Shown one piece after another: positions 1-64,000 of a stretch of DNA of 64,000 bases. The position numbers were made by a program, and so were the translations under genes. The notes beneath the pieces are model-generated. The model made no database searches and was not told the origin of the DNA. It worked only from the letters and a program-made list of their open reading frames with translations. The DNA comes from Hominimerdicola alba 8 (GTDB lineage: Bacteria; Bacillota; Clostridia; Oscillospirales; Ruminococcaceae). Every line of letters begins with the position of its first letter. Position 1 is the first letter of the stretch. The stretch is taken from the NCBI RefSeq assembly GCF_000178155.2, contig NZ_ADKM02000134.1, positions 62,001-126,000 on the forward strand, read 5' to 3'.

Positions 1-1449
1 GAGATCTGTCGGTGTTACGCCCTGCGCCGAGCCTGAACTTTCGGTAAAGCCGATTATCGTGGTGTTGTCAAAGCCCGACATCAGCTTGGTTATGTGGTCG
101 GCGGCACTGACGGAATGGGCTGTCACCAGCACGATTATCCTGCCTTCGTCACCGAGAATATTTTCGCCGTCAAAAACTATATCGTGGTCGGTCTTCCACT
201 TGCCGCCGCCTTCACTTTTGTAGCAGTGAGAGGTGTCGTCCCAGTAGGCATCGGTCACGTAGTAGTGTTCACCCTCAGGGGCGAACAGCTGTGCTATCGC
301 CTTGACCATACTGCCCGAACCGCCGTTGTTCTCGCGAATATCAATTACTATATCACGAACGCCCTGTTCTTTCAGTGCAAGAATGTTCTCGCGTATCTCT
401 TTCTGCATGGCGGCATGGTCATCTTTTTCGGAAATGCTGTCAAATGACATGGTCTTTATGCGCAGGCAGGCGGTGGTGTCATTCAGCTTTGTGACAGTCA
501 TGTGTCCCACGTTAAGACCCTGATTGATAGTTTCATAAGCATCTTTACAGCGCGAATAGTAGTCATCGTTCAGCTTTGGCAGAGTTATGGTCTGCTGAAC
601 GCCGTCATCGTCGGTATAGACCAGTTCGGCGGTTTCGCCGCCTGTGCCTGCGGCGAAAAATCCCTCGTAGAACTTTGCGTTGTCCTCGTCGGCATAGTTC
701 TGCATCTCATAAAGTTCAGACTGCTTGTCGGCTTCGGCGGGGGAGATACCGTTCCAGCTGATGACGGGTGTGCCGTTGTGTATTCCTTTAGCTTTCAGGC
801 TGTCATCTACCTGCACCGCCGCGAAAGAACCGTCAGCCAGCTTTGTTATGACCAGCCCGTAGTCATTTCCGCCTGCACATTTTTTTGCGGCTTTGTTGGT
901 TTCTTCATCGGTGATGTAGTTTACATGCAGGTCATGGAACTCAGCGCAGAATTTCGCCCAGACTATCTCGTTGCGCACCTTGTCGTGGGCTTTTTCGGCT
1001 TCCTCGAACTGTGGGAGGTATTTGGCGTAGAGTGCGTCCCAGTCTATCTCTTTTTCTTCCGAAAGAACATAGTGGGCTTTCATTTTGTTGAAGCCGTTAT
1101 TGAAATTCTTCACCAGATCGGGGGTGCGGTAGCCGCCGACAAGGGTGCAGAGTGGAAGTGCTGTCAGCCCCAGCACAGCCGCCGTGACGGAAGCTATCTT
1201 TCGCGGCTTTTTTTCGGGCTTTGCAAGACCGATGACGAACACTGCTGCCGCGATATATGCGGGAAGCATCAGCTTTTCAAAGCCCGCGAGGTAGGTGAGT
1301 ATCGCGGTGAGAAAGGCGGGGACGAGCCAGCAGATGCGCCAGCGCGAACTCATGACCTTTTCGGCGTAGTTCGCCAGTGCCCAAAGCAGTACACTGCAAA
1401 GGGGCATAAGTGCGATGATGACAAGGTCGATATTTTTAATACTATCCAT
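1..1449 (-). CDS. Membrane-anchored S41 family peptidase (C-terminus off window)
   Basis: Reading the minus strand from the ATG at 1449 gives 483 codons that run off the left edge. The N-terminus has about three hydrophobic segments (residues 8-25, 37-75, 85-105), so the protease domain is probably outside the cell. After residue 300 the S41 core is visible: DIRENNGGSGSMVKAIAQLF, then VTAHSVSAADH, where the Ser is the likely nucleophile. The following IIGFTESSGSAQGV lacks the Lys usual in CtpA-type members, so it resembles the tricorn/IRBP-like S41 branch. It follows the two ABC permeases with a 12-nt gap and an AGGGGG ribosome site, so it belongs to that operon. Substrate unknown. Confidence 0.8.
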   Translation of the reverse strand, partial: MDSIKNIDLVIIALMPLCSVLLWALANYAEKVMSSRWRICWLVPAFLTAILTYLAGFEKLMLPAYIAAAVFVIGLAKPEKKPRKIASVTAAVLGLTALPLCTLVGGYRTPDLVKNFNNGFNKMKAHYVLSEEKEIDWDALYAKYLPQFEEAEKAHDKVRNEIVWAKFCAEFHDLHVNYITDEETNKAAKKCAGGNDYGLVITKLADGSFAAVQVDDSLKAKGIHNGTPVISWNGISPAEADKQSELYEMQNYADEDNAKFYEGFFAAGTGGETAELVYTDDDGVQQTITLPKLNDDYYSRCKDAYETINQGLNVGHMTVTKLNDTTACLRIKTMSFDSISEKDDHAAMQKEIRENILALKEQGVRDIVIDIRENNGGSGSMVKAIAQLFAPEGEHYYVTDAYWDDTSHCYKSEGGGKWKTDHDIVFDGENILGDEGRIIVLVTAHSVSAADHITKLMSGFDNTTIIGFTESSGSAQGVTPTDL

Positions 1450-1461
1450 TTTTTTGCCCCC

Positions 1462-2250
1462 TTATTCTATATCGTCTTTGTGGAAGTAGCTGTATGCCGC
1501 CCAGAGGTATGCCGCGCCTGCCGCCAGCGAAGAAATGATGATGCGTACAGCAAGTGCAGTGTCGATATTGGGGTCGTAGATGACCTGTGCATCACGTTCA
1601 AGCCCGAAAGTCGCCCAATAGTCGAAGTGCAGAAGGTTCTGTATGCTTGTGAATGCCAGCACTGCGCCTGTGGGGTCAGCCTGCGCGGGCAGAAGCGTAA
1701 GAATGCACATGTAGCCGTAGCAAGCCAGAAAAGCATAACCCGGACGTTTGATGATGTATGTCAGCAGTATGTAAAAGCATATCTGTCTGAAAAACGGGAA
1801 TGCCATCAGCAGTATGCGCGTAACTGCCGCGCTGACGGGTATGCTGTTGCCCCAGCCTGTCAGCAGGGAGTATAAAGTCAGCGGTAATACCATCATCAGA
1901 GATCCCAGCAGTATGTTGAAAACGACAGTGACCGTCACCCTCGCGACGAATGACTGCTTTCTCAGTCTGCCAGACATAAGTTCATAATTGGCAGTTTTGT
2001 CCTTGAAATCATCACCTGTGAAGAATGAAACGAAAAATCCCGAAAATCCCAGAAACAGCGTTGCGATCATGCCGCAGCGGGTGAAAAAGTCTGAGGCTGT
2101 CAGAAGCATTCCCTCGTCAAGGTCATCTGCGCCGTTGAGATATTCAGACACGCCGAAAAGCACCGCCAGCGCCAGACATGCGATAAGTACCCAGAAGTAA
2201 ACTCTTGTGCGCAGTATCTGGTATATCTGCGCCCTTATAAGGTCTTTCAT
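1462..2250 (-). CDS. ABC-2 type transporter permease, second subunit
   Basis: A 262-residue integral membrane protein with about six hydrophobic segments. It begins MKDLIRAQIYQILRTRVYFW, closely matching the start of the upstream permease (VIKAQIYQLSRSI), so the two are paralogues. Its start is 4 nt after the stop of that permease, showing translational coupling. Length, pairing and a neighbouring ATPase match the LanE/LanG-type permeases of lantibiotic immunity exporters, although other ABC-2 exporters look alike. The inferred role is to move a peptide or lipid-linked compound out of the membrane. No motif identifies the substrate. Confidence 0.8.
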   Translation of the reverse strand: MKDLIRAQIYQILRTRVYFWVLIACLALAVLFGVSEYLNGADDLDEGMLLTASDFFTRCGMIATLFLGFSGFFVSFFTGDDFKDKTANYELMSGRLRKQSFVARVTVTVVFNILLGSLMMVLPLTLYSLLTGWGNSIPVSAAVTRILLMAFPFFRQICFYILLTYIIKRPGYAFLACYGYMCILTLLPAQADPTGAVLAFTSIQNLLHFDYWATFGLERDAQVIYDPNIDTALAVRIIISSLAAGAAYLWAAYSYFHKDDIE

Positions 2251-2254
2251 GCGC

Positions 2255-3046
2255 TCACCCCATATCTTTCTTTCTGAATGCCAGATAGCCCAGCACCCCG
2301 AATATCACTATGCCCAGCATTCCTGCCGCCATGCCGTGTAAAGCGGTGGAAGTCCGGAGCAGGTCTTTTACTACCATTATATCTTTCTCTTCGGCAAAGC
2401 CGTAGCCGTAATTTTCAGGGCAGAGAAGTGTGGTCATATTGTAGAACGACATGCAGTACATGGGTATTATCTTGCCTGAGAACATCTCCTGAATTAACAA
2501 TGATAGTATCATTTCCAGAAATGTCAGCACATAACCCAGTGCGCACACCAATACGGGGCTTTTGAATATAAAGCTGACCATAGCGTAGAACATTGTAAGG
2601 CGCATTATGGGTAGAAGTGCCGATACCCAGCGCAGTATGACATCTGAAACGGGGACTGTGTAGCCCCAGCCGTATATGGCGCTGATGATAAGTGTCGGCA
2701 CAGCAAACAGTATCACTGTCAGCAGAGTGTTCACCAAAAGGCTGACAATGATCCTGCCGCAGTATACGTATATTCGCTTTGTGCCTGAAAGCATCTCATA
2801 GTTCATGGTCTTGTCTTTCATGTCGCCTGCGCATATTATGGCAGTGTAAAGCATCACGAACATCGGCAGGCATTCTGAATACATTTCAGCCGAATTTACG
2901 GCGAAACAGCTTCCGTTCAACTGTTCGCTGCCGAAGCCTTCTGCCGCAAAGAAAAGCACAAGTATCGCTGCGCTTACGATGAGTATGATATAGGTACTAA
3001 TGCTTCTTGACAGCTGATATATCTGCGCTTTTATCACGTTGAACAT
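2255..3046 (-). CDS. ABC-2 type transporter permease, first subunit
   Basis: About 263 residues from the ATG at 3046, which has an AGGTGA ribosome site at good spacing; ATG or GTG codons at 3052 and 3055 sit too close to that site. There are six predicted membrane segments, the first near residues 17-37. The start lies inside the 3' end of the ATPase gene (about 50 bp overlap), so the two are translationally coupled. Together with the second permease and the ATPase it should form one exporter of the LanFEG immunity or ABC-2 type. The specific substrate is unknown. Confidence 0.8.
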   Translation of the reverse strand: MFNVIKAQIYQLSRSISTYIILIVSAAILVLFFAAEGFGSEQLNGSCFAVNSAEMYSECLPMFVMLYTAIICAGDMKDKTMNYEMLSGTKRIYVYCGRIIVSLLVNTLLTVILFAVPTLIISAIYGWGYTVPVSDVILRWVSALLPIMRLTMFYAMVSFIFKSPVLVCALGYVLTFLEMILSLLIQEMFSGKIIPMYCMSFYNMTTLLCPENYGYGFAEEKDIMVVKDLLRTSTALHGMAAGMLGIVIFGVLGYLAFRKKDMG

Positions 3047-3959
3047 CGTCATCACCTACCAGTTTCATATAGTATTCTTCGAGATTTGCATCGTGCATGT
3101 GTATCTCGGTGGGTATGATATTATTCTCGAAAAGGGTCTTTGATATGAGCCTTATATCCTCTGTTTTTTCGTAGAGGTGAACCGAGCCGTCTTTCTGCAC
3201 AGTGAAGTCTTTCAGCCTCAGCTTGTTTTCAAGCACAGCAGGCATCAGCGAATTGTTGTCGGTGCTGATGCGTAAGTATTCGTGGCAGGTGCGTTTCAGG
3301 TCATCTGCGGATATATCCTGCACTATCTCGCCGTGACGAATGAAGAGATAATCGGTACACAGCAGAGAGAGTTCACTCAGCAGGTGAGAGGATATGAGTA
3401 TGGTAACATGCTCTTCGCGGTTGAGTTTCAGCAGAAGTTCGCGTATCTCAACGATGCCTTCGGGGTCAAGACCGTTCACGGGTTCGTCAAGCACCATTAT
3501 TTCGGGCTTTGTCAGCATAGCGCCCGCGATGCCCAGTCTTTGCTTCATGCCCAGTGAGAAATTCTTGACGACTTTTTTGCCTGTATCGGCAAGTCCCACC
3601 ATCTCAAGGACTTCCTTGATGCGCCACTTATCGGGCAGACCTTTTTGCAGGCGGAGTTTCTCCATGTTCTGCATGGCGGTCATATTCTGTTTTGCGTATG
3701 GCGTTTCTATCATAAAACTCATCCTGCTTCGCGAGTGTGCAAGACCTTTCTCATCGCGCTCACCGAATATCTCCATACTTCCTGAGGTGGGTATGGTCAG
3801 CCCGCCCAGCATTTTCATTATGGTTGTCTTGCCTGCGCCGTTTGGTCCAACAAGACCGCATATCATGCCCTTGCGTATCTTAAAGCTGACCTCCTTTACG
3901 ACTGTGTTTTTCATGTACTGTTTTGTCAGCGATGATGCTGTCATTATCGTATCAGACAT
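2997..3959 (-). CDS. ABC transporter ATP-binding protein (peptide-resistance type)
   Basis: 320 residues from the ATG at 3959, preceded by AAAGGAG; a longer reading frame exists upstream but has no ribosome site. Motifs: Walker A GLVGPNGAGKTT, signature FSLGMKQRLG, Walker B IMVLDEPVNGLDP and the H-loop ISSHLLSEL. The C-terminal ~100 residues form the extra domain common to BcrA/LanF-type drug- and lantibiotic-export ATPases. It powers the two permeases encoded next. A -10-like TATAAT lies about 40 bp upstream (complement of 4000-4005) with a poor -35, which suits activation by the response regulator encoded just upstream. That regulatory link is inference. Confidence 0.88.
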   Translation of the reverse strand: MSDTIMTASSLTKQYMKNTVVKEVSFKIRKGMICGLVGPNGAGKTTIMKMLGGLTIPTSGSMEIFGERDEKGLAHSRSRMSFMIETPYAKQNMTAMQNMEKLRLQKGLPDKWRIKEVLEMVGLADTGKKVVKNFSLGMKQRLGIAGAMLTKPEIMVLDEPVNGLDPEGIVEIRELLLKLNREEHVTILISSHLLSELSLLCTDYLFIRHGEIVQDISADDLKRTCHEYLRISTDNNSLMPAVLENKLRLKDFTVQKDGSVHLYEKTEDIRLISKTLFENNIIPTEIHMHDANLEEYYMKLVGDDDVQRDKSADISAVKKH

Positions 3960-4078
3960 TTTTGTTCGCTCCTTTCGGGTATCTGGAAATTTCCTTGATA
4001 TTATAGTAAAATACAAACATAAAGAATTTCTTAAATAAAATCAGTGTTTACAAAAAGTTCACAAATATATGGGCAACA

Positions 4079-4107
4079 AAAAAGCGGTCAGCCCGTACCG
4101 CTTTTTT
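4079..4107 (-). terminator. Terminator of the two-component operon
   Basis: Hairpin AAGCGGT...ACCGCTT with a run of T on the minus strand. It overlaps the stop codon of the histidine kinase gene and separates that pair from the ABC operon. A-rich on the left and T-rich on the right, it could work in both directions. Confidence 0.75.
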
Positions 4108-4990
4108 ATGTTCTGAATTTTATCGTGATGGTCAGCATATTGCCGCTGACATCGGCACTTACCTCGCCGCCCTGTTTTTCAGCCAGCAGTCTGACGATAT
4201 AAAGTCCCAGACCTGCACCGCCGCCGCCGCGTGCTTTATCTCCGCGATAGGTGCGCTCGAAAAGCCTTTCGGCAGAGATGTCCCCGCTGTGTACAGGGTT
4301 GGAAATGCTGACACTGCCGTTCTCGCTGAGTTTCAGCATGAAACTTTTGCGGGAGTATTTCAGTACATTCCCCAGCAGATTGCCCAGCATTCGTCTGACA
4401 AGCCCTTCATCAGCCTGCACGAAGACTGTCTTTGGCGGGAAGCTGATATCGGGTTCAAGTCCCGCTGAGGTGATAACGCCCTCGTTTTCGGCAATAAACT
4501 GCATCAGCAGGCGGGTCATATCCACCTTTTCGAGAGTGACCTCAGCGCGGTCGCTTTCAAGCACAGCAAGCTCAAAAAACTCATCTGTCATGGTTTTAAG
4601 CTGACCCGTCTTTTCGAGGCATATCTCGGCATAGCTTCGGCTTTTGGGGGAGAGGTCGGTGTCACGCAGGATAAGCTGTAGGTCGCCTTTGATGACTGCC
4701 ATCGGGGTGCGCAGGTCGTGCGCTATATCCGACACCGACTGTTTCAGAGCGAGTTCAGCCTGTTCAGCATCTATCTTTAGGCGGCGCTGATTGTCGATGG
4801 TATGGTTTATGGTGTTTGCAAGGTCATTTGCGTCCTTATCGAAAAGCTGTATAAGCAGAAGCCTGTCATAATCGGCATGGTTGGTGCGTTCAAGTCCCCG
4901 CGTCATATTGCGCAGCTGATGTTTCAGCGCCAGCAGGTAGCTGAGAAGTGCGATGCTGACAACTGACAGAATAACTATCGCCCAGACCAT
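4106..4990 (-). CDS. Sensor histidine kinase with one N-terminal membrane segment
   Basis: 294 residues. A single hydrophobic segment (residues 1-22) is followed directly by a linker and then the H-box SDIAHDLRTPMAVIKG with the phospho-acceptor at about His91. The N-box region is MLGNLLGNVLKYS and the G-box GGGGAGLGLYIV. There is no extracellular sensor domain, so signal input probably comes through the membrane or through the neighbouring transporter, as in many cell-envelope stress and peptide-sensing kinases. The start overlaps the stop of the response regulator gene by 1 nt. It probably controls the ABC/S41 operon; this is inferred from position only. Confidence 0.88.
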   Translation of the reverse strand: MVWAIVILSVVSIALLSYLLALKHQLRNMTRGLERTNHADYDRLLLIQLFDKDANDLANTINHTIDNQRRLKIDAEQAELALKQSVSDIAHDLRTPMAVIKGDLQLILRDTDLSPKSRSYAEICLEKTGQLKTMTDEFFELAVLESDRAEVTLEKVDMTRLLMQFIAENEGVITSAGLEPDISFPPKTVFVQADEGLVRRMLGNLLGNVLKYSRKSFMLKLSENGSVSISNPVHSGDISAERLFERTYRGDKARGGGGAGLGLYIVRLLAEKQGGEVSADVSGNMLTITIKFRT

Positions 4991-5670
4991 CAGCCTTCAC
5001 CTTTAAGGCGGTAGCCGATGCCCCATACCGTGTCGATGAAGTCGCGCCCGCCTGCTTTTTTCAGTTTGCTTCGCAGGTTGCTGACATGTACGTTTATGGT
5101 GTTGTCCTCATAGTAGTAGGTGTCGTTCCAGACGCTTTCATAGAGTTCTGCTTTGGTGTAAACTTTCTGCGGGTGTTCCATGAAAAGGCGCAGCAGCATC
5201 AGTTCTTTTGCGGTAAGTCTGACCGCTGTGCCGTCTAGCGTTACGGAGTTTTCGGTGTTGTTGAGGACTATCCCGCCTACTTCAAGGCTGTCAGAATGCT
5301 GACTGCCTGCCGTCCGCCTAAGGACGACTTCGATGCGCACCAGCACTTCATCAATGTCAAATGGCTTGATAATGTAGTCATCAGCCCCCAGCCGCAGGAC
5401 TTCCAGCTTTGTTTCCATCATCGACTTTGCAGAAATAACGATAACAGGTGTCTGCGAAGTTTCACGAATCTCAGCTATAAGGCGCTCACCGCTTTTGTAT
5501 GGCAGCATAAGATCCATCAGAACCAGATCAAAGTTTTCAGCTTTAAGCAGCCGTGAAGCCTCACTGCCGTCAAATGCCTGAACTGCTTCGTATCCGCTGT
5601 CGGTAAGCAGTCTGAAGAGTATGTTGTTTATCTCGCGGTCGTCTTCTATGACAGCTATTTTGTATTTCAT
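4990..5670 (-). CDS. OmpR-family response regulator
   Basis: 226 residues from the ATG at 5670, chosen because GGAG lies 6 nt upstream; the earlier ATG at 5676 abuts that site. The receiver domain has the acidic pair at Asp10/11, the phosphorylated Asp53 in LMDLMLP and Lys102 in IIKPFD. The C-terminal winged helix includes LTAKELMLLRLFMEHP and the OmpR-type recognition region NTINVHVSNLRSKLKK. It is the first gene of the operon with the kinase. The likely target is the ABC exporter downstream. Confidence 0.92.
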   Translation of the reverse strand: MKYKIAVIEDDREINNILFRLLTDSGYEAVQAFDGSEASRLLKAENFDLVLMDLMLPYKSGERLIAEIRETSQTPVIVISAKSMMETKLEVLRLGADDYIIKPFDIDEVLVRIEVVLRRTAGSQHSDSLEVGGIVLNNTENSVTLDGTAVRLTAKELMLLRLFMEHPQKVYTKAELYESVWNDTYYYEDNTINVHVSNLRSKLKKAGGRDFIDTVWGIGYRLKGEG

Positions 5671-5725
5671 TGTCATCTCCTGCCTTTCAGAAAGCATCAT
5701 ATATCAGATCATGTTCTCCGATGTT

Positions 5726-5828
5726 TATAGCAATCCGCCTTAAAATTCAGACAAAATCCAGTCACAAAATCCATATATCCGAGCTTTTGCGACTGGATTT
5801 TGTGAATTTAAATAGTTGGATTGCTATA
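5726..5828. repeat. 103-bp palindromic repeat, family A copy 1
   Basis: The ends are 11-bp inverted repeats (TATAGCAATCC / GGATTGCTATA). Inside are two 19-nt arms (5751-5769 and 5785-5803) complementary at 18 of 19 positions, around a 15-nt loop. The same 103-bp unit recurs at 19202 and 55671. It could be a palindromic MITE or REP-like element. It lies between the response regulator promoter region and the LRR-dockerin gene. Confidence 0.92.
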
Positions 5829-5906
5829 GTATAACATTTTTTTCGTGCCTTGTAAAGACCGCAAAAAAACTCCCGAATGTGGCAGCATTCGTGAGCGGGA
5901 GATGTG

Positions 5907-6083
5907 TTATTTTATGTGGTTATCCCGCTGATACATCACAAAAACAGCGGCTATACAAAATTTAAGGTGCTTGGCGTATATCTTTCCCCTGCCGCAGGCG
6001 GGGGAAGATATTGGGCGCTCAATTATCCTTTTGTTTACCGCGTTTTCAGTTGGTGTGCTAAAGGGATAGTCATATTATTTTAT
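5907..6083 (+). mobile_element. MITE-like element, family B copy 1, with 9-bp target duplications
   Basis: The element proper is 5916-6074 (159 bp). It starts GTGGTTATCCCGCTG and ends GGGATAGTCATA, with imperfect terminal inverted repeats. It is flanked by perfect TTATTTTAT direct repeats (5907-5915, 6075-6083), and the right copy covers the last codons and stop of the LRR-dockerin gene. An internal GC-rich hairpin (about 5977-6010) is absent from copy 2. No transposase is encoded; a 68-codon frame across it is judged spurious. Confidence 0.85.
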
Positions 6084-6992
6084 TTTTCTGATGCCTTTGA
6101 CATGTGCTGAAAGCAGCGATATGTCGGTGACATTGACATAGCTGTCCTTGTTGACATCTGCACGCCTTAAGCAAGCTGCTGAAAGCATCTTTATGCCTTT
6201 TACCTGTCCCGCAGCAAGCGAGATATCTGACACATTTATCCTGCCGTCGCCGTTGACATCGCCCTTTTTGTTTGTTTCGCCGTCGGTGGTGTCATCATCG
6301 GCGGGTACAGGGGTGGAGAATGTGGTGTCAGGTGTATCGGGGTCGAGTATCTCATAAGGGACAGACGAATTGACCGCATATATGTAAGCCTGCGAGTTCA
6401 TGAAACATTTCAGCTTGAAACCCTTTATATCCACGTACTCGGCGTTTTCGTCATCGCTTATGGTGAAGCCGAAGGCGGCTGTGCCTATCTCGCTGACACT
6501 GAATGGAAGAGTCACCGTTTTTAGTGAAGTACAGCCGAGGAATGCTTCGCTCTCAAATTCAATGCCGTTATCGGGTACTGTAAGTGATGATAGGGATGTG
6601 CAGTCAGCAAACGCAGCTTCGCGCACATATTTCAGCGAATCGGGCAGGACTACTTTTTTCAGCCCTGTGCATCCGCTGAATGCGCAGATGCCTATTTCCT
6701 TTACACCGTTCGGTATGGTCACGGAAGTTATGCCGTCAAGCATGGAGAAAGCATCATCTCCGATGGCTACGACTTTTGCGCCGCCTATCTTTGAGGGTAT
6801 CTCCAGTGCGCCATAGACTGCGTCACAGGCGGTTATCTTCACGCCGCCGCTGACTTTTTCATATGTGAATTTTCCGTAGTTTTCTGCCGATGCGGTGAAT
6901 GCGGTGTCAAGTCTGACTGTGGGTGTCACGGTATATCCACCGAAAACGAGTACCGCAGCCGCTGTGAAAGCTGCGAGTTTTTTATTCTTCAT
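6075..6992 (-). CDS. Secreted BspA-type leucine-rich repeat protein with C-terminal dockerin
   Basis: 305 residues. A signal peptide (about 1-36, ending near TASAEN) is followed by four or five LRR_5 units of the Treponema/BspA kind, seen as repeats such as IGDDAFSMLDGITSVTIP and ICAFSGCTGLKKVVLP (residues ~65-190). A linker rich in Thr, Asp and Pro leads to a type I dockerin (~243-303) with two Ca-binding loops, DVNGDGRINVSD and DVNKDSYVNVTD. It should be held on a cellulosome by a cohesin encoded elsewhere. No catalytic domain is visible, so adhesion or protein binding is the likely role. GAGG precedes the ATG. A family B element abuts the stop codon. Confidence 0.88.
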   Translation of the reverse strand: MKNKKLAAFTAAAVLVFGGYTVTPTVRLDTAFTASAENYGKFTYEKVSGGVKITACDAVYGALEIPSKIGGAKVVAIGDDAFSMLDGITSVTIPNGVKEIGICAFSGCTGLKKVVLPDSLKYVREAAFADCTSLSSLTVPDNGIEFESEAFLGCTSLKTVTLPFSVSEIGTAAFGFTISDDENAEYVDIKGFKLKCFMNSQAYIYAVNSSVPYEILDPDTPDTTFSTPVPADDDTTDGETNKKGDVNGDGRINVSDISLAAGQVKGIKMLSAACLRRADVNKDSYVNVTDISLLSAHVKGIRKIK

Positions 6993-7009
6993 TGAAAAGA
7001 CCTCACTTA

Positions 7010-7162
7010 TATTACAAATATGTGTTATCCCGCTGACATGCCATTTCTGACACTGTTTTATGAGCGGTCAGGATATTTGGCGGGAAGATATACGCCAACC
7101 ACTTTAAGTTCTGTAAACCGCTGTTTTTTGTGATGTGATAAAGGAATAAAATATATTACAAA
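7010..7162 (-). mobile_element. MITE-like element, family B copy 3 (inverted), with 9-bp target duplications
   Basis: The element proper is 7019-7153 (135 bp), in the opposite orientation to copies 1 and 2. Its minus-strand left part, CATCACAAAAAACAGCGG then GGCGTATATCTTCCCG, matches the inner left part of copy 1. TATTACAAA occurs perfectly at 7010-7018 and 7154-7162. It lies in the leader of the LRR-dockerin gene, just upstream of that gene's ribosome site. This is the most diverged copy. Confidence 0.78.
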
Positions 7163-7221
7163 ACGGATACAAGCTATATTATAACCGATATCCCGCCTTA
7201 TGTCAATTGCCGTAAAGACAA

Positions 7222-7258
7222 AAGAAAACCCGAAAACTTCGGAGTTTTCGGGTATTTT
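7222..7258 (-). terminator. Terminator of the GH30-dockerin gene
   Basis: Hairpin ACCCGAAAACT-TCGG-AGTTTTCGGGT with a stable UUCG-class loop at 7228-7253, followed on the minus strand by a T-rich tract. It lies 15 nt beyond the GH30 stop codon. Confidence 0.85.
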
Positions 7259-7272
7259 GGTCAAATATGGAG

Positions 7273-9027
7273 TCATTCGCCGCCCGATGTTTCGGCATCG
7301 GTGGGCAGTTCGTCGGTCGGTTCTTCTTCGGTAAGCAAAGCATCGGGAGAATAGCGAGGTGCGGGTTCAAGGCGGCGCTTGCCCTTTACCTGTGCGGATA
7401 TCAGCGAGATATCTGTTACATTTACACTGCCATCGCCGTTTACATCGGCGCGCAGCTGTTTTTCGGCGGAGAGCGGCTTGACTGTTTTCACATGGGCGGC
7501 TGCAAGGGACACATCTGTGACATTTATCGCGCCATCGCGGTTGATGTCGCCAAAAATGCCGCTGACCTTCTGCATGACTCCGCTGACTGTGAAAGTGGTC
7601 ACCGAGTTGGGGGCAAGTTCTGTTGAAAAGCCTGTTTTATAGAGTTTCGGAGTGCTTTCAAGCATCTGCCAGTGTTCGCCGCTGTCAAGTCCGCCTGAGG
7701 TGCGCACAGCCGCTACCTCGCCCGAACTGAGGATATCAAAGCCATCAAACGTAAATTTCACAGGCTTTTCTTCGGCGGTGCAGTTGAGCGCCACTATGTT
7801 GAGCGTACCTGTGCGCAGGTCGTAGGCGGCTATGGTGTCGTCGTTGACTTTGATGAATGTCTGTCCTGCGCGGAGATATCGGCTGAACTGACCGTAGGCG
7901 TAGTAGCGCTGTGTCAGTGTCAGCCCTGAATTATCGGACTTTTCGTGTACCAGTCCAAGACTGCTGCCGCTATCGGTGACTGCCTGATACATGACCCATG
8001 CGGAGGCTTCTGCGCGGGTGAGGTCAGCTATCATCTGTCTGCCAAGACCGAGTGCCGATGACATTTCGCCGGCATTTTCACCCGCTGTGTAAAGACCGTC
8101 AGCTTCGGTGATGCGAACGGGAGTTTCGTCTGCTGCCGAGATAAGCTGTTCTGCCGAAGCGGTATCTGTGCTGTGGATATTCACCTTATTAACGGTTTGC
8201 CGCGCTTTTGCATCAAGTGCGTTAAGACCTGCGGCTGCGGCGGACATGTCTGCTTCGTCAGCGGCAGATATCTGCACTGTGCCAAGTCCCTTGCTGTTGA
8301 GGGCTGTACGCAGTGAAAGTATCAGCTTTGACTGCGCTTTTCCCTGTGAGATATGGCAGCCCTCCTGCAACTCGCTGTCTGCTTTCCAGTGGAGCGATGA
8401 CGGTTCGTACATGGGCGCGATACTGTTTACATTCACGCCCGATGTTTTCAGTTTTGCCGCGATACCTGCAAGGTAGGTGGCGTAGTTGTCATAGCAGTCG
8501 TTTCTGATATTATCGCTGCCTGAGTAGACTGCACCTGCGGTACAGCCGCTTACGGTCATGAAATATGGCGGCGAAAATGAATATAGTTCCACCTTTGCAG
8601 AACTTCCCGCAGCTTCGGCAGACTTTTTCAGTGCATTTATCTGCGAGGTATCGCGGGCGGTGAGCGTGTAGCTGAGTTTTTCGGCATCAAGCAGATCTGC
8701 GTTCCACCATGATGGTATCACTGTGTCATTGTCGGTAAAATGGTTGTGTTCCGGCGAATCGCCGCCGCCGACATTATAGCGGATAATGTTCATTTTCAGA
8801 CCGTCATCACCGTAGAGAAGGTCTGCCGCCTGACGGCAGATATCGTTTTTTCTGCCGAGCCTTTCGCCCCATCGATAGAGGTCAGTGCCCCAGCCCTCAC
8901 AGACCGCGAAGCTGTTTTCGGCTGAAACGGTTATGACCTCCCGTTCTGCCGCGCCTGCTGACAGCGGAAGCTGTTCGGTCAGCAGCAGGGCGGTCAGCAT
9001 TACGGATATCAGTTTTTTTGCTATCAT
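7273..9027 (-). CDS. Secreted GH30 glycoside hydrolase with C-terminal dockerin
   Basis: 584 residues from the ATG at 9027 (GGAAAGG 6 nt upstream; an in-frame TTG at 9042 is less likely). A signal peptide to about residue 27 is followed by a GH30 (beta/alpha)8 barrel: CEGWGTDLYRWG, MNIIRYNVGGGDSPEHNHF and SPPYFMTVSG. These resemble the endo-beta-1,6-galactanase-like subfamily. The probable acid/base is Glu in APMYEPSSLHW, where the usual NEP reads YEP; the nucleophile is probably Glu in RITEADG. A beta-sandwich follows (~390-490). The type I dockerin (~495-553) has loops DINRDGAINVTD and DVNGDGSVNVTD, then a 30-residue acidic tail. It probably acts on plant or arabinogalactan side chains. Confidence 0.85.
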   Translation of the reverse strand: MIAKKLISVMLTALLLTEQLPLSAGAAEREVITVSAENSFAVCEGWGTDLYRWGERLGRKNDICRQAADLLYGDDGLKMNIIRYNVGGGDSPEHNHFTDNDTVIPSWWNADLLDAEKLSYTLTARDTSQINALKKSAEAAGSSAKVELYSFSPPYFMTVSGCTAGAVYSGSDNIRNDCYDNYATYLAGIAAKLKTSGVNVNSIAPMYEPSSLHWKADSELQEGCHISQGKAQSKLILSLRTALNSKGLGTVQISAADEADMSAAAAGLNALDAKARQTVNKVNIHSTDTASAEQLISAADETPVRITEADGLYTAGENAGEMSSALGLGRQMIADLTRAEASAWVMYQAVTDSGSSLGLVHEKSDNSGLTLTQRYYAYGQFSRYLRAGQTFIKVNDDTIAAYDLRTGTLNIVALNCTAEEKPVKFTFDGFDILSSGEVAAVRTSGGLDSGEHWQMLESTPKLYKTGFSTELAPNSVTTFTVSGVMQKVSGIFGDINRDGAINVTDVSLAAAHVKTVKPLSAEKQLRADVNGDGSVNVTDISLISAQVKGKRRLEPAPRYSPDALLTEEEPTDELPTDAETSGGE

Positions 9028-9041
9028 TTTATACCTTTCCA

Positions 9042-9074
9042 AAAAAACAACTGCCTTATCATGCGATAAGGCAG
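9042..9074 (-). terminator. Terminator of the coiled-coil/CAP-like gene
   Basis: Hairpin CTGCCTTATC-ATGC-GATAAGGCAG at 9051-9074, followed on the minus strand by a run of T (complement of 9042-9049). It sits between the CAP-like gene and the start of the GH30 gene. Confidence 0.85.
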
Positions 9075-9082
9075 CGTGTATT

Positions 9083-10363
9083 TTAATTGAATGCCTGTAG
9101 AGCCTTAAGTCTTTCGTCGTAAACGGTCTTTGCTGAGCCGTATGCGGCAGATGCTGTCTTAAGTTCGTTCTCCTTATCGCTGACGGTCTGCTTTGCGCCG
9201 TTGAGAGCGTTCTCGGCGTTTTTGTAAGCCTCTTCCTCAGCGGTTATGCTCTTGCCCTTGATGGTGTTGTTGTAGTACTCGTTGAATTTATCGGCAAACT
9301 CTGAAACGCTCACCGTTTCACCGGGACCTTGCTCTTCTGTGGCGAAGAGGATATTGTGTACGTTATTGTTCTTATTGCTGAAAGCGAAGCCCATTGCGAC
9401 AGCGTCATCTTTCATAAGTCTGTTGAAGTCATCGCCGCCGTTCTCTTTCTGCTCGTTGTACCAGGCGTCAAACGGGTCTTCATAGCCGAATGCGAGGTCT
9501 TCTTCAAGACCTGTGTTATTGGCACTCTGACCATTGTTTGAAGCCACGTCGTTATTGAGCACTGCCAGTGCCATCAGTCTGTAGCTTACCCTGAGTTCGG
9601 ATCTGCCCTCATCAGCCCTCAGCTGATTTGCCTTGTTCAGAAAATCTATGCTGCGCTTGACATTTTCTATCGAAGCGGCATCCTTTGCGTTGCCTGTTTC
9701 GACAGCGGAAGAATACTCGGATGCGTTGAAAGCGTTCATGCCATCGCCGTTTCCGATACTTTCATAGAAGCCGTAAAGACCGCGCTTATAGTTCTCGTTC
9801 TGGTTTGCATCATAGCCGCGCTTTACTTCTTCAAGTTTAGCCTTTGCAGCTTCAAACTCGCTCTGGAGCCTGTCCCTGTTGCCTTTTGCCTCATCGAGAG
9901 CCGCCTGTGCGCCGTCCAGCCTTGCAGATGTTTCATTCAGCTTTGCTTCGGCAGATGCCAATGCTTCCTGTGCTTTCTGCTTTTTGTTTTCTGCTGTATC
10001 AGCTTTGGAAGAAGCGGTGGTGGTTGCGGCTGTGGTCGTTTCGGTCTTGCGGCGGTTGTCCAGCTTTTCGGTGGACTGTGTAACAACAGGCGCATTTTCG
10101 TCGATCTCAGGTGCTTCGGAAGCATCACCGCCGAGAGTTGTCAGCAGGTCATCATCGGTGGCGAGCAGAGCTTCGCTTTCAGACGAACTGTCAACTACCC
10201 TTGCATCAGCTGCATGCGCTCCGCTTTTTTCGGAACGGCTGACCATTGTGGGATCCTGCTTCATACTGTACTTTACTACGACGCTGGTGAACAAAGCGAC
10301 CAGAACCACTGCAAGCCCTATCCCCAGCTTGATGTTATTATTTGCCACATGTTCATTTTCCAT
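9083..10363 (-). CDS. Membrane-anchored coiled-coil protein with CAP/SCP-like domain
   Basis: 426 residues. A single N-terminal membrane anchor (~11-31) is followed by an acidic, low-complexity stretch and a Thr/Ala linker (~105-120). Next comes a long coiled coil (~125-185, NKKQKAQEALASAEAKLNE). A globular domain (~190-360) carries features of the CAP/SCP superfamily: NKANQLRADEGRSELRVS and LAFGYEDPFDAWYNEQKE, with a VHNILFA strand near its end. A second coiled-coil segment closes the protein (~375-425). Some usual CAP His/Glu residues are not evident, so the domain call is moderate. It is probably exposed on the outer face of the membrane; function unknown. Confidence 0.7.
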   Translation of the reverse strand: MENEHVANNNIKLGIGLAVVLVALFTSVVVKYSMKQDPTMVSRSEKSGAHAADARVVDSSSESEALLATDDDLLTTLGGDASEAPEIDENAPVVTQSTEKLDNRRKTETTTAATTTASSKADTAENKKQKAQEALASAEAKLNETSARLDGAQAALDEAKGNRDRLQSEFEAAKAKLEEVKRGYDANQNENYKRGLYGFYESIGNGDGMNAFNASEYSSAVETGNAKDAASIENVKRSIDFLNKANQLRADEGRSELRVSYRLMALAVLNNDVASNNGQSANNTGLEEDLAFGYEDPFDAWYNEQKENGGDDFNRLMKDDAVAMGFAFSNKNNNVHNILFATEEQGPGETVSVSEFADKFNEYYNNTIKGKSITAEEEAYKNAENALNGAKQTVSDKENELKTASAAYGSAKTVYDERLKALQAFN

Positions 10364-10632
10364 ATGTTGATCTTAACCTCATTCTTTCTCGTCTGTGTAT
10401 AAACACTTATATATCTACCTTTGATATTATAGCACAAAATCTCAAACTTTTTTAAAACAAACTATTACGTGAAAATGAACGTAAACCTTTTCGGTGTTAG
10501 ATTTTTTACCTCGTATTCACGGTGTTGCTATCTATTATGCACAAATTAGAATTAATTTGATTAAGTTAACTGTAGAAAGATGCAAAAATTAGGTTGAAAA
10601 AATTAGTTTATGATAAGGTAACAAAATGTAAC
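10364..10632. other. AT-rich intergenic region between the CAP-like and GH5 genes
   Basis: No ORF or RNA gene is recognised here. On the minus strand a TATAAT (complement of 10426-10431) lies about 65 bp upstream of the CAP-like start codon and is a plausible -10, but no good -35 is found at 17 bp. The rest is A/T-rich with no repeat shared with other parts of the window. Confidence 0.5.
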
Positions 10633-10666
10633 AAGACCCCATCTGCATATCGGCAGACGGGGTCTT
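10633..10666 (-). terminator. Terminator-like hairpin after the GH5 gene
   Basis: Stem AAGACCCC-TCTGC paired with GCAGA-GGGGTCTT just past the GH5 stop codon. The T tract on the minus strand is weak (GTTACATTTTGTT), so it may be a pause or RNA-stabilising hairpin rather than a fully efficient terminator. Confidence 0.65.
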
Positions 10667-10673
10667 GGTCATC

Positions 10674-12704
10674 TTATTCAGCGTCTTTCAGATATTTGCT
10701 CTCAGCAGTGAAGGTGACTTTCAGTTCACTTTCGGCTGTGAGTTTGGTGCGGTCGATGGCAGGGTCGCTCTTGGTATTGCCGTAGTCGTTGTATATCTCG
10801 ATACGGTAGTTGTTTTTGCCCTCGATATCGCCTTTCTGGAGTTTTGTCTGGTCAACTGCCAGTTCGGTGCCGTCAACGAATACCTTTACATTGGTTATCT
10901 TGAGGTCTTTCAGCTTGTCGGCACAGTCGATGAGGTCTACCACGAAAACAGCCGCACTCTCGATCTTCATGCCGTCAGCCGCAAAGGTATTATAGACGAG
11001 TGTGTTCTCACCGTTTACCACATCGGTCTGAACAGCGCCCTCGCCCGGTGTGAAAGTGGTCTGTGGTTCCCAGTTGCCGTCGGCAAAACCCAGGACAGCA
11101 ACAGCATCTATCTTTTCAGCGGGGGCATCGGGGTCATCAGGTTCTTCCTTATAAGGTGTAACGTGGGGAACTTCATAGTCCTCCTCAGCGTTGATCGCTC
11201 TCAGCATTCCCTCGATGATGGTGGGGTAATCCACCTTGCCTGTTTTGCGGTCAAACAGTCGGCAGCCGCCCTTGCCCTTAGCACCGTTATCCCAGTATAC
11301 GGGAATAGCGCCGTTCTGCTTGGCATACTTGACAACGTTCTCGCACCACTGTCTTCTGAACTCGGTGTTGTCGGGATCGGCGTAGGTCTTATCGGTGGGG
11401 CTGAACTCACCGATTATGACGGGGTAGCCCTCATCGGTGAACTTTTTCAGCTTTGCCATCTGTCGCTTAAGACCGCTCAGCGTGCCTGTGGTATCCAGCT
11501 TTGCCCTGTTGGTGAAATCTGCGCCCCACTGGGTATATCTGGTGCTTTCGTTCAATGCGAAGTTGTATGGGTCATAATAGTGGACAGATATAGCTATCCT
11601 GTTTGAAGGTGCAGTGCAGAGTTTGTCGGTCGGTATCTCAAAACCGTAGTCACCGACAGTGTAATCGATGTTGGTGTTCCAGCCCGGTACGAGCAGCCAT
11701 CTTTCGGTGTTCTCGCCGCCCGCGCTTCTGACAGCGTCAACAAAGGTCTGGTTGAACTTGTTGATGTTCTGATAGGATTCGAGGTCGGGGTCGCCCCAGT
11801 TGGCTTCGGTGCTCTCATCGGTGGTGAAATTCTTGTAAGCGACATCACGCTTGCGTGCGAATTCCTCATTCATCGACTCGAAAATGACATGTTCATCATA
11901 ATCTTTGAACATCTCAGCTATCTGAGTCCAAACAGCGGCGTACTTAGCCCTTATCTCAGCCTGCTGTTCTTCGGGGGCATCGCAGTACAGCCAGCCGCCT
12001 GCGATCGTGTGGTAGCCGTCACTGTGCATGTTGACGATGACATAGAGGTCTTCTGCCACCATGTAGTCAACGGACTCCTTGACCTGCGCGAGCCATTCTT
12101 CGTTTATCTTGTAATCGGGTCCCTCACCGATATTGTCGAGCCAGCCCACAGGCATTCTGACAGAGGAGAAACCGAGCGTTTTGATGGTCTTTGCAAGGTC
12201 TGCATTCATGGGGATATTGCCCCATGCGGTCGGGTCGGGTGTCATTTCGTAAACAGATTCTCCGTTTGCGTACTTAGCGGGTTGACCGTCAACATCTATC
12301 AGCGGCTTGCCAGTGGACTTTACAGCCTCGTAGGTGTTGCCGAGATTCCAGCCAAGACCCATAGCCTTAGTGAAAGCAGCCTGACCAAAGTCATCAGCGG
12401 ACGGTTCATTTTTTTCGGGCAGCGGTTTAACGCCCTTGACATGGGCTGCCAGCAGCGAAACATCGGTGACATTTATTTTGCCGTCGCCGTTTACATCGGC
12501 AGCGGATTTTTTATCTTCCGATAAAGACTTAATGTTCTTTACGTGGGCAGAAAGCAATGAAACATCGGTGACATTTACTTTGTTATCGCCGTTCAGGTCG
12601 CCTTGTAAAGAACCCTCTGCACTTACAGAAAACATGCTGAATGCCTGACATGACATAGCGCACACCGCAGCAAGGGCGGTCAGCTTTTTGATAGCATTTT
12701 TCAT
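10674..12704 (-). CDS. Secreted GH5 cellulase with N-terminal dockerin and C-terminal binding module
   Basis: 676 residues from the ATG at 12704 (AGGAGAG upstream). A signal peptide (~1-29) is followed by an unusual N-terminal type I dockerin (~33-93; loops DLNGDNKVNVTD and DVNGDGKINVTD). The GH5 barrel (~105-500) shows MGLGWNLGNTYEA, SVRMPVGW, VIVNMHSDGYH, the acid/base Glu in FESMNEEFARK and the nucleophile Glu in VIIGEFSPT. It probably cleaves beta-1,4-glucan internally. After a Pro/Asp/Glu linker, a ~130-residue beta-rich domain (~540-675, FADGNWEPQTTF) is probably a carbohydrate-binding module; I do not assign a CBM family. It is transcribed from its own promoter. Confidence 0.9.
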   Translation of the reverse strand: MKNAIKKLTALAAVCAMSCQAFSMFSVSAEGSLQGDLNGDNKVNVTDVSLLSAHVKNIKSLSEDKKSAADVNGDGKINVTDVSLLAAHVKGVKPLPEKNEPSADDFGQAAFTKAMGLGWNLGNTYEAVKSTGKPLIDVDGQPAKYANGESVYEMTPDPTAWGNIPMNADLAKTIKTLGFSSVRMPVGWLDNIGEGPDYKINEEWLAQVKESVDYMVAEDLYVIVNMHSDGYHTIAGGWLYCDAPEEQQAEIRAKYAAVWTQIAEMFKDYDEHVIFESMNEEFARKRDVAYKNFTTDESTEANWGDPDLESYQNINKFNQTFVDAVRSAGGENTERWLLVPGWNTNIDYTVGDYGFEIPTDKLCTAPSNRIAISVHYYDPYNFALNESTRYTQWGADFTNRAKLDTTGTLSGLKRQMAKLKKFTDEGYPVIIGEFSPTDKTYADPDNTEFRRQWCENVVKYAKQNGAIPVYWDNGAKGKGGCRLFDRKTGKVDYPTIIEGMLRAINAEEDYEVPHVTPYKEEPDDPDAPAEKIDAVAVLGFADGNWEPQTTFTPGEGAVQTDVVNGENTLVYNTFAADGMKIESAAVFVVDLIDCADKLKDLKITNVKVFVDGTELAVDQTKLQKGDIEGKNNYRIEIYNDYGNTKSDPAIDRTKLTAESELKVTFTAESKYLKDAE

Positions 12705-12783
12705 TTTTCTCTCTCCTATCATAAAATGTTAAAATATTAAACGTCAGCCACGACACACAGCCGCGACCCTTCCAAACGATTAC

Positions 12784-12812
12784 ATTATACCATACTTTTT
12801 GCCTAAATGCAA
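12784..12812 (-). promoter_or_regulatory. Promoter of the GH5-dockerin gene
   Basis: On the minus strand, TTGCAT and TATAAT are separated by exactly 17 bp, about 80 bp upstream of the start codon. Confidence 0.75.
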
Positions 12813-12832
12813 GAGAGTAAAGTCGATTATTT

Positions 12833-12861
12833 TTGTAAAATTTATGCGCTGTGAGTAAAAT
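12833..12861 (+). promoter_or_regulatory. Promoter of the S11-like gene
   Basis: TTGTAA and TAAAAT with a 17-bp spacer, 87 bp upstream of the start codon. It is back-to-back with the GH5 promoter on the other strand. Confidence 0.55.
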
Positions 12862-12947
12862 ATGAAACTGTCTTTTATGTGTGATGGCAGATGTCAGTCA
12901 TTAAAGCGGCATGTCCGCCATATCATTATAAAAAAGGAGGAAACGCT

Positions 12948-14111
12948 ATGGAGATACGAAAAAAGCTGACGATAATGTTTATTTGCCTGACAGTGCTGTG
13001 CGGGCTGCTGCCGGATCGTGTATGTGCGGAAACTGTTCCGGTGGAGGATCTGCTTGCTTCCATGCCCGCAGATGAGATAATAGCGGTCGAGTGCAGCACA
13101 GGAAAGGTGCTGATGGAGAAAAACTCCGATATAACGGCTGAGGTATCACATCTTGCAAAACTGATGCTGGTGCTGCTGACAGCTGAGAAGATAGAGAACG
13201 GCGAACTGTCTTTGGACGATGTGGTCACTGCATCGGCAAATGCCAATTCACAGCCTGCACCGCAGATATGGCTCGACAAGAACGAGAAGATAACTGTCGA
13301 TGAACTTCTCAAGTCCATAACCGTCAGCAACGCGAATGATGGTGCTGTAGCGCTGGCAGAACACATCTTCGGGACTTCTGAGAGTGCTGTGGCTGAGATG
13401 AACCGAAAAGCAGAACTGCTTGACATGCGTTCGACCACATATGCAGATGTCTGCGGGATAGATGAACACACTCTCTCAGATGCGGCAGATACGGCTGTTT
13501 TGGCATCTGAACTTGTAAAGCATGAGATGTTGATACCATATTTTACATCGTGGCTGGAATATGTACGTGACGGTAAAGCTGAACTTGTGAACCTGAACCG
13601 TCCGGTGCGCAGCTACAAGGGTATCACGGGCATGAAAGCGTGCAGCACATCGGCAGCGGGGGAGTGTGCGGTCGTAACGGCACAGCGCAGCGGCATGGAT
13701 ATCGCGGTGGTGATAATAGGCGGCGATAAGCGGGAAAATGTCGATGATATGTCAAAAAAACTCCTTGATATGTGCTTTGAAAGCTACTCGCTGTATTCCC
13801 CCGAACCGACTGCCGAAATGCTGAAAAAGATACCCGTCAACGGCGGTGAACAGAAAAAAGTGGCTGTCACTTTCGGTGAACTGCCCGATGCTGTCATACC
13901 AAAAGGGTCTTCATCGGGGTTCGAGATGAAGTTTGAAAAGGAAGAACAGCTGACTGCACCTGTAAGGAAAGGTCAGGTCTGCGGGCGGCTGACCTGCATG
14001 ATGGGCGGTCAGGAGATGTACTCGGCAGAACTGGTAGCGGCAAAAGATGTCAAGAAGATCAGCTTTGCATTTAATTTGAAACAGTTGTTGATTAATCTGC
14101 TTAAATTTTAA
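12948..14111 (+). CDS. Degenerate D-Ala-D-Ala carboxypeptidase (peptidase S11) homologue
   Basis: 387 residues from the ATG at 12948, which has a perfect AAAGGAGG site. The signal peptide ends near VCAET. The fold follows S11 penicillin-binding proteins (DacA/DacF type), including the C-terminal beta domain and an amphipathic tail (~375-387) suited to membrane binding. All three active-site motifs are altered. SxxK reads S67-HLA-K71, with His at the usual Ser position. SxN reads SNAN. KTG reads KAC in GMKACSTSAAG. It is therefore probably not an active carboxypeptidase and may bind peptidoglycan or regulate other enzymes. The intact frame and strong ribosome site argue it is still expressed. 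Confidence 0.8.
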   Translation: MEIRKKLTIMFICLTVLCGLLPDRVCAETVPVEDLLASMPADEIIAVECSTGKVLMEKNSDITAEVSHLAKLMLVLLTAEKIENGELSLDDVVTASANANSQPAPQIWLDKNEKITVDELLKSITVSNANDGAVALAEHIFGTSESAVAEMNRKAELLDMRSTTYADVCGIDEHTLSDAADTAVLASELVKHEMLIPYFTSWLEYVRDGKAELVNLNRPVRSYKGITGMKACSTSAAGECAVVTAQRSGMDIAVVIIGGDKRENVDDMSKKLLDMCFESYSLYSPEPTAEMLKKIPVNGGEQKKVAVTFGELPDAVIPKGSSSGFEMKFEKEEQLTAPVRKGQVCGRLTCMMGGQEMYSAELVAAKDVKKISFAFNLKQLLINLLKF

Positions 14112-14161
14112 GGCGGGTTTTGTACTGATTGTACAAAAGTGACAAGTCTTAGTGAAATTGC

Positions 14162-14190
14162 TTGCAAAGTTTAGAAAAATATTGTATAAT
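14162..14190 (+). promoter_or_regulatory. Promoter of pgi
   Basis: TTGCAA and TATAAT with a 17-bp spacer, 35 bp upstream of the pgi start codon. Confidence 0.8.
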
Positions 14191-14225
14191 AAACAAAAGT
14201 AAATTACAAGAAAGGCTGATCTGAA

Positions 14226-15557
14226 ATGTCACTTACTTTGAGAACAAAATATCTTGAGGGCTTTGTCGCTGACCATGAGTTCGATGCTATCGCTCCTGCT
14301 GTCACCGCTGCCCACAATACCCTTGCTGCCAAGAACGGCCCCGGCAACGATTTTCTGGGCTGGGTCGAGCTTCCTACCGATTATGACAAGGAAGAATTCG
14401 CAAGGATAAAGGCTGCTGCCGAGAAGATAAAGGCTAAGGCTGATGTGCTGATAGTTATCGGTATAGGCGGTTCATATCTGGGCGCGAGAGCGGCTATAGA
14501 ACTGCTGAAGTCGCCATTCTACAACAACCTGAAAAAGGATACCCCTGATATCTACTTTGTCGGCAACAACATAAGCGCTACCTACCTCAACGAGGTGCTG
14601 AGCATCTGTGAGGGCAGAGATATATGTGTAAACGTTATCTCCAAGTCGGGTACTACCACCGAGCCTGCACTTGCATTCAGAGTTTTCAAGAAGCTGCTGG
14701 AAGACAAGTACGGCAAGGACGAGGCTAAGGAGAGAATATTCGCTACTACAGACAAGGCTAAGGGTACTCTTAAAGAACTGTCTGACGAAATGGGCTACGA
14801 AACATTCGTTGTGCCTGATGATGTCGGCGGAAGATTTTCTGTACTGACCGCTGTTGGTCTGCTGCCTATAGCTGTTGCAGGCTGCGATATCGACGCATTG
14901 ATGCAGGGCGCAAGAAACGCTCAGAAGAAGTATGCGAACGATGACGGCAACGACTGCTACAAGTACGCTGCTGCAAGAAATATCCTTTACAGAAAGGGTA
15001 AGAAGGTCGAGATGCTGGTTTCCTACGACCCCGCATTCACACTGATGGGCGAGTGGTACAAGCAGCTGTTCGGCGAGAGCGAAGGCAAGGACGGCAAGGG
15101 TATTTTCCCATCTGCTGCTACTTTCTCCACAGACCTGCACTCGCTGGGTCAGTTCATTCAGGACGGTTCGGACATAATGTTTGAAACTGTTGTGAACATA
15201 AAGACCCCGAAGCAGGACTTCTTCATTGAGGAAGATGCTGAGAACAGAGATGGTCTGAACTTCCTGTCAAACCAGAATATGTCTGTTGTAAACAGCAAGG
15301 CATTCGAGGGCACTATACTCGCTCACACTGAGGGCGGCGTGCCTAACCTTGTTATCGACATGGACAAGATAGACGAGGAAAACCTGGGCGAACTGATATA
15401 CTTCTTCGAGAAGGCATGCGCTATTTCGGGCTATATGCTGGGTGTTAACCCGTTCAATCAGCCGGGCGTTGAAAGCTACAAGAAGAACATGTTCGCACTG
15501 CTGGGCAAACCGGGCTATGAGGATCAGAAGGCTGCGCTGGAAGCAAGGCTTGGCTGA
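14226..15557 (+). CDS. pgi: Glucose-6-phosphate isomerase
   Basis: 443 residues, the usual length of the short Firmicute Pgi. It interconverts glucose 6-phosphate and fructose 6-phosphate in glycolysis. Sugar-phosphate binding motifs are clear: [18 protein letters not shown] (~78-95) and [16 protein letters not shown] (~138-153), then [10 protein letters not shown] and [17 protein letters not shown] near the C-terminus. It has its own consensus promoter and an AAGAAAGG ribosome site, and its codon use looks like a highly expressed gene. It appears monocistronic or followed by the small P-loop gene. Confidence 0.97.
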
Positions 15558-15642
15558 TAGAAAAAAGGAATTATGCGGCTGACACCGCTTATGGCAGATG
15601 CCGCTTAAAATAAATGCTTTTAAAGCAGAATGGAGAGTTATT

Positions 15643-16047
15643 ATGATCAATTTAATTCCGGGCAAAAAGGGTACAGGCAAGACTAAGATACTTGTTGACT
15701 CCATTGTAAAGGCTGCCGAGAAGGCAACGGGCAACGTTGTCTGCATCGAGAGAGGCATGAAGCTCACTTACGATATTCCCCACAGTGTAAGACTGGTGGA
15801 TGCTGAGGACTATGCTATCAGCAATTATGAGAGATTTTATGGTTTTGTTGCAGGTCTGCTGGCAGGCAACCACGACATTCAGGAGATCTTTGTTGACGGT
15901 ATCCTGAAGATCGGCGGCAGAGATTATGATGAACTGGGCAGCATGCTGGAGTCCATAGCTGTACTGGCTAAGGATATCAACATCGTGTTCACCATATCGG
16001 CTGATGTTGAAGATCTGCCTGCAAAGGTAAGAGCTTTCATCAAGTAA
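15643..16047 (+). CDS. Small P-loop protein of unknown function
   Basis: 134 residues from the ATG at 15643, with GGAGAG upstream; the frame is open further upstream but without a ribosome site. The N-terminus is a Walker A loop, IPGKKGTGKTKILVDSI (~5-21). A Walker B-like strand EIFVDGILKIGGRD lies at ~87-100, and there is a late beta strand INIVFTISAD. Nothing indicates a partner or substrate. It lies 85 nt after pgi; the gap holds a possible weak hairpin of GCGGC/GCCGC halves. The inferred role is nucleotide binding only. Confidence 0.75.
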   Translation: MINLIPGKKGTGKTKILVDSIVKAAEKATGNVVCIERGMKLTYDIPHSVRLVDAEDYAISNYERFYGFVAGLLAGNHDIQEIFVDGILKIGGRDYDELGSMLESIAVLAKDINIVFTISADVEDLPAKVRAFIK

Positions 16048-16151
16048 TATTTTGAATTTTTCGGGTGTGCTGCTCCTGTCATAAGGCGGGGCGGCATTTC
16101 CCTGTAAAATGAAAATTTATTTTGAATTAACAAAAAAATTCAGAAAAACTA

Positions 16152-16180
16152 TTGACAAATCGCAGATTTCGGGTTATAAT
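16152..16180 (+). promoter_or_regulatory. Promoter of the yceD-rpmF transcript
   Basis: Perfect TTGACA and TATAAT hexamers with a 17-bp spacer, 27 bp before the start of the YceD-family gene. This fits the strong expression expected for a ribosomal protein operon. Confidence 0.88.
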
Positions 16181-16206
16181 GGAGTTTGTGATGTTTGAGG
16201 TGTACT

Positions 16207-16665
16207 ATGAAAATACATCTGAAAGAGCTTTTCGACATAGTCGGTGAGGTCAAGGAGTTTGACTATGAGATCACGCCTGAGCAGGTCGGAGAGTATTCAT
16301 CGTATGATTTTACAGCACCTATAGCAGTCAGCGGCAGGGCAGAGAACCGCGCGGGCGTTGTAACGCTCGATTTCGGGGTGAAGTTTGGACTGTCACAGGT
16401 CTGCGACAGATGTCTTAAAGAGTTTGAGCGGGAGTATGCTTACGAGTTCTCGCATATTCTGGTCAGACAGCTCCACAGCGGGCGTGATGACTATGATGAA
16501 TATGTTGTCTGTGAGGATAATGTGCTCGAACTGGATGAGCTGGTAATCTCAGATATGCTGCTGTCACTTCCCACGAAGATACTCTGCAAGGAGGATTGCA
16601 AGGGGCTGTGCTTCAAATGCGGCAAGGATCTGAATGAAGGCGACTGCGATTGTCCGAAAGACTGA
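16207..16665 (+). CDS. YceD (DUF177) family protein, linked to 23S rRNA processing
   Basis: 152 residues from the ATG at 16207 (GAGG upstream); an earlier in-frame start at 16195 has no site. The DUF177 signature is present, with CDRCLKEFEREYAYEF in the middle and a Cys-rich tail ILCKEDCKGLCFKCGKDLN. It sits directly before rpmF, the conserved arrangement in bacteria. Family members in Escherichia coli and plants are involved in 23S rRNA accumulation; that role is taken from the family, not from this sequence. The paired Cys residues may bind zinc. Confidence 0.88.
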   Translation: MKIHLKELFDIVGEVKEFDYEITPEQVGEYSSYDFTAPIAVSGRAENRAGVVTLDFGVKFGLSQVCDRCLKEFEREYAYEFSHILVRQLHSGRDDYDEYVVCEDNVLELDELVISDMLLSLPTKILCKEDCKGLCFKCGKDLNEGDCDCPKD

Positions 16666-16710
16666 CCGTCTGGGGACAGGTGTTATTATTACCGAAGAGG
16701 AGGTGCCAAA

Positions 16711-16893
16711 ATGGCAGTACCAAAGAGAAAAGTTTCTAAGGCAAGACGTGATAAAAGACGTTCGGCTGTATGGAAGCTCGATGCGCCTGCACTGAGCAGA
16801 TGCTCAAACTGCGGCGAGCTGACTTCGCCCCACAGAGTTTGCAAGAACTGTGGTTTTTACAAGGGCGTTGAGGTCATCAAGAAGGACGCTTAA
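16711..16893 (+). CDS. rpmF: 50S ribosomal protein L32
   Basis: 60 residues, typical length. It starts MAVPKRKVSKARRDKRRS and carries two CxxC pairs (CSNC at about 31-34 and CKNC at about 44-47), so it is the zinc-binding form of L32. A perfect AGGAGG lies 7 nt upstream. It is cotranscribed with the YceD gene and followed by a strong terminator. Confidence 0.98.
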   Translation: MAVPKRKVSKARRDKRRSAVWKLDAPALSRCSNCGELTSPHRVCKNCGFYKGVEVIKKDA

Positions 16894-16934
16894 GCCTTTT
16901 GGTGCCTTGACAGTCTTAGAAGACGAGCTTTACA

Positions 16935-16970
16935 GGCAGAGGAACTTTGTTTCCTCTGCCTTTTATTTTT
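16935..16970 (+). terminator. Terminator of the yceD-rpmF operon
   Basis: Hairpin GGCAGAGGAA-CTTTG-TTTCCTCTGCC followed by TTTTATTTTT, 41 nt after the rpmF stop. Confidence 0.93.
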
Positions 16971-16972
16971 GC

Positions 16973-17001
16973 TTGATTTTTTTTGACCGATATGATATAA
17001 T
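16973..17001 (+). promoter_or_regulatory. Promoter of der-plsY
   Basis: TTGATT and TATAAT with a 17-bp spacer, directly after the rpmF terminator and 35 bp before the der start codon. Confidence 0.7.
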
Positions 17002-17035
17002 AAAAAGAGTCTGTATTTTGAAAGGAGAGGATATT

Positions 17036-18367
17036 ATGGTGCTGCCTGTTGTTGCCGTTGTCGGCAGACCCAACGTGGGCAAATCAACACTTTTTAATAA
17101 ACTTATAGGTCAGCGGCTTTCGATAGTCGAGGACACACCCGGCGTTACAAGAGATCGTATCTACGGTAAATGTGAATGGCTGGGAAGAGAATTCATGCTG
17201 GTAGACACGGGAGGTATCGAGCCTGAGAGCGATGATATCATTCTGTCGCAGATGAGAAGACAGTCTGAACTGGCTATAACTTCGGCAAACGTGATAATAC
17301 TTGTCACAGATATCAAGAGCGGTGTTACCTCGACTGATATGGAGGTCGCACAAATGCTTATGAAATCAGGCAAACCTGTGGTGCTGTGCGTGAATAAGGT
17401 CGATAACGTGGGCGAACCCCCGATGGAACTTTATGAATTTTATAATCTCGGTCTGGGTGAGCCTTTCCCTGTGTCATCGGTACACGGTCACGGTACAGGC
17501 GATATGCTTGACGAGGTGCTGAAATATCTGCCTGAGATATCTGCTGAGGAAGATGACGATGAGGCTGTAAAGGTAGCTGTTATCGGTAAGCCGAATGTGG
17601 GCAAATCTTCGCTGATAAACCGCATATGCGGCGAGGAGAGAGTGATAGTATCGGATATTGCGGGAACTACCCGCGATGCAACAGATACGGATATCGAAAA
17701 TGAGTTCGGCAAATTCGTTTTTATCGATACTGCGGGTATACGCCGCAAGTCGAAAGTGCTGGAAACGGTTGAGAAATACTCGGTGCTGAGGGCTTATATG
17801 GCGGTGGACAGGGCTGATGTGGCTGTCATCGTCATAGATGCGACTGTCGGTTTTACCGAGCAGGACAGCAAGGTTGCGGGGTACGCTCACGAAAAGGGCA
17901 AGGCTTGCGTTGTGGCTGTCAATAAGTGGGACGCGCTGGAAAAAGACGGTAAAACGATGAATGAGTTCCGCAAAAAGCTAGAGAATGATTTCAGCTTTAT
18001 GAGTTATGTGCCGTTCGTTTTCGTGTCTGCAAAGACAGGTCTGCGCGTGGACAAGCTGTTTGAGATGATAAGATATGTCAAGGAAAAGAACTCTGTGCGC
18101 ATAGCGACAGGCAAACTGAATGAAGTGCTGGCGTATGCCACACAGCGTGTTCAGCCGCCTTCCGACAAGGGCAGAAGACTCAAGATATACTACATGACGC
18201 AGGTTTCCACAAACCCGCCGACATTTGTTTTCTTTGTGAACAGGGCTGAACTGTTCCACTTCTCATATCAGAGGTATCTTGAAAATCAGATACGCGAAAC
18301 ATTCTCGCTGGACGGCACGCCTATTGTTTTCAAGATAAGAGAACGCGACAGAGATGATGTAAAGTAG
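17036..18367 (+). CDS. der: Ribosome assembly GTPase Der (EngA)
   Basis: 443 residues from the ATG at 17036, which follows AAAGGAGAGG; the frame extends upstream across the rpmF terminator and that part is rejected. It has the two tandem GTPase domains diagnostic of Der: first P-loop GRPNVGKSTL and VDTGGIE, second P-loop GKPNVGKSSL and IDTAGIRRKSK, with NKVD and NKWD base-recognition motifs. The C-terminal KH-like domain begins around RIATGKLNEVL. It acts in 50S subunit maturation. It is followed 10 nt later by plsY. Confidence 0.97.
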   Translation: MVLPVVAVVGRPNVGKSTLFNKLIGQRLSIVEDTPGVTRDRIYGKCEWLGREFMLVDTGGIEPESDDIILSQMRRQSELAITSANVIILVTDIKSGVTSTDMEVAQMLMKSGKPVVLCVNKVDNVGEPPMELYEFYNLGLGEPFPVSSVHGHGTGDMLDEVLKYLPEISAEEDDDEAVKVAVIGKPNVGKSSLINRICGEERVIVSDIAGTTRDATDTDIENEFGKFVFIDTAGIRRKSKVLETVEKYSVLRAYMAVDRADVAVIVIDATVGFTEQDSKVAGYAHEKGKACVVAVNKWDALEKDGKTMNEFRKKLENDFSFMSYVPFVFVSAKTGLRVDKLFEMIRYVKEKNSVRIATGKLNEVLAYATQRVQPPSDKGRRLKIYYMTQVSTNPPTFVFFVNRAELFHFSYQRYLENQIRETFSLDGTPIVFKIRERDRDDVK

Positions 18368-18377
18368 GAGCATAAAC

Positions 18378-19058
18378 ATGAAAGACGTTTTGGCTATATT
18401 ATTCACAGTTTTCTTTTCGTATCTTCTGGGAAGCCTGAATTCAGCGATAATCGTGTGCAGGCTATGGAAAAAGCAGGATATACGCGACTACGGCAGTAAG
18501 AACGCGGGGCTGACGAACGTGCTCCGCGTTTACGGCAAGGGTCCTGCGCTGGCGACACTGCTTTGCGACCTTGCGAAAGGTGTTATCGCAGTGGTAGTCT
18601 GTCGTGTGGTGGTGCATAAGGTCATGGGGGTAGAGTTCTTTGATGACCCGCACTTTATCGGTTATGTGGCAGGTCTGTGCGTTATGCTGGGACATTGTTT
18701 CCCTGTGTTTTATGGTTTTCACGGCGGAAAGGGCGTGCTGCTGGCGGCGACGACCTTGCTTGCCATCGACCCGCTGACATGTGTCTGTGCGCTGGCAGTC
18801 TTTGGCGTACTGCTGGCGGCAACGAAATATGTGTCGGTCGGCTCGATATTCGCTGCTGTTGCTTACCCGACATTTACCTTTATTTTGCAGAGATTTGTAT
18901 ACAATGGCGGCTGTGCAGTCGTGCCAAATACGCTGATGGGCGTGTGCATTTGTGTGCTGATAATCTCACTGCACCACGCTAACATCAAGCGCCTTATGAA
19001 TGGTACTGAGAATAAATTCGGACAGAAAAAGGCTGCTGTAAAAGAGGGCGATAAATGA
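18378..19058 (+). CDS. plsY: Glycerol-3-phosphate acyltransferase PlsY
   Basis: 226 residues with five or more membrane segments. Motifs of the acyl-phosphate-dependent enzyme are visible: SYLLGSLNSAIIVCR, DYGSKNAGLTNVLRVYGK and HCFPVFYGFHGGKGV. It puts the first acyl chain on sn-glycerol 3-phosphate in phospholipid synthesis. GGAG precedes the start, and the gene is cotranscribed with der. Its stop overlaps the ATG of a short ORF that is cut by a repeat. gpsA, which makes its substrate, lies 1.6 kb downstream, so these two were probably close neighbours before the repeats and the DUF1648 gene separated them. Confidence 0.95.
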   Translation: MKDVLAILFTVFFSYLLGSLNSAIIVCRLWKKQDIRDYGSKNAGLTNVLRVYGKGPALATLLCDLAKGVIAVVVCRVVVHKVMGVEFFDDPHFIGYVAGLCVMLGHCFPVFYGFHGGKGVLLAATTLLAIDPLTCVCALAVFGVLLAATKYVSVGSIFAAVAYPTFTFILQRFVYNGGCAVVPNTLMGVCICVLIISLHHANIKRLMNGTENKFGQKKAAVKEGDK

Positions 19059-19219
19059 TCTCGACCCGCGAACTTACCGAAAAGGAGTTCCTTGACACCA
19101 TGTCGGGCGGCATGAAGAATGTTACCGACACGGCTGAGCGGCTTACAGATATATGGGCTTATGCCTCGCAAAGCGGGGTGCATGAGGTGTTCGGGCATTA
19201 CTATAGCAATCCGCCTTAA
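19055..19219 (+). pseudogene. ORF translationally coupled to plsY, truncated by a family A repeat
   Basis: The ATG overlaps the plsY stop (ATGA). The frame reads 49 native codons beginning MISTRELTEKEFLDTMSG, with normal codon use, ending ...VHEVFGHY. It then enters the 103-bp repeat and stops after five repeat-encoded codons. Just beyond the repeat, a frame reads LDLGEKYGL then stop, a plausible original C-terminus if the repeat is removed. I do not recognise the protein. It may be a 55-60 residue small protein that was interrupted, or a larger gene that also lost its 3' part. Confidence 0.55.
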
Positions 19220-19304
19220 AATTCAGACAAAATCCAGTCACAAAATCCATAGATCCAAGCTTTTGCGACTGGATTTTGTGAATTTAAATAGTTGGATTGC
19301 TATA
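19202..19304. repeat. 103-bp palindromic repeat, family A copy 2
   Basis: Nearly identical to copy 1: differences occur only in the loop (ATAGATCCAAGC versus ATATATCCGAGC). The ends are CTATAGCAATCC and GGATTGCTATAG. It truncates the short ORF following plsY. No flanking duplication longer than the TA included in the terminal repeats is seen. Confidence 0.93.
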
Positions 19305-19341
19305 GCTTGATCTTGGTGAGAAATACGGTCTTTGATAGAAA

Positions 19342-19408
19342 TATCCCAATTTGGTTGTGTGCTAAAGGGATAATCATAATCAGCAATACACATCAAAATT
19401 GGGAGATA
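19342..19408. repeat. Relic of a family B end inside a long inverted repeat
   Basis: Positions 19353-19378 match the right end of the family B elements (GTGTGCTAAAGGGATAATCATA). No left half follows the usual structure; only TATCCC at 19342-19347 is present. The stretch can fold: TATCCCAATTTGGTTGTGTGCT pairs imperfectly with 19382-19408 around an 18-nt loop. It is probably a decayed or internally deleted element. The remaining bases between here and the DUF1648 gene show nothing else. Confidence 0.6.
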
Positions 19409-19506
19409 GAAATAAGTCTATAAAAGCTGACATGCGTACAGGGGCGCTGAAAGACTGCGCTTTTGTACGCATGGGTGTATCAAGGGATAGATATAGGGAG
19501 AACGAC

Positions 19507-20451
19507 ATGAACAAAACACTAAAAGCAATACACAGGATATTATTCTGGCTGAACCCGACCGCGATCGTGGTGACACTGGTGATCTACCTGATGAAGTGGA
19601 ACAGCTACCCGCAGGAGATAGGCGTGCATTTTGGCCCTGACGGTAATTTTGACGTTATCGCGGCAAAATACTACGGACTTTACTGGCAGTTGATGGGCGG
19701 GCTGGCAATAGGCGGCGCGGCACTGGTCAATTACCTTGTCAGCAGGAAAAATGTGGGTCTGAAAATGAATGAAAAGGGCGACAGGCTTTTCAGGACGGTT
19801 ATGACTTTCACAACTGATGCTGTGCTTTTGTTTGTCACTGCTATGTTCGTAAATGCTTCGAGGGGTGTCATCATACAGCAGGGCATAGACAAAAATGTTA
19901 TGACCCTTTTTATGACGATAGTTTTTTTCGCTTTTCTTATAGGGCTTACCGCTTTGATAGTTATTTATGCGACCCACAAGGATAAAGCCGAAAAGAAGGA
20001 CGATCCCAATAAGGGCATAAGGCTCAGCCGTATCGCCGCATGGCTCATTGAGGTGTGCGCTCTTTTGATTTTCTTTTTAATAAGCGAAAGAATGCCGAGC
20101 GATGAAAGATATGCCTTTGACCCCGACTATGCAGGTCTGGCGTATTTTGGAAATTTAGACAGGTACATGAGCAAGTGGCTGATACTTGTGCCGCATGCTG
20201 TGCTGATCGCGTTTCTTGCGACATGTGAGGTCATAGCTGTCAAAGCTGTGAAAAAAGAGCATTTTGCCGCTGTAAAGCTGGCTGACAGGTCAAAGGTGAC
20301 TACGGCGCTGATGGCATTCTGGTGGAATATTAACCTCTGCTCTGAAATAAGTATAGGCATCGTATCGGTGACTGTGTGGGCAGGTTTCTGCGTGCTGTGG
20401 GCGGTGCTGTATCTTATGGGAAGGAAAAAAGGCAGTTCGGCGGAAAAGTGA
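19507..20451 (+). CDS. DUF1648 domain membrane protein
   Basis: 314 residues from the ATG at 19507 (AGGGAG 6 nt upstream); the longer frame from 19399 runs through repeat-derived sequence and is rejected. The N-terminal DUF1648 motif is clear: first membrane segment, then WNSYPQEIGVHFGPDGNFD (~35-53). Five or six further hydrophobic segments follow. DUF1648 occurs in SdpI-like immunity proteins and in many uncharacterised membrane proteins, so an accessory envelope role is possible but unproven. The gene is flanked on both sides by repeats. Confidence 0.75.
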   Translation: MNKTLKAIHRILFWLNPTAIVVTLVIYLMKWNSYPQEIGVHFGPDGNFDVIAAKYYGLYWQLMGGLAIGGAALVNYLVSRKNVGLKMNEKGDRLFRTVMTFTTDAVLLFVTAMFVNASRGVIIQQGIDKNVMTLFMTIVFFAFLIGLTALIVIYATHKDKAEKKDDPNKGIRLSRIAAWLIEVCALLIFFLISERMPSDERYAFDPDYAGLAYFGNLDRYMSKWLILVPHAVLIAFLATCEVIAVKAVKKEHFAAVKLADRSKVTTALMAFWWNINLCSEISIGIVSVTVWAGFCVLWAVLYLMGRKKGSSAEK

Positions 20452-20513
20452 TAATATTCGCCTTATGCACACATAACTGTCACTTAATTGGGATATAATC
20501 TGGTAAACGATCA

Positions 20514-20656
20514 ATATTTTTTGTGGTTATCCCGCTGACACACCACAAAAACAGCGGCTATACAGAACTTAAGGTTCTTGGCGTATGGCGCTCAATTATC
20601 CTTTTGTTTACCGCATTTTTAGTTGGTGTGCTAAAGGGATAGTCATAATATTTTTT
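20514..20656 (+). mobile_element. MITE-like element, family B copy 2, with 9-bp target duplications
   Basis: The element proper is 20523-20647 (125 bp). It starts GTGGTTATCCCGCTGACACACCAC and ends TGTGCTAAAGGGATAGTCATA, almost the same as copy 1 but without the internal GC hairpin. Perfect ATATTTTTT direct repeats flank it (20514-20522, 20648-20656). It lies just upstream of gpsA and pushes any native gpsA promoter away from the gene. Confidence 0.87.
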
Positions 20657-20687
20657 GACAACGATCAATAAACGGGAGGTATGACAA

Positions 20688-21692
20688 ATGGCAACTATTA
20701 CTATTCTCGGCTCGGGCGGATTCGGGCTCTCGCTGGCTATAATGTGCGACAATGCGGGGCATGATGTCACGGTATGGAGCAAGTTTCAGGACGAGATAGA
20801 CACCATCAACCGTACAGGAGAACTGAAAAGCAAACTGCCCGGCGTGCTGATCAACAAGACTATCAAGCTGACTACCGATATTTCGGCGGCTAAGGGGAAG
20901 GATATGGTCATTGTGGGCATACCCTCTAACTTCGTTCGCAGCGTTTGTGAGGAAGCTGCGCCTTACATAGACAAGGATACTATAATCGTGAACACCGCAA
21001 AGGGTCTTGAAGCGGGCAGTCTTAAACGAATGACTGAGGTAGAAAAGGAATGTTTTCCCGACAATATAATCGCGGTACTGACAGGACCTTCACATGCGGA
21101 GGAAGTTGCGCGCGGCATACCCACAACTGTCTGTACGGCATGCGAGAACAGGGAAGCGGCAAATTTCATTCAGCAGACCCTCTCGAACAACACTTTCAGG
21201 GTGTATGTGAACGATGATGTCATCGGCTGTGAGATAGGCGGTTCGCTGAAAAATGTAATCGCGCTGGCGGCAGGCGTGTGCGACGGTCTGGGGCTGGGTG
21301 ACAACACCAAAGCGGCGCTTATGACCAGAGGTATCCGCGAGATAGCAAGGCTGGGCATCGCGATGGGCGCTGAACGTGATACTTTCGCAGGACTTAGCGG
21401 CATCGGTGACCTGATAGTTACCTGCTGTTCGATGCACAGCCGCAACAGGCGTGCGGGCATACTTATCGGCAAGGGTACCGACCCTGCTGAGGCAGTAAGA
21501 CAGGTCGGCACTGTTGAGGGATATTCCTGCACGAAGAATGCTTACGATCTGGCTAAGAAAATGGGTATCGAGATGCCCATAACCGAAGAACTGGCAAAAG
21601 TGCTGTTCGAGGGTGCGCCTGTGGGCGAGAGCATAAAGAAGCTGATGAGCAGACCATCAAAGAATGAAACAGAAAGCCAGTTTTTAAGTTGA
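20688..21692 (+). CDS. gpsA: NAD(P)-dependent glycerol-3-phosphate dehydrogenase
   Basis: 334 residues, typical length. Rossmann loop ILGSGGFGLSLAIM at the N-terminus, then IVNTAKGLE, TGPSHAEEVARGIPT, the catalytic Lys in EIGGSLKNVIALAAG and the C-terminal VEGYSCTKNAYDLA. It reduces dihydroxyacetone phosphate to sn-glycerol 3-phosphate, the PlsY substrate. GGGAGG precedes the start. A family B element ends 40 nt upstream, and TTGACA at 20655-20660 has no -10 before the gene, so transcription may come from upstream or from the element. Confidence 0.97.
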   Translation: MATITILGSGGFGLSLAIMCDNAGHDVTVWSKFQDEIDTINRTGELKSKLPGVLINKTIKLTTDISAAKGKDMVIVGIPSNFVRSVCEEAAPYIDKDTIIVNTAKGLEAGSLKRMTEVEKECFPDNIIAVLTGPSHAEEVARGIPTTVCTACENREAANFIQQTLSNNTFRVYVNDDVIGCEIGGSLKNVIALAAGVCDGLGLGDNTKAALMTRGIREIARLGIAMGAERDTFAGLSGIGDLIVTCCSMHSRNRRAGILIGKGTDPAEAVRQVGTVEGYSCTKNAYDLAKKMGIEMPITEELAKVLFEGAPVGESIKKLMSRPSKNETESQFLS

Positions 21693-21704
21693 CGGGGGTG
21701 CGCG

Positions 21705-22100
21705 ATGTTAAGAAAGTATAATATCAAGACAGATGAAACGGGACTTTACAATATTACCAGCTATGTGCGCCAGACTCTCAACGAGTCGGGGGTGGAAAGC
21801 GGCATTGCTGTGGTATTCTGCCCGCACACCACTGCGGCGATAACTATAAACGAGAATGCCGATCCCGATGTGCAGACCGACCTGTTGTTCGCGCTGGACA
21901 AGACCTACCCCGACAGACCTCAGTTCAGACATATGGAGGGCAACTCGGCGGCACACCTGAGATCAAGCTGTGTGGGCGCATCTGAAACTGTCATCATCGA
22001 GGACGGCAGTCTTCTGCTGGGTACATGGCAGGGCATATATTTTGCTGAGTTTGACGGCCCGAGAACGAGGACTTTCTATGTCAAGATCGTAAAAGGCTGA
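21705..22100 (+). CDS. YjbQ family protein (UPF0047)
   Basis: 131 residues, full length for the family. Conserved motifs: VVFCPHTTAAITINENADPD, GNSAAHLRSSCVG and LGTWQGIYFAEFDGPRTR, with the His and Asp residues thought to form the active site. Some homologues show thiamine-phosphate synthase activity in vitro, but the physiological role is not settled. The start is 12 nt after gpsA, so they are cotranscribed; a strong terminator follows. Confidence 0.9.
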   Translation: MLRKYNIKTDETGLYNITSYVRQTLNESGVESGIAVVFCPHTTAAITINENADPDVQTDLLFALDKTYPDRPQFRHMEGNSAAHLRSSCVGASETVIIEDGSLLLGTWQGIYFAEFDGPRTRTFYVKIVKG

Positions 22101-22119
22101 GATAATTTTGCGGCGGCAG

Positions 22120-22151
22120 CTGCGGAGGATCGCGTTCTCCGCAGTTTTTTT
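22120..22151 (+). terminator. Terminator of gpsA-yjbQ
   Basis: Stem CTGCGGAG paired with CTCCGCAG around a 9-nt loop, then a seven-T run, 20 nt after the stop codon. Confidence 0.9.
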
Positions 22152-22173
22152 CTGAGAATTTACATTAAACCCC

Positions 22174-22202
22174 TTTACAAGAGGAAAAAAATATAGTATA
22201 AT
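22174..22202 (+). promoter_or_regulatory. Promoter of the pyrH-polC operon
   Basis: TTTACA and TATAAT with a 17-bp spacer, 57 bp upstream of the pyrH start. No other clear promoter is seen before polC ends. Confidence 0.78.
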
Positions 22203-22259
22203 TTTATTGTGAGTAATTATGCGCAAAGGTGCAAAAATATGTTTTAAGGAGTGTTATCT

Positions 22260-22970
22260 ATGGGTGCTAAATATAAGCGTATACTCCTCAAGCTGAGCGG
22301 CGAAGCTCTGGCGGGGGAAAAGAAGATCGGTCTGGATTATGAGATAATCAACACTTTAGGCAAGAGCATAAAGAAAGTCGTTGATGCGGGTGTCGAGGTC
22401 GGCATAGTTGTCGGCGGCGGCAATTTCTGGAGAGGTCGTTCGAGCGGCGCTATGGACAGAACAAGGGCTGACCACATCGGTATGCTGGCAACTGCCATGA
22501 ACGCACTGGCTGTGGCTGACGGTCTTGAAAACTGCGGTATGGAAGTCAGAGTGCAGACTGCTATCTCGATGCCGCAGGTGGCTGAACCTTATATCAGGAA
22601 CAAGGCTATGCGCCATTTTGAAAAGGGCAGAGTGTGCATATTCGGATGCGGAACAGGTAACCCATTCTTCTCCACCGACACGGCTGCTGCACTCAGGGCT
22701 GCCGAGATAGAGGCGGATATATTCCTGAAGGCTACTATGGTAGACGGCGTTTATGACAAGGATCCCCATAAGTACTCTGATGCTGTCAAGTATGACACAC
22801 TGACATTCAACGAAGTGCTGGAAAAAGGCTTGCAGGTAATGGATTCAACTGCGGCGGCACTTTGCAAGGACAATAATATCCCGGTACTGGTGTTCGATCT
22901 GGCAAGACCTGACAACATCTATGATGCCTGCATGGGCGAAAATGTGGGCACACTGGTATCGGCTGAATAA
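22260..22970 (+). CDS. pyrH: Uridylate kinase
   Basis: 236 residues from the ATG at 22260 with AAGGAG upstream; an in-frame GTG nine bases earlier is not needed. Amino-acid-kinase fold: [14 protein letters not shown], then [31 protein letters not shown] and VDGVYDKDP. It phosphorylates UMP to UDP and is hexameric in the family. It is the first gene of a long housekeeping operon; frr follows in the widely conserved pyrH-frr-uppS-cdsA-dxr-rseP order. Confidence 0.97.
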
Positions 22971-22991
22971 ATCACGAAAGGAAGACAGATC

Positions 22992-23546
22992 ATGAATGAA
23001 ATAAAAAACAAGGCTAAGGAAAAAATGGAGAAGTCGGTAAACGTTATGCTTTCCGATTTTGCGGCAATAAGAGCGGGCAGGGCTAACCCCGCTGTTCTCG
23101 ACAAGGTAAAGGTAGAGTACTACGGTGCGCCTACCCCTGTTAACCAGATGGCGGCTATATCCGTTGCTGAGGCAAGGATACTCGTTATAACTCCGTGGGA
23201 CAAGAGCACTCTCAAGTCCATCGAGAAGGCTATACAGGCTTCCGATATCGGCATCAATCCCCAGAACGACGGTCAGACTATCAGACTGATATTCCCTCAG
23301 CTGACTGAGGACAGACGTAAGGAGATAGTAAAGGACGTTAAAAAGGGCGGCGAGGACTGCAAGGTGGCAGTACGTTCCATAAGACGCGACGCTATCGAGA
23401 AGATCAAGGCAAAGAAGAAGAATAACGAGATCACTGAGGACGAACAGAAAGACGGTGAGGAAGCTATCCAGAAGCTGACTGACAAGTTCGTTAAGGAGAT
23501 CGACGCTCACGTTGCTGAGAAGGAAAAAGAGATACTCTCTATCTAA
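22992..23546 (+). CDS. frr: Ribosome recycling factor
   Basis: 184 residues, standard length. Typical sequence: SDFAAIRAGRANPAVLDKV, VEYYGAPTPVNQMA and the Arg-rich C-terminal helix AVRSIRRDAIEKIK. It splits post-termination ribosomes with EF-G. GGAAG lies before the start; it is 21 nt after pyrH. Confidence 0.98.
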   Translation: MNEIKNKAKEKMEKSVNVMLSDFAAIRAGRANPAVLDKVKVEYYGAPTPVNQMAAISVAEARILVITPWDKSTLKSIEKAIQASDIGINPQNDGQTIRLIFPQLTEDRRKEIVKDVKKGGEDCKVAVRSIRRDAIEKIKAKKKNNEITEDEQKDGEEAIQKLTDKFVKEIDAHVAEKEKEILSI

Positions 23547-23554
23547 GGTGACTG

Positions 23555-24283
23555 ATGGCTAAGAAGATAAGCTGTTTAGGCGAAAATATCATACCGCCCG
23601 CACATGTGGGCGTTATCATGGACGGAAACGGCAGATGGGCGAAAAAACGCGGTCTGCCGAGAAAGTTCGGACACCGCGAGGGTGCAAAGACTTTCCGCAC
23701 GATAACAAGGCACGCTAAGGCGGTGGGCGTTGATTATATCACATACTATGCGTTCTCTACCGAAAACTGGAAAAGACCAAAGGACGAGGTAGAGTCGATA
23801 ATGGATCTGTTCGAGAAGTATCTTGACGAAGTAAAGGACTTTATCGAAGAGAACATACGCATACGGTTCATCGGGGACAGGTCAGTGCTAAGACCCTCTT
23901 TGCAGGAGAAGATGCTGGATACAGAGGAAACCTCGAAGGATTTTGATGCGATGACGCTGGTGCTTGCCATCAACTATGGCGGGCGTGATGAGATCTGTCA
24001 CAGCGTAAAGACGCTGGCAGAAAAGGTAAAGCGGGGTGAACTCGACCCGAAGGACATCACTGAGGAGATGATAGAGAGAAATCTCTACACAGAAGAGATA
24101 CCTCCGCTTGATCTGGTAATAAGACCCAGCGGTGAGCAGAGGCTGTCAAACTTTATGATATGGCAGGCGGCTTATGCTGAATTTTACTATACCAATATCC
24201 TCTGGCCTGATTTCAAGAATGCTGATTTCGACAGGGCGATACTGGATTTTTGCGAAAGAAACAGAAGATTCGGAGGAGTTTAA
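23555..24283 (+). CDS. uppS: Undecaprenyl pyrophosphate synthase (cis-prenyltransferase)
   Basis: 242 residues. Motifs: GVIMDGNGRWAKKRGLPR with the catalytic Asp, GHREGAKTFR, YAFSTENWKRP and the substrate-binding RPSGEQRLSNFMIWQ. It makes the C55 carrier lipid for cell-wall synthesis from isoprenyl units. It starts 8 nt after frr, and cdsA follows 3 nt after its stop. Confidence 0.96.
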   Translation: MAKKISCLGENIIPPAHVGVIMDGNGRWAKKRGLPRKFGHREGAKTFRTITRHAKAVGVDYITYYAFSTENWKRPKDEVESIMDLFEKYLDEVKDFIEENIRIRFIGDRSVLRPSLQEKMLDTEETSKDFDAMTLVLAINYGGRDEICHSVKTLAEKVKRGELDPKDITEEMIERNLYTEEIPPLDLVIRPSGEQRLSNFMIWQAAYAEFYYTNILWPDFKNADFDRAILDFCERNRRFGGV

Positions 24284-24286
24284 GGA

Positions 24287-25171
24287 ATGTCTACCCGAAT
24301 AATTTCCGCTGCGGTGGCGCTGGTGATAGCCATCGTCCTCGTGGCACTTCATGCGACGCCGCTGATGAATCTGGCGGTGGGCGCACTGTCGGTGATCGCT
24401 GTTATGGAACTTTTCAAGGCAGTGGGATACGACAAATTCAAACACCAGATGATAGCATGCCTGACATTTGCGGGCATCGATGCTGTGATACCTTACTTTA
24501 TGTTCAGGCTCGAAACGCTGTATTTTTTCAGCTATAAGCTGTATATGGGTATTTTTATCCTTTTCATGTGCATACTGTATCTGCGGGATCATAAGAAATT
24601 TGATTTCAAGGATTTCTTTGGCATGACGGGCATCACGGTGCTGATAAGCTACTCGTTCAGCACTCTGGTAAGGCTGGCGCAGGATAACTCACTGGTCGCA
24701 GGTGTTGAAGCAAAGTCGCAGGGCAGGGCACAGGTCTACCTGATAATCATTGCGCTGGCGGCGGCGTGGCTGGCTGACAGCGGTGCTTACTTTGTGGGCA
24801 CTTTCTTCAAAAAGACAGGCAGAGAGGTACATCACCCCTGGCCTGAGATAAGCCCCAACAAGACACTGGAAGGTCTGGTGGGCGGCGTTATAACCAATGG
24901 TCTGATACTTGTTGTGACCAGCATTATTTTCGATGTGGTCAACAAGGGGTTCAGCGTGCGGTATATCATGGTTTTCCTTGCGGGCATGGCGGCTGCGCTC
25001 ATAGGTCTGGTCGGTGACCTGACTGCTTCTATGGTGAAGCGTCAGACAGGCATCAAGGATTACGGCAAGATAATGCCTGGTCACGGCGGTGTTATGGACA
25101 GGTTCGACAGTGCACTGCTTGTTGTGCCGTTCATCTGCTATCTCGCGTCACAGGGATTGCTTATTGCATAA
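24287..25171 (+). CDS. cdsA: Phosphatidate cytidylyltransferase
   Basis: 294 residues, seven or eight membrane segments. The CDP-diglyceride synthase signature is at the C-terminus: GDLTASMVKRQTGIKDYG and MPGHGGVMDRFDS. SGAYFVGTFFKKTGR and SPNKTLEGLVGG also match. It converts phosphatidate and CTP to CDP-diacylglycerol for phospholipids. A possible weak hairpin (AGGGGC...CCCCT, 25180-25210) lies before dxr but lacks a long T run and is unlikely to end the operon. Confidence 0.95.
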   Translation: MSTRIISAAVALVIAIVLVALHATPLMNLAVGALSVIAVMELFKAVGYDKFKHQMIACLTFAGIDAVIPYFMFRLETLYFFSYKLYMGIFILFMCILYLRDHKKFDFKDFFGMTGITVLISYSFSTLVRLAQDNSLVAGVEAKSQGRAQVYLIIIALAAAWLADSGAYFVGTFFKKTGREVHHPWPEISPNKTLEGLVGGVITNGLILVVTSIIFDVVNKGFSVRYIMVFLAGMAAALIGLVGDLTASMVKRQTGIKDYGKIMPGHGGVMDRFDSALLVVPFICYLASQGLLIA

Positions 25172-25240
25172 ATATTTTCGAGGGGCAGGTCTGCAAACGG
25201 GCTTACCCCTTTTGAACGTTTTTGACAGAGGTTGTTTTTT

Positions 25241-26398
25241 ATGAAAACTATCACTATTTTAGGCTCGACAGGTTCCATCGGCACACAGGCATTGGAGGTC
25301 TGCCGCGAGCATAAAATTAAGGTAAAGGCGCTGGCGGCGCACTCGAATGTGAAGATGCTGGCTGAGCAGGTCATAGAATTCGGGGCTGAGTATGCCTGCA
25401 TTTATGACGAAAATAAACTGGGTGAACTTGAAAAACTGCTGTGCGGAAGAGGTGTTGATCTGCTGACGGGCATGGAGGGTCTGAAGACTATCGCACAGCT
25501 TGACGGTGTTGACATTATGCTGAACTCGGTGGTCGGCATGGTGGGGCTTGTACCCACGCTGACAGCCATCGAACATGGCACAGACATCGCGCTTGCAAAC
25601 AAGGAAACACTGGTGGCGGGCGGTAAGCTGGTCATAAATGCGGCTAAGGAAAAGGGCGTTATGATATACCTCGTTGACAGTGAGCATTCGGCTATATTCC
25701 AGTCACAGCAGGGCAACAGCATGAACCGTGTCAAGGGTATAATACTTACGGCTTCGGGCGGACCTTTCTACGGAAAGACCACCGAAGAACTGCGCGGCGT
25801 GACAGTCGAACAGGCGCTTAACCACCCAAACTGGTCGATGGGCAACAAGATAACTATAGACTCTGCTACGCTTATGAACAAGGGGCTTGAATTTATCGAA
25901 GCTATGTGGCTTTTCGACTTAAGACCGGAACAGATAGAGATAGTCGTACACCGCGAGAGTGTGATACATTCGGCAGTGGAGTATGAGGACAATTCTGTGA
26001 TAGCACAGCTGGGCGTGCCTGATATGAAGATACCCATACAGTACGCACTGCTTTACCCCAACAGGGTACACTGCGATGTAAAGCACCTTTCACTTACAGA
26101 CTACGGCAGGCTGACCTTTGCAAAGCCCGATTACGACACTTTCAAGTGCCTGACCGCCTGCATTAAGGCGGTGACTGCGGGCGGGATACTCCCAGCGGCA
26201 GTCAACGGCGCGAATGAACAGGCTGTGGCGGCTTTCCTGGCTGGTAAGATCAGCTTCCTTGCGATAGGTGAACTGGTGACTGAGGTTCTGGAAAATACCG
26301 AGAACAAAGAGATACATAATGTCGATGATATCCTTGCGGCTGACAGTGCGGCCAGGGAATATGTCGCGAAAAGAATAGAAGAAGGGCAGTATCAATGA
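25241..26398 (+). CDS. dxr: 1-deoxy-D-xylulose-5-phosphate reductoisomerase
   Basis: 385 residues from the ATG at 25241 (AGAGG upstream). NADPH loop ILGSTGSIGTQALEV, then LANKETLVAGG, VDSEHSAIFQS, LTASGGPFYGK and the substrate loop NHPNWSMGNKITIDSATLMN. It catalyses the committed step of the MEP isoprenoid pathway. ispG of the same pathway and uppS lie in this operon, tying isoprenoid supply to carrier-lipid synthesis. The end overlaps rseP by 4 nt. Confidence 0.97.
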   Translation: MKTITILGSTGSIGTQALEVCREHKIKVKALAAHSNVKMLAEQVIEFGAEYACIYDENKLGELEKLLCGRGVDLLTGMEGLKTIAQLDGVDIMLNSVVGMVGLVPTLTAIEHGTDIALANKETLVAGGKLVINAAKEKGVMIYLVDSEHSAIFQSQQGNSMNRVKGIILTASGGPFYGKTTEELRGVTVEQALNHPNWSMGNKITIDSATLMNKGLEFIEAMWLFDLRPEQIEIVVHRESVIHSAVEYEDNSVIAQLGVPDMKIPIQYALLYPNRVHCDVKHLSLTDYGRLTFAKPDYDTFKCLTACIKAVTAGGILPAAVNGANEQAVAAFLAGKISFLAIGELVTEVLENTENKEIHNVDDILAADSAAREYVAKRIEEGQYQ

Positions 26399-27450
26399 GT
26401 ATAATCATAGCGATCGTAATTTTCAGTCTGATAATAACTATCCATGAATTCGGGCACTTTATCGCCGCTAAGCTGAATGGCGTAAAGGTCAACGAATTTG
26501 CGATAGGCATGGGTCCCGCACTGCTGAAAAAGCAGAAGGGCGAAACGCTGTATGCGCTGAGGGTCTTCCCGATAGGCGGCTACTGCGCTATGGAAGGCGA
26601 AGACAAGGACAGTTCCGACGGCAGGGCTTTCGGCAACAAGGCTGTGTGGCGGCGAATGATAATCGTGGCCGCAGGCGTGTGCATGAACATGATACTTGGT
26701 CTGATCCTGCTGATGGTGCAGACAGGCATAAGTGATGCCATAGTCACCACGACAGTATCAAAGTTTGAAGATGGCGCTGTCAGTCACGAAACGGGTCTTG
26801 AAGTGGGCGATGAGATAATCGCCATCAACGGCATGAGGATATTCACCTCGATGGATATGTCATACAAGTTCACCAACGATGAGGACGGCGTTTATGACAT
26901 GGTGGTAGTGAGAAACGGCGAGCGTATCAGCCTGAAAAATGTGAAGCTGTCAACGACTGTCGGTGAGGACGGCAAGGAAGTCGTTCACTATGATTTCTGG
27001 GTAGAACCTGGAAAAATAACACCCAAAAGCGTGGTAACGCAGGCTTTCAGGCAGACCGCAACAGATGCAAGACTTATCTATATATCGCTGGCTGATATGC
27101 TGACAGGCAAGTATTCGCTGAAAGATATGAGCGGTCCTGTGGGCATAGTTGACTCGATAGGCGATGTGATAGACAGCGAACGCGATCAGGAAACGGGCAA
27201 GATAAACTGGAAAGGTCTTATCGATTCTGTGCTGTCGCTTTCATCGTTCATTACGATAAATGTCGGCGTGTTCAACCTGCTTCCTCTGCCCGCACTTGAC
27301 GGCGGAAGATTTATCTTCCTGCTGATAGAGGCTGTTCGCAGAAAGCCCGTTCCCCCTGAGAGAGAGGGCATGGTACACACTATCGGTATGGCAGCACTGC
27401 TTTTGCTGATGGTAGTGATAACGGTAAGCGATATCACTAAGCTGGTATAG
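26395..27450 (+). CDS. rseP: RIP metalloprotease (site-2 protease family)
   Basis: 351 residues with four membrane segments. The zinc motif HEFGH is in the first (ITIHEFGHFIAAKLNG) and the third ligand in the last region (LLPLPALDGGRFIFLL). One central PDZ domain spans ~115-190 (GLEVGDEIIAINGMRI). It cleaves membrane-embedded regulatory proteins or remnant signal peptides. Overlap with dxr shows translational coupling, the normal arrangement in Firmicutes. Confidence 0.95.
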   Translation: MSIIIAIVIFSLIITIHEFGHFIAAKLNGVKVNEFAIGMGPALLKKQKGETLYALRVFPIGGYCAMEGEDKDSSDGRAFGNKAVWRRMIIVAAGVCMNMILGLILLMVQTGISDAIVTTTVSKFEDGAVSHETGLEVGDEIIAINGMRIFTSMDMSYKFTNDEDGVYDMVVVRNGERISLKNVKLSTTVGEDGKEVVHYDFWVEPGKITPKSVVTQAFRQTATDARLIYISLADMLTGKYSLKDMSGPVGIVDSIGDVIDSERDQETGKINWKGLIDSVLSLSSFITINVGVFNLLPLPALDGGRFIFLLIEAVRRKPVPPEREGMVHTIGMAALLLLMVVITVSDITKLV

Positions 27451-27452
27451 AA

Positions 27453-28388
27453 ATGAAAAACGAAAACAAGATCAAAGGCGGTATCTTCGGCATGCTGGTG
27501 GGGGACGCACTGGGCGTTCCTTACGAGTTCCATAATGCAGAGGATATACCGCCGTATGACAAGATAGAAATGACACCGCCTGAGGGATTCAGGCGGGCGC
27601 ATGCGGGCGTTGCACCCGCAACGTGGTCTGATGACGGTGCACAGGCGCTTTGCTTGCTGGAAAGTCTGGTGGAAAAGGGAAAGTTCGACCTTGACGATTT
27701 TTCGGACAGAGTGCTGGCGTGGTATGATGACGGTCTTTGGGCTGTGGGCGGAAAAGTCTTTGATGTGGGCATACAGACAAGCATGGCGCTGAATGCTTAC
27801 AGGGGCGGCGTAAAGGCTGAAAAGGCCGGTTTTGTCAGACCCGACGGCAAGGGCAACGGCGCACTTATGAGAGTGCTTCCGCTGGCACTGTGGCATGAGG
27901 GCAGTGACGAACAGCTGGTAGAAGACGCGCACAGACAGTGCCTTATCACGCATGGGAACATCACAAATCAGGTGTGCTGCGGGCTTTATGTGCTTATGGC
28001 GAGAAGTCTGCTGGAAGGCGCTGATATTGACAAGGCGCTCTCTGAGGCGGTGGCTGAGTTAAGGCGCATATATGCAGATAAGCCGAAATATGCGGACGAA
28101 TTTGAGTTTTCGATAAGACCCGATGAAAAGGATATCTGGGTCGGCAGGGGCGGCGGATTTGTAGTGGATACACTGCGGGGCGCGGTGATGCTTATGAGAA
28201 ACTCCACAAGCTATGAAGAGGTCGTTAAAGGCGCGGTGGCGCTGGGTGATGACACCGATACCACTGCCTGTGTCGCGGGCGGTTTGGCGGGAATTGTCTA
28301 CGGTGTGGACGGCATACCCGAAAGATGGCTGAACGGTCTGCGCGAAAAAGAAAAGGTCGATGAACTGCTGGAAAAACTTCTGAGATAA
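27453..28388 (+). CDS. ADP-ribosylglycohydrolase family protein
   Basis: 311 residues. The family core is clear: GGIFGMLVGDALGVPYEF at the start, ATWSDDGAQALCLLES in place of the common WTDDT, and the second metal site GDDTDTTACVAGGLAGIVYG. A glutamine or glycine-rich region GNGALMRVLPLAL is also typical. It should remove ADP-ribose from a protein or small molecule; target unknown. It starts 3 nt after rseP, an unusual insertion in an otherwise conserved operon. The change TDDT to SDDG near the first magnesium site may alter metal binding. Confidence 0.88.
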   Translation: MKNENKIKGGIFGMLVGDALGVPYEFHNAEDIPPYDKIEMTPPEGFRRAHAGVAPATWSDDGAQALCLLESLVEKGKFDLDDFSDRVLAWYDDGLWAVGGKVFDVGIQTSMALNAYRGGVKAEKAGFVRPDGKGNGALMRVLPLALWHEGSDEQLVEDAHRQCLITHGNITNQVCCGLYVLMARSLLEGADIDKALSEAVAELRRIYADKPKYADEFEFSIRPDEKDIWVGRGGGFVVDTLRGAVMLMRNSTSYEEVVKGAVALGDDTDTTACVAGGLAGIVYGVDGIPERWLNGLREKEKVDELLEKLLR

Positions 28389-28401
28389 AGGAGAGCTTAA
28401 A

Positions 28402-29439
28402 ATGAGAAATGTCAGACCCGTTAAGGTCGGCGGCTTGACGCTTGACGGAAAGCATATATATATCCAGTCGATGCTGAACGTGCCGTCTACCGACATCGAG
28501 GGTTCGGTAGAACAGGCGGTAAGGCTTGAACAGGCGGGCTGTGAGATAGTCCGCGCCGCCATACCGAATATGGAGGCTGTGGCGCTTATCCCTGCGATAA
28601 AGGAGAAAATAAGCATCCCGCTGGTGGCAGACATACATTTTGATTACAGGCTGGCACTTGCGGCGGCTGATGCAGGCATAGATAAGATACGCATTAATCC
28701 CGGAAATATCGGTGATATGGACAGGGTGAAAGCTGTCGTGAAAAAGTGTACCGAAAAGGGCATACCGATAAGGATAGGCGTGAACGGCGGTTCGCTGGAA
28801 AAGGAACTGCTGGCGAAATACGGCAAGCCCTGTGCCGATGCGCTGGTCGAGAGTGCGATGGGGCATGTCAGGATACTGGAACAGTGCGACTTCAATGAGA
28901 TAGTCATTTCGATAAAATCATCTGATGTGAATATAATGGTCGAGGCTTACCGCAAACTGTCGAAGATGTGCGATTATCCGCTTCATCTGGGCGTTACAGA
29001 GGCGGGTACCGAGCGCATGGGCATAATAAAGTCGGCGGTGGGGATAGGTTCACTGCTGATGGACGGCATCGGTGAAACCATAAGAGTTTCGCTGACAGAT
29101 GAGCCTGAAAAAGAGATATACGCGGCGAAAGATATACTCAAAGCCATCGGCAGAGGGAGCGGCGTGCAGATAGTTTCATGTCCGACCTGCGGAAGGACGC
29201 GCATCGACCTGATAGGTCTGGCAAAGCAGGTGGAGGAAATGACTAAAAACGTGAATAAGGATATCAAGGTGGCTGTCATGGGCTGTGTTGTCAACGGCAT
29301 CGGTGAGTCGGGCGAGGCTGATATAGGCATTGCGGGCGGTGTCGGACAGGCTGTCATATTCGCACACGGCAAGAAGCTGTATACGGTATCCGAAGACAAG
29401 GCGCTGAAAGCGCTGATGGACGAGATAGACAAGCTATAG
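28402..29439 (+). CDS. ispG: 4-hydroxy-3-methylbut-2-enyl diphosphate synthase
   Basis: 345 residues, the short bacterial form. TIM-barrel start RPVKVGGLTLDGKHIYIQSM, then LVADIHFDYRLALAA and RINPGNIG. The iron-sulphur domain has SCPTCGRTRID and VMGCVVNGIGESGEAD with the conserved Cys ligands. It forms HMBPP in the MEP pathway. AAAGGAG precedes the start; it is 13 nt after the previous gene. Confidence 0.97.
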   Translation: MRNVRPVKVGGLTLDGKHIYIQSMLNVPSTDIEGSVEQAVRLEQAGCEIVRAAIPNMEAVALIPAIKEKISIPLVADIHFDYRLALAAADAGIDKIRINPGNIGDMDRVKAVVKKCTEKGIPIRIGVNGGSLEKELLAKYGKPCADALVESAMGHVRILEQCDFNEIVISIKSSDVNIMVEAYRKLSKMCDYPLHLGVTEAGTERMGIIKSAVGIGSLLMDGIGETIRVSLTDEPEKEIYAAKDILKAIGRGSGVQIVSCPTCGRTRIDLIGLAKQVEEMTKNVNKDIKVAVMGCVVNGIGESGEADIGIAGGVGQAVIFAHGKKLYTVSEDKALKALMDEIDKL

Positions 29440-29456
29440 GATAGGACGGTAGGTCA

Positions 29457-32400
29457 ATGGCAACAGTAAAGATAAGTGAATACTTCGACGATTTCGCAGA
29501 CGCCATATCTGCCGATATCGGTGAGGGCAAGATACTAAAGCTGATATTTGACGAAGGGCTGACAGGCATCGAGTGCGTGGCGGCTTTTCAGAAATTGGTC
29601 GGCTTTGACTCGGTGTCGCTGTTTGAATCGCGCATGCGCAAGGCGCTGAACAGCAGTTTCAGGCTGAGTCCCAAGTTTACGCCCGATATGCTGTCGGCAG
29701 GATATTTTGCGGATATCTGCAAGTTCATGAAGAGCAGATTTCCGTTTGTCAACGGCTTTTTCGATGACGCTGAGGTAGTCATGGACGGCAGCGTGTTCAG
29801 AGTGACGCTGAAACACGGCGGCTATGAACTTATGAAAAAGGCAGGCGTGAACAACGCTTTCAGCGGGCTGGTGTGGGAACTTTTCTCCACAAAGGCGGAT
29901 ATTGAACTTGACGGTGTGCTTTTCAATGATATGGAAGAACATGAAAAGGCACAGCAGGCATTCTTTGCATCGCTGCCGCAGCCTGATATCGCGGCGTATG
30001 AGCAGAAGTCTGCGGCGGCGAAACAGCAGGGCGGCGGCGCACCTGCACAGACAGAGTTCCGCAAGGTCGATGTTGACTTTACGAGCCTGCATCTGCTGGG
30101 CGAGGGCGCAACTGTGCTGAAAGGCGGTCCTATAATGGGCGACAGCCGTGTACACAGCATGGCAAACCTGCCGATGGAAGCGGCGGCGCTGGAGCATTTC
30201 AATGACAAGGTAACTGTCTGGGGCGATGTTTTTCAGGTGGACACCAAAGAAACGAAGACAGGCATGCTGATAGCCACCATCTTCTTTACCGACTATACCA
30301 ACTCTGTTGCGATGAAGCTGATAGGCTCAAACAAAAAGGGCAAGTTCGTCAGACTGACGAGAGAAAGTCTTGAAGCGATGCTGGGCAGTCTGAAAAAGGG
30401 CGCTACCATCATGGCGAGGGGCGAATTGCAGGAGGACGACTTCGACCACAACATCTACCTTATGGCTGATGATATAATGCTGGTGGGGCGTGAAAAGGAA
30501 AAGGACACTGCTGAGGAAAAGCGCGTTGAACTGCACTGCCATACCAACATGTCGATGATGGACGCACTGGCAGCCCCCGAAAAGCTGGTGGCTAAGGCTG
30601 CGGGCTGGGGTCACAGGGCGCTGGCGATCACCGATCACGGTGTGGTGCAGGGCTTCCCTGAAGCGGGCAACAAGTGCGCGGATATACGCAAGTCGGGGCA
30701 GGAGTTCAAGATAATCTACGGCTGTGAGGCTTACGAGGTCAACAATGATGCGAGGATATTCAAGGGTGTTGACAAGCGCGAACTGACTGATGAGATAATT
30801 TGCTTTGACCTTGAAACTACAGGTACTAATCCCAGAGATGACAAGATAATCGAGATAGGTGCGGTCAAGCTGAGGGGGCTGGAGATAGTCGATAAATTCG
30901 ATATGCTGGTAGACCCCGGCTGTCCGCTGACAGAGTTCATCTCAAACCTGACAAATATCACCGATGATATGCTGAAAGGTCAGTCCGACATAAAGACTGC
31001 ACTGGAAGCATTCGTGGAGTTCTGCGGCGAAAAGCCCTGTCTTGTGGCGCACAATGCACCTTTCGACACGGGCTTTATAAAGCATGCCTGTGAAAGGGAA
31101 GGCATAAAGTTTGAGTTTTCGAGCATAGATACTGTGCCGATGTCACAGCTGATGCTCCCTCAGCTTGAAAAGCACAAGCTGAACTATGTGGCTGAGCATT
31201 TCGGGTATGGCGATTTCCAGCATCATCGCGGCTGTGATGATGCTGAGGTGCTGGGCAAGATATTCATTGAACTTGCAAAAATGCTCATGGAACAGTTCCC
31301 GCTGGTGCTGATAACTGTAGACATGATAAACGGTCTGCTGGGTGAAACCGACCGTGTTACCGAAACTAAAGATGTTTATCACCAGATAATACTGGTAAGA
31401 AATAATATAGGACTGAAAAACCTTTATAAGCTGATATCATACTCAAATCTCAAATACTTCAAGCGCCGCCCGCGCATACCCAAAAGCGAACTGACAAAAC
31501 TGCGCGAGGGTCTGATACTGGGAAGCGCCTGCGAGAGAGGCGAGGTCATACAAGCCTATCTGGAGGGCAAAAGCTATGATGAGATAAAGCAGATAGCCAG
31601 CTTTTATGACTATCTGGAGATACAGCCCGACGGCAACAACATGTTCATGCTGACCGCCGAAAAGCCGCCTTATGACAGGATACGCACCGAAGAAGATGTC
31701 AAGGATATAAACCGCTTTATCGTAAGGCTTGGAAATGACTTGGGCATACCTGTCTGTGCGACGGGCGATGTGCATTTCCTAAACAGGGAAGATGCTAAGT
31801 TCAGGGCGATCATACAGGCTTCGATGGGCTTTACCGACTGCGACAATCAGGCACCGCTGTACCTGAAATCAACAAACCAGATGCTTGACGAACTGGCATA
31901 TCTTGGCAAGGAAAAGGCTTACGAAGTGGTGGTCACCAACACTAACAACGTGGCTGACATGATAGACCCTGACCTGAAGGCTTTCCCTGTGGGGACATAT
32001 ACGCCTTTCATTGAGGGTGCGGTGTACGAATTGCAGATAATCTGCTGGCGCAAAGCGTGTGAACTTTACGGCGACTGCGACCCGATGTCAATAGAAGTGC
32101 CTGAGGGCGAAGATGTGGACGTTTCGGCATATTTTGAGGAACATGTACACCCGCTGGTGTTCAAGCGCCTTAAGCGTGAACTTGACTCGATAATCAAACA
32201 CGGATTCTCGGTGCTGTACATGATATCGCAAAAGCTGGTGGCGTACTCTAACCAGTGCGGCTATCAGGTAGGTTCGCGTGGTTCGGTCGGTTCGTCATTC
32301 GTGGCATCGATGTCGGGCATATCGGAGGTAAATCCGCTTGAACCGCACTATATCTGCCGAAAGTGCCACTATTCCGAGTTCTTTGAGAACGGTGAATACG

Positions 32401-33953
32401 GTTCGGGATTTGACCTGCCGCCTAAGGACTGCCCTAACTGCGGCATACCGATGCACCGCGACGGTCACAAGATACCGTTTGAAACATTCCTTGGATTTGA
32501 CGGCGACAAAGCGCCTGATATCGACCTTAACTTCTCGGGCGACTGTCAGTCTAAGGTACATAAATACACCGAAGAACTGTTCGGTGAAGACCACGTTTTC
32601 AAGGCGGGAACTATCGGCAAGGTGGCTGATAAGACCGCTTACGGATATGTGAAAAAATACCTCGATGAGCGCGGCAAGACAGCCTGCCCCGCTGAGATAC
32701 AGAGGCTTGTAAACGGCTGTGTCGATGTTAAGAGGACGACTTCACAGCACCCCGGAGGAATGGTCGTTATACCGGGTGACTATGAGGTCTATGACTTCAC
32801 GCCTGTTCAGCACCCTGCTGACAAGGCTGACTCGGACATGGTCACGACTCACTTCGACTTCCATTCACTGCACGATACCATTCTTAAGCTGGACGAGCTG
32901 GGTCACGATGTACCTACAATGTATAAGTACCTCGAAGACTTCACACATATGGACATAAACGAGTGCCCCATGTCGGACCCTGCTGTGTACTCGCTGTTCA
33001 CATCGCCCGAAGCGCTGGGCGTTAAGCCTGAGGACATCAGGTGTGAAACAGGCACGCTGGGCATACCTGAGATGGGTACGCCTTTCGTAAGAGGAATGCT
33101 GCTGGAGTCAAAGCCGAAGAACTTCTCGGACCTTTTGCAGATATCGGGGCTTTCACACGGTACTGATGTATGGCTGGGCAATGCGCAGGAACTTATCAAA
33201 AACGGCACTTGTGATATTTCCAACGTTATCGGTACCCGTGACAGTATCATGGTGTATCTGCTGGAACATCACCTTGAACCAAAGCTGGCGTTCAAGATAA
33301 TGGAGATAACCCGTAAGGGTAAAGCGCCAAAACTGCTGACAGAAGAGATGAAGCAGGATATGAGGGCGCATGATGTGCCTGAGTGGTACATTGACAGCTG
33401 TCTTAAGATAAAGTACATGTTCCCGAAAGCGCACGCGGCGGCATACGTAACGGCGGCGATAAGACTGTGCTGGTTCAAGGTGCATGAGCCGCTGGCGTTC
33501 TACGCTACGTATTTCACGGTGCGCGGCGAGGACTTTGATGCTGAAACTACGCTGAAAGGCATCTACATGGTGCGTGATAAGATAGACAAGCTGAGCAACA
33601 TGTCAAAGGAAGAGCGTTCGGGCAAGGACAGCGGCGTGCTGGATATGCTGATGCTGACAAATGAGATGATGTCGCGCGGCTATGAATTTCTGCCGATAGA
33701 CATAAACAAGTCACACGCTTTCATCTACCAGATAGAGGACGGCAAGATAAGACTGCCGTTCTGTGCGATAAACGGTGTCGGCGTGAATGCGGCAATAGCC
33801 ATATACGAAAAAGCGCAGAAGAACGACTTTATCTCGATAGAAGAGTTCCAGAGCGACAGCGGTGTTACCAAAGCAGTCGTTGAAGCGCTGGAGAACATCG
33901 GTGCGTTCGGTGACTTGCCGAAGTCGAGCCAGATATCGCTGTTTAATTTCTGA
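29457..33953 (+). CDS. polC: DNA polymerase III PolC-type alpha subunit
   Basis: 1498 residues. Domain order is that of Gram-positive PolC: N-terminal domains, OB fold (~250-320, WGDVFQVDTKETKTGM), PHP domain (VELHCHTNMSMMDALAA, ALAITDHG), inserted 3'-5' exonuclease (ICFDLETTGTNPRDDKIIE; ~445-615), then the polymerase with GSRGSVGSSFVASMSGI, a zinc module (ICRKCHYSEFF, CPNCGIPMH) and FLGFDGDKAPDIDLNFSGD. It is the replicative polymerase of low-GC Gram-positive bacteria. It is the last gene of the pyrH operon. The N-terminal part is compact with a gap-filling Gly/Ala/Gln linker near residues 180-200. Confidence 0.97.
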   Translation: MATVKISEYFDDFADAISADIGEGKILKLIFDEGLTGIECVAAFQKLVGFDSVSLFESRMRKALNSSFRLSPKFTPDMLSAGYFADICKFMKSRFPFVNGFFDDAEVVMDGSVFRVTLKHGGYELMKKAGVNNAFSGLVWELFSTKADIELDGVLFNDMEEHEKAQQAFFASLPQPDIAAYEQKSAAAKQQGGGAPAQTEFRKVDVDFTSLHLLGEGATVLKGGPIMGDSRVHSMANLPMEAAALEHFNDKVTVWGDVFQVDTKETKTGMLIATIFFTDYTNSVAMKLIGSNKKGKFVRLTRESLEAMLGSLKKGATIMARGELQEDDFDHNIYLMADDIMLVGREKEKDTAEEKRVELHCHTNMSMMDALAAPEKLVAKAAGWGHRALAITDHGVVQGFPEAGNKCADIRKSGQEFKIIYGCEAYEVNNDARIFKGVDKRELTDEIICFDLETTGTNPRDDKIIEIGAVKLRGLEIVDKFDMLVDPGCPLTEFISNLTNITDDMLKGQSDIKTALEAFVEFCGEKPCLVAHNAPFDTGFIKHACEREGIKFEFSSIDTVPMSQLMLPQLEKHKLNYVAEHFGYGDFQHHRGCDDAEVLGKIFIELAKMLMEQFPLVLITVDMINGLLGETDRVTETKDVYHQIILVRNNIGLKNLYKLISYSNLKYFKRRPRIPKSELTKLREGLILGSACERGEVIQAYLEGKSYDEIKQIASFYDYLEIQPDGNNMFMLTAEKPPYDRIRTEEDVKDINRFIVRLGNDLGIPVCATGDVHFLNREDAKFRAIIQASMGFTDCDNQAPLYLKSTNQMLDELAYLGKEKAYEVVVTNTNNVADMIDPDLKAFPVGTYTPFIEGAVYELQIICWRKACELYGDCDPMSIEVPEGEDVDVSAYFEEHVHPLVFKRLKRELDSIIKHGFSVLYMISQKLVAYSNQCGYQVGSRGSVGSSFVASMSGISEVNPLEPHYICRKCHYSEFFENGEYGSGFDLPPKDCPNCGIPMHRDGHKIPFETFLGFDGDKAPDIDLNFSGDCQSKVHKYTEELFGEDHVFKAGTIGKVADKTAYGYVKKYLDERGKTACPAEIQRLVNGCVDVKRTTSQHPGGMVVIPGDYEVYDFTPVQHPADKADSDMVTTHFDFHSLHDTILKLDELGHDVPTMYKYLEDFTHMDINECPMSDPAVYSLFTSPEALGVKPEDIRCETGTLGIPEMGTPFVRGMLLESKPKNFSDLLQISGLSHGTDVWLGNAQELIKNGTCDISNVIGTRDSIMVYLLEHHLEPKLAFKIMEITRKGKAPKLLTEEMKQDMRAHDVPEWYIDSCLKIKYMFPKAHAAAYVTAAIRLCWFKVHEPLAFYATYFTVRGEDFDAETTLKGIYMVRDKIDKLSNMSKEERSGKDSGVLDMLMLTNEMMSRGYEFLPIDINKSHAFIYQIEDGKIRLPFCAINGVGVNAAIAIYEKAQKNDFISIEEFQSDSGVTKAVVEALENIGAFGDLPKSSQISLFNF

Positions 33954-33976
33954 GAAAAAACGGAGAAATATATTTG

Positions 33977-34999
33977 ATGGGTAGTGGTCTGAAAAAATCT
34001 TTATTGCTTGCTACGGTAACGGTGAGTGCGGTTTGTTTATCATCGTGCAATATAATTAAAGGTGTTAAATATGTAGTGAAAGACAGAATGAACGCTGATA
34101 ATTCCTATGCAGATTTTCGCGATGAATGGAATGATTATCACTCACCAAGACCTGATGCGGGAAAGATAATTAAAGATGTTATGACAGCCGCCGAGAGCGG
34201 GGATAAAGAAAAACTGCGCAAACTGTTCTCGGAAGAAGTACAGCAAAAAGATGGTTTTGAAGAGCAGTTAGATGAATTTATAAAGAATGTGCCTGACGGT
34301 CTTGCAGAACTGGAATATGAGAAAGATAGGTTAGATAGTGGCTGGGGGACTGATAACGGTAAGCTCACAATGCCTATAACACGGCATTACAAGCAGATAA
34401 ACTGCAACGGAAAATACTATTATGCGTTTATGAGCGGCTATGCAAAATGTGAACCTTACCCCGAAAAAGAGGGGCTGTCATATTTTTATATCTTTGATGA
34501 GGCTGCCTGCGCGGCTTTTGATTATTGGGAACTTTCTAACGGCGCGAAGGACGATACGGCGAATGCTCCCGAATTTGACTATTCGTCACATATTTTGATA
34601 GCACGGAAGGATATTGATCTTGGGCTTGATGAATACGTGACCCGTTACAGACCGTATCTTCTGGGTTCGCCGCCCGAGTATGAACTGACCTCAAGAAGTG
34701 TTGACGGAAATGCGTGGCTGTTTGTTGATTTTGGAAACAATGTTTCAGCAGATGATTTTATGAATAAGTCACATGAAGTAAAAGACATAAACGACATCAG
34801 GGATCTTTTTGGGTTTGAAAACGGGATCCTGAGAAATGACTATTGCTATGAACTGGCATCTGATGATGAAAACAAGCAATATGGGATAGTTTCCTGTGAT
34901 GCGTCAGGCAGGATAAGTTATTGTTATATCACCGATGCAGAGGGCAGCGAAAGAGTTTTTGATGACGAGTACGCAGAAAACTCGGATGGGCGTTCATAG
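33977..34999 (+). CDS. Lipoprotein with DUF5104-like domain
   Basis: 340 residues from the ATG at 33977 (GGAG upstream). The N-terminus is a lipoprotein signal with lipobox CLSSC near residue 25. The N-terminal half matches the DUF5104 pattern (GDKEKLRKLFSEEV...). The C-terminal half has Asp/Tyr-rich beta segments and is unassigned. Base composition is more A/T-rich than polC and the codons are less biased, so it is either weakly expressed or more recently acquired. It follows polC by 23 nt and has no promoter of its own that I can see. Role unknown. Confidence 0.75.
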   Translation: MGSGLKKSLLLATVTVSAVCLSSCNIIKGVKYVVKDRMNADNSYADFRDEWNDYHSPRPDAGKIIKDVMTAAESGDKEKLRKLFSEEVQQKDGFEEQLDEFIKNVPDGLAELEYEKDRLDSGWGTDNGKLTMPITRHYKQINCNGKYYYAFMSGYAKCEPYPEKEGLSYFYIFDEAACAAFDYWELSNGAKDDTANAPEFDYSSHILIARKDIDLGLDEYVTRYRPYLLGSPPEYELTSRSVDGNAWLFVDFGNNVSADDFMNKSHEVKDINDIRDLFGFENGILRNDYCYELASDDENKQYGIVSCDASGRISYCYITDAEGSERVFDDEYAENSDGRS

Positions 35000-35038
35000 T
35001 TAATTTACAAGTTGGTTCTGCTTTTTTGCACAAATCGG

Positions 35039-35067
35039 TTGACAAATCTTTGTCAGTATGCTAAAAT
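35039..35067 (+). promoter_or_regulatory. Promoter upstream of the his operon region
   Basis: TTGACA and TAAAAT with a 17-bp spacer. Just downstream, ACTATG-type repeats (35078-35110, TGATACTATGATACTATG) might serve as an operator. It would drive the 170-residue gene and the his genes that follow. Confidence 0.72.
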
Positions 35068-35131
35068 ATATCATGTTGATACTATGATACTATGTTAGCA
35101 CTTTACTATGATAAAATGCAGGAGAGGTCTT

Positions 35132-35644
35132 ATGGACAAGGAGCAGATAAAAGCTGCAAAGGCAAAGTTCAGACAGATCAAGGATCTCAATGCCAATAAG
35201 ATAGTCCTCAGGCTCAAAAAGGGCGGGCTGGTCTTCCTTGTCGCAGGAGTTGCCGATGATAAAAAATATATCATTGCAAGTTACAGACATGAAGTCATCG
35301 ACGGAAGACCCTGGATACGCTGGTGTGTTTCAGCGCATATGGAGTGGAACGGCGCAGTTACAGACGGCGAGAAAGTCATGGTCGAAATGCAGAATGAGGC
35401 TGCTGACTTTGAAGAATGGCTGAAACTGAAAAATGAAGGTATCTTCAGAACGTACCTTAGCTACTATGAATACGATATCCGTGAGGAATTTCAGTGGACG
35501 CTGGACGGCGATGACGGATTTTTTCCAAAGAAATGCCGTTTTTGGGGATATGTTTATGATGACCCCGCCGCTATGGGCAAGGGCATAGAGGAAGAATTCG
35601 CTGAGTATTGGTTTGAGTGCAGACGTATGGCTGACGATAAATAA
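35132..35644 (+). CDS. Unknown protein ahead of hisZ
   Basis: 170 residues from the ATG at 35132 with GGAGAGG upstream; the longer frame from 35108 crosses that site. No signal peptide or membrane segment. The N-terminus is Lys/Ala-rich and helical (MDKEQIKAAKAKFRQIKDL), then beta strands (LVFLVAGVADDKKYIIASYRH) and an aromatic-rich C-terminal half (WIRWCVSAHMEWNGA, CRFWGYVYDD). I do not recognise the family. It is the first gene after the promoter, 22 nt before hisZ, so it is made with the histidine enzymes. Confidence 0.7.
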   Translation: MDKEQIKAAKAKFRQIKDLNANKIVLRLKKGGLVFLVAGVADDKKYIIASYRHEVIDGRPWIRWCVSAHMEWNGAVTDGEKVMVEMQNEAADFEEWLKLKNEGIFRTYLSYYEYDIREEFQWTLDGDDGFFPKKCRFWGYVYDDPAAMGKGIEEEFAEYWFECRRMADDK

Positions 35645-35666
35645 TTTTACATAAAGGAAAGATAGT

Positions 35667-36866
35667 ATGAAAAGATATGACCTTATAACCCCTGAGGGTA
35701 CAAGAGATCTGCTGTTTGAGGACTGCCTTGCAAGGCGCAAGGTGGAGAAGACTCTGGCGGCGCTGTTTGAGGGCTTCGGCTACAGTGAGGTAGTTACTCC
35801 CGGTATCGAGTTTTATGATGCTTTCAGCGGCAGTGCGAGAAATTTCAGACAGGAGAGCCTTTATAAGCTGACCGATTCAAAGGGCAGGCTGATAGTTCTG
35901 CGCCCCGATTCCACCATACCGATAGCAAGGCTGGCAGCAACAAGACTGAAAGAGTCTGACACGCCGCTGAGACTTTACTATAATCAGAGCGTTTTCTCGA
36001 ACAATGCACTGCTCAAAGGCAGGTCTGATGAGGTGGTACAGGCAGGTATCGAACTGATAGGCGGCGATAACGAAAAGCGTGCCGATCTGGAGGTGCTGTG
36101 TACTGCTGTTGAGGCGCTGGCTAGTTTCGACAAGGAGAATTTCAGGCTGGAGATAGGTCATATCGGTTATTTCAAGGAACTGGTGGCTCAGCTGAACCTT
36201 GATGAAGATGTCATAGAGGAGATAAGACTGCTCATATCTTCAAAGAATTTCCCTGCGCTCAACGACCTGCTGGACGAGATAGGCGACAATGACATCACCC
36301 GCGCACTGAAACAGCTTCCAAGCCTGTTCGGCGGGGTAGAAGTTCTTGACAAGGCGAGCGATATATATGCAAACGACAAGATAACAGGCATTCTCTACAA
36401 CCTGAGGCAGGTGTTCAACAGGCTGTCAAGTCTGGGATATGAGGGCAAAATATCCGTCGATCTCGGTATCGTGAGCCACACCGATTACTACACAGGCATC
36501 GTGTTCAAGGGATATCTGTCCGAAGTTGGACAGTCGGTGCTTAAGGGCGGCAGATACGACAATCTGATAGGTTCTTTCGGCAAGGAAATGCCCGCAGTCG
36601 GCTTCGGCGTGAATGTTGACTCGGTGGCACTGCATCTTGAAAGGATAGGAGCAAGTCCCGCAGGCAAGCCCGTTGACGCTGTTATCTTTGGTGACAAGGG
36701 TTTTGTGGTAGAAGCTATGGCTTATGCACAGAAGCTGGTGCGTGAGGGCAGCAAGGTCGAGCATTCGCTGTTCAACTCCTATGAGGAAACTGTGGAGTAT
36801 GCAAAGTCAAAGGGCATAAAGAAAGTCATCAGAGTCGGTGAGGATATCACCGAAAATGAGATATAA
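35667..36866 (+). CDS. hisZ: ATP phosphoribosyltransferase regulatory subunit HisZ
   Basis: 399 residues, related to histidyl-tRNA synthetase. It starts DLITPEGTRDLLFEDC, followed by class II synthetase core motifs (LRPDSTIPIARLAATRL, LRLYYNQSVFSNN, GGRYDNLIGSFGKEMPAVGFG). It lacks an anticodon-binding domain of full HisS size but retains a C-terminal alpha/beta tail (~315-399). The short HisG encoded next needs HisZ for activity and histidine feedback, so the pair makes a working first enzyme. Confidence 0.94.
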   Translation: MKRYDLITPEGTRDLLFEDCLARRKVEKTLAALFEGFGYSEVVTPGIEFYDAFSGSARNFRQESLYKLTDSKGRLIVLRPDSTIPIARLAATRLKESDTPLRLYYNQSVFSNNALLKGRSDEVVQAGIELIGGDNEKRADLEVLCTAVEALASFDKENFRLEIGHIGYFKELVAQLNLDEDVIEEIRLLISSKNFPALNDLLDEIGDNDITRALKQLPSLFGGVEVLDKASDIYANDKITGILYNLRQVFNRLSSLGYEGKISVDLGIVSHTDYYTGIVFKGYLSEVGQSVLKGGRYDNLIGSFGKEMPAVGFGVNVDSVALHLERIGASPAGKPVDAVIFGDKGFVVEAMAYAQKLVREGSKVEHSLFNSYEETVEYAKSKGIKKVIRVGEDITENEI

Positions 36867-36889
36867 GGGCGATCGGGAGGAAATGTGAG

Positions 36890-37522
36890 ATGAATAAACC
36901 TTTGAGAATTGCTCTTACTAAGGGCAGACTGGAAAAAGATACTGTTGGTCTTCTGGAGAAGATAGGATATGACTGCACAGCCATTCGCGAAAAGGGCAGA
37001 AAGCTGATACTGCCTGTACCTGACGGCAATCTGGAGGTCGTGCTGGCTAAGGCTAACGATGTTATAACTTATGTTGAGCATGGCGTGTGCGACATGGGCG
37101 TTGTCGGCAAGGATACCATTCAGGAGATGCAGGGCAAGTTCTATGAACTGGTCGATCTGGGCTTTGGCAGATGCAGATTTGCGCTTGCTACAAAAAAGGG
37201 TCAGAGTTTTTACGGCGGTTACAACGTAAAGACCCTCGCGACCAAGTACCCGAACATCACACGCAAGCATTTTGAGAGCAAGGGCATGGATGTTGACATA
37301 ATCAAGATAGAGGGTTCGGTAGAACTGGCACCTCTGCTGGAACTGGCTGACGGTATCGTTGATATAGTTGAAACAGGCACTACACTGAAAGAGAACGGTC
37401 TGGAGATAATCGAGGACAACATCTGCCCCATATCTGCAAGACTGATAGTAAATACAGTTAGCATGAAGATGCGCCAGAGCGAGATAGAGAATTTTGTCAC
37501 GCTGGTGGAAAAAAATCTGTAA
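36890..37522 (+). CDS. hisG: ATP phosphoribosyltransferase catalytic subunit, short form
   Basis: 210 residues, the HisG-S form that lacks the C-terminal regulatory domain. LRIALTKGRLEKDTVGLLEK at the start, VCDMGVVGKDTI and the PRPP loop DGIVDIVETGTTLKENGL near the end. It condenses ATP and PRPP in the first histidine step. Cotranscribed with hisZ (23-nt gap). Confidence 0.96.
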   Translation: MNKPLRIALTKGRLEKDTVGLLEKIGYDCTAIREKGRKLILPVPDGNLEVVLAKANDVITYVEHGVCDMGVVGKDTIQEMQGKFYELVDLGFGRCRFALATKKGQSFYGGYNVKTLATKYPNITRKHFESKGMDVDIIKIEGSVELAPLLELADGIVDIVETGTTLKENGLEIIEDNICPISARLIVNTVSMKMRQSEIENFVTLVEKNL

Positions 37523-37535
37523 GGAGGAGAAAGAA

Positions 37536-38828
37536 ATGTCATTTATCAAGAAGATCTACGTAAACGGCAAGGACGAGGTCGAGTTTTTCAAGCAGCTGGA
37601 AAAGAGAAGCGGCGAAACTGACAAGAAAGTTTCCGCAGTCGTAAACGAGATAATCGAAACTGTAAGAGAGGGCGGCGACAGCGCAGTAAAGGCGTACACC
37701 GAGAAATTTGACGGCAAACTGCCCCAGTATTACGAAGTCCCCCGTGAAGTAATAAACGATGCAATGACTGATGCAGACCCCGCTTTTGTTGAGGCTCTGC
37801 TCAATGCCATCGAGAACATCACAGATTTCCACCAGAGGCAGAAGTCACAGAGTTTTGTCAATGCAAAGGCTGACGGTTGTATCATGGGACAGAAGGTCAG
37901 AGGTCTTGACAAGGTGGGTCTTTACGTTCCCGGCGGTACGGCGGCTTACCCTTCTTCTGTGCTGATGAACGCTGTTCCCGCAAAGATAGCAGGTGTTAAG
38001 GAGATAATCATGGTGACACCTCCACTCAAGGACGGTACACCTAACAAGGATATACTGGTTGCAGCAGGTCTTTGCGGCGTTGACAGAGTTTTCATGTCAG
38101 GCGGCGCACAGGCTATCGCGGCACTGGCTTACGGCACTGAGGAGATACCTAAGGTCGATAAGATAGTAGGTCCGGGAAACATCTACGTTGCAACTGCAAA
38201 GAAACTGCTTTACGGCGTAGTTGATATAGACATGGTGGCAGGTCCCAGCGAGATACTGGTAATGGCTGACGAAACAGCAAAGCCCAAGTTCGTTGCGGCA
38301 GACCTTATGTCGCAGGCTGAACACGACAGACTGGCATCTGCGATACTCGTTACCACCAGCGAGAAGCTGGCTGATGAAACTATCGCTGAGATAGAGCGTC
38401 AGATGGAATATCTGGAGAGGAAAGATATTATCAGGTACTCGCTGGAGAACTACGGTGCTATGATAATCTGCAACACTAAGGACGAGGCTGTTGATATGGC
38501 TAACCGCTGTGCACCCGAACACCTTGAAGTTCTGTTTGAGAACCCACTGGAATATGTGGGCAGGCTTGACAATGCAGGCTCGGTATTTCTGGGGCAGTAT
38601 GCTTCCGAACCGCTCGGCGACTACTATGCTGGTCCGAACCACGTTCTTCCCACAAGCGGCACTGCAAGATTTTTCTCGCCGCTGGGCGTAAACAGCTTTG
38701 AGAAGCGTTCAAGTTTCATCTACTATACTGAGGACGCTCTTCGCAAGGCTAAGGACGATATCGTGCTGGTGGCTGAAAAAGAGGGTCTTACTGCACACGC
38801 TAATGCTATAAAGGTGAGATTTGAATAA
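37536..38828 (+). CDS. hisD: Histidinol dehydrogenase
   Basis: 430 residues from the ATG at 37536, which has AAGGAGG upstream; the frame is open further into hisG but that start is unsupported. Motifs: VGLYVPGGTAAYPSSVLMNA, KIVGPGNIYVATAKKLL, DMVAGPSEILVMAD and the zinc-ligand region QAEHDRLASAIL. It oxidises histidinol to histidine in two NAD-linked steps. Confidence 0.97.
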   Translation: MSFIKKIYVNGKDEVEFFKQLEKRSGETDKKVSAVVNEIIETVREGGDSAVKAYTEKFDGKLPQYYEVPREVINDAMTDADPAFVEALLNAIENITDFHQRQKSQSFVNAKADGCIMGQKVRGLDKVGLYVPGGTAAYPSSVLMNAVPAKIAGVKEIIMVTPPLKDGTPNKDILVAAGLCGVDRVFMSGGAQAIAALAYGTEEIPKVDKIVGPGNIYVATAKKLLYGVVDIDMVAGPSEILVMADETAKPKFVAADLMSQAEHDRLASAILVTTSEKLADETIAEIERQMEYLERKDIIRYSLENYGAMIICNTKDEAVDMANRCAPEHLEVLFENPLEYVGRLDNAGSVFLGQYASEPLGDYYAGPNHVLPTSGTARFFSPLGVNSFEKRSSFIYYTEDALRKAKDDIVLVAEKEGLTAHANAIKVRFE

Positions 38829-38881
38829 CATGCGGTCGGTACACCGTAACTGAAAGCATCTCATGGGCGTTTGATAATGTC

Positions 38882-38927
38882 GGCGGTCATCTTTGCTGCG
38901 CATCGGCGCGGGAAAGATGACATCGCC
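38882..38927 (+). other. Stem-loop in the gap after hisD
   Basis: GGCGGTCATCTTT (38882-38894) pairs with AAAGATGACATCGCC (38913-38927) with a small bulge, around an 18-nt GC-rich loop. There is no T run, so it is not a normal terminator. It may be an RNA processing or stabilising element within the 164-nt gap between hisD and the next ORF. A short 50-codon frame crossing it (from 38877) is not supported. Confidence 0.45.
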
Positions 38928-38992
38928 GTATATGCGCACATAATGCAGAGTTCTGTGTGCGATGACCGAAAAGATATAAGAGAGGGAGAAAA

Positions 38993-39589
38993 ATGGGACT
39001 GCTGGAAAAGTTCGCACTGAAAGCGGCTGTCAGCATGGTGAGGGCAGGTGCTAAAAAGAACGGCTCTGAGGCGAGTCAGTTTGAAAGACTGTCAAAATCT
39101 GCAACAAGCACTTCGTTCGCTAAAGATGAAGTGGCAATAAGGACGCTGTTGGAGAATACCACAGGCGGCGTGCGCAACAAGAGACAGGTGACATATCCGA
39201 AGTATGATTTTGAGGTGACATTGCTGGAGGCTAAAACTCTGCTCTCCGACAACAGGACGAAAAATCCGTATACGGCTGAGGTGCGTTTCTTCATAGCATT
39301 GCCAAATGCTGAAACGCTTCTTACCGAGCGATATGACAGCATCGGTGAAACTATAAACGGCGCTGTTGCAGGTGCGGTAAAGAAATTCGCGGCGATACTG
39401 AATGATATGTTTGAACTGATAGACGGTGCTGATGATGACCTGATAGAGAATTATTTTGACGGCAGACAGCATATATACAGGTATGCGACAGAAAGCATGA
39501 TAGGCTGTGTCGGTGCCCCTGCTTTGCAGGAAATAAACGGCTTTTTCGGTCAGATAGAGGACGAACTGCCCGCATATCTGGGGGCTTAG
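38993..39589 (+). CDS. Unknown protein in the his operon (ends at an amber codon; upstream half of a possible single gene)
   Basis: 198 residues with AGAGAGGGAG before the start. The N-terminus is basic and helical (MGLLEKFALKAAVSMVRAG); the middle has beta strands (YPKYDFEVTLLEAKTLL, AEVRFFIALPNAETLL), then a helical end. No family recognised, no signal peptide. The stop is TAG at 39587-39589. The next ORF continues in exactly the same frame after that codon, and without a ribosome site. The two may be one gene of about 419 codons broken by a nonsense change. Confidence 0.65.
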   Translation: MGLLEKFALKAAVSMVRAGAKKNGSEASQFERLSKSATSTSFAKDEVAIRTLLENTTGGVRNKRQVTYPKYDFEVTLLEAKTLLSDNRTKNPYTAEVRFFIALPNAETLLTERYDSIGETINGAVAGAVKKFAAILNDMFELIDGADDDLIENYFDGRQHIYRYATESMIGCVGAPALQEINGFFGQIEDELPAYLGA

Positions 39590-39607
39590 AAGCACTATTG
39601 GCTGAGT

Positions 39608-40252
39608 ATGGAAGCGCTGTTCAGCGGCGACCACATGTCGGCTAAGTGCAAGATAAACAACGAAGAGATAAGCAGGCTGTCAGAACTTGTCGAAGAGAAG
39701 GCACGCAGGTATTTCACTGAGGAAAGCTATGGGCAGGTGCAGGAGCAGAAGCTGATAGTGCAGTCTGACAGGACATATGTCATGGTGAAGCCGAAATACA
39801 ATGATGCGTACAATAATATGTACAAGTATATCCGTCAGTGCATACCGCTGATGGGGCAGTCATCGGTGCTGGTGTCTTATAACGAACTGTTCAGAAAAGT
39901 GCAGGCGATAACGGGCGATACACATTCGGCGTGGGAGGTAATGACTTTCCTGCCTGAGATATATGTGCAGTGTTATTTCAAGATAAAGGGCACAGGGCTG
40001 GTAAACATGAAGATAGGCGAAAGACAGCTTGAACTGACTGATTTCCAGATATCGCCGCTGAGGGTCATAAAGTCTGAGGTGGAGTCTTTCCTTGAAAAGA
40101 ACAAGCCTTGCGATGAGTTCAACCAGAACATATTCTCGATGAGCGCACGTTTTGAAAGCGCGATGAATGCTCTCAAAAGCGGTGTAAAGGAAGAAGAACT
40201 TGCCTTTGGCACGCTTAGCGTAGAAGCACCCGATGACTATGTTATATGGTGA
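39608..40252 (+). CDS. Unknown protein in the his operon (in frame with the preceding ORF across one TAG)
   Basis: 214 residues counted from the ATG at 39608, but the frame is open back to the TAG at 39587 (reading KHYWLSMEALFSGDH). No ribosome site precedes the ATG or the next Met (MSAKCKINN). Sequence is alpha/beta with INNEEISRLSELVEEKARRY and YVMVKPKYNDAYNNMYKYI. Codon use matches the neighbours, so this half has been under selection until recently or is still translated. Either a readthrough or C-terminal part of the preceding protein, or a reinitiating cistron. Family unknown. Confidence 0.6.
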   Translation: MEALFSGDHMSAKCKINNEEISRLSELVEEKARRYFTEESYGQVQEQKLIVQSDRTYVMVKPKYNDAYNNMYKYIRQCIPLMGQSSVLVSYNELFRKVQAITGDTHSAWEVMTFLPEIYVQCYFKIKGTGLVNMKIGERQLELTDFQISPLRVIKSEVESFLEKNKPCDEFNQNIFSMSARFESAMNALKSGVKEEELAFGTLSVEAPDDYVIW

Positions 40253-40297
40253 AAAACGACCGACTGACGGTTCATTTGTTAGAAAATGGTGATTTAA

Positions 40298-40876
40298 ATG
40301 AGAAAAGCAGAGATAAAACGAAAGACCCGCGAAACGGACATAGAGGTGTTCGTTGACCTTGACGGCAGCGGGAAAGTCGATATAAATACGGGCATCGGTT
40401 TTTTTGACCACATGCTCACAGCCTTCGGTGTACACAGCGGCATTGACCTGACTGTAAAGTGCGATGGTGACCTTTATGTTGATGCCCACCATTCGGTGGA
40501 GGACACAGGCATTTGCATCGGCAAGGCTTTTGCGGAAGCGCTGGGCGACAAGGGCGGTATCGCGCGGTACGGTTCAGCTTATGTGCCGATGGACGAAGCG
40601 CTGAGTTTCTGCTCGCTGGATATAAGCGGCAGACCTTTTCTGGTATTCAGTGCCGAGTTCCATGATGACAGGTGCGGCAATTTCGACACCTGCCTGACGG
40701 AGGAATTCTTCCGCGCATTTGCCTTTAATTCGGGCATAACACTGCATATCAGAGAAGAATACGGCAAAAACGACCACCACATCATCGAAGCGATGTTCAA
40801 GGCGGTGGCGCATGCTTTGAAGGACGCGATGACCGAAACGGGCAAGGGCGTGCTTTCGACAAAAGGAGTGCTGTGA
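40298..40876 (+). CDS. hisB: Imidazoleglycerol-phosphate dehydratase
   Basis: 192 residues, monofunctional form. Metal-binding repeats: FFDHMLTAFGVHSGIDL, DAHHSVEDTGICIG and NDHHIIEAMFKAVAHAL. It removes water from imidazole-glycerol phosphate. Its stop overlaps the hisH start by one base (TGATG). Confidence 0.97.
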   Translation: MRKAEIKRKTRETDIEVFVDLDGSGKVDINTGIGFFDHMLTAFGVHSGIDLTVKCDGDLYVDAHHSVEDTGICIGKAFAEALGDKGGIARYGSAYVPMDEALSFCSLDISGRPFLVFSAEFHDDRCGNFDTCLTEEFFRAFAFNSGITLHIREEYGKNDHHIIEAMFKAVAHALKDAMTETGKGVLSTKGVL

Positions 40877-41481
40877 TGATAGCGATAGTTGACTATGGTG
40901 CGGGCAATATTTTTTCGGTGAAAAATGCGCTCGACCATCTGGGTTATGAAAATAAGCTGACTGACAAAAAAGAGGATATCATCTCTGCTGACAGAGTGAT
41001 ACTGCCAGGTGTAGGGGCTTTCCCGTGGGCGATGAACATGCTGAAAGTCAGCGGGCTGGTGGATACTATAAAGGAACAGGCACAGGTGAAGCCTTTCATG
41101 GGCATTTGTCTGGGCATGCAGCTTATATTTGATAAAGGTTACGAGTTTGAGGAGTGCGAAGGGCTTGGAATGGTCGGTGGATATGTTGACAGGATAACCG
41201 ACCCCGGACTGGTGATACCTCACATGGGCTGGAACAAGCTGGAATACAACCGCGACTGCCGTCTGTTTGACGGGCTGGGCAACGAGGAATATGTATATTT
41301 CGTACACAGCTACAAGGCTTTCTGCGAGGACAAAAATTTGTACGCTTACTGCACATACGGCTCGAAAGTGCCTGCGGTGGTGGGCAATGGAAAGTTCGTT
41401 TACGGCTGTCAGTTCCACCCGGAGAAAAGCGGCGAAACGGGTCTGAAAATACTGAAGAATTTTGCTGAGCTGAATGTATGA
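40876..41481 (+). CDS. hisH: Imidazole glycerol phosphate synthase glutaminase subunit
   Basis: 201 residues from the ATG at 40876 (AAAGGAG inside the 3' end of hisB). Class I glutamine amidotransferase: LPGVGAFPWAM, nucleophile Cys in FMGICLGMQLIF, and the His/Glu in CQFHPEKSGETG. It supplies ammonia to HisF. An unknown gene overlaps its stop by 4 nt where hisA would commonly lie. Confidence 0.97.
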   Translation: MIAIVDYGAGNIFSVKNALDHLGYENKLTDKKEDIISADRVILPGVGAFPWAMNMLKVSGLVDTIKEQAQVKPFMGICLGMQLIFDKGYEFEECEGLGMVGGYVDRITDPGLVIPHMGWNKLEYNRDCRLFDGLGNEEYVYFVHSYKAFCEDKNLYAYCTYGSKVPAVVGNGKFVYGCQFHPEKSGETGLKILKNFAELNV

Positions 41482-41966
41482 GCTGGCGTGAGATAAACAC
41501 ACAGTCAGATATTGACGATTTTATGGAAAAAAACGGCAGTCTGCACGATTCGGTCATAGTTTCGGTAAATTATGTAAGCGGCTGTCATAACACAGACGGC
41601 GATATGATGATAGTTTCTGCGCCTGACAATGCTCTTCTGCTCACTGTTGACAGCGGGTGGCTTGGCAGGATAGAGATGCTTTTCAGCGGAGTGGTCTACC
41701 ATGCTGTGCAGGGATATTGTGAAAGATCTTCATCTGAGATACACGAATGTGTGCTGGAGTTCCGCACAGACCTCATGGGAAAGACCCGTGATGACAGGCT
41801 GATAGTCTGGACAGATTTCAGACAGCTGAACGATCTTGAAAATTTCGGCATAGACCTGAAAAAAGCAAATGACTCCTTTGTTATCGCAAGGTCTTTGAGA
41901 TGGCGATATGCAGAAGAGTCCGATGAAATGGACTGCATTGATGAGGATTACAACAGATTTTTATAG
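41478..41966 (+). CDS. Unknown protein between hisH and hisF
   Basis: 162 residues, start overlapping the hisH stop (ATGA). Soluble, acidic, rich in beta strands; notable is the N-terminal NGSLHDSVIVSVNYVSG, a His-Asp-Ser pattern seen in a group of small uncharacterised Firmicute proteins, and the tail SDEMDCIDEDYNRFL. No catalytic motif is recognised. It occupies the place of hisA in the usual hisB-H-A-F order, but shows no TIM-barrel features and cannot replace HisA. hisF follows after 9 nt, so it is fully embedded in the operon. Confidence 0.72.
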   Translation: MSWREINTQSDIDDFMEKNGSLHDSVIVSVNYVSGCHNTDGDMMIVSAPDNALLLTVDSGWLGRIEMLFSGVVYHAVQGYCERSSSEIHECVLEFRTDLMGKTRDDRLIVWTDFRQLNDLENFGIDLKKANDSFVIARSLRWRYAEESDEMDCIDEDYNRFL

Positions 41967-41975
41967 GAGGCAAAT

Positions 41976-42731
41976 ATGCTTGCTAAAAGAATAATACCCT
42001 GCCTTGACGTGCGTGACGGCAAGGTGGTAAAGGGCGTTAATTTTGAAGGAATAAAAGAAGTCGGTGACCCCGTTGCCTGTGCGATGGAGTACAATCAGCA
42101 GGGCGCTGACGAGATAGTTTTTTATGACATAACCGCGTCCCATGAGGGCAGGGGAGTTATGCTGGACGTTGTGCGCGAAACAGCGAAAAAAGTGTTCGTA
42201 CCGCTGACTGTCGGCGGCGGCATCAAGACTGTTGATGACATACGCGACACGCTCAGGGCGGGTGCTGACAAGGTGTCTGTGAACTCGCAGGCGGTGCAGA
42301 ACCCTCAGCTTATAAAGGACGGTGCTGATATTTTCGGCAGTCAGTGCATCTGCGTGGGTGTTGATGCTAAGGCTGTCGGGGAGAATAAATGGACAGTTTT
42401 CATCAACGGCGGACGCATCGACATGAAGATAGACCTGATAGAATGGGTGAAAAAGTGCGAACAGCTGGGCGCAGGCGAGATATGCCTGAACTCCATAGAC
42501 ACTGACGGCGTGCGCGGCGGATTTGACCTGCCGATGCTTAAAGCTGTTGTGGACGCTGTGCAGATACCTGTCATTGCATCGGGCGGCGCTGGCAAGCTGG
42601 GCGACTTTGCTGAGGCTTTCCTCAAGACCGACTGTTCTGCGGCGCTGGCGGCAAGCCTGTTCCATTTCCACGAACTGACTGTGGGCGAAGTCAAGGCTGA
42701 CTGCCGCAGCAAGGGCATCATTGTGAGGTAA
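41976..42731 (+). CDS. hisF: Imidazole glycerol phosphate synthase cyclase subunit
   Basis: 251 residues, (beta/alpha)8 barrel. [19 protein letters not shown] with the catalytic Asp, [33 protein letters not shown] and [14 protein letters not shown]. These details separate it from HisA. It closes the imidazole ring with ammonia from HisH. AGGAGG lies 8 nt upstream. Its stop overlaps the next start (TAATG). Confidence 0.97.
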
Positions 42732-43483
42732 TGGGCGGAGGATATATCCGCAGTGTCGAACTTTTCGGTATGGAGGACGAGCGGAGTTACATCGCTGACC
42801 TGCCTGCCGTGAAGCACCTTGCCGATATAGGCGGGCTGAGTTTTGATAACAGTGTGACTTTTCTGGTGGGCGAGAACGGCACAGGCAAGTCTACCTTACT
42901 GGAGGGCATAGCTGTGGCGTTCGGTTTCAACCCTGAGGGCGGCAGCAGGAATTTCAGCTTTGCCACCAATGAAACGCACTCGCCGCTGCATGAACATCTG
43001 AGGGTGATAAAGAGTTTTTCCCGCCCGAAAGACGGATTCTTCCTGCGGGCGGAGAGCTATTACAATGTTGCTACCAACATTGATGAGATGGACAGACAGA
43101 TCGCATCAAGTTCGCCCATAATAGACAGCTACGGCGGCGTTTCACTGCATGAGATGTCGCATGGTGAGAGTTTTTTTGCTCTGGTGATGAACCGTTTCAG
43201 GGGTGATGGGCTTTACATACTGGACGAGCCTGAGGCGGCGCTTTCACCGCAGCGGCAGATGGGTCTGCTGATACGCATGAATGAACTGGTACAGAAAAAC
43301 TCCCAGTTTATCATAGCTACACACTCTCCTATACTGCTGGCGTACCCCGATGCGCTGATATATGAGCTTGACGAGCGGGATATCACCCGCAGGCGCTATG
43401 AGGAAACACAGACTGTCAGCGTCAGCAAGGCTTTTCTGAACGACCCGAAGAGAATGATAGCAAAGCTGTTTGGAACGGAGTGA
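42731..43483 (+). CDS. ABC-type AAA ATPase, stand-alone
   Basis: 250 residues. Walker A VGENGTGKSTLLEGIAVAFG (~46-60), a signature-like SHGESFFALVMNRF, Walker B GLYILDEPEAALSP and an H-loop FIIATHSPILLAYPD. The arrangement is that of RecF/SMC-like or COG3910-type predicted ATPases, without membrane partners. Such proteins are widespread and uncharacterised. It starts on the hisF stop codon, so it is cotranslated with the his genes; whether it has any part in histidine synthesis is unknown. Confidence 0.82.
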   Translation: MGGGYIRSVELFGMEDERSYIADLPAVKHLADIGGLSFDNSVTFLVGENGTGKSTLLEGIAVAFGFNPEGGSRNFSFATNETHSPLHEHLRVIKSFSRPKDGFFLRAESYYNVATNIDEMDRQIASSSPIIDSYGGVSLHEMSHGESFFALVMNRFRGDGLYILDEPEAALSPQRQMGLLIRMNELVQKNSQFIIATHSPILLAYPDALIYELDERDITRRRYEETQTVSVSKAFLNDPKRMIAKLFGTE

Positions 43484-43488
43484 GAAGC

Positions 43489-43851
43489 ATGTATTTTTCA
43501 TCGGAATATGCTGATGTTCAGCTGTGGAAAGGCAAGTCACTGCTGACATGGAAAAAGCGGGCGACATTTGATAATTACCGCGCACCTGCCACCGCCGCGC
43601 TCGAACTTATCCGTCAGCATGGCTGTGATATGGTCATAGATGCACGAAACGGCTTTGAGGACGAGAAGGAAGATGTCGAATGGGGCTTTGCTTTTCTTCT
43701 GCCTGAAATGGCTAAGTCGGGGTGCAGGAAAGTCTGGTTCATCATGAATGAGGTAAATGATATTGCCGAAGAGATGGATATGTGGACTGCGGAGTTCCTG
43801 AAATACTTTGAAGTCGGAAAAGTCGATGACCCTGAGAAGATAGGTGACTGA
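43489..43851 (+). CDS. Small unknown protein in the his operon
   Basis: 120 residues from the ATG at 43489 (GGAG 8 nt upstream). Alternating beta/alpha pattern with CDMVIDARNGFEDEKEDVEWG and CRKVWFIMNEVNDI resembles a small Rossmann- or STAS-like fold. No motif fixes a function. It is 5 nt after the ATPase gene. Confidence 0.65.
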   Translation: MYFSSEYADVQLWKGKSLLTWKKRATFDNYRAPATAALELIRQHGCDMVIDARNGFEDEKEDVEWGFAFLLPEMAKSGCRKVWFIMNEVNDIAEEMDMWTAEFLKYFEVGKVDDPEKIGD

Positions 43852-43852
43852 T

Positions 43853-43960
43853 ATGATAGCATACAAGACAACGCGCGTTTTTTTCGGTGGCTATGAAAAA
43901 TGCGGTTTCAGGCGGAAAACAGAGTTATCGGCTATGTTTATCACCATACTGTGGACATAA
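43853..43960 (+). CDS. Possible 35-residue peptide
   Basis: An ATG overlapping the region just after the previous stop opens 36 codons (MIAYKTTRVFFGGYEK...MFITILWT). It fills the gap between two genes exactly, ending where the GGAG of the next gene begins. Basic with a hydrophobic end. No good ribosome site, so it may be chance. Confidence 0.25.
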   Translation: MIAYKTTRVFFGGYEKCGFRRKTELSAMFITILWT

Positions 43961-43969
43961 GGAGTTATT

Positions 43970-44461
43970 ATGGGATACAGCGAAGCAAAATGCCCTCACT
44001 GCGGCAAGATGAACCGTGAGATGTGCAACGCATACATGTACGGCAGTCCCATACGCACCTGCCGAAAGTGCGGTCAAAAATACCTGAACAGGCGCTATCG
44101 CGAGCCTGCGGTACAGGGGTTCGATCAAAGGACTACCGACCCGAACCTCTATAAAAAATCGGGGATAATATGTGCGGCACTGCTGGTGCTTGCAGTTATT
44201 TGGTACAGGTTCACCACGAGAAATCTGGGGTACTATACCAACTATCAGGTGGGTTTTCTTGTGATGCTGCCGATCGCGACAGTCGGAAGTATCATACAGT
44301 ATATCCGCATAGTGAGCGGCTCGATGGACAAGGCAAATCATAAGTTCCTTGCCGAGAGCGAGGAACGCATGAAAGATAAGGAGTATGTGGCTGAACTGCT
44401 GGCGAACGGCTACAAAGTTCCCGAAAAATATCTTGATAATGACGGAGGAGAAAATGGCTGA
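43970..44461 (+). CDS. Zinc-ribbon membrane protein of unknown function
   Basis: 163 residues, GGAG 6 nt upstream. An N-terminal zinc ribbon with two CxxC pairs (CPHCGK at 8-13, CRKCGQ at ~31-36) is followed by two membrane segments (~66-82 and ~94-112) and a charged cytoplasmic tail. This 'zinc ribbon plus two TM' layout is common in uncharacterised Firmicute proteins. Its 3' end overlaps hisI by 8 nt. Confidence 0.72.
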
Positions 44462-44816
44462 GAATAATAAGATAAAGATCGATATAAACGATCTGGACAA
44501 GTATTTTGTGAAGAGTGAGCTGATACCTGCGATATGTTATGAGGTCAACACAAAGACGGTGCTGATGCTTGCCTACATGAACAAGGAGAGCCTTAAGAAA
44601 ACACTGGAAACAGGCTACACATGGTTCTGGAGCAGGTCGAGGCAGGAATACTGGAACAAGGGCGCTACCAGCGGACATCTGCAAAAGGTAGTATCCATCT
44701 ACGGCGACTGTGACGATGATACGCTGTTGGTGAACGTTGAACAGACAGGCGTTGCCTGCCATACAGGTTCATACAGCTGTTTTTTCAAGGAAATGTATAA
44801 TGAGGAGGAAAAATGA
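44454..44816 (+). CDS. hisI: Phosphoribosyl-AMP cyclohydrolase
   Basis: 120 residues from the ATG at 44454 (GGAGGAG upstream, inside the previous gene). Motifs: [47 protein letters not shown] and the Cys pair in [12 protein letters not shown], which bind metal. It opens the purine ring of PR-AMP. It is separate from hisE here, whereas many bacteria have a HisIE fusion. Confidence 0.96.
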
Positions 44817-45154
44817 TGACAGTTTATCAGGAGATATTTGAGGTGCTCAAAGCACGCAAGGAGCAGTTCGATAAGGGTGAGGCACCTGAAAAGAGCTACA
44901 CATGCTACCTGTATCAGCAGGGCGTTGACAAGATCTGCAAGAAGGTCGGTGAGGAGGCTGCTGAAACTATAATCGCGGCTAAGAATGGCGACAATGACGA
45001 ACTGAAAAACGAGATAAACGATCTGCTGTACCATGTGATGGTGCTTGCAGTAAATCAGGGTCTTGACTGGGCTGATGTTGAGAAAGTTCTTGACGAGCGC
45101 AACGAAAAGATCGGCAACTTAAAGCAGTTCAAGACTGTTGACAAGAATACTTAA
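44813..45154 (+). CDS. hisE: Phosphoribosyl-ATP pyrophosphatase
   Basis: 113 residues, all-alpha MazG-like fold with [18 protein letters not shown] and [10 protein letters not shown]. It hydrolyses PR-ATP to PR-AMP, the second step of the pathway. Start overlaps the hisI stop by 4 nt (ATGA). Last gene of the operon, followed by a strong terminator. Confidence 0.95.
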
Positions 45155-45157
45155 AAC

Positions 45158-45189
45158 GAAAGCTCTCCCATAAAAAGGAGAGCTTTTCT
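45158..45189 (+). terminator. Terminator of the his operon
   Basis: Hairpin AAAGCTCTCC-(8 nt)-GGAGAGCTTT followed by TTC, directly after the hisE stop. A-rich on the left side. Confidence 0.88.
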
Positions 45190-45264
45190 GCACACTATCT
45201 GCCTTTTGCGAATATGATGTAGGGAAGACAAAACTTCAATATTTCATTCGCGGGAGGTATTTTT

Positions 45265-46032
45265 ATGAGTGAGAATGTTTTCAGACCAAACAGCAGTTTT
45301 AAAGAAGCTGTCTGCATCGATGCCATGCGAATATTCGATTCGTGCAGTGCGCAGGACTGTCTTGAAGACCTGACATTCGTTTTCAGCACAGAGGATCAGG
45401 CGATCATCGACGATGCGGCATACATCAAGACACAGTCGATTGATGTGACGGACGTTAACTTCGGCATAAGCCCTGTGGCTTTCAATCAGGGTTTCTATTC
45501 GGTAGATGTGACTTACAATTTCCGCGCACAGATAGAGGTCTACAATGGCGACAACACGCCGCCTGTGGTGGTCTACGGTACTGCACCTTTCACTAAGAAA
45601 GTGATACTTTACGGCAGCGACGGCGGCACACAGAGATTTGTTTCTGACAGCGGACTTATCACCACACAGGAGTCACCGACCACAGGCTGTGCGTGCTGTA
45701 GGTCGCTCTGCACACTGCCAACTGCTTCTGTCAGTCTTGTCGAACCCATGTGCCTTGATACCAAGCTGAATAATGCTGACCCGGAAACGGGTGAGCGCAC
45801 AGTTTTCATCACCATTGGTCTGTTTGCGATAATCTCGCTGTCACGCCCTGTACCGCTGATGGTGCCTGTTTACGACTACTGCGTGCCGGGCAAGGAATGC
45901 ACATCTTCAAGTGGTACACCCTGCGAGATGTTCGAGCAGATAGATTTTCCCACCAACGAATTTTTCCCAAGAGGACTGGAAACGGGCGGCTGCATGAACG
46001 GCTGCAATAACGGCGAGCAGAGAGAAAGCTAA
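45265..46032 (+). CDS. Cys-rich unknown protein conserved-looking in Clostridia
   Basis: 255 residues with GGGAGG upstream. No signal peptide or membrane segment. Begins with AVCIDAMRIFDSCSAQDCLEDL, a Cys-rich opening, then beta-sandwich-like strands (VDVTYNFRAQIEVYNGDN), a CACCRSLC cluster near residue 141 and further Cys at the C-terminus (CVPGKEC, GGCMNGCNNG). I recall similar proteins from spore-forming Clostridia but cannot confirm a family name. The many Cys suggest metal binding or cross-linking. It stands alone between two terminators. Confidence 0.68.
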   Translation: MSENVFRPNSSFKEAVCIDAMRIFDSCSAQDCLEDLTFVFSTEDQAIIDDAAYIKTQSIDVTDVNFGISPVAFNQGFYSVDVTYNFRAQIEVYNGDNTPPVVVYGTAPFTKKVILYGSDGGTQRFVSDSGLITTQESPTTGCACCRSLCTLPTASVSLVEPMCLDTKLNNADPETGERTVFITIGLFAIISLSRPVPLMVPVYDYCVPGKECTSSSGTPCEMFEQIDFPTNEFFPRGLETGGCMNGCNNGEQRES

Positions 46033-46038
46033 AAATAT

Positions 46039-46070
46039 AGCCGCTGTACGGTGGGTACAGCGGCTTTTGC
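46039..46070. terminator. Bidirectional terminator between convergent genes
   Basis: Hairpin AGCCGCTGTA-(7 nt)-TACAGCGGCT with a short T run on the plus side and A-rich sequence on the other. It separates the Cys-rich protein gene from the EamA transporter gene. Confidence 0.85.
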
Positions 46071-46963
46071 TATGCAGTCTTGTTTTCGGCATCGCTTGCT
46101 TTGTGGAGGAAGTTGTTGTATATAAACACCAGCACTGCCATCGTGATGATGATGATATATCCGACAAAACTCCATTTATCGGGGAACTGATGGAGAAAGA
46201 TCATGCCGAGTATGGTCGTGAATATCAGCTGTGAATAGTCGTAGACTGATATCTCTTTTGCGGGGGCGTGGGAGTATGCGGCTGTTATGGAGAACTGTCC
46301 GCCTGCCGCTGAGATGCCCGCACCCAGCAGGCAGAGAAACTGCGCCAACGTCATAGGTTTGAACTGGAATATCAGGAACGGCAGTGTGAACAGGCATGAA
46401 AAGCCCGAAAAGTACGCAACTATCACAGGTCCTTTCACGCCATGCTGACCTAAATAGCGTACACAAGTATACGCAAGACCCGCGCCCATTCCGCCGAGAA
46501 AACCGCATATAGCGGGGAATAGATCGACATTTGAGAAGCTGGGCTTGATTATGAAAAGGCTTCCGCCGAATGCGCCCAGCACAGTTAAAAGCTGGAATCT
46601 GGTCAGCTTTTCTTTCAGGAAAATGTACGAAAATACGATGACGAAAAAGGGCGACATCTTGTTTAGCATAAGTGCATCGGAGAGATTCATTTTGCCCAGC
46701 GCGTAGAAATTGCCTATCATGCCGATAGTTCCGCCAAACGCCCTTACAAACAGTACAGCGTGATTCTTTTTGTCGCCTATCTCGAACTTAGTGCCGCTTT
46801 TTTTTAGCGAACCGATGGCGATGAACAGTGCGAAAAGGTTGCGGAAAAAAACTTTCTGCATGGTGGGCAGGTCGCCCGATTTTGTCACGAAAAGCCCCAT
46901 CAGCGCAAAGCAGAACGCCGACAGAACTATGTAAATGACGGCTTTGTACTTCTTTTTAACCAT
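46070..46963 (-). CDS. EamA/DMT family transporter
   Basis: 297 residues from the ATG at 46963 (an upstream in-frame GTG at 46972 is possible). Ten membrane segments in two EamA repeats, with VIYIVLSAFCFALMGLF at the start and SQLIFTTILGMIFLHQFPD in the second half. Members export metabolites or amino acids; substrate cannot be read from sequence. The start overlaps the end of the DUF3783 gene by 8 nt, so it is the last gene of a three-gene minus-strand group. Confidence 0.88.
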   Translation of the reverse strand: MVKKKYKAVIYIVLSAFCFALMGLFVTKSGDLPTMQKVFFRNLFALFIAIGSLKKSGTKFEIGDKKNHAVLFVRAFGGTIGMIGNFYALGKMNLSDALMLNKMSPFFVIVFSYIFLKEKLTRFQLLTVLGAFGGSLFIIKPSFSNVDLFPAICGFLGGMGAGLAYTCVRYLGQHGVKGPVIVAYFSGFSCLFTLPFLIFQFKPMTLAQFLCLLGAGISAAGGQFSITAAYSHAPAKEISVYDYSQLIFTTILGMIFLHQFPDKWSFVGYIIIITMAVLVFIYNNFLHKASDAENKTA

Positions 46964-47363
46964 TGCCGTCACGCTTTCTGCGGTCAGTCATATACTCATG
47001 TTCAGCCGCAAGTTCTTTTGCAAGTGCACAGACCGTCCAGTCGCGGTTGTGCTGTGTTACCATAGCTTTCAGCGGGATACTGCATCCCTTATCTCTCAGT
47101 TCGTTGACTGCCTTGTTAAGTTCATTCGGTGTAAGACCCGAAAATATCAGCAGTTCTTCCGAAACATCGAGGCGCTGTTCGCTTTTTGCGTATCCTTTTA
47201 TGCCGCATATGAAGCCGATGCTGTCAGCGCCGCAGTCCTTGTCAGCCGCCAGAAAACTGCCGCCCAGCGCAGACATGACCTCACTGATGACAGCCGCCTT
47301 TTCCTCTGAAATATTCACGCCCGCCGCAGTTTTCGGCGCCGGTGAACTCAGCCTTGCTTTCAT
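46956..47363 (-). CDS. DUF3783 domain protein
   Basis: 135 residues from the ATG at 47363 (GGAAG upstream; a GTG at 47372 is less likely). The C-terminal half fits DUF3783: ELLIFSGLTPNELNKAVNEL then IPLKAMVTQHNRDWTV. The N-terminal half contains ADKDCGADSIGFICGI, perhaps a small metal or redox site. Function of the family unknown. It sits 12 nt after the preceding membrane protein gene. Confidence 0.75.
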   Translation of the reverse strand: MKARLSSPAPKTAAGVNISEEKAAVISEVMSALGGSFLAADKDCGADSIGFICGIKGYAKSEQRLDVSEELLIFSGLTPNELNKAVNELRDKGCSIPLKAMVTQHNRDWTVCALAKELAAEHEYMTDRRKRDGNG

Positions 47364-47375
47364 TTTTACCACTTC

Positions 47376-48014
47376 CTATAATCCATGTTTGTGGAGTTTA
47401 TCCCACTCCATATCTTCCTCACTGTAATAATCGTCATCATCGGTGATGACATTGTAATTCTTTTTGGGGTATTTTATCTCTTCGTGCAGCTTGTCTATCA
47501 GCGTCAGCTTGGCTTTAGTGTCGATAAATCTCAGCACGAGAATGCCGTCTTTTGGCTGATATTCACGGCGTTCGCCCTTGCGGTCGATCTTGTAAAAAGC
47601 CGATCTTTCAGCCGCTTTAAGGTGAAAGCACATGTTGCCGCGAGGATCCTGCCCGCTTTTTTCAACCTCATCGTAATAGATGGTGACTTCAAGCATATCA
47701 CCCAAAAGACCCAGCTTTTGCAGATGCTCTGTCTTGTCGGGATATATCCGCGTATACAGGCGGGTATCCCGCGAAAGGCTGTAATACCTGTACAATAACA
47801 CCCCGACCGCCGCGTTTGCCACTGCGACCGCCATCAGCAGAACTTTTATCAGTATGACCTTGACGATGACAGCCAGCACAAATATTATGCCCGCAAGTAT
47901 AAGGTTTCTATACATCTGCCGCGATATTTTGCGGTGTTCGGCGAGATCGTTTATCGCTTTAGCCTGCTTTTCTGTGCGTGACAGCTTTGGCGGGAACTCA
48001 TAGATAAGCGCCAT
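47376..48014 (-). CDS. Membrane protein of unknown function
   Basis: 212 residues from the ATG at 48014 with GGGGGTG upstream. A soluble N-terminal helix (LSRTEKQAKAINDLAEHRK) is followed by two closely spaced membrane segments (~45-80) and a C-terminal domain of ~130 residues that may be PH-like (LEVTIYYDEVEKSG, YKIDRKGERREYQPKDGI). A strongly acidic patch (DDDDYYSEEDMEWD) is near the end. No known family recognised. Confidence 0.68.
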   Translation of the reverse strand: MALIYEFPPKLSRTEKQAKAINDLAEHRKISRQMYRNLILAGIIFVLAVIVKVILIKVLLMAVAVANAAVGVLLYRYYSLSRDTRLYTRIYPDKTEHLQKLGLLGDMLEVTIYYDEVEKSGQDPRGNMCFHLKAAERSAFYKIDRKGERREYQPKDGILVLRFIDTKAKLTLIDKLHEEIKYPKKNYNVITDDDDYYSEEDMEWDKLHKHGL

Positions 48015-48083
48015 TAAAGACACCCCCTTCACATAAAATTTTATTATAGCATATTAATATGAATTTTTCAACTTTCCGCGCCG

Positions 48084-48122
48084 CAAAAAAACGCGCCCCC
48101 ACAGCTTAGTATGGGAACGCGC
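48084..48122 (-). terminator. Terminator of the flavodoxin gene
   Basis: On the minus strand, GCGCGTTCCC pairs with GGGGGCGCG around a 12-nt loop, followed by seven T. It is about 30 nt past the flavodoxin stop. Confidence 0.88.
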
Positions 48123-48152
48123 CTGACTTATGAAAAATGAAAAAGACTTGGC

Positions 48153-48557
48153 TTACTTTATCTGCTCGCCCAGTGCCTTGCACTTAGCCAGAGCATCATC
48201 ATCGGGGGTGTTGTTAGCGGTGAAGCCTTCGCCGCCTACTACCTCAGCGCCTGCGTTCTTTACTCTGTCAGTCCAGATACGCATCCATTCGCCGTCGCCC
48301 CAGTCATAAGAGCCGAACAGAACTACCTTTTTGCCTGCGAGCTTGCTCTCATTAGCGGTGTACCAGGGTTCTACTTCGGTATCTTCCAGTTCTTCTGCGC
48401 CCATAGCGGGGCAGCCCAGTGCTACTGCATCAAACTCGGAAACATCGCCCGAAAACTCGGAAAAAGTAACTGCCTCAACGCCTGCACCCTCTGCTACTGC
48501 CTTAGCCATAGCTTCGGTGTTGCCTGTGCCGCTCCAATAGATAACTGCTGTTTTCAT
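48153..48557 (-). CDS. Flavodoxin
   Basis: 134 residues, short-chain type. FMN phosphate loop YWSGTGNTEAMAKAV at the N-terminus, isoalloxazine-binding loops ALGCPAMGAEELE and FGSYDWGDGEWM. A low-potential electron carrier in the cytoplasm. GGAGG precedes the start. The upstream region has a TTGACT/TATAGT promoter and two inverted repeats, suggesting regulation, perhaps by iron or oxidative stress; the regulator is not known. Confidence 0.95.
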   Translation of the reverse strand: MKTAVIYWSGTGNTEAMAKAVAEGAGVEAVTFSEFSGDVSEFDAVALGCPAMGAEELEDTEVEPWYTANESKLAGKKVVLFGSYDWGDGEWMRIWTDRVKNAGAEVVGGEGFTANNTPDDDALAKCKALGEQIK

Positions 48558-48586
48558 TTTGTGAAACCTCCGTTTTTAAGTATAGT

Positions 48587-48606
48587 ATGGGCAAAAAACT
48601 GCCCAT
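48587..48606 (-). other. Inverted repeat in the flavodoxin leader
   Basis: ATGGGCA and TGCCCAT separated by 6 nt, within the untranslated leader about 30 nt before the start codon. It could form a small RNA hairpin or bind a protein. Confidence 0.4.
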
Positions 48607-48616
48607 TATGCAAATA

Positions 48617-48692
48617 GTTAGCTTTAACAAACTTATAGAGTTAGTAATTTCTAACCATATATACTATACCATCTGCACCCCCTGTTAGTCAA
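48617..48692 (-). promoter_or_regulatory. Flavodoxin promoter with two GTTA/TAAC inverted repeats
   Basis: On the minus strand TTGACT (complement of 48687-48692) and TATAGT (complement of 48663-48668) are 18 bp apart. Just downstream are GTTAG-taattt-CTAAC (48640-48655) and GTTA-gctt-TAAC (48617-48628). They lie around the likely transcription start, a position suited to repression. Confidence 0.55.
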
Positions 48693-48734
48693 GGGTGACT
48701 TGTGACTTGCTTGACGGATAAACGTAAACAAAGT

Positions 48735-48767
48735 GTAAACAAATACCCATCGTTGCAGAACGATGGG
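48735..48767 (-). terminator. Terminator of the XRE regulator gene
   Basis: Hairpin CCCATCGTT-GCAG-AACGATGGG at 48746-48767, followed on the minus strand by TATTTGTTT. It lies 7 nt after the stop of the small regulator gene. Confidence 0.8.
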
Positions 48768-48773
48768 CGGGAG

Positions 48774-49001
48774 TCAATCTCTGAAATCGAAAAGCTGGCG
48801 CGGCTTTATCTCAAGGACTTCACACAGCTTGAATATAAGGTCAAAGGAAACGCCGACATTTCCGAGTTCTATGGCGCTGATGTGGGAGCGGTCAATGTCG
48901 GCTAGTTCTGCTAATTGCAGCTGTGTAAGTTTTTTCAGTTTACGGTAATATACAACATTTGCACCGAATAATTCATAGTATTTTTTGTATTCAGGTTTCA
49001 T
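48774..49001 (-). CDS. Small XRE-family DNA-binding protein
   Basis: 75 residues, a single helix-turn-helix domain: GANVVYYRKLKKLTQLQLAELADIDRSHISAIELG. GAGGTGAT precedes the start. It is divergent from the Thr-rich lipoprotein gene, with 219 bp between them containing that gene's consensus promoter, so autoregulation or control of the neighbour is possible. Such small XRE proteins often repress mobile or accessory genes. Confidence 0.88.
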   Translation of the reverse strand: MKPEYKKYYELFGANVVYYRKLKKLTQLQLAELADIDRSHISAIELGNVGVSFDLIFKLCEVLEIKPRQLFDFRD

Positions 49002-49112
49002 ATGATCACCTCTATATTATTATATGCCTAATGTTATCAATCGTAAACCTTGTTAAAATAGCGTGGCGCTACTCACGCAAGTAATAAAATGCGTCTGAAT
49101 AGTAAAATGCTA

Positions 49113-49141
49113 TTGACACAAGTCAAAATACGTGTTATAAT
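49113..49141 (+). promoter_or_regulatory. Promoter of the Thr-rich lipoprotein gene
   Basis: Perfect TTGACA and TATAAT with a 17-bp spacer, 79 bp upstream of the start codon. The -35 overlaps part of an imperfect inverted repeat (TTGACACAAGTCAA), which might be an operator. Confidence 0.85.
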
Positions 49142-49220
49142 AACATCATCTTAATATGTCGTGAATTGTTTTCCGCGTCGTAGGCGGGGGTAACGATCAG
49201 TTTGAAAGGGGAGTTCTTTT

Positions 49221-50072
49221 ATGAAAAAAATACTTGCACTGACACTAACTATTATAATGACCTGCACCGCGTTGGGTTCATGCGGCGAAACAGCACAGCA
49301 GTCCGCAGAAAGCAAGGCGGCGACCACCACAACAACTACAGCTACCGAAACAACAACGACAGAAGTTACCTCCTCGGAAACTCACAAAGAAAAAGAAACT
49401 ACAACTACTAAGGTGACAGAAGCTGAAACCACGACGACTACCACTGAAATAGCTGATGAGAGTACAGCTGAAACAAAAGTTTCCACAGTTGAGCAGGTGT
49501 CTGAACCGGAAGTTGTGTACGCTGATTTAAAAGAGGCTTTTATTGGCTATATTGAAAAATACTTAGACAAAAAGGTTACAGGTATTTCGTACAGAGATGG
49601 TGGATATGAAGCAACCGTTGATGGCAATGAAGTGATTTTTTTGGAATTACCACACTTTTTATCAGAAGAGGAAGCGTTGGCATTATATTCCAATGATAAA
49701 TATTTTAAAGTGGCATATGAAAATCGTTTTGATTACAGATTTATAATCTATTATAATGATATAGATTATACTCCAATCGATAAATCGAATTTTGAAGATG
49801 CAAATCAAGAAAAATCATTGTATAAGGATTACATCACTTTAGTAAGAGAAAACACCCCTCTTAAAATTATAGGTGCTGATTTTAACACTAATAGTGGTGA
49901 ATTTGAATTAACGCTTGAAGATGGCAGCAAAACTGTCCTTGCAAGTTTAGGAACTAGTGGATACGAAGAAGCGAACGCTTTATACAACAGCTATGATTTC
50001 AAATTAGTTATCGAAGAGGAAAATTGGGCTGGATTGAGAATGTATGTAACTTGTGTTTGGGAAGAGCAGTAA
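49221..50072 (+). CDS. Thr-rich lipoprotein of unknown function
   Basis: 283 residues with AAAGGGGAG upstream. The lipobox is ALGSC (Cys21). A long linker of Thr/Glu repeats (~32-90) leads to a C-terminal domain made of two similar ~75-residue halves: LDKKVTGISYRDGGYEATVDG and TPLKIIGADFNTNSGEFELTL, each followed by an EEA-LY motif. The C-terminal part is clearly more A/T-rich than neighbouring genes, which suggests transfer or low expression. It would be tethered to the outer membrane face of the cytoplasmic membrane. Family not recognised. Confidence 0.75.
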   Translation: MKKILALTLTIIMTCTALGSCGETAQQSAESKAATTTTTTATETTTTEVTSSETHKEKETTTTKVTEAETTTTTTEIADESTAETKVSTVEQVSEPEVVYADLKEAFIGYIEKYLDKKVTGISYRDGGYEATVDGNEVIFLELPHFLSEEEALALYSNDKYFKVAYENRFDYRFIIYYNDIDYTPIDKSNFEDANQEKSLYKDYITLVRENTPLKIIGADFNTNSGEFELTLEDGSKTVLASLGTSGYEEANALYNSYDFKLVIEEENWAGLRMYVTCVWEEQ

Positions 50073-50109
50073 TCTATGGAATTGTAATTGTAAACTTTCT
50101 GTAAACCTC

Positions 50110-50138
50110 TTGAAATCCCTCGAAAACTGTGCTAATAT
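50110..50138 (+). promoter_or_regulatory. Promoter of the pheS T-box leader
   Basis: TTGAAA and TAATAT with a 17-bp spacer, inside an AT-rich stretch. The alternative -10 TATAAT at 50136 would need a 20-bp spacer. Confidence 0.55.
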
Positions 50139-50159
50139 AATATAGTAAAATAATATCAC

Positions 50160-50440
50160 ATAAACACTGTGACCAAGAGAGTAAGCATTCAATACGACTT
50201 ACAGAGAGAGCCGCCGCGAGGTTTTTCGTGGGCTGCAAGCGGCTTATTTCGCAGAGTGCCGAAGTTCACTTGTGAGTGGCTGCGCCGAAGGCTTTTGCTT
50301 GTAAGCGCGGACGTTGTGCCTGCGTTAAGGGGAAGGGGAATGTTGGTTCTCTAGGGGTGGTCAACGTCTGTGAAAACAGCCGTAACAAGATACGTTAATG
50401 TCGGTCTTGTCCTGATTTTGGGACAAGACCTTTATTTTTG
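50160..50440 (+). ncRNA. T-box leader, predicted phenylalanine-specific
   Basis: The 280-nt leader of pheS has T-box architecture. An AGAGAG near 50200 opens a long GC-rich stem I region. The probable specifier codon is TTC (50265-50267) followed by A, read by tRNA-Phe. The T-box sequence AGGGGTGGTCAACG (50353-50366) matches the AGGGTGGNACCGCG consensus. A strong terminator hairpin precedes the gene. Uncharged tRNA-Phe should favour the antiterminator. The specifier choice fits the downstream genes; exact stem boundaries were not computed. Confidence 0.85.
50403..50440 (+). terminator. Regulatory terminator of the pheS T-box leader
   Basis: Hairpin GGTCTTGTCC-(8 nt)-GGACAAGACC followed by TTTATTTTTG, ending just before the AGGAGG of pheS. 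It would be blocked when the T-box binds uncharged tRNA-Phe. Confidence 0.88.
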
Positions 50441-50455
50441 TTAGGAGGATAAGAA

Positions 50456-51475
50456 ATGAAAGAACAGCTGCAAAACATTGAAGCAAGCGCTAAGGAAGAA
50501 CTTTCAAAGGTCAGCGACATCAAGACGCTGGAAGACCTGAGAGTCAGATTTCTGGGCAAAAAGGGTGAACTGACTGCCATTCTGAAACAGATGGGCAAAC
50601 TCTCCGCTGAGGAAAGACCTGTTATAGGTCAGCTGGCTAACAAGGTCAGAGGCGATATTGAAGCCGCTCTGACAGCACGCCGCGATGAACTGAAAAGCAA
50701 GGCTGAGGAGATGCGCCTGAAAGCTGAAACACTGGACGTTACTCTGCCCGGCAAGAAGCAGAAGATAGGCAGGGCTCACCCGCTGGACGTTACCCTTGAA
50801 CAGGTCGAGGAAGTTTTTCTGGGCATGGGCTTTGACATCGTTGAGGGTCCTGAGGTAGAAACAGACCACTACTGCTTTGAGGCGCTGAATATGCCTAAGC
50901 ATCACCCTGCAAGAGATACACAGGATACTTTCTATATAAATGAGAACGTTCTGCTGAGAACACAGACTTCCTCCGTTCAGATAAGAACTATGGAGAACAG
51001 AAAGCCTCCTATCAGGATAATCTCGCCTGGCAGAGTTTACCGTTCCGATGCGGTGGACGCTACACATTCGCCGCTGTTCCATCAGATAGAGGGTCTGGTC
51101 ATCGACAAGGGCATAACTATGGCTGACCTCAAGGGCACTCTTGAACTGCTGATGAAGCGTCTTTACGGCGAGGAAACTCAGGTAAGGTTCAGACCTCACC
51201 ACTTCCCGTACACCGAGCCATCTGCGGAAGTTGACCTTATGTGCTTCAACTGTCACGGCAAGGGCTGCTCGATGTGCAAGCAGGAAGGCTGGGTAGAACT
51301 GCTGGGTTCGGGTATGGTACACCCTAAGGTGCTTGAAGAATGCGGCATCGACCCTGAGGTATACAGCGGTTTCGCATTCGGCATCGGTCTTGAAAGAATA
51401 ACAATGGGTCGTTACAGCATAAATGATATGCGTCTGCTTTATGAGAATGATATGAGGTTCCTGGAGCAGTTCTGA
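50456..51475 (+). CDS. pheS: Phenylalanyl-tRNA synthetase alpha subunit
   Basis: 339 residues, standard length. N-terminal coiled-coil arm ([18 protein letters not shown]), motif 1 region [32 protein letters not shown], motif 2 [20 protein letters not shown] and motif 3 [16 protein letters not shown] perfect AGGAGG precedes it. Together with pheT it forms the alpha2beta2 enzyme. Control is by the T-box leader. pheT starts 474 nt later, separated by a decayed gene, which is unusual since pheST are normally adjacent. Confidence 0.98.
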
Positions 51476-51547
51476 TGAATTTTCAAAAATAATAGCTTAG
51501 AACTTATTTCGCCGCAGTACAGATACAGAACATTTCGGAGAATATAA

Positions 51548-51918
51548 ATGAACGACTACAAAAACAACTGGTTTTATAAGACATGCTCAAAACAGGGCGG
51601 AAAGAACATCGTGTTTATCGTGGTGGGCGTGCTGCTGGTCTTAACAGCACTTTATACTTCACAGAGAGGTATCTGTGCGCACCCTCAGCATATGCGCTGA
51701 TAAGGTACGATAAGATCAAGGATATACATGCAAACTCTGTGAGGGTCAGCAAGGCAGGTCAGCAGAGCGTTTTTGTGAACATAGAGTTCACTTACGGCTG
51801 ACCGAGCATCGACATAAATATCAAAGACTATGGCACGTTTTTAAAAGCGCCTGCCGAGTTCACTGCACTTGTGCAGCAGCATGCGGCGGCGATGATGCAG
51901 AACAGCGGTATGTTCTGA
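51548..51918 (+). pseudogene. Decayed gene between pheS and pheT (frameshift plus in-frame TGA)
   Basis: An ATG at 51548 with GGAG upstream opens MNDYKNNWFYKTCSKQGG, a membrane segment IVFIVVGVLLVLTALY and then a short out-of-frame tail ending at 51700. From about 51667, another frame carries on sensibly (LCAPSAYALIRYDKIKDIHA ... VFVNIEFTYG), hits TGA at 51799-51801, and continues in that same frame (PSIDINIKDYGTFLKAP ... MMQNSGMF) to the TGA at 51916. The pieces together make a single-pass membrane protein of about 120 residues with one frameshift and one nonsense codon. Family unknown. Confidence 0.7.
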
Positions 51919-51949
51919 ATCAGGGATTTACAGATCGGAGGAAATATAA

Positions 51950-54361
51950 ATGGATCTTTCAATGAAATGGCTCGCAGATTATGTTGACTGCGATATGCCT
52001 ATAAAGGATTTTGTTTCGGGTATAACCCTTTCAGGCTCAAAAGTTGAGTGCTATAATGAAGAGGGCGATTATCTGGAGAATGTTGTGGTAGGTCAGGTAA
52101 AGGAGATAGTTCCTCACCCGAATTCCGACCACATGTTTATCTGCCAGCTTGATGTCGGTGAGGGTTCGCTCGTGCAGATAGTTACAGGTGCGCAGAACGT
52201 TAAAAAGGACGACTTCGTGCCTGTTGCAAAGCACAAGTCTACCGTACTTCATGACGGCAAGCCCGTGAAGATAACAAAGGGCAAGCTGAGAGGCGAGGCT
52301 TCAAACGGCATGCTCTGCTCGCTGGGCGAACTGGGGCTTAACATACATGATTTTCCTTATGCCATCGAGGACGGCATATTCATACTGGGAGATGACTGCG
52401 ACAAGACCATCGGCAAGGATATCCGCGAGGCGATAGGCTTCAACGACACTGTTGTTGAGTTTGAGATAACCTCCAACAGACCTGACTGCATGTCGGTCAT
52501 CGGTCTGGCAAGGGAAACTGCGGCAACTTTCGGCAAGGAACTGAAAGTCGCTAAGCCCGAATTCAAGGGCGTTTACGGCGATGTTAACGAAATGCTCAAA
52601 GTCAAGATACACAACACCGACCTCTGCAAGAGATATATCGGCGCTATCGTCAAGAATGTAAAGATAGGTCCTTCACCCAGATGGATGCGCGAAAGACTGA
52701 GAGCAAGCGGCGTTCGTCCGATAAACAACTTTGTTGATATAACCAACTATGTAATGCTGGAATACGGCAGACCGATGCACGCTTTTGACCTGCGCTATGT
52801 TGAGGGTGCAGAGATAAATGTCCGCAACGCTAGGGCAGGCGAGAAGATAACCACTCTTGACGGCATCGAGAGAGAACTGAGTGAGGAGATGCTGGTCATT
52901 GCTGATGCTAAGAAGCCCGTTGCAGTAGCAGGCGTCATGGGCGGCGAGTACAGCGGTATCATGGACGACACCACCACCGTTGTTTTCGAGTCGGCTTGCT
53001 TTGACGGCGCAAGTGTTGCCACAACCGCAAAGAAGCTGCGCATGAGGACTGACGCATCTTCAAGATATGACAAGGGTCTTGACCCGCACGAGTGCTATGA
53101 AGCACTGATGAGAGCCTGCCAGCTGGTAGAAGAACTGGGCGCAGGTGAGGTAGTAAAGACTGTTATCGATGAGAATTATCAGAGCGAAACTCCTCTTAAT
53201 GTTGAGTTCAGTGCTGACTGGATAAACAATTTCCTCGGTACTGATATACCCGAAGCTGAGATGGTACGCATACTTGAAAAGCTGGAGTTCACCGTGAAGG
53301 ACGGCAGAGTTTATGCACCCTGGTTCAGAGTTGACATCGGCTGTAAGGCTGACATCGCTGAGGAAGTTGCAAGGATATACGGCTACAACAGCATACCCGA
53401 TACCATCATCAGGGGCGTTGCAAATGCACAGCGCACACCAAAGCAGAACTTCGAGAAGAAGGTCAAGGCGGCTATGCTGTCGATGGGGCTGAACGAGATA
53501 GAAACATTCTCTTTCATCTCGCCAAAATACTTTGACAAGATAGCTTTGCCTGCTGACAGCAAGCTGAGAAACACTGTTACCATAATGAACCCTCTTGGTG
53601 AGGACACCAGCGTTATGAGAACTACAATAGTTCCTTCTGTACTGGAAGTTGTGGGCAGAAATTACAGCTACCGCAATCCTGAGTGCTACGTGTTCGAGAT
53701 GGGCAACGAGTATATCCCTGTTGAGGGCGAAGTTCTCCCTACCGAGCCTGTAAGACTGGGCATCGGCTTCTATGATACCGAGAGCGGTGCAGATTTCTAT
53801 ACACTCAAGGGCATGGTAGAGGGTCTGATGAATGCAGTGGGCGCTGAGAACATCGAGTATGAAAGACCATCTGATGACTGCGAGTTTGATGAGGTTTCCG
53901 CTTTCCATCCCGGCAGATGTGCTGTTGTAAAGGTCGATGGCAGACAGATAGGCATATTCGGTGAACTTCACCCGAAGGTGATGGAGAACTACGGCATCGA
54001 AGCAAGGACATATGTTGCAAAGATAAACATCCCCGAACTGATGGAACTTTCCTGCGATACAAAGACCTACAAGCCTCTGCCTAAGTTCCCTGCGACCACA
54101 AGAGATCTGTCGGTGGTATGCGATGAGGAAGTGCCTGCGGCTGTTCTTGAAAAGCTGATACGCAAGGCTGTCGGCGGCATTCTTGAAAGCGTAACACTGT
54201 TTGACGTTTACAGGGGTGAGCAGATAGAGGCGGGTAAGAAGTCTGTATCCTACTCGATCTCGATGAGATCTCTCGAAGGCACACTGACTGACGATCAGGC
54301 TGACAAGGCTATGGAAAAGGCTGTCAAGGAACTGAGTGCTATCGGTGCTGAACTCAGGTAA
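51950..54361 (+). CDS. pheT: Phenylalanyl-tRNA synthetase beta subunit
   Basis: 803 residues, full length. The N-terminal tRNA-binding domain (VVVGQVKEIVPHPNSDHMFICQLDVG; ~40-150), B3/4 editing domain, B5 domain and catalytic-like core follow, with the C-terminal FDX-anticodon-binding fold (KPLPKFPATTRDLSVVCDEEV) at ~710-803. GGAGG precedes the start. It is expected to be cotranscribed with pheS from the T-box leader. Confidence 0.97.
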   Translation: MDLSMKWLADYVDCDMPIKDFVSGITLSGSKVECYNEEGDYLENVVVGQVKEIVPHPNSDHMFICQLDVGEGSLVQIVTGAQNVKKDDFVPVAKHKSTVLHDGKPVKITKGKLRGEASNGMLCSLGELGLNIHDFPYAIEDGIFILGDDCDKTIGKDIREAIGFNDTVVEFEITSNRPDCMSVIGLARETAATFGKELKVAKPEFKGVYGDVNEMLKVKIHNTDLCKRYIGAIVKNVKIGPSPRWMRERLRASGVRPINNFVDITNYVMLEYGRPMHAFDLRYVEGAEINVRNARAGEKITTLDGIERELSEEMLVIADAKKPVAVAGVMGGEYSGIMDDTTTVVFESACFDGASVATTAKKLRMRTDASSRYDKGLDPHECYEALMRACQLVEELGAGEVVKTVIDENYQSETPLNVEFSADWINNFLGTDIPEAEMVRILEKLEFTVKDGRVYAPWFRVDIGCKADIAEEVARIYGYNSIPDTIIRGVANAQRTPKQNFEKKVKAAMLSMGLNEIETFSFISPKYFDKIALPADSKLRNTVTIMNPLGEDTSVMRTTIVPSVLEVVGRNYSYRNPECYVFEMGNEYIPVEGEVLPTEPVRLGIGFYDTESGADFYTLKGMVEGLMNAVGAENIEYERPSDDCEFDEVSAFHPGRCAVVKVDGRQIGIFGELHPKVMENYGIEARTYVAKINIPELMELSCDTKTYKPLPKFPATTRDLSVVCDEEVPAAVLEKLIRKAVGGILESVTLFDVYRGEQIEAGKKSVSYSISMRSLEGTLTDDQADKAMEKAVKELSAIGAELR

Positions 54362-54421
54362 GTAAATTGTAAAAAAAATATTGCCAAATTTGTGCAATTC
54401 TGATAAAATTTATTCTACCCC

Positions 54422-54450
54422 TTGTTATTTTTGAAAAAATGGAGTATAAT
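54422..54450 (+). promoter_or_regulatory. Promoter of ireB
   Basis: TTGTTA and TATAAT with a 17-bp spacer, 38 bp before the ireB start codon. Confidence 0.72.
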
Positions 54451-54488
54451 ATAATCAAGGACAATTAGCAAGGAGTTGAGCATTTATT

Positions 54489-54740
54489 ATGACAGACAGA
54501 ACATTGGAATTTTCGTCATTGCACCCTGATAAAGAGAACCTGCTCAAAGATACGCTGACAGAGGTGTATGATGCGCTCAAAGAAAAGGGCTATGACCCTG
54601 TAAATCAGATAGTAGGCTATATCCTTTCTGAGGATCCGACCTACATAACCACATACAACAATGCGAGAAGCAAGATACGTCACATAGACAGGGACGAACT
54701 TTTGCAGGCGCTTGTGAAAAATTATCTGAAAACAGAGTAA
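54489..54740 (+). CDS. ireB: IreB family regulatory phosphoprotein (UPF0297)
   Basis: 83 residues, full length. Typical sequence: [39 protein letters not shown] and the N-terminal Thr residues (MTDRTLEF) that are phosphorylated by the IreK/PASTA kinase in Enterococcus. That role is known from the family. In most Firmicutes the gene is followed by ruvX; here it is alone with its own promoter and terminator. Confidence 0.93.
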
Positions 54741-54753
54741 CAATGTGATTTTT

Positions 54754-54790
54754 CGGGGACGGGATTTATTTCCGCCCCCGTTTTTGTTTA
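54754..54790 (+). terminator. Terminator of ireB
   Basis: CGGGGACGGGA paired with TTCCGCCCCCG (one mismatch) followed by TTTTTGTTTA, 14 nt after the ireB stop. Confidence 0.82.
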
Positions 54791-54835
54791 TTCTGCGCCT
54801 GACTGCAAATAATATGCAGAAAGGAGGAATGCAGA

Positions 54836-55675
54836 ATGAACAAGCTGATTCTGGCAAGGTTTGCCGCAGTTTTTACGGCAGGTGTGCTGACTGCCTGCGG
54901 CATGACGGGCAGAAAAGAAAATGGCGGTGATGACATCGGTGCATCATCGGCGGCGGCAGAACCCGTGATGATAACGGCAAAAGGTGTAAAGTCGGACTAC
55001 TCGGCGCTGTCGGGCGAGTGTCACGGTTACGGTCAGGGCGTGCAGGTGGACGAAAAGAACCGAACGCTGGGCGCGCTTGACTTCAACCACACCTACGGAA
55101 AATACAGTGCAAAAGCCATAAATGAGGACGACAAGAAGATAACACTGACTTTCGACCAGGGATACGAGAACGGTTATACTGCGCAGATACTCGATACACT
55201 GAAAGAGAAAAATGTAAAGGCGGTGTTCTTTCTGGTGCAGGACTATGCCGAGCGAAATCCCGAACTGGTACGGCGTATGATAGATGAGGGGCATACGGTG
55301 GCGAACCACTCGGTACACCATTACTCGATGCCATCGCTGAATGAGGAAACCTGCCGCACTGAGATAACTGACTTCCACGAATATATGAAAGAGAATTTCG
55401 GGGTGGAGATGACGCTCTTCCGTCCGCCGATGGGTGAGTTTTCTGAGAAGTCGCTGGCGGTAACTGCTGACTGCGGCTATGAAACTGTGCTGTGGAGTTT
55501 TGCTTATGCCGACTGGAATGCAGATGACCAGCCCGAACCCTCTGCGGCACTGGATAAGCTGAGAAAAGCCGCTCATGAGGGGGCGATATATCTGCTTCAT
55601 TCGGTGTCTTCCACCAATGCGCAGATACTCGGTGACCTGATAGACGGTCTGCGTGAAGACGGCTTTGAACTATAG
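54836..55675 (+). CDS. PdaA-like polysaccharide deacetylase lipoprotein
   Basis: 279 residues with AAAGGAGG upstream. Lipobox VLTAC near Cys20. The NodB domain (~100-279) reads TLTFDQGYENGYTAQILDTL, the form seen in PdaA/PdaC-type peptidoglycan deacetylases rather than the usual TFDDGP. The zinc His pair is in ANHSVHHYSMPSL, and FRPPMGEFS and YLLHSVS follow. It should deacetylate N-acetyl sugars of peptidoglycan outside the cell. The final codons ...GFEL-stop run into a family A repeat whose TATAG end supplies the TAG stop, so the original C-terminus may have been a little longer. Confidence 0.87.
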   Translation: MNKLILARFAAVFTAGVLTACGMTGRKENGGDDIGASSAAAEPVMITAKGVKSDYSALSGECHGYGQGVQVDEKNRTLGALDFNHTYGKYSAKAINEDDKKITLTFDQGYENGYTAQILDTLKEKNVKAVFFLVQDYAERNPELVRRMIDEGHTVANHSVHHYSMPSLNEETCRTEITDFHEYMKENFGVEMTLFRPPMGEFSEKSLAVTADCGYETVLWSFAYADWNADDQPEPSAALDKLRKAAHEGAIYLLHSVSSTNAQILGDLIDGLREDGFEL

Positions 55676-55773
55676 CGATCCGCCTTAAAATTCAGACAAA
55701 ATCCAGTCACAAAACCCATAAATCCCAGCTTTTGCGACCGGATCTTGTGAATTTAAAAAGTTGGATCGCTATA
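55671..55773. repeat. 103-bp palindromic repeat, family A copy 3
   Basis: Same structure as the other copies with about ten substitutions. Both terminal arms changed together: TATAGCGATCC on the left and GGATCGCTATA on the right, which keeps base pairing. Two changes in the right inner arm break pairing. The left end overlaps the last two codons of the deacetylase gene. Confidence 0.92.
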
Positions 55774-55792
55774 GAAGTCTGAATTTACAACA

Positions 55793-55830
55793 AAAGCCCT
55801 TTCTTACGAACTTCTGTAAGAAAGGGCTTT
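55793..55830. terminator. Bidirectional terminator between the deacetylase and CotH genes
   Basis: Long perfect stem AAAGCCCTTTCTTAC / GTAAGAAAGGGCTTT with an 8-nt loop. It serves the convergent deacetylase and CotH-dockerin genes. Confidence 0.9.
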
Positions 55831-55853
55831 GTTATATCGGTTTTGTCTTACTG

Positions 55854-58376
55854 TCAGCTGAGTGGCTTAATGTTCTTTACATGTGCCGCGATCGCAGAAA
55901 CATCGGTGATGTTTACCTTACCATCGCCGTTTACATCAGCGCGTGTGATGGCTTCGGCGTTGAGTTGCTTTATGTTCTTGACATAAGCTGCCGCAGCAGA
56001 GATATCTGTTACCGTCACAGCACCGTCGCCGTTTACATCACCGCGCGGAAGTTTTTCAGTGCCGAATGCTTCGTTGAGGGCGGTTTCGAGAGCATCCAGC
56101 GAGGTGTTCTGCGGCTTGATTCCTGTGCCTCCGTTGGTGGCGTTTCTCAGTGCTCTGGTGTGAGCACTGTCAACTGCCTTGCGCTGTTCTTCACTGAGAA
56201 TGTCAAGGTCGGCGTTGTCATATCTTTGCAGAAGTTCCAGCGCTCTCAGCATGGTGGGGTAGTACTCTTCGCGTGAAGGCGCAGTGCCCTTGCCGTGAAA
56301 GAACTCGTTCATCCAGCCGATACACTGGTCGGCAGACCACATAGCCGAGCCTGACGGGAAGCGTTCAAAGTACTTCGGCAGGTTCTTGTAATAGCCGTCC
56401 TTGATCTCAGCAAGCTGTTTGTCGTAGTTCTCGGCGCTGAAAGTATCAGCGGCGGTCGCCATCGAACTGCGGAATATCTCTTTGAATTTTTCGTTCTGAA
56501 GTGCCTTGTAAGCGATGACAGCCAGTGTGTCGCCGCCTTTTTTGCCTGTTTCATATATCTGTATCAGCTTGTTGTTGGTTGAATTCTCGCTCTTGTTGCC
56601 CCAGAGGTACACGCCCATCTCGGTATCGTAGAACATAGTTCTCCAGCGGCAGTCGCTGTAATCGGGGTTATTCTCATCAGCCTCGCGGGAACGCCACAAG
56701 CGCCAGTTCTTTACCGACCAGTCCTCATTGGTGATGTATATCTCAGCCGCCAGATAGTTTGCCAGATCCTGCACATCGAACATCTCGGTGAACTTCTTGT
56801 ACTGTTCGGGGTCGGTCAGGTCAGCGCTCCTTATCCAGCTGTCCATCTCGTTCCAAAGTTCGATGTCGGCATCTTCGCCTTCATCAACTTTCGGGCTGTT
56901 GTCCTCATACTTGGTGGATATTATCACCACATTTTTCTTCTTGACATCGAAGTGGTCTTTTACATAAGAGTCCGAGTAGTCCTCCTGCATCGTGTAAAGT
57001 CCCCAGTATTCGCCGTTTATGAACGCCACAACAGGTCTGCCTGTCTGTGTCGAAAGTTCAAGACCGCCGCTCATTCTCTGCAAAAGCTGGTCCTTGAACT
57101 TGGTGTAGTTTGCATCATTACCGCCGTTTCTCAGCACGAATTTATCAAAGTCGTTTATCTCTCTGCCCTCACCGTCACGGGAAGTCAGTCCCGCAAACAG
57201 GGGATAGTCGAACTTCTTGGCGCCGTACTCTTCGCGGGCGTAGAAACGCAGGCTCTTCTGATAATCCTGTCTTGAATAGCCGCCTTGTATCCTCATGCCG
57301 CAGTCCTGTGAAAGTACAGTACTGCCGTCGTCGATGAAGTCTATATGCACAGGACGCTCCCACTCTTTGCCCCTGTTCATGGCGTTTTCTTTGAGGTAAA
57401 TGCCTTTTTGCTTGTCGAAGAGATTGTCGCTGTCAGTAACTATCGACATAACGCCCACGCCGTTATAGGTGGTATCATCATAGCCCACAAAGTAAGACTT
57501 TGTTACCACTCCGCTCACCTGACCGTCCTTTATTGCCGCCGCCCTTATGACCACAGCTTTATCGACTTTGACAGAGGGCTTTCTCTTCTGTTCCCATGTG
57601 TACCAGTCGGTGAACAGCGACCTGTCCATTGCGGAAAGCACGTTGGGCCGGTCGGTCACATTCTCGATGGTTATAGCGCCCTCATATCTGGTGGAATTTT
57701 CAGTCGGGGTACTGCCGTCGGTGGTATAGTATATCTCGGCGCCGTCAGCGGCAGTAAGTTCAAGTTCAAAGCTGTCCGCGAACATTCCGCTGTCGCGGGA
57801 GAAAGCAGGTGCATCGGGGGCTGAGAACAGCTGTTCTTCCGAGTTGACAGCGTTAGGTGACGGGTTCGCGATGACAAAATCGGTGCCGTCAGCAGGTATG
57901 CGCGCATAGACGGTGTCATCAGCAAGTTCAGGTGCATCTGCTTTATCGATAATGGAAGTGCCGTCGGAAAGAATAACAGTTTCGCCCTTTGCAGAAAGCC
58001 CGAACAGCGCTATGGGCTTTTCGGGAGTGCTTTCAGCCTCGATGTTTTTGCCGCAGTAGACTACCAGGCAGCCGCCCGCAGGTATCTTTGTACCGTCGGG
58101 TATCTTTGCCTTTGCAAGTTCGGCTTCGTCATCACTGAGGTACAGCCCGCCGATGTCTGCGTCCGAAGAGGTGGGGTTGTAAAGTTCTACCCAGTCGCAG
58201 AACTTGTCCTTTGAGTCCTTTAGGTCGGTGAGATTGCCGTTCGCACCCGTGTTGCCTGTGCAGACTTCACTTATAAGTACAGCAGGCGAAACCTCAGCCG
58301 CAGCGGGGAATGCAGATACAGTGCCCGAAACTGTCAGCAGCGCCGCGATGAATGCAGCTGTCATTTTGTTTTTCAT
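55854..58376 (-). CDS. Secreted CotH-kinase-family protein with lamin-tail and dockerin domains
   Basis: 840 residues from the ATG at 58376 (TAGGAGTG upstream). Signal peptide ~1-27. A lamin-tail domain (~32-140; VLISEVCTGNTGANG, DWVELYNPTSSDADIGG) is followed by a chitobiase C-terminal-like beta domain (~185-240; AEIYYTTDGSTPTENSTRY). The CotH domain (~300-660) shows MRIQGGYSRQDYQKSLRF, FVLRNGGNDANYTKFKDQL and the metal-site-like MFYDTEMGVYLWG. The type I dockerin is C-terminal (~780-840; DVNGDGAVTVTD, DVNGDGKVNITD). CotH proteins in Bacillus are protein kinases of the spore coat; what this extracellular cellulosome-borne version phosphorylates, if anything, is unknown. Confidence 0.9.
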   Translation of the reverse strand: MKNKMTAAFIAALLTVSGTVSAFPAAAEVSPAVLISEVCTGNTGANGNLTDLKDSKDKFCDWVELYNPTSSDADIGGLYLSDDEAELAKAKIPDGTKIPAGGCLVVYCGKNIEAESTPEKPIALFGLSAKGETVILSDGTSIIDKADAPELADDTVYARIPADGTDFVIANPSPNAVNSEEQLFSAPDAPAFSRDSGMFADSFELELTAADGAEIYYTTDGSTPTENSTRYEGAITIENVTDRPNVLSAMDRSLFTDWYTWEQKRKPSVKVDKAVVIRAAAIKDGQVSGVVTKSYFVGYDDTTYNGVGVMSIVTDSDNLFDKQKGIYLKENAMNRGKEWERPVHIDFIDDGSTVLSQDCGMRIQGGYSRQDYQKSLRFYAREEYGAKKFDYPLFAGLTSRDGEGREINDFDKFVLRNGGNDANYTKFKDQLLQRMSGGLELSTQTGRPVVAFINGEYWGLYTMQEDYSDSYVKDHFDVKKKNVVIISTKYEDNSPKVDEGEDADIELWNEMDSWIRSADLTDPEQYKKFTEMFDVQDLANYLAAEIYITNEDWSVKNWRLWRSREADENNPDYSDCRWRTMFYDTEMGVYLWGNKSENSTNNKLIQIYETGKKGGDTLAVIAYKALQNEKFKEIFRSSMATAADTFSAENYDKQLAEIKDGYYKNLPKYFERFPSGSAMWSADQCIGWMNEFFHGKGTAPSREEYYPTMLRALELLQRYDNADLDILSEEQRKAVDSAHTRALRNATNGGTGIKPQNTSLDALETALNEAFGTEKLPRGDVNGDGAVTVTDISAAAAYVKNIKQLNAEAITRADVNGDGKVNITDVSAIAAHVKNIKPLS

Positions 58377-58440
58377 TATATTCACTCCTATCAAAATATG
58401 AAATTGTTCGTAGTACAGATCAATGTTGAACTTCCTGCCC

Positions 58441-58469
58441 ATTATAGCACATTATCAATATAATTTCAA
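58441..58469 (-). promoter_or_regulatory. Promoter of the CotH-dockerin gene
   Basis: On the minus strand TTGAAA and TATAAT are exactly 17 bp apart, about 65 bp before the start codon. The stretch from 58470 to 58644 holds no gene or repeat that I can see. Confidence 0.82.
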
Positions 58470-58644
58470 GCGTTTTGGCAAAAATATTATAGAATTTGAA
58501 CAGTAAATGCTAATATACATCACGCCTGAGAAAAGGTAACACATGTCGGTTCATATTGTGTAAGTTGTTTTGGACAGAATGTCTTTATTTATGTATTTCG
58601 GGGCGGTATTTTTACTAAAAATCAAAAAAAATGTGGGTTTTCTA

Positions 58645-58673
58645 TTGACAAAGAATGTAAATGAGTGTATAAT
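58645..58673 (+). promoter_or_regulatory. Promoter of the two-repeat surface protein gene
   Basis: Perfect TTGACA and TATAAT with a 17-bp spacer, 62 bp upstream of the start codon and followed by AGGAGG. Confidence 0.88.
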
Positions 58674-58734
58674 GTACAAGGGAAGAAATTAGTTTGGATT
58701 GTTTATCAAACTATACTTTAGGAGGATGATCTAC

Positions 58735-60114
58735 ATGAAAAAGAAGATATTTACAGCTGCACTTGCTGCCGCTGTAGCTATGGCAGCTGCTCCCGCAGTT
58801 CTGGCGGTAGAGCAGACAGATGCCATCACAGGTGACCTGAATGTTACCGATTTCTTTGGCGCTAAGACAGATGCCGTTCAGCTGAATGACGGCGAGAGTG
58901 TTACATTTAAGTTCAACAACAAGTCCAACGGCACCAACAACTGGGATAACTTCGTTATGTGCGTTGCAGGTGAGGTCGGTGAGGCTTACACGGGCGCAGA
59001 TCAGGAGATACTGGTCGTTAGAGCCGATAACTGGGGCTGGGGCGGCGGTTACTCTGACTTCGTAGCACCCGATGCCAGCGGCAATAAGCTGAATTTTGAA
59101 ACCGATATCAACTGGGATCGCTGGGCTGATGAATGCCAGAGCGGTATGGATGTTGAGATAACTGTCAGCAAGGAAGGCAACACCCTTGCTTACAATGCGA
59201 AGATAGGTGAATACACCGATAAGCTGACCGCTACTTCGGGCGTTGATCTGCCAAACAGCGTTTATATATTCTTTACAGGTGAGAACTGTGACCTGACAGG
59301 TTTCAGCACCTCTAAGGGCGGCGCTAATCAGGAGGATATCAACAACCAGACTCAGGCCGGTCTTAAGGTAGTTGACAGTCTTTCAGGCGAACTGAACGTT
59401 GCTTCATTCTTCGGCAGCAAGACAGATGCGGTTCAGCTGAACAACGGCGAGAGCATCACATTTGATTTCAATGCCAAGTCCAACGGTTCCAACAACTATG
59501 AGAACTTTATACTGGGCGTTACTGGTGCAGCAGGTGAAGAATATACAGGTGCTGACCAGGAAGTTCTGGTACTGAGAGCTGATGCTTGGGGCTGGGGCGG
59601 CGGTATGTCCGACTTCGTAGCACCTGATGCTGAGGGCAACAAGCTGGCTTTCGAGTCTGATGTTAACTGGGATGAATGGCAGGCAGGCGCTCAGAACGGC
59701 TACAAGGTAACTGCTACACTGAGCAAGGACGGCGACAAGCTGACTTACAATGCTAAGATCGGTGATTATACCGTTAAGTCCACTGCTGTATCAGGCAAAT
59801 CTCTGCCCGATAGCCTATACGTATTCCTGACCGGTGAGAACTGCGATATCACAGGTATCTCCACCAGCAAGGGAGGTGCTCAGGAGAACAACACTGAGTC
59901 TAAGGCTGCAAATTCCAGTTCTAAGGCAAGCACCACAACTTCTTCTAAGGCTTCGACCACTACTACCACAACAACTTCAAAGGCTTCTGATGCTACAGCA
60001 AACAGTTCTGCTGCTGAGTCTGACAACACCAAGACAGGCAACTCTGTTGCCGGCGGTTTCGTTGCTGTTGCACTGACTGCCGCTGCTGCTGTTGTACTTC
60101 GCAAGAAGAAGTGA
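58735..60114 (+). CDS. Cell-surface protein with two tandem beta-sandwich repeats and a sorting-like C-terminus
   Basis: 459 residues from the ATG at 58735 (AGGAGG upstream). Signal peptide ~1-24 (ending LAVEQ). Two repeats of about 165 residues (~28-200 and ~210-380) share LNVTDFFGAKTDAVQLN / LNVASFFGSKTDAVQLN, RADNWGWGGG / RADAWGWGGG and a VYIFFTGENCDLTG / VYVFLTGENCDITG end. The Trp-rich strands suggest a carbohydrate-binding beta-sandwich. A Ser/Thr/Lys linker (~385-430) leads to NTKTGN, a hydrophobic span and RKKK, the layout of a sortase signal with a variant motif. Strong promoter, ribosome site and codon bias suggest abundant expression. Probably a surface glycan-binding protein. Confidence 0.78.
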   Translation: MKKKIFTAALAAAVAMAAAPAVLAVEQTDAITGDLNVTDFFGAKTDAVQLNDGESVTFKFNNKSNGTNNWDNFVMCVAGEVGEAYTGADQEILVVRADNWGWGGGYSDFVAPDASGNKLNFETDINWDRWADECQSGMDVEITVSKEGNTLAYNAKIGEYTDKLTATSGVDLPNSVYIFFTGENCDLTGFSTSKGGANQEDINNQTQAGLKVVDSLSGELNVASFFGSKTDAVQLNNGESITFDFNAKSNGSNNYENFILGVTGAAGEEYTGADQEVLVLRADAWGWGGGMSDFVAPDAEGNKLAFESDVNWDEWQAGAQNGYKVTATLSKDGDKLTYNAKIGDYTVKSTAVSGKSLPDSLYVFLTGENCDITGISTSKGGAQENNTESKAANSSSKASTTTSSKASTTTTTTTSKASDATANSSAAESDNTKTGNSVAGGFVAVALTAAAAVVLRKKK

Positions 60115-60134
60115 TACATAGCAAAGATATATCG

Positions 60135-60164
60135 GAGCGCTGAGCATATCAGCGCTCTTTTTTG
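60135..60164 (+). terminator. Terminator of the surface protein gene
   Basis: Hairpin GAGCGCTGA-GCATA-TCAGCGCTC followed by a run of T, 20 nt after the stop codon. Confidence 0.92.
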
Positions 60165-60183
60165 TACATAAATTCGGATAGAA

Positions 60184-60228
60184 AAACAAAGCAGACATGC
60201 TCTCACCGAGCCTGTCTGCTTTGTTTTT
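60184..60228. terminator. Bidirectional terminator downstream of araA
   Basis: AAAGCAGAC...GTCTGCTTT with an inner GCTC/GAGC pair; it has AAAAAC on the left and GTTTTT on the right, so it works in both directions. It probably ends the abfA-araA transcript. Confidence 0.8.
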
Positions 60229-60279
60229 CGGTAAATAATACCTTATAATGGGAAAGGTTGGTTTGGAATAAACGATCTG

Positions 60280-60332
60280 ATATACCTCAAGCAGCCACAG
60301 TCAGGGAGGTGCTGCGGCTGCAAGTGGTATAT
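60280..60332. other. Strong interrupted palindrome between araA and its terminator
   Basis: ATATACC, GCAGCC and CAG on the left (60280-60300) pair in order with CTG, GGCTGC and GGTATAT (60312-60332) around an 11-nt loop, with small internal mismatches. There is no T run. It lies 24 bp past the araA stop and is transcribed with araA, so it may protect the mRNA 3' end; no second copy is seen in the window. Confidence 0.55.
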
Positions 60333-60355
60333 GCGCCGATGTGTGACCGCGACGC

Positions 60356-61822
60356 TTATTTTTTGAGTTTTGCCATCATGTCCAGAAGTTCAAGCTGCTG
60401 TTCAAATGCGTTCAGTTCAGTTTTTTCATCGATGATAACCAATTCGGTATCAGTCAGCTTCGCGAACAGCCTGATGTCTTCGGTGGTCAGCGCTGTGGAA
60501 ACTACGGCGTGGTGAGCGCCGCCAGCGTATATCCATGCAGCTGCACCTGTCTTGAAGTCGGGGACTATCTTCCACATCAGCCTTGCTACGGGAAGTTTGG
60601 GCATCTCTTTCGGCTGCTTGACAAGGTCTATCCTTGCGCACACGAGTCTGAAACGGTCGCCCATGTCAACCATCGAAACTGCTATGCCTTCGCCTACGAT
60701 ACCGTCAAATACCAGTCTGGCAGGGTCGCTCTTGTTGCCGATGCCCAGATGGTGTACCTGTATCTTTGGCTTGGAAGCTGCAAAAACAGGAGAAACTTCC
60801 AGCATGTGAGCAGCCAGTTCCAGTTCTTCGCCGCTTGTCAGGTCATAGGTGTAGTCCTCCATGAAGCCTGTTGCGCCCTCTCTGCCTGCGGCTATCTTTT
60901 GCAGGACAGCTGCAAGCGCAGCAGTCTTGTAGTCGCCCTCAGGACCAAATCCGATCCCCTTAGCCATGATGTTCTGAGCTGCGATGCCCGGAAGCTGGTT
61001 CAGCCCGTGAAGATCCTGGAAAGTATCGGTGAAAGCAGCCGCATTTTCCTTAGCGATGAACTTGTCCAGAGCAACTTCGTACTTTGCCTGTTCTCTTACT
61101 GCATCGATGTTTTCGGTGTCCATCTCATACTTGTCGGTGTACTCAGCCATTTTTGCATCTATCTCAGCATCGGTGACTGAGTTTGCGATCTTCACCAGAT
61201 CACCTATACCGTAGTAGTTGACATTCCAGCCGTACTTTATCTCGCTCTCGACTCTGTCGCCGTCTGTAACTGCAACATCGCGCATGTTGTTGCCGAACAT
61301 TGCGACTTTCATACCTTTGCAGAAGTCCACACCCTCAGCCGCGTGAGCGAAACGGCGTATCTGTGCGATGACATCATCATGCTTGTAATAGCCCGCAACG
61401 ACCTCGCGCTTGATGCCCAGTCTTGTGCAGATGAAACCGAACTCTCTGTCGCCGTGCGCCGACTGGTTCAGGTTCATGAAATCCATGTCGATGCTGTCAT
61501 ACGGCAGTTTCTCATTGTACTGTGTGTGCAGGTGCAGCATGGGCTTTTTGAGGGCTTTCAGCGCTCTTATCCACATCTTCGCAGGCGAGAAAGTGTGCAT
61601 CCACATGATGACTGCTATGCAGTCCTTATCGGCACTTGCCTTCACGCAGAGATCTTCAGCTTCGTTTGATGTCTTGACTATGGGGGTATGAACGATCTCG
61701 GCTATATCTCCGATCTTTTCGTTCAGGAACCTGACCATCTCAAGGCTGTCCTTTTCAGCCTGTGCGAGAGTTTCCTCGCCGTACAGATCCTGACTGCCTG
61801 TTAAAAAGTAAATTTTTTTCAT
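60356..61822 (-). CDS. araA: L-arabinose isomerase
   Basis: 488 residues from the ATG at 61822 with GGAG upstream. It starts MKKIYFLTGSQDLYGEE. Metal- and substrate-binding regions are typical: MWMHTFSPAKMWI, LHTQYNEKLPYDSIDMDFMN, FMEDYTYDL then LEVSPVF, and GGAHHAV near the C-terminus. It converts L-arabinose to L-ribulose in the cytoplasm. It lies 41 nt after the GH51 gene, which releases arabinose, so the two form an operon; araB and araD are not in the window. Confidence 0.97.
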   Translation of the reverse strand: MKKIYFLTGSQDLYGEETLAQAEKDSLEMVRFLNEKIGDIAEIVHTPIVKTSNEAEDLCVKASADKDCIAVIMWMHTFSPAKMWIRALKALKKPMLHLHTQYNEKLPYDSIDMDFMNLNQSAHGDREFGFICTRLGIKREVVAGYYKHDDVIAQIRRFAHAAEGVDFCKGMKVAMFGNNMRDVAVTDGDRVESEIKYGWNVNYYGIGDLVKIANSVTDAEIDAKMAEYTDKYEMDTENIDAVREQAKYEVALDKFIAKENAAAFTDTFQDLHGLNQLPGIAAQNIMAKGIGFGPEGDYKTAALAAVLQKIAAGREGATGFMEDYTYDLTSGEELELAAHMLEVSPVFAASKPKIQVHHLGIGNKSDPARLVFDGIVGEGIAVSMVDMGDRFRLVCARIDLVKQPKEMPKLPVARLMWKIVPDFKTGAAAWIYAGGAHHAVVSTALTTEDIRLFAKLTDTELVIIDEKTELNAFEQQLELLDMMAKLKK

Positions 61823-61863
61823 AATGAACTCCATTCTATATATCAATGATCGGTCAGCTTTGC

Positions 61864-63333
61864 TCAAAAAAGTCTTACGCTTACTACCGACAGTTTGGGC
61901 AGAGTGAATTTTACACCCTTTTCGGTGATCTCAGCCTTGTGCTCAGCGGGAACGATCCTCTCGCCGTCCTCAAAGTCATTGTAAGCGTGAACATCACCGT
62001 ATGTCAGCACTTGTGCTTCTGCCTTTGTGAAGCTGTTGCCAACCAGTTCGCACTCTATCTCAAAATCTTCTTCAAGAGAAGCGTTAGAGAAAGTCAGTGT
62101 CACATGACCGTCTTTGTCGATCGATGCAGACTTGGTGACTGCGGGTATCTTTCCGCCTGCTTCTTCGTTCTCGCAATAGCTGTAGAGCAGTTCTGCGTCC
62201 TGATGTGTCTTATACATGTTGAAAACGTGGTAGGTCGGGGTCTTGACCAGCTTTTCGCCCTCAGTCAGCAGAAGTGCCTGCAATACGTTTACCGCCTGTG
62301 CAAGGTTAGCCATTGCTACTACATCCGAATGCTCGTTGAAAATATTCAGGCTGACAGCCGCAACTATAGCATCACGCATGGTATTCTGCTGGAAGAGGAA
62401 ACCCGGATTTGTACCCTCCTGAACATCGAACCAGCAGCCCCACTCGTCAACTATCAGCTTCATGTTGTCGCTGTGCTGCTTCATTATATTGTTGTGCTTC
62501 TCTATCAGTGTGCCGATGTGCATGGCATTTTTGATCGTCTGATAGTATACCTCATCAGTGAAATCTGTGGCGCTGCCCTTGTTGAAGAAATCACCCGATG
62601 GTATGGTATAATAGTGCAGCGAAATAGCTTTTGCGTGGAAGTCGTTGATGCCTTCCATCAGCTTTGTGGTCCAGTTGTAGTCATCAACATTTGGACCGCC
62701 TGCGACCTTGTAAAGTTCGTTTCCGCCGAAATTGCGGCAGTAGGTCGAATAGCGTCTGTAGAGATCGGCATAATATTCGGGGCGCATATTTCCGCCGCAG
62801 CCCCAGTTTTCATTGCCGATGCCGAGATATTTGAGTTTCCATGGCTTTTCTCTGCCGTTCTTTCTTCTCAGGTCAGCCATTGGCGATACTCCGTCAAAAG
62901 TGATGTACTCGATCCAGTCAGCCAGTTCTTCGACAGTACCGCTTCCTACGTTACCTGCCAGATAAGGCTCACAGCCCAACTCTTCGCACATGTTGAAAAA
63001 CTCGTGTGTGCCGAATGAGTTGTCTTCGGTAACGCCGCCCCAGTGAGTGTTGACCATCTTGGGACGCTCGCTCTTCTCACCGATGCCGTCTTTCCAGTGG
63101 TATTCATCAGCGAAGCAGCCGCCCGGCCAGCGCAGGACAGGCATTTTTATTTCCTTGAATGCTTCGATGATGTCGTTTCTGACACCGTTTGTATTGGGAA
63201 TATCAGAATTCTCACCGACATATATGCCATTGTAGATGCACCTGCCGAGATGCTCTGAGAAATGTCCGTATATCTCACGGTTGATATGTGACTTTTTGTC
63301 TAATGTGTTTACGACTGCTTTGAGTTTTTTCAT
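61864..63333 (-). CDS. Alpha-L-arabinofuranosidase, GH51
   Basis: 489 residues from the ATG at 63333 (AGGAGG upstream); the open frame continues upstream without a site. No signal peptide, so it acts on imported arabino-oligosaccharides in the cytoplasm. Motifs: [36 protein letters not shown], the acid/base Glu in [11 protein letters not shown] and the nucleophile Glu in [10 protein letters not shown]. The C-terminal ~130 residues form the usual beta domain. It is first in the operon with araA, divergent from an AraC-type regulator. Confidence 0.95.
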
Positions 63334-63510
63334 GTTTCTACCTCCTGAGTTTGGTTCTGCGTGTATTTGCGGAATTATCCCCGCAGATATTATAACCGTA
63401 GCAGACTGCATATTGGATGTTCGCCTGTGTGCGTACATTACATAAGCTGAGTCTGTACAACTGTCCGACTGTCATTGCAAAAGAAAATATGTAATTACAA
63501 ATAAAAAGTC

Positions 63511-63539
63511 TTGACAAATTTATACATACATATTATAAT
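63511..63539 (+). promoter_or_regulatory. Promoter of the AraC-type regulator
   Basis: Perfect TTGACA and TATAAT with a 17-bp spacer, 52 bp before the TTG start. The divergent interval (63334-63510) also holds two ACTGTC repeats 8 bp apart (63460, 63468), too close to be ordinary AraC half-sites. Confidence 0.82.
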
Positions 63540-63591
63540 GATATCAGCAAAAAGTCAATGGACAATACACTTGATGATATGGAGGATTATC

Positions 63592-64000
63592 TTGAACGAG
63601 ATCATTTTATCTACCGACAGGCTGCCTGTTATGTGCAGTTGTGACTATATCGCGCTGACCGAGCCGTACTTCATGGCTGAGAGAACGCCTGATTTCAACG
63701 TTATCATATATGTGGTCGAAGGCAGTATGTGCATCACTGAGGGAAAATGTGACTATGAACTCGAAGCGGGGGAGCTGCTCTTTCTTAAAAAGGGGCTTCA
63801 CCATTATGGCAAAGATGCTGTGCCGCGCGGCACAAAATGGTATTTTGCGCACTTCTATCTCGATGAACCGGTGGGTGACCGACCTGAGTTCATACCCGAT
63901 CCCGATCCTTTAGGTGCGGGTGAAAGGGTCGAGTTGAATGTTATCCTGCCAAAACGTATATCAGTATCAAAAAACGGACAGATACATAATTTATTTGCGG
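63592..64000 (+). CDS. AraC-family transcriptional regulator (partial, N-terminal sensor half)
   Basis: At least 136 codons, running off the right edge. The start is a TTG with GGAGG 6 nt upstream; no ATG in this frame has a site. The visible part is a cupin-like AraC sensor: FNVIIYVVEGSMCITEGKCDYELEAGELLFLKKG then HHYG and WYFAHFYL, the pattern of AraC-type arm/cupin domains. The two DNA-binding helix-turn-helix motifs would lie beyond the window. Divergent position suggests it controls the abfA-araA operon in response to arabinose or arabino-oligosaccharides. Confidence 0.78.
   Translation, partial: MNEIILSTDRLPVMCSCDYIALTEPYFMAERTPDFNVIIYVVEGSMCITEGKCDYELEAGELLFLKKGLHHYGKDAVPRGTKWYFAHFYLDEPVGDRPEFIPDPDPLGAGERVELNVILPKRISVSKNGQIHNLFA

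Follow-up and report, generated by a model that had tools for sequence, protein, structure and literature searches.

A high-copy MITE family of Hominimerdicola alba 8 that was very probably mobilised by an IS1595-family transposase

Three short elements in the DNA stretch analysed herein (64,000 nucleotides of contig NZ_ADKM02000134.1 of Hominimerdicola alba 8; hereafter the window) belong to a family of MITEs, termed family B, and sequence comparison suggests that they were very probably moved in trans by a transposase of the IS1595 family. The support comes from ends shared with an insertion sequence (IS), an equal length of the target duplications, pre-insertion sites, a high copy number and the occurrence of the family in related species. 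The likely partner, judged by its sequence, is an IS1595-family IS of approximately 1,022 bp.

Results

Elements of the window

A preliminary description, made from the letters of the window, had reported three elements, each flanked on both sides by a perfect 9-bp repeat that differs from element to element, and all three sites are as described. The features are listed below, with identities given relative to the 159-class consensus of family B.

5916..6074, plus strand: element 1, of the 159-bp class with a central GC palindrome; 148 of 159 aligned positions equal the consensus
5907..5915: left 9-bp target duplication of element 1, TTATTTTAT
6075..6083: right 9-bp target duplication of element 1, containing the TAA stop of the neighbouring gene (6075-6077, minus strand)
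5978..6011: central palindrome of element 1, with the core TTCCCCTGCCGCAGGCGGGGGAA at 5984-6006 (C3:67984-68006 with one mismatch in the genome-wide core search)
7019..7153, minus strand: element 2, 135 bp, a diverged and rearranged member with an inverted interior, situated in the 5' leader of the gene at 6075-6992 (minus strand)
7010..7018: 9-bp target duplication of element 2, TATTACAAA
7154..7162: other copy of the element 2 duplication
20523..20647, plus strand: element 3, of the 125-bp class, which lacks the central palindrome; identical to the consensus at 124 of 125 aligned positions; upstream of a gpsA-like gene (20688-21692) at a distance of about 40 bp
20514..20522: 9-bp target duplication of element 3, ATATTTTTT
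20648..20656: other copy of the element 3 duplication
19355..19377, plus strand: further family-B copy, a truncated and unpaired right end, adjoined by a family-C repeat fragment (19376-19412)

Elements 1 and 3 are the same sequence, to which about 34 bases, the GC-rich palindrome, are added in element 1. Element 2 is identical to the consensus at 89 of 132 aligned positions, including one 60-bp stretch at 85% (E 9e-15). The stretch 19355-19412, in which the truncated family-B end is fused to an end of family C, is apparently a chimera. No transposase of their own is present in the elements, and no match to PF01609, PF12762 or the IS1595 N-terminus, the families searched, was observed on contig C3, in agreement with the earlier statements that the elements are non-autonomous and that the window lacks a transposase.

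Elements 1 and 2 flank a single minus-strand gene (6075-6992), whose product is a dockerin protein with leucine-rich repeats. Element 1 immediately follows the stop codon of this gene, and the TAA falls within the gene-side copy of the duplication, so the insertion at a stop codon noted previously has spared the protein. The proposed insertion in a leader was also borne out: element 2 lies between a 12/12 match to the promoter consensus (7206-7178, minus strand) and the start codon at 6992.

Abundance and distribution

The preliminary description counted three copies, which is correct for the window and represents the window's share of a much larger family: two estimates place the number of family-B copies in the 4.05-Mb genome (136 contigs) at roughly 160 to 240. 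The lower estimate was obtained using a general end pattern fitting both the IS and the MITE, with 316 matches in this genome and none in the control, corresponding to approximately 158 two-ended elements. The higher estimate, approximately 236, was scaled from 27 paired elements in a 464-kb sample comprising the window and parts of contigs C7 and C75; a further 22 end matches in this sample were unpaired. The window supplies two of the 27, as the divergence of element 2 keeps it from matching the end pattern. In the reversed 464-kb sequence, used as a chance control, neither end pattern had a match, and thus these elements do not reflect chance. With up to three mismatches allowed, the left end pattern had 415 matches (48 for the reversed pattern) and the right end pattern 188 (4 for the reversed pattern) in the whole genome. 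A search with the 159-bp element revealed at least 71 matches, a floor for which the best 40 of 239 first-look candidates were scored: 40 were long (at least 131 bases; 38 nearly full length) and 31 were short, many of the latter reflecting the palindrome matching in inverse.

Outside this genome, the 125-bp form had matches in 8 of 41 genomes, all of the same genus. The general end pattern, whose counts pool IS ends and MITE ends, was found at least once in 16 of 29 genomes of the genus and was absent from 13, and the control pattern had a single match across all 29. The highest count was obtained in the relative G024 (637, about twice the 316 of the present genome), followed by G020 (147), G023, which is Ruminococcus albus 7 (133), G043 (64), G005 (36), G002 (20) and G012 (14), with at most six in each of eight others. 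The 159-bp element had no match among plasmid records, nor the 125-bp element among phage records, in collections that may omit the records of this genome.

Target duplications and pre-insertion sites

For the 27 paired elements, 12 frames were tried for the duplication, and the best is given here. The 9-bp flanks were identical in 11 of the 27 and agreed at eight or more of nine bases in 18, versus 7 of 702 cross-paired flanks; a clear duplication was missing at the remaining nine. In the frame of the preliminary description, the corresponding values were 9 of 27, 15 of 27 and 3 of 702, and the left 9-mers were 88% A+T. The frame of the IS (C/ATGG...CCAT/) places the duplication one base further left than that frame.

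Pre-insertion sites supported the model in three cases, one reconstructed allelic site and two paralogous sites. The allelic case concerns element 3. At the orthologous position of 20523 in G024 (contig C1), the place of element 3 is taken by a family-C repeat of 48 bp, whose duplication, TTTTTTGA, measures 8 bp. When element 3 and one 9-mer were removed from the window, and the 48-bp repeat and its 8-mer from G024, the two sequences were identical at 95 of 95 bases; this site is reconstructed from both sides, with no bare site in hand. By these alignments, the same AT-rich spot was apparently entered by two different MITEs in two lineages. The paralogous cases are two copies (L012 and L020) situated within a family-A repeat, the two 9-mers of each agreeing at eight of nine bases. 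After removal of the element and nine bases, the family-A host aligned without gaps to intact, observed copies over 104-105 bp at up to 97%. Among the sites examined, paired 9-mers without an element between them were not observed.

At six further G024 sites, no element could be made out and the sequence was too diverged for a clean empty site, as at the G024 counterparts of elements 1 and 2. Four sites in one 20-kb stretch, compared by eye with G024 and G002, lacked the same element and yielded no clean single-copy site; one of them in G024 retains a short stretch that is possibly a decayed end. Conversely, G024 carries an element with the same type of ends and a near-perfect 9-bp duplication at approximately 9335-9495 of locus L101 on its contig C1, orthologous to about 12.9 kb of the window, where it is absent; the flanks there were also too diverged to count as a clean site. 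The earlier reading of a MITE family with independent transpositions is supported, also by the two checks that it had named: many further copies exist, and the sites examined include none with paired 9-mers and no element.

An IS1595-family partner

An IS with matching terminal repeats was found: at each of its two termini, 18-25 bp match the element ends at 87-94%. Its transposase contains Zn_ribbon_IS1595 (PF12760, 8e-11) and DDE_Tnp_IS1595 (PF12762, ISXO2-like, 6e-21), both above the curated cut-off. Among 61 genomes searched with the N-terminal region of the transposase (63 residues), 6 had matches, 46 in total. R. albus 7 accounts for 31 of these, and its IS gene on NC_014824.1 is annotated as an IS1595 family transposase. 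In 4 of the 7 short-element stretches examined in R. albus 7, one end shares 22 identical bases with an IS end.

Duplications of the IS were scored at fetched loci only, namely 30 loci for the 46 N-terminal matches and 8 loci from the domain search. These yielded 20 end pairs, with an exact 9-bp duplication in 8, an exact 8-bp duplication with a one-base shift in 5 and none in 7; one of the last was a pairing with a neighbouring end and was dropped. Of the 19 copies retained, 13 (8 of them perfect) had at least eight of nine duplication bases in agreement, versus 10 of 342 cross-pairs, and a clear duplication was missing at 6. An 8-bp duplication is typical of the IS1595 family, and the commonest exact length here, 9 bp, falls within the 7-9 bp range given for the IS1016 subgroup rather than at that typical value.

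Beyond the ends, the longest match between the MITE interior and the IS was 14 bases (93%, E 0.09), which does not demonstrate an origin of family B by internal deletion of the IS. In the relative G001, ends of the element type surround the start of an IS1595-type transposase gene; one such place is a 454-bp, internally deleted IS1595 element (contig C183, L044) with two left-type ends and the gene start, plausibly a step towards a MITE.

In the genome of H. alba 8 itself, the domain search revealed two IS1595 DDE regions, both broken and both within C113:9000-20000 (L102). One copy lacks the left end and the zinc ribbon, and its start is fused to an unrelated frame, presumably an IS66 accessory protein by its appearance, for which Pfam gave no match. 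In the other, a left end and an N-terminal part containing an in-frame stop are separated from the C-terminal part by the transposase and IstB pair of an IS21-type element. No intact IS1595 partner was found in this draft genome, from which a repeated intact IS could be missing. Since both copies are broken, family B may be stranded or dependent on the re-entry of an active IS. In the MITE-rich draft genome of G024, with the most end matches, a single IS1595 C-terminal piece was found at the start of a contig, and the IS1595 search revealed none in the drafts G002 and G020. In R. albus 7, by contrast, the IS is present in many copies; the spacing of at least 60 of the 133 end matches resembles that of IS ends, and its MITE ends are therefore fewer than the count implies. 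This contrast between an IS-rich R. albus 7 and MITE-rich genomes in which no intact IS was found is no more than suggestive, as it involves single and mostly draft genomes per species.

Genomic context, folding and alternative explanations

The preliminary description had pointed to IS4/IS10-like elements as the source of the transposase, and a mobilisation by this type or by another DDE_Tnp_1 transposase was considered. The argument in its favour is the length of the duplication alone, since 9-bp duplications are produced by IS10 and IS50. The genome contains two PF01609 genes, and neither locus (2,497 and 2,328 bp) has family-B ends at up to seven mismatches; the matching ends surround an IS1595-type gene instead. 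This explanation is consequently very improbable, and the IS4/IS10 lead was abandoned.

Another explanation is that the elements now serve as intergenic hairpins, as RNA leaders or 3' ends or in a REP-like manner, and are under selection. The 125-bp form is predicted to pair over nearly its whole length at approximately -43 kcal/mol, and element 1, similarly close to full length, at approximately -63 kcal/mol (values without a shuffle control); element 2 has no end-to-end fold, with approximately -30 and -25 kcal/mol on its two strands. Moreover, 18 of the 27 sampled elements touch no called ORF, in sequence of which 86-88% is called coding under a simple ORF rule, possibly inflated by ORFs that arise from the repeats themselves; among the others, the overlap is at most 15% in two, about a third in two and more than half in five. 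The positions of element 1 just behind a stop codon and element 2 in a leader are also in keeping with such a role. However, AT-rich targets together with selection against gene loss would also yield an intergenic bias. The duplications differ from site to site and pre-insertion sites exist, and the positions are not fixed across species, as the G024 orthologue of the element 3 locus lacks the element and its counterparts of the other two sites show none that is recognisable. The orientation of neighbouring genes (11 tandem, 6 convergent and 5 divergent) resembles that of background gaps (144, 45 and 44), with no preference evident for the sampled elements from these raw counts. All Rfam families scored below the gathering threshold over the window; four weak sub-threshold matches in 5650-7250 overlap no family-B element. 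Taken together, selection for a hairpin function appears improbable, somewhat less so than the IS4/IS10 explanation, and mobilisation by an IS1595-family transposase remains the preferred reading.

The central hairpin was also considered as an intrinsic terminator. On either strand, however, its T-run is at the 5' side, so that a standard terminator is not supported; a terminator scan of 5700-7300 revealed no terminator-like site inside elements 1 or 2.

A palindrome shared among MITE families

The palindrome core TTCCCCCGCCGCAGGCGGGGGAA (up to two mismatches) was observed in 9 of the 10 genomes searched, with 334 matches in G024 and 94 in the present genome, a count in which at least one site was tallied on both strands; the reversed pattern had none. 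Close matches to the 17-base core (up to one mismatch) number 12 in the 464-kb sample, and all of them lie within MITE-type repeats: 7 in paired family-B elements, 2 in unpaired B-like ones and 3 in family C or a degenerate relative. The ends of family C, ATCCCAATTTGG, are unrelated to those of family B, and its duplications are 8 bp at four copies (computed at the G024 site and read by eye at three). The MITEs of R. albus 7 combine the same core and IS1595-type ends with other arms. That this palindrome is a transferable or selected module across different MITE families is a tentative proposal, which we regard as possible and rather doubtful. It may spread among MITEs through palindrome-templated copying or nested insertion, or may be retained if its hairpin favours the element or limits the harm to the host. 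Five of 29 aligned copies of the 159 class (30 loci from the 159-bp search minus the partial L029) have the loop TGC in place of its reverse complement, GCA, with two kinds of stem, which fits a flipping of the palindrome tip.

Family A is a separate repeat of about 104 bp with ends TATAGCAATCC...GGATTGCTATA, present in the window at 5726-5829, 19202-19305 and 55671-55774. It is frequent in the genome: in the 464-kb sample, 44 blast rows reached 95 nt or more, in which many copies appear twice since the repeat is palindromic. Its ends hint at a TA duplication, as for the IS630/Tc1 type. Nested family-A copies, in both orientations, were observed in 4 of the 27 sampled family-B elements:

C7:123885-124097
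C75:83235-83483
C75:114109-114309
C75:133074-133298

The composites at C7:123885 and C75:114109 have perfect 9-bp duplications of their own, and thus may have moved as a unit.

Discussion

Herein, we propose that family B spread by the following route, which is drawn from the shared ends and duplications. The IS1595 transposase would bind the terminal repeat of about 23 bp (TGGTTATCCC..T.ACACACCAC), cut both ends and insert the element at a staggered cut of 9 bp in AT-rich DNA, and repair would convert this cut into the duplication. The spread of the elements probably dates to the presence of an active IS1595. If transcribed, the 125- and 159-bp forms would each make one long hairpin.

Bacterial genomes with many short intergenic hairpins are familiar from the high-copy MITEs known as Correia elements and ERIC, which have other terminal repeats and other partners than family B. 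The IS1595-family IS of R. albus 7 (NC_014824.1) has terminal repeats and a duplication length as in the MITE; unlike the MITE, it encodes a transposase, and its interior is essentially unrelated. A short element tied to an IS1595-family IS is also listed for the archaeon Haloquadratum walsbyi, where the MITE associated with ISHwa6 has 165 bp, 25-bp inverted repeats, 7 copies and 8-bp direct repeats (Table 4, PMC3852290), compared with the 9-bp repeats and the far higher estimated copy number, 160-240, observed here. AT-rich target duplications are described for the IS1016 subgroup of IS1595, with lengths of 7-9 bp for IS1016 elements other than ISApl4 (PMC12561309). The same source gives ISApl4 as 712 bp with 8-bp direct and 14-bp inverted repeats, whereas the Ruminococcus IS has approximately 1,022 bp and a zinc-ribbon domain.

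No published account of such a Ruminococcus MITE was present among the literature matches listed, most subscription papers being outside the search. Family B is most likely of a kind already known, an IS1595-dependent MITE, as a very abundant family. Less ordinary are the copy number, the failure to find an intact partner in the MITE-rich genomes and a GC-rich palindrome common to several MITE families, one of them with unrelated ends.

With the present results, one of the most frequent repeats of these Ruminococcus genomes, otherwise unexplained intergenic DNA, has a likely partner. Numerous IS copies in R. albus 7 have an open transposase frame, whereas only broken copies, pieces or none were observed in the MITE-rich genomes examined. 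This contrast makes it testable, within one genus, whether MITEs outlast or burden their parent IS.
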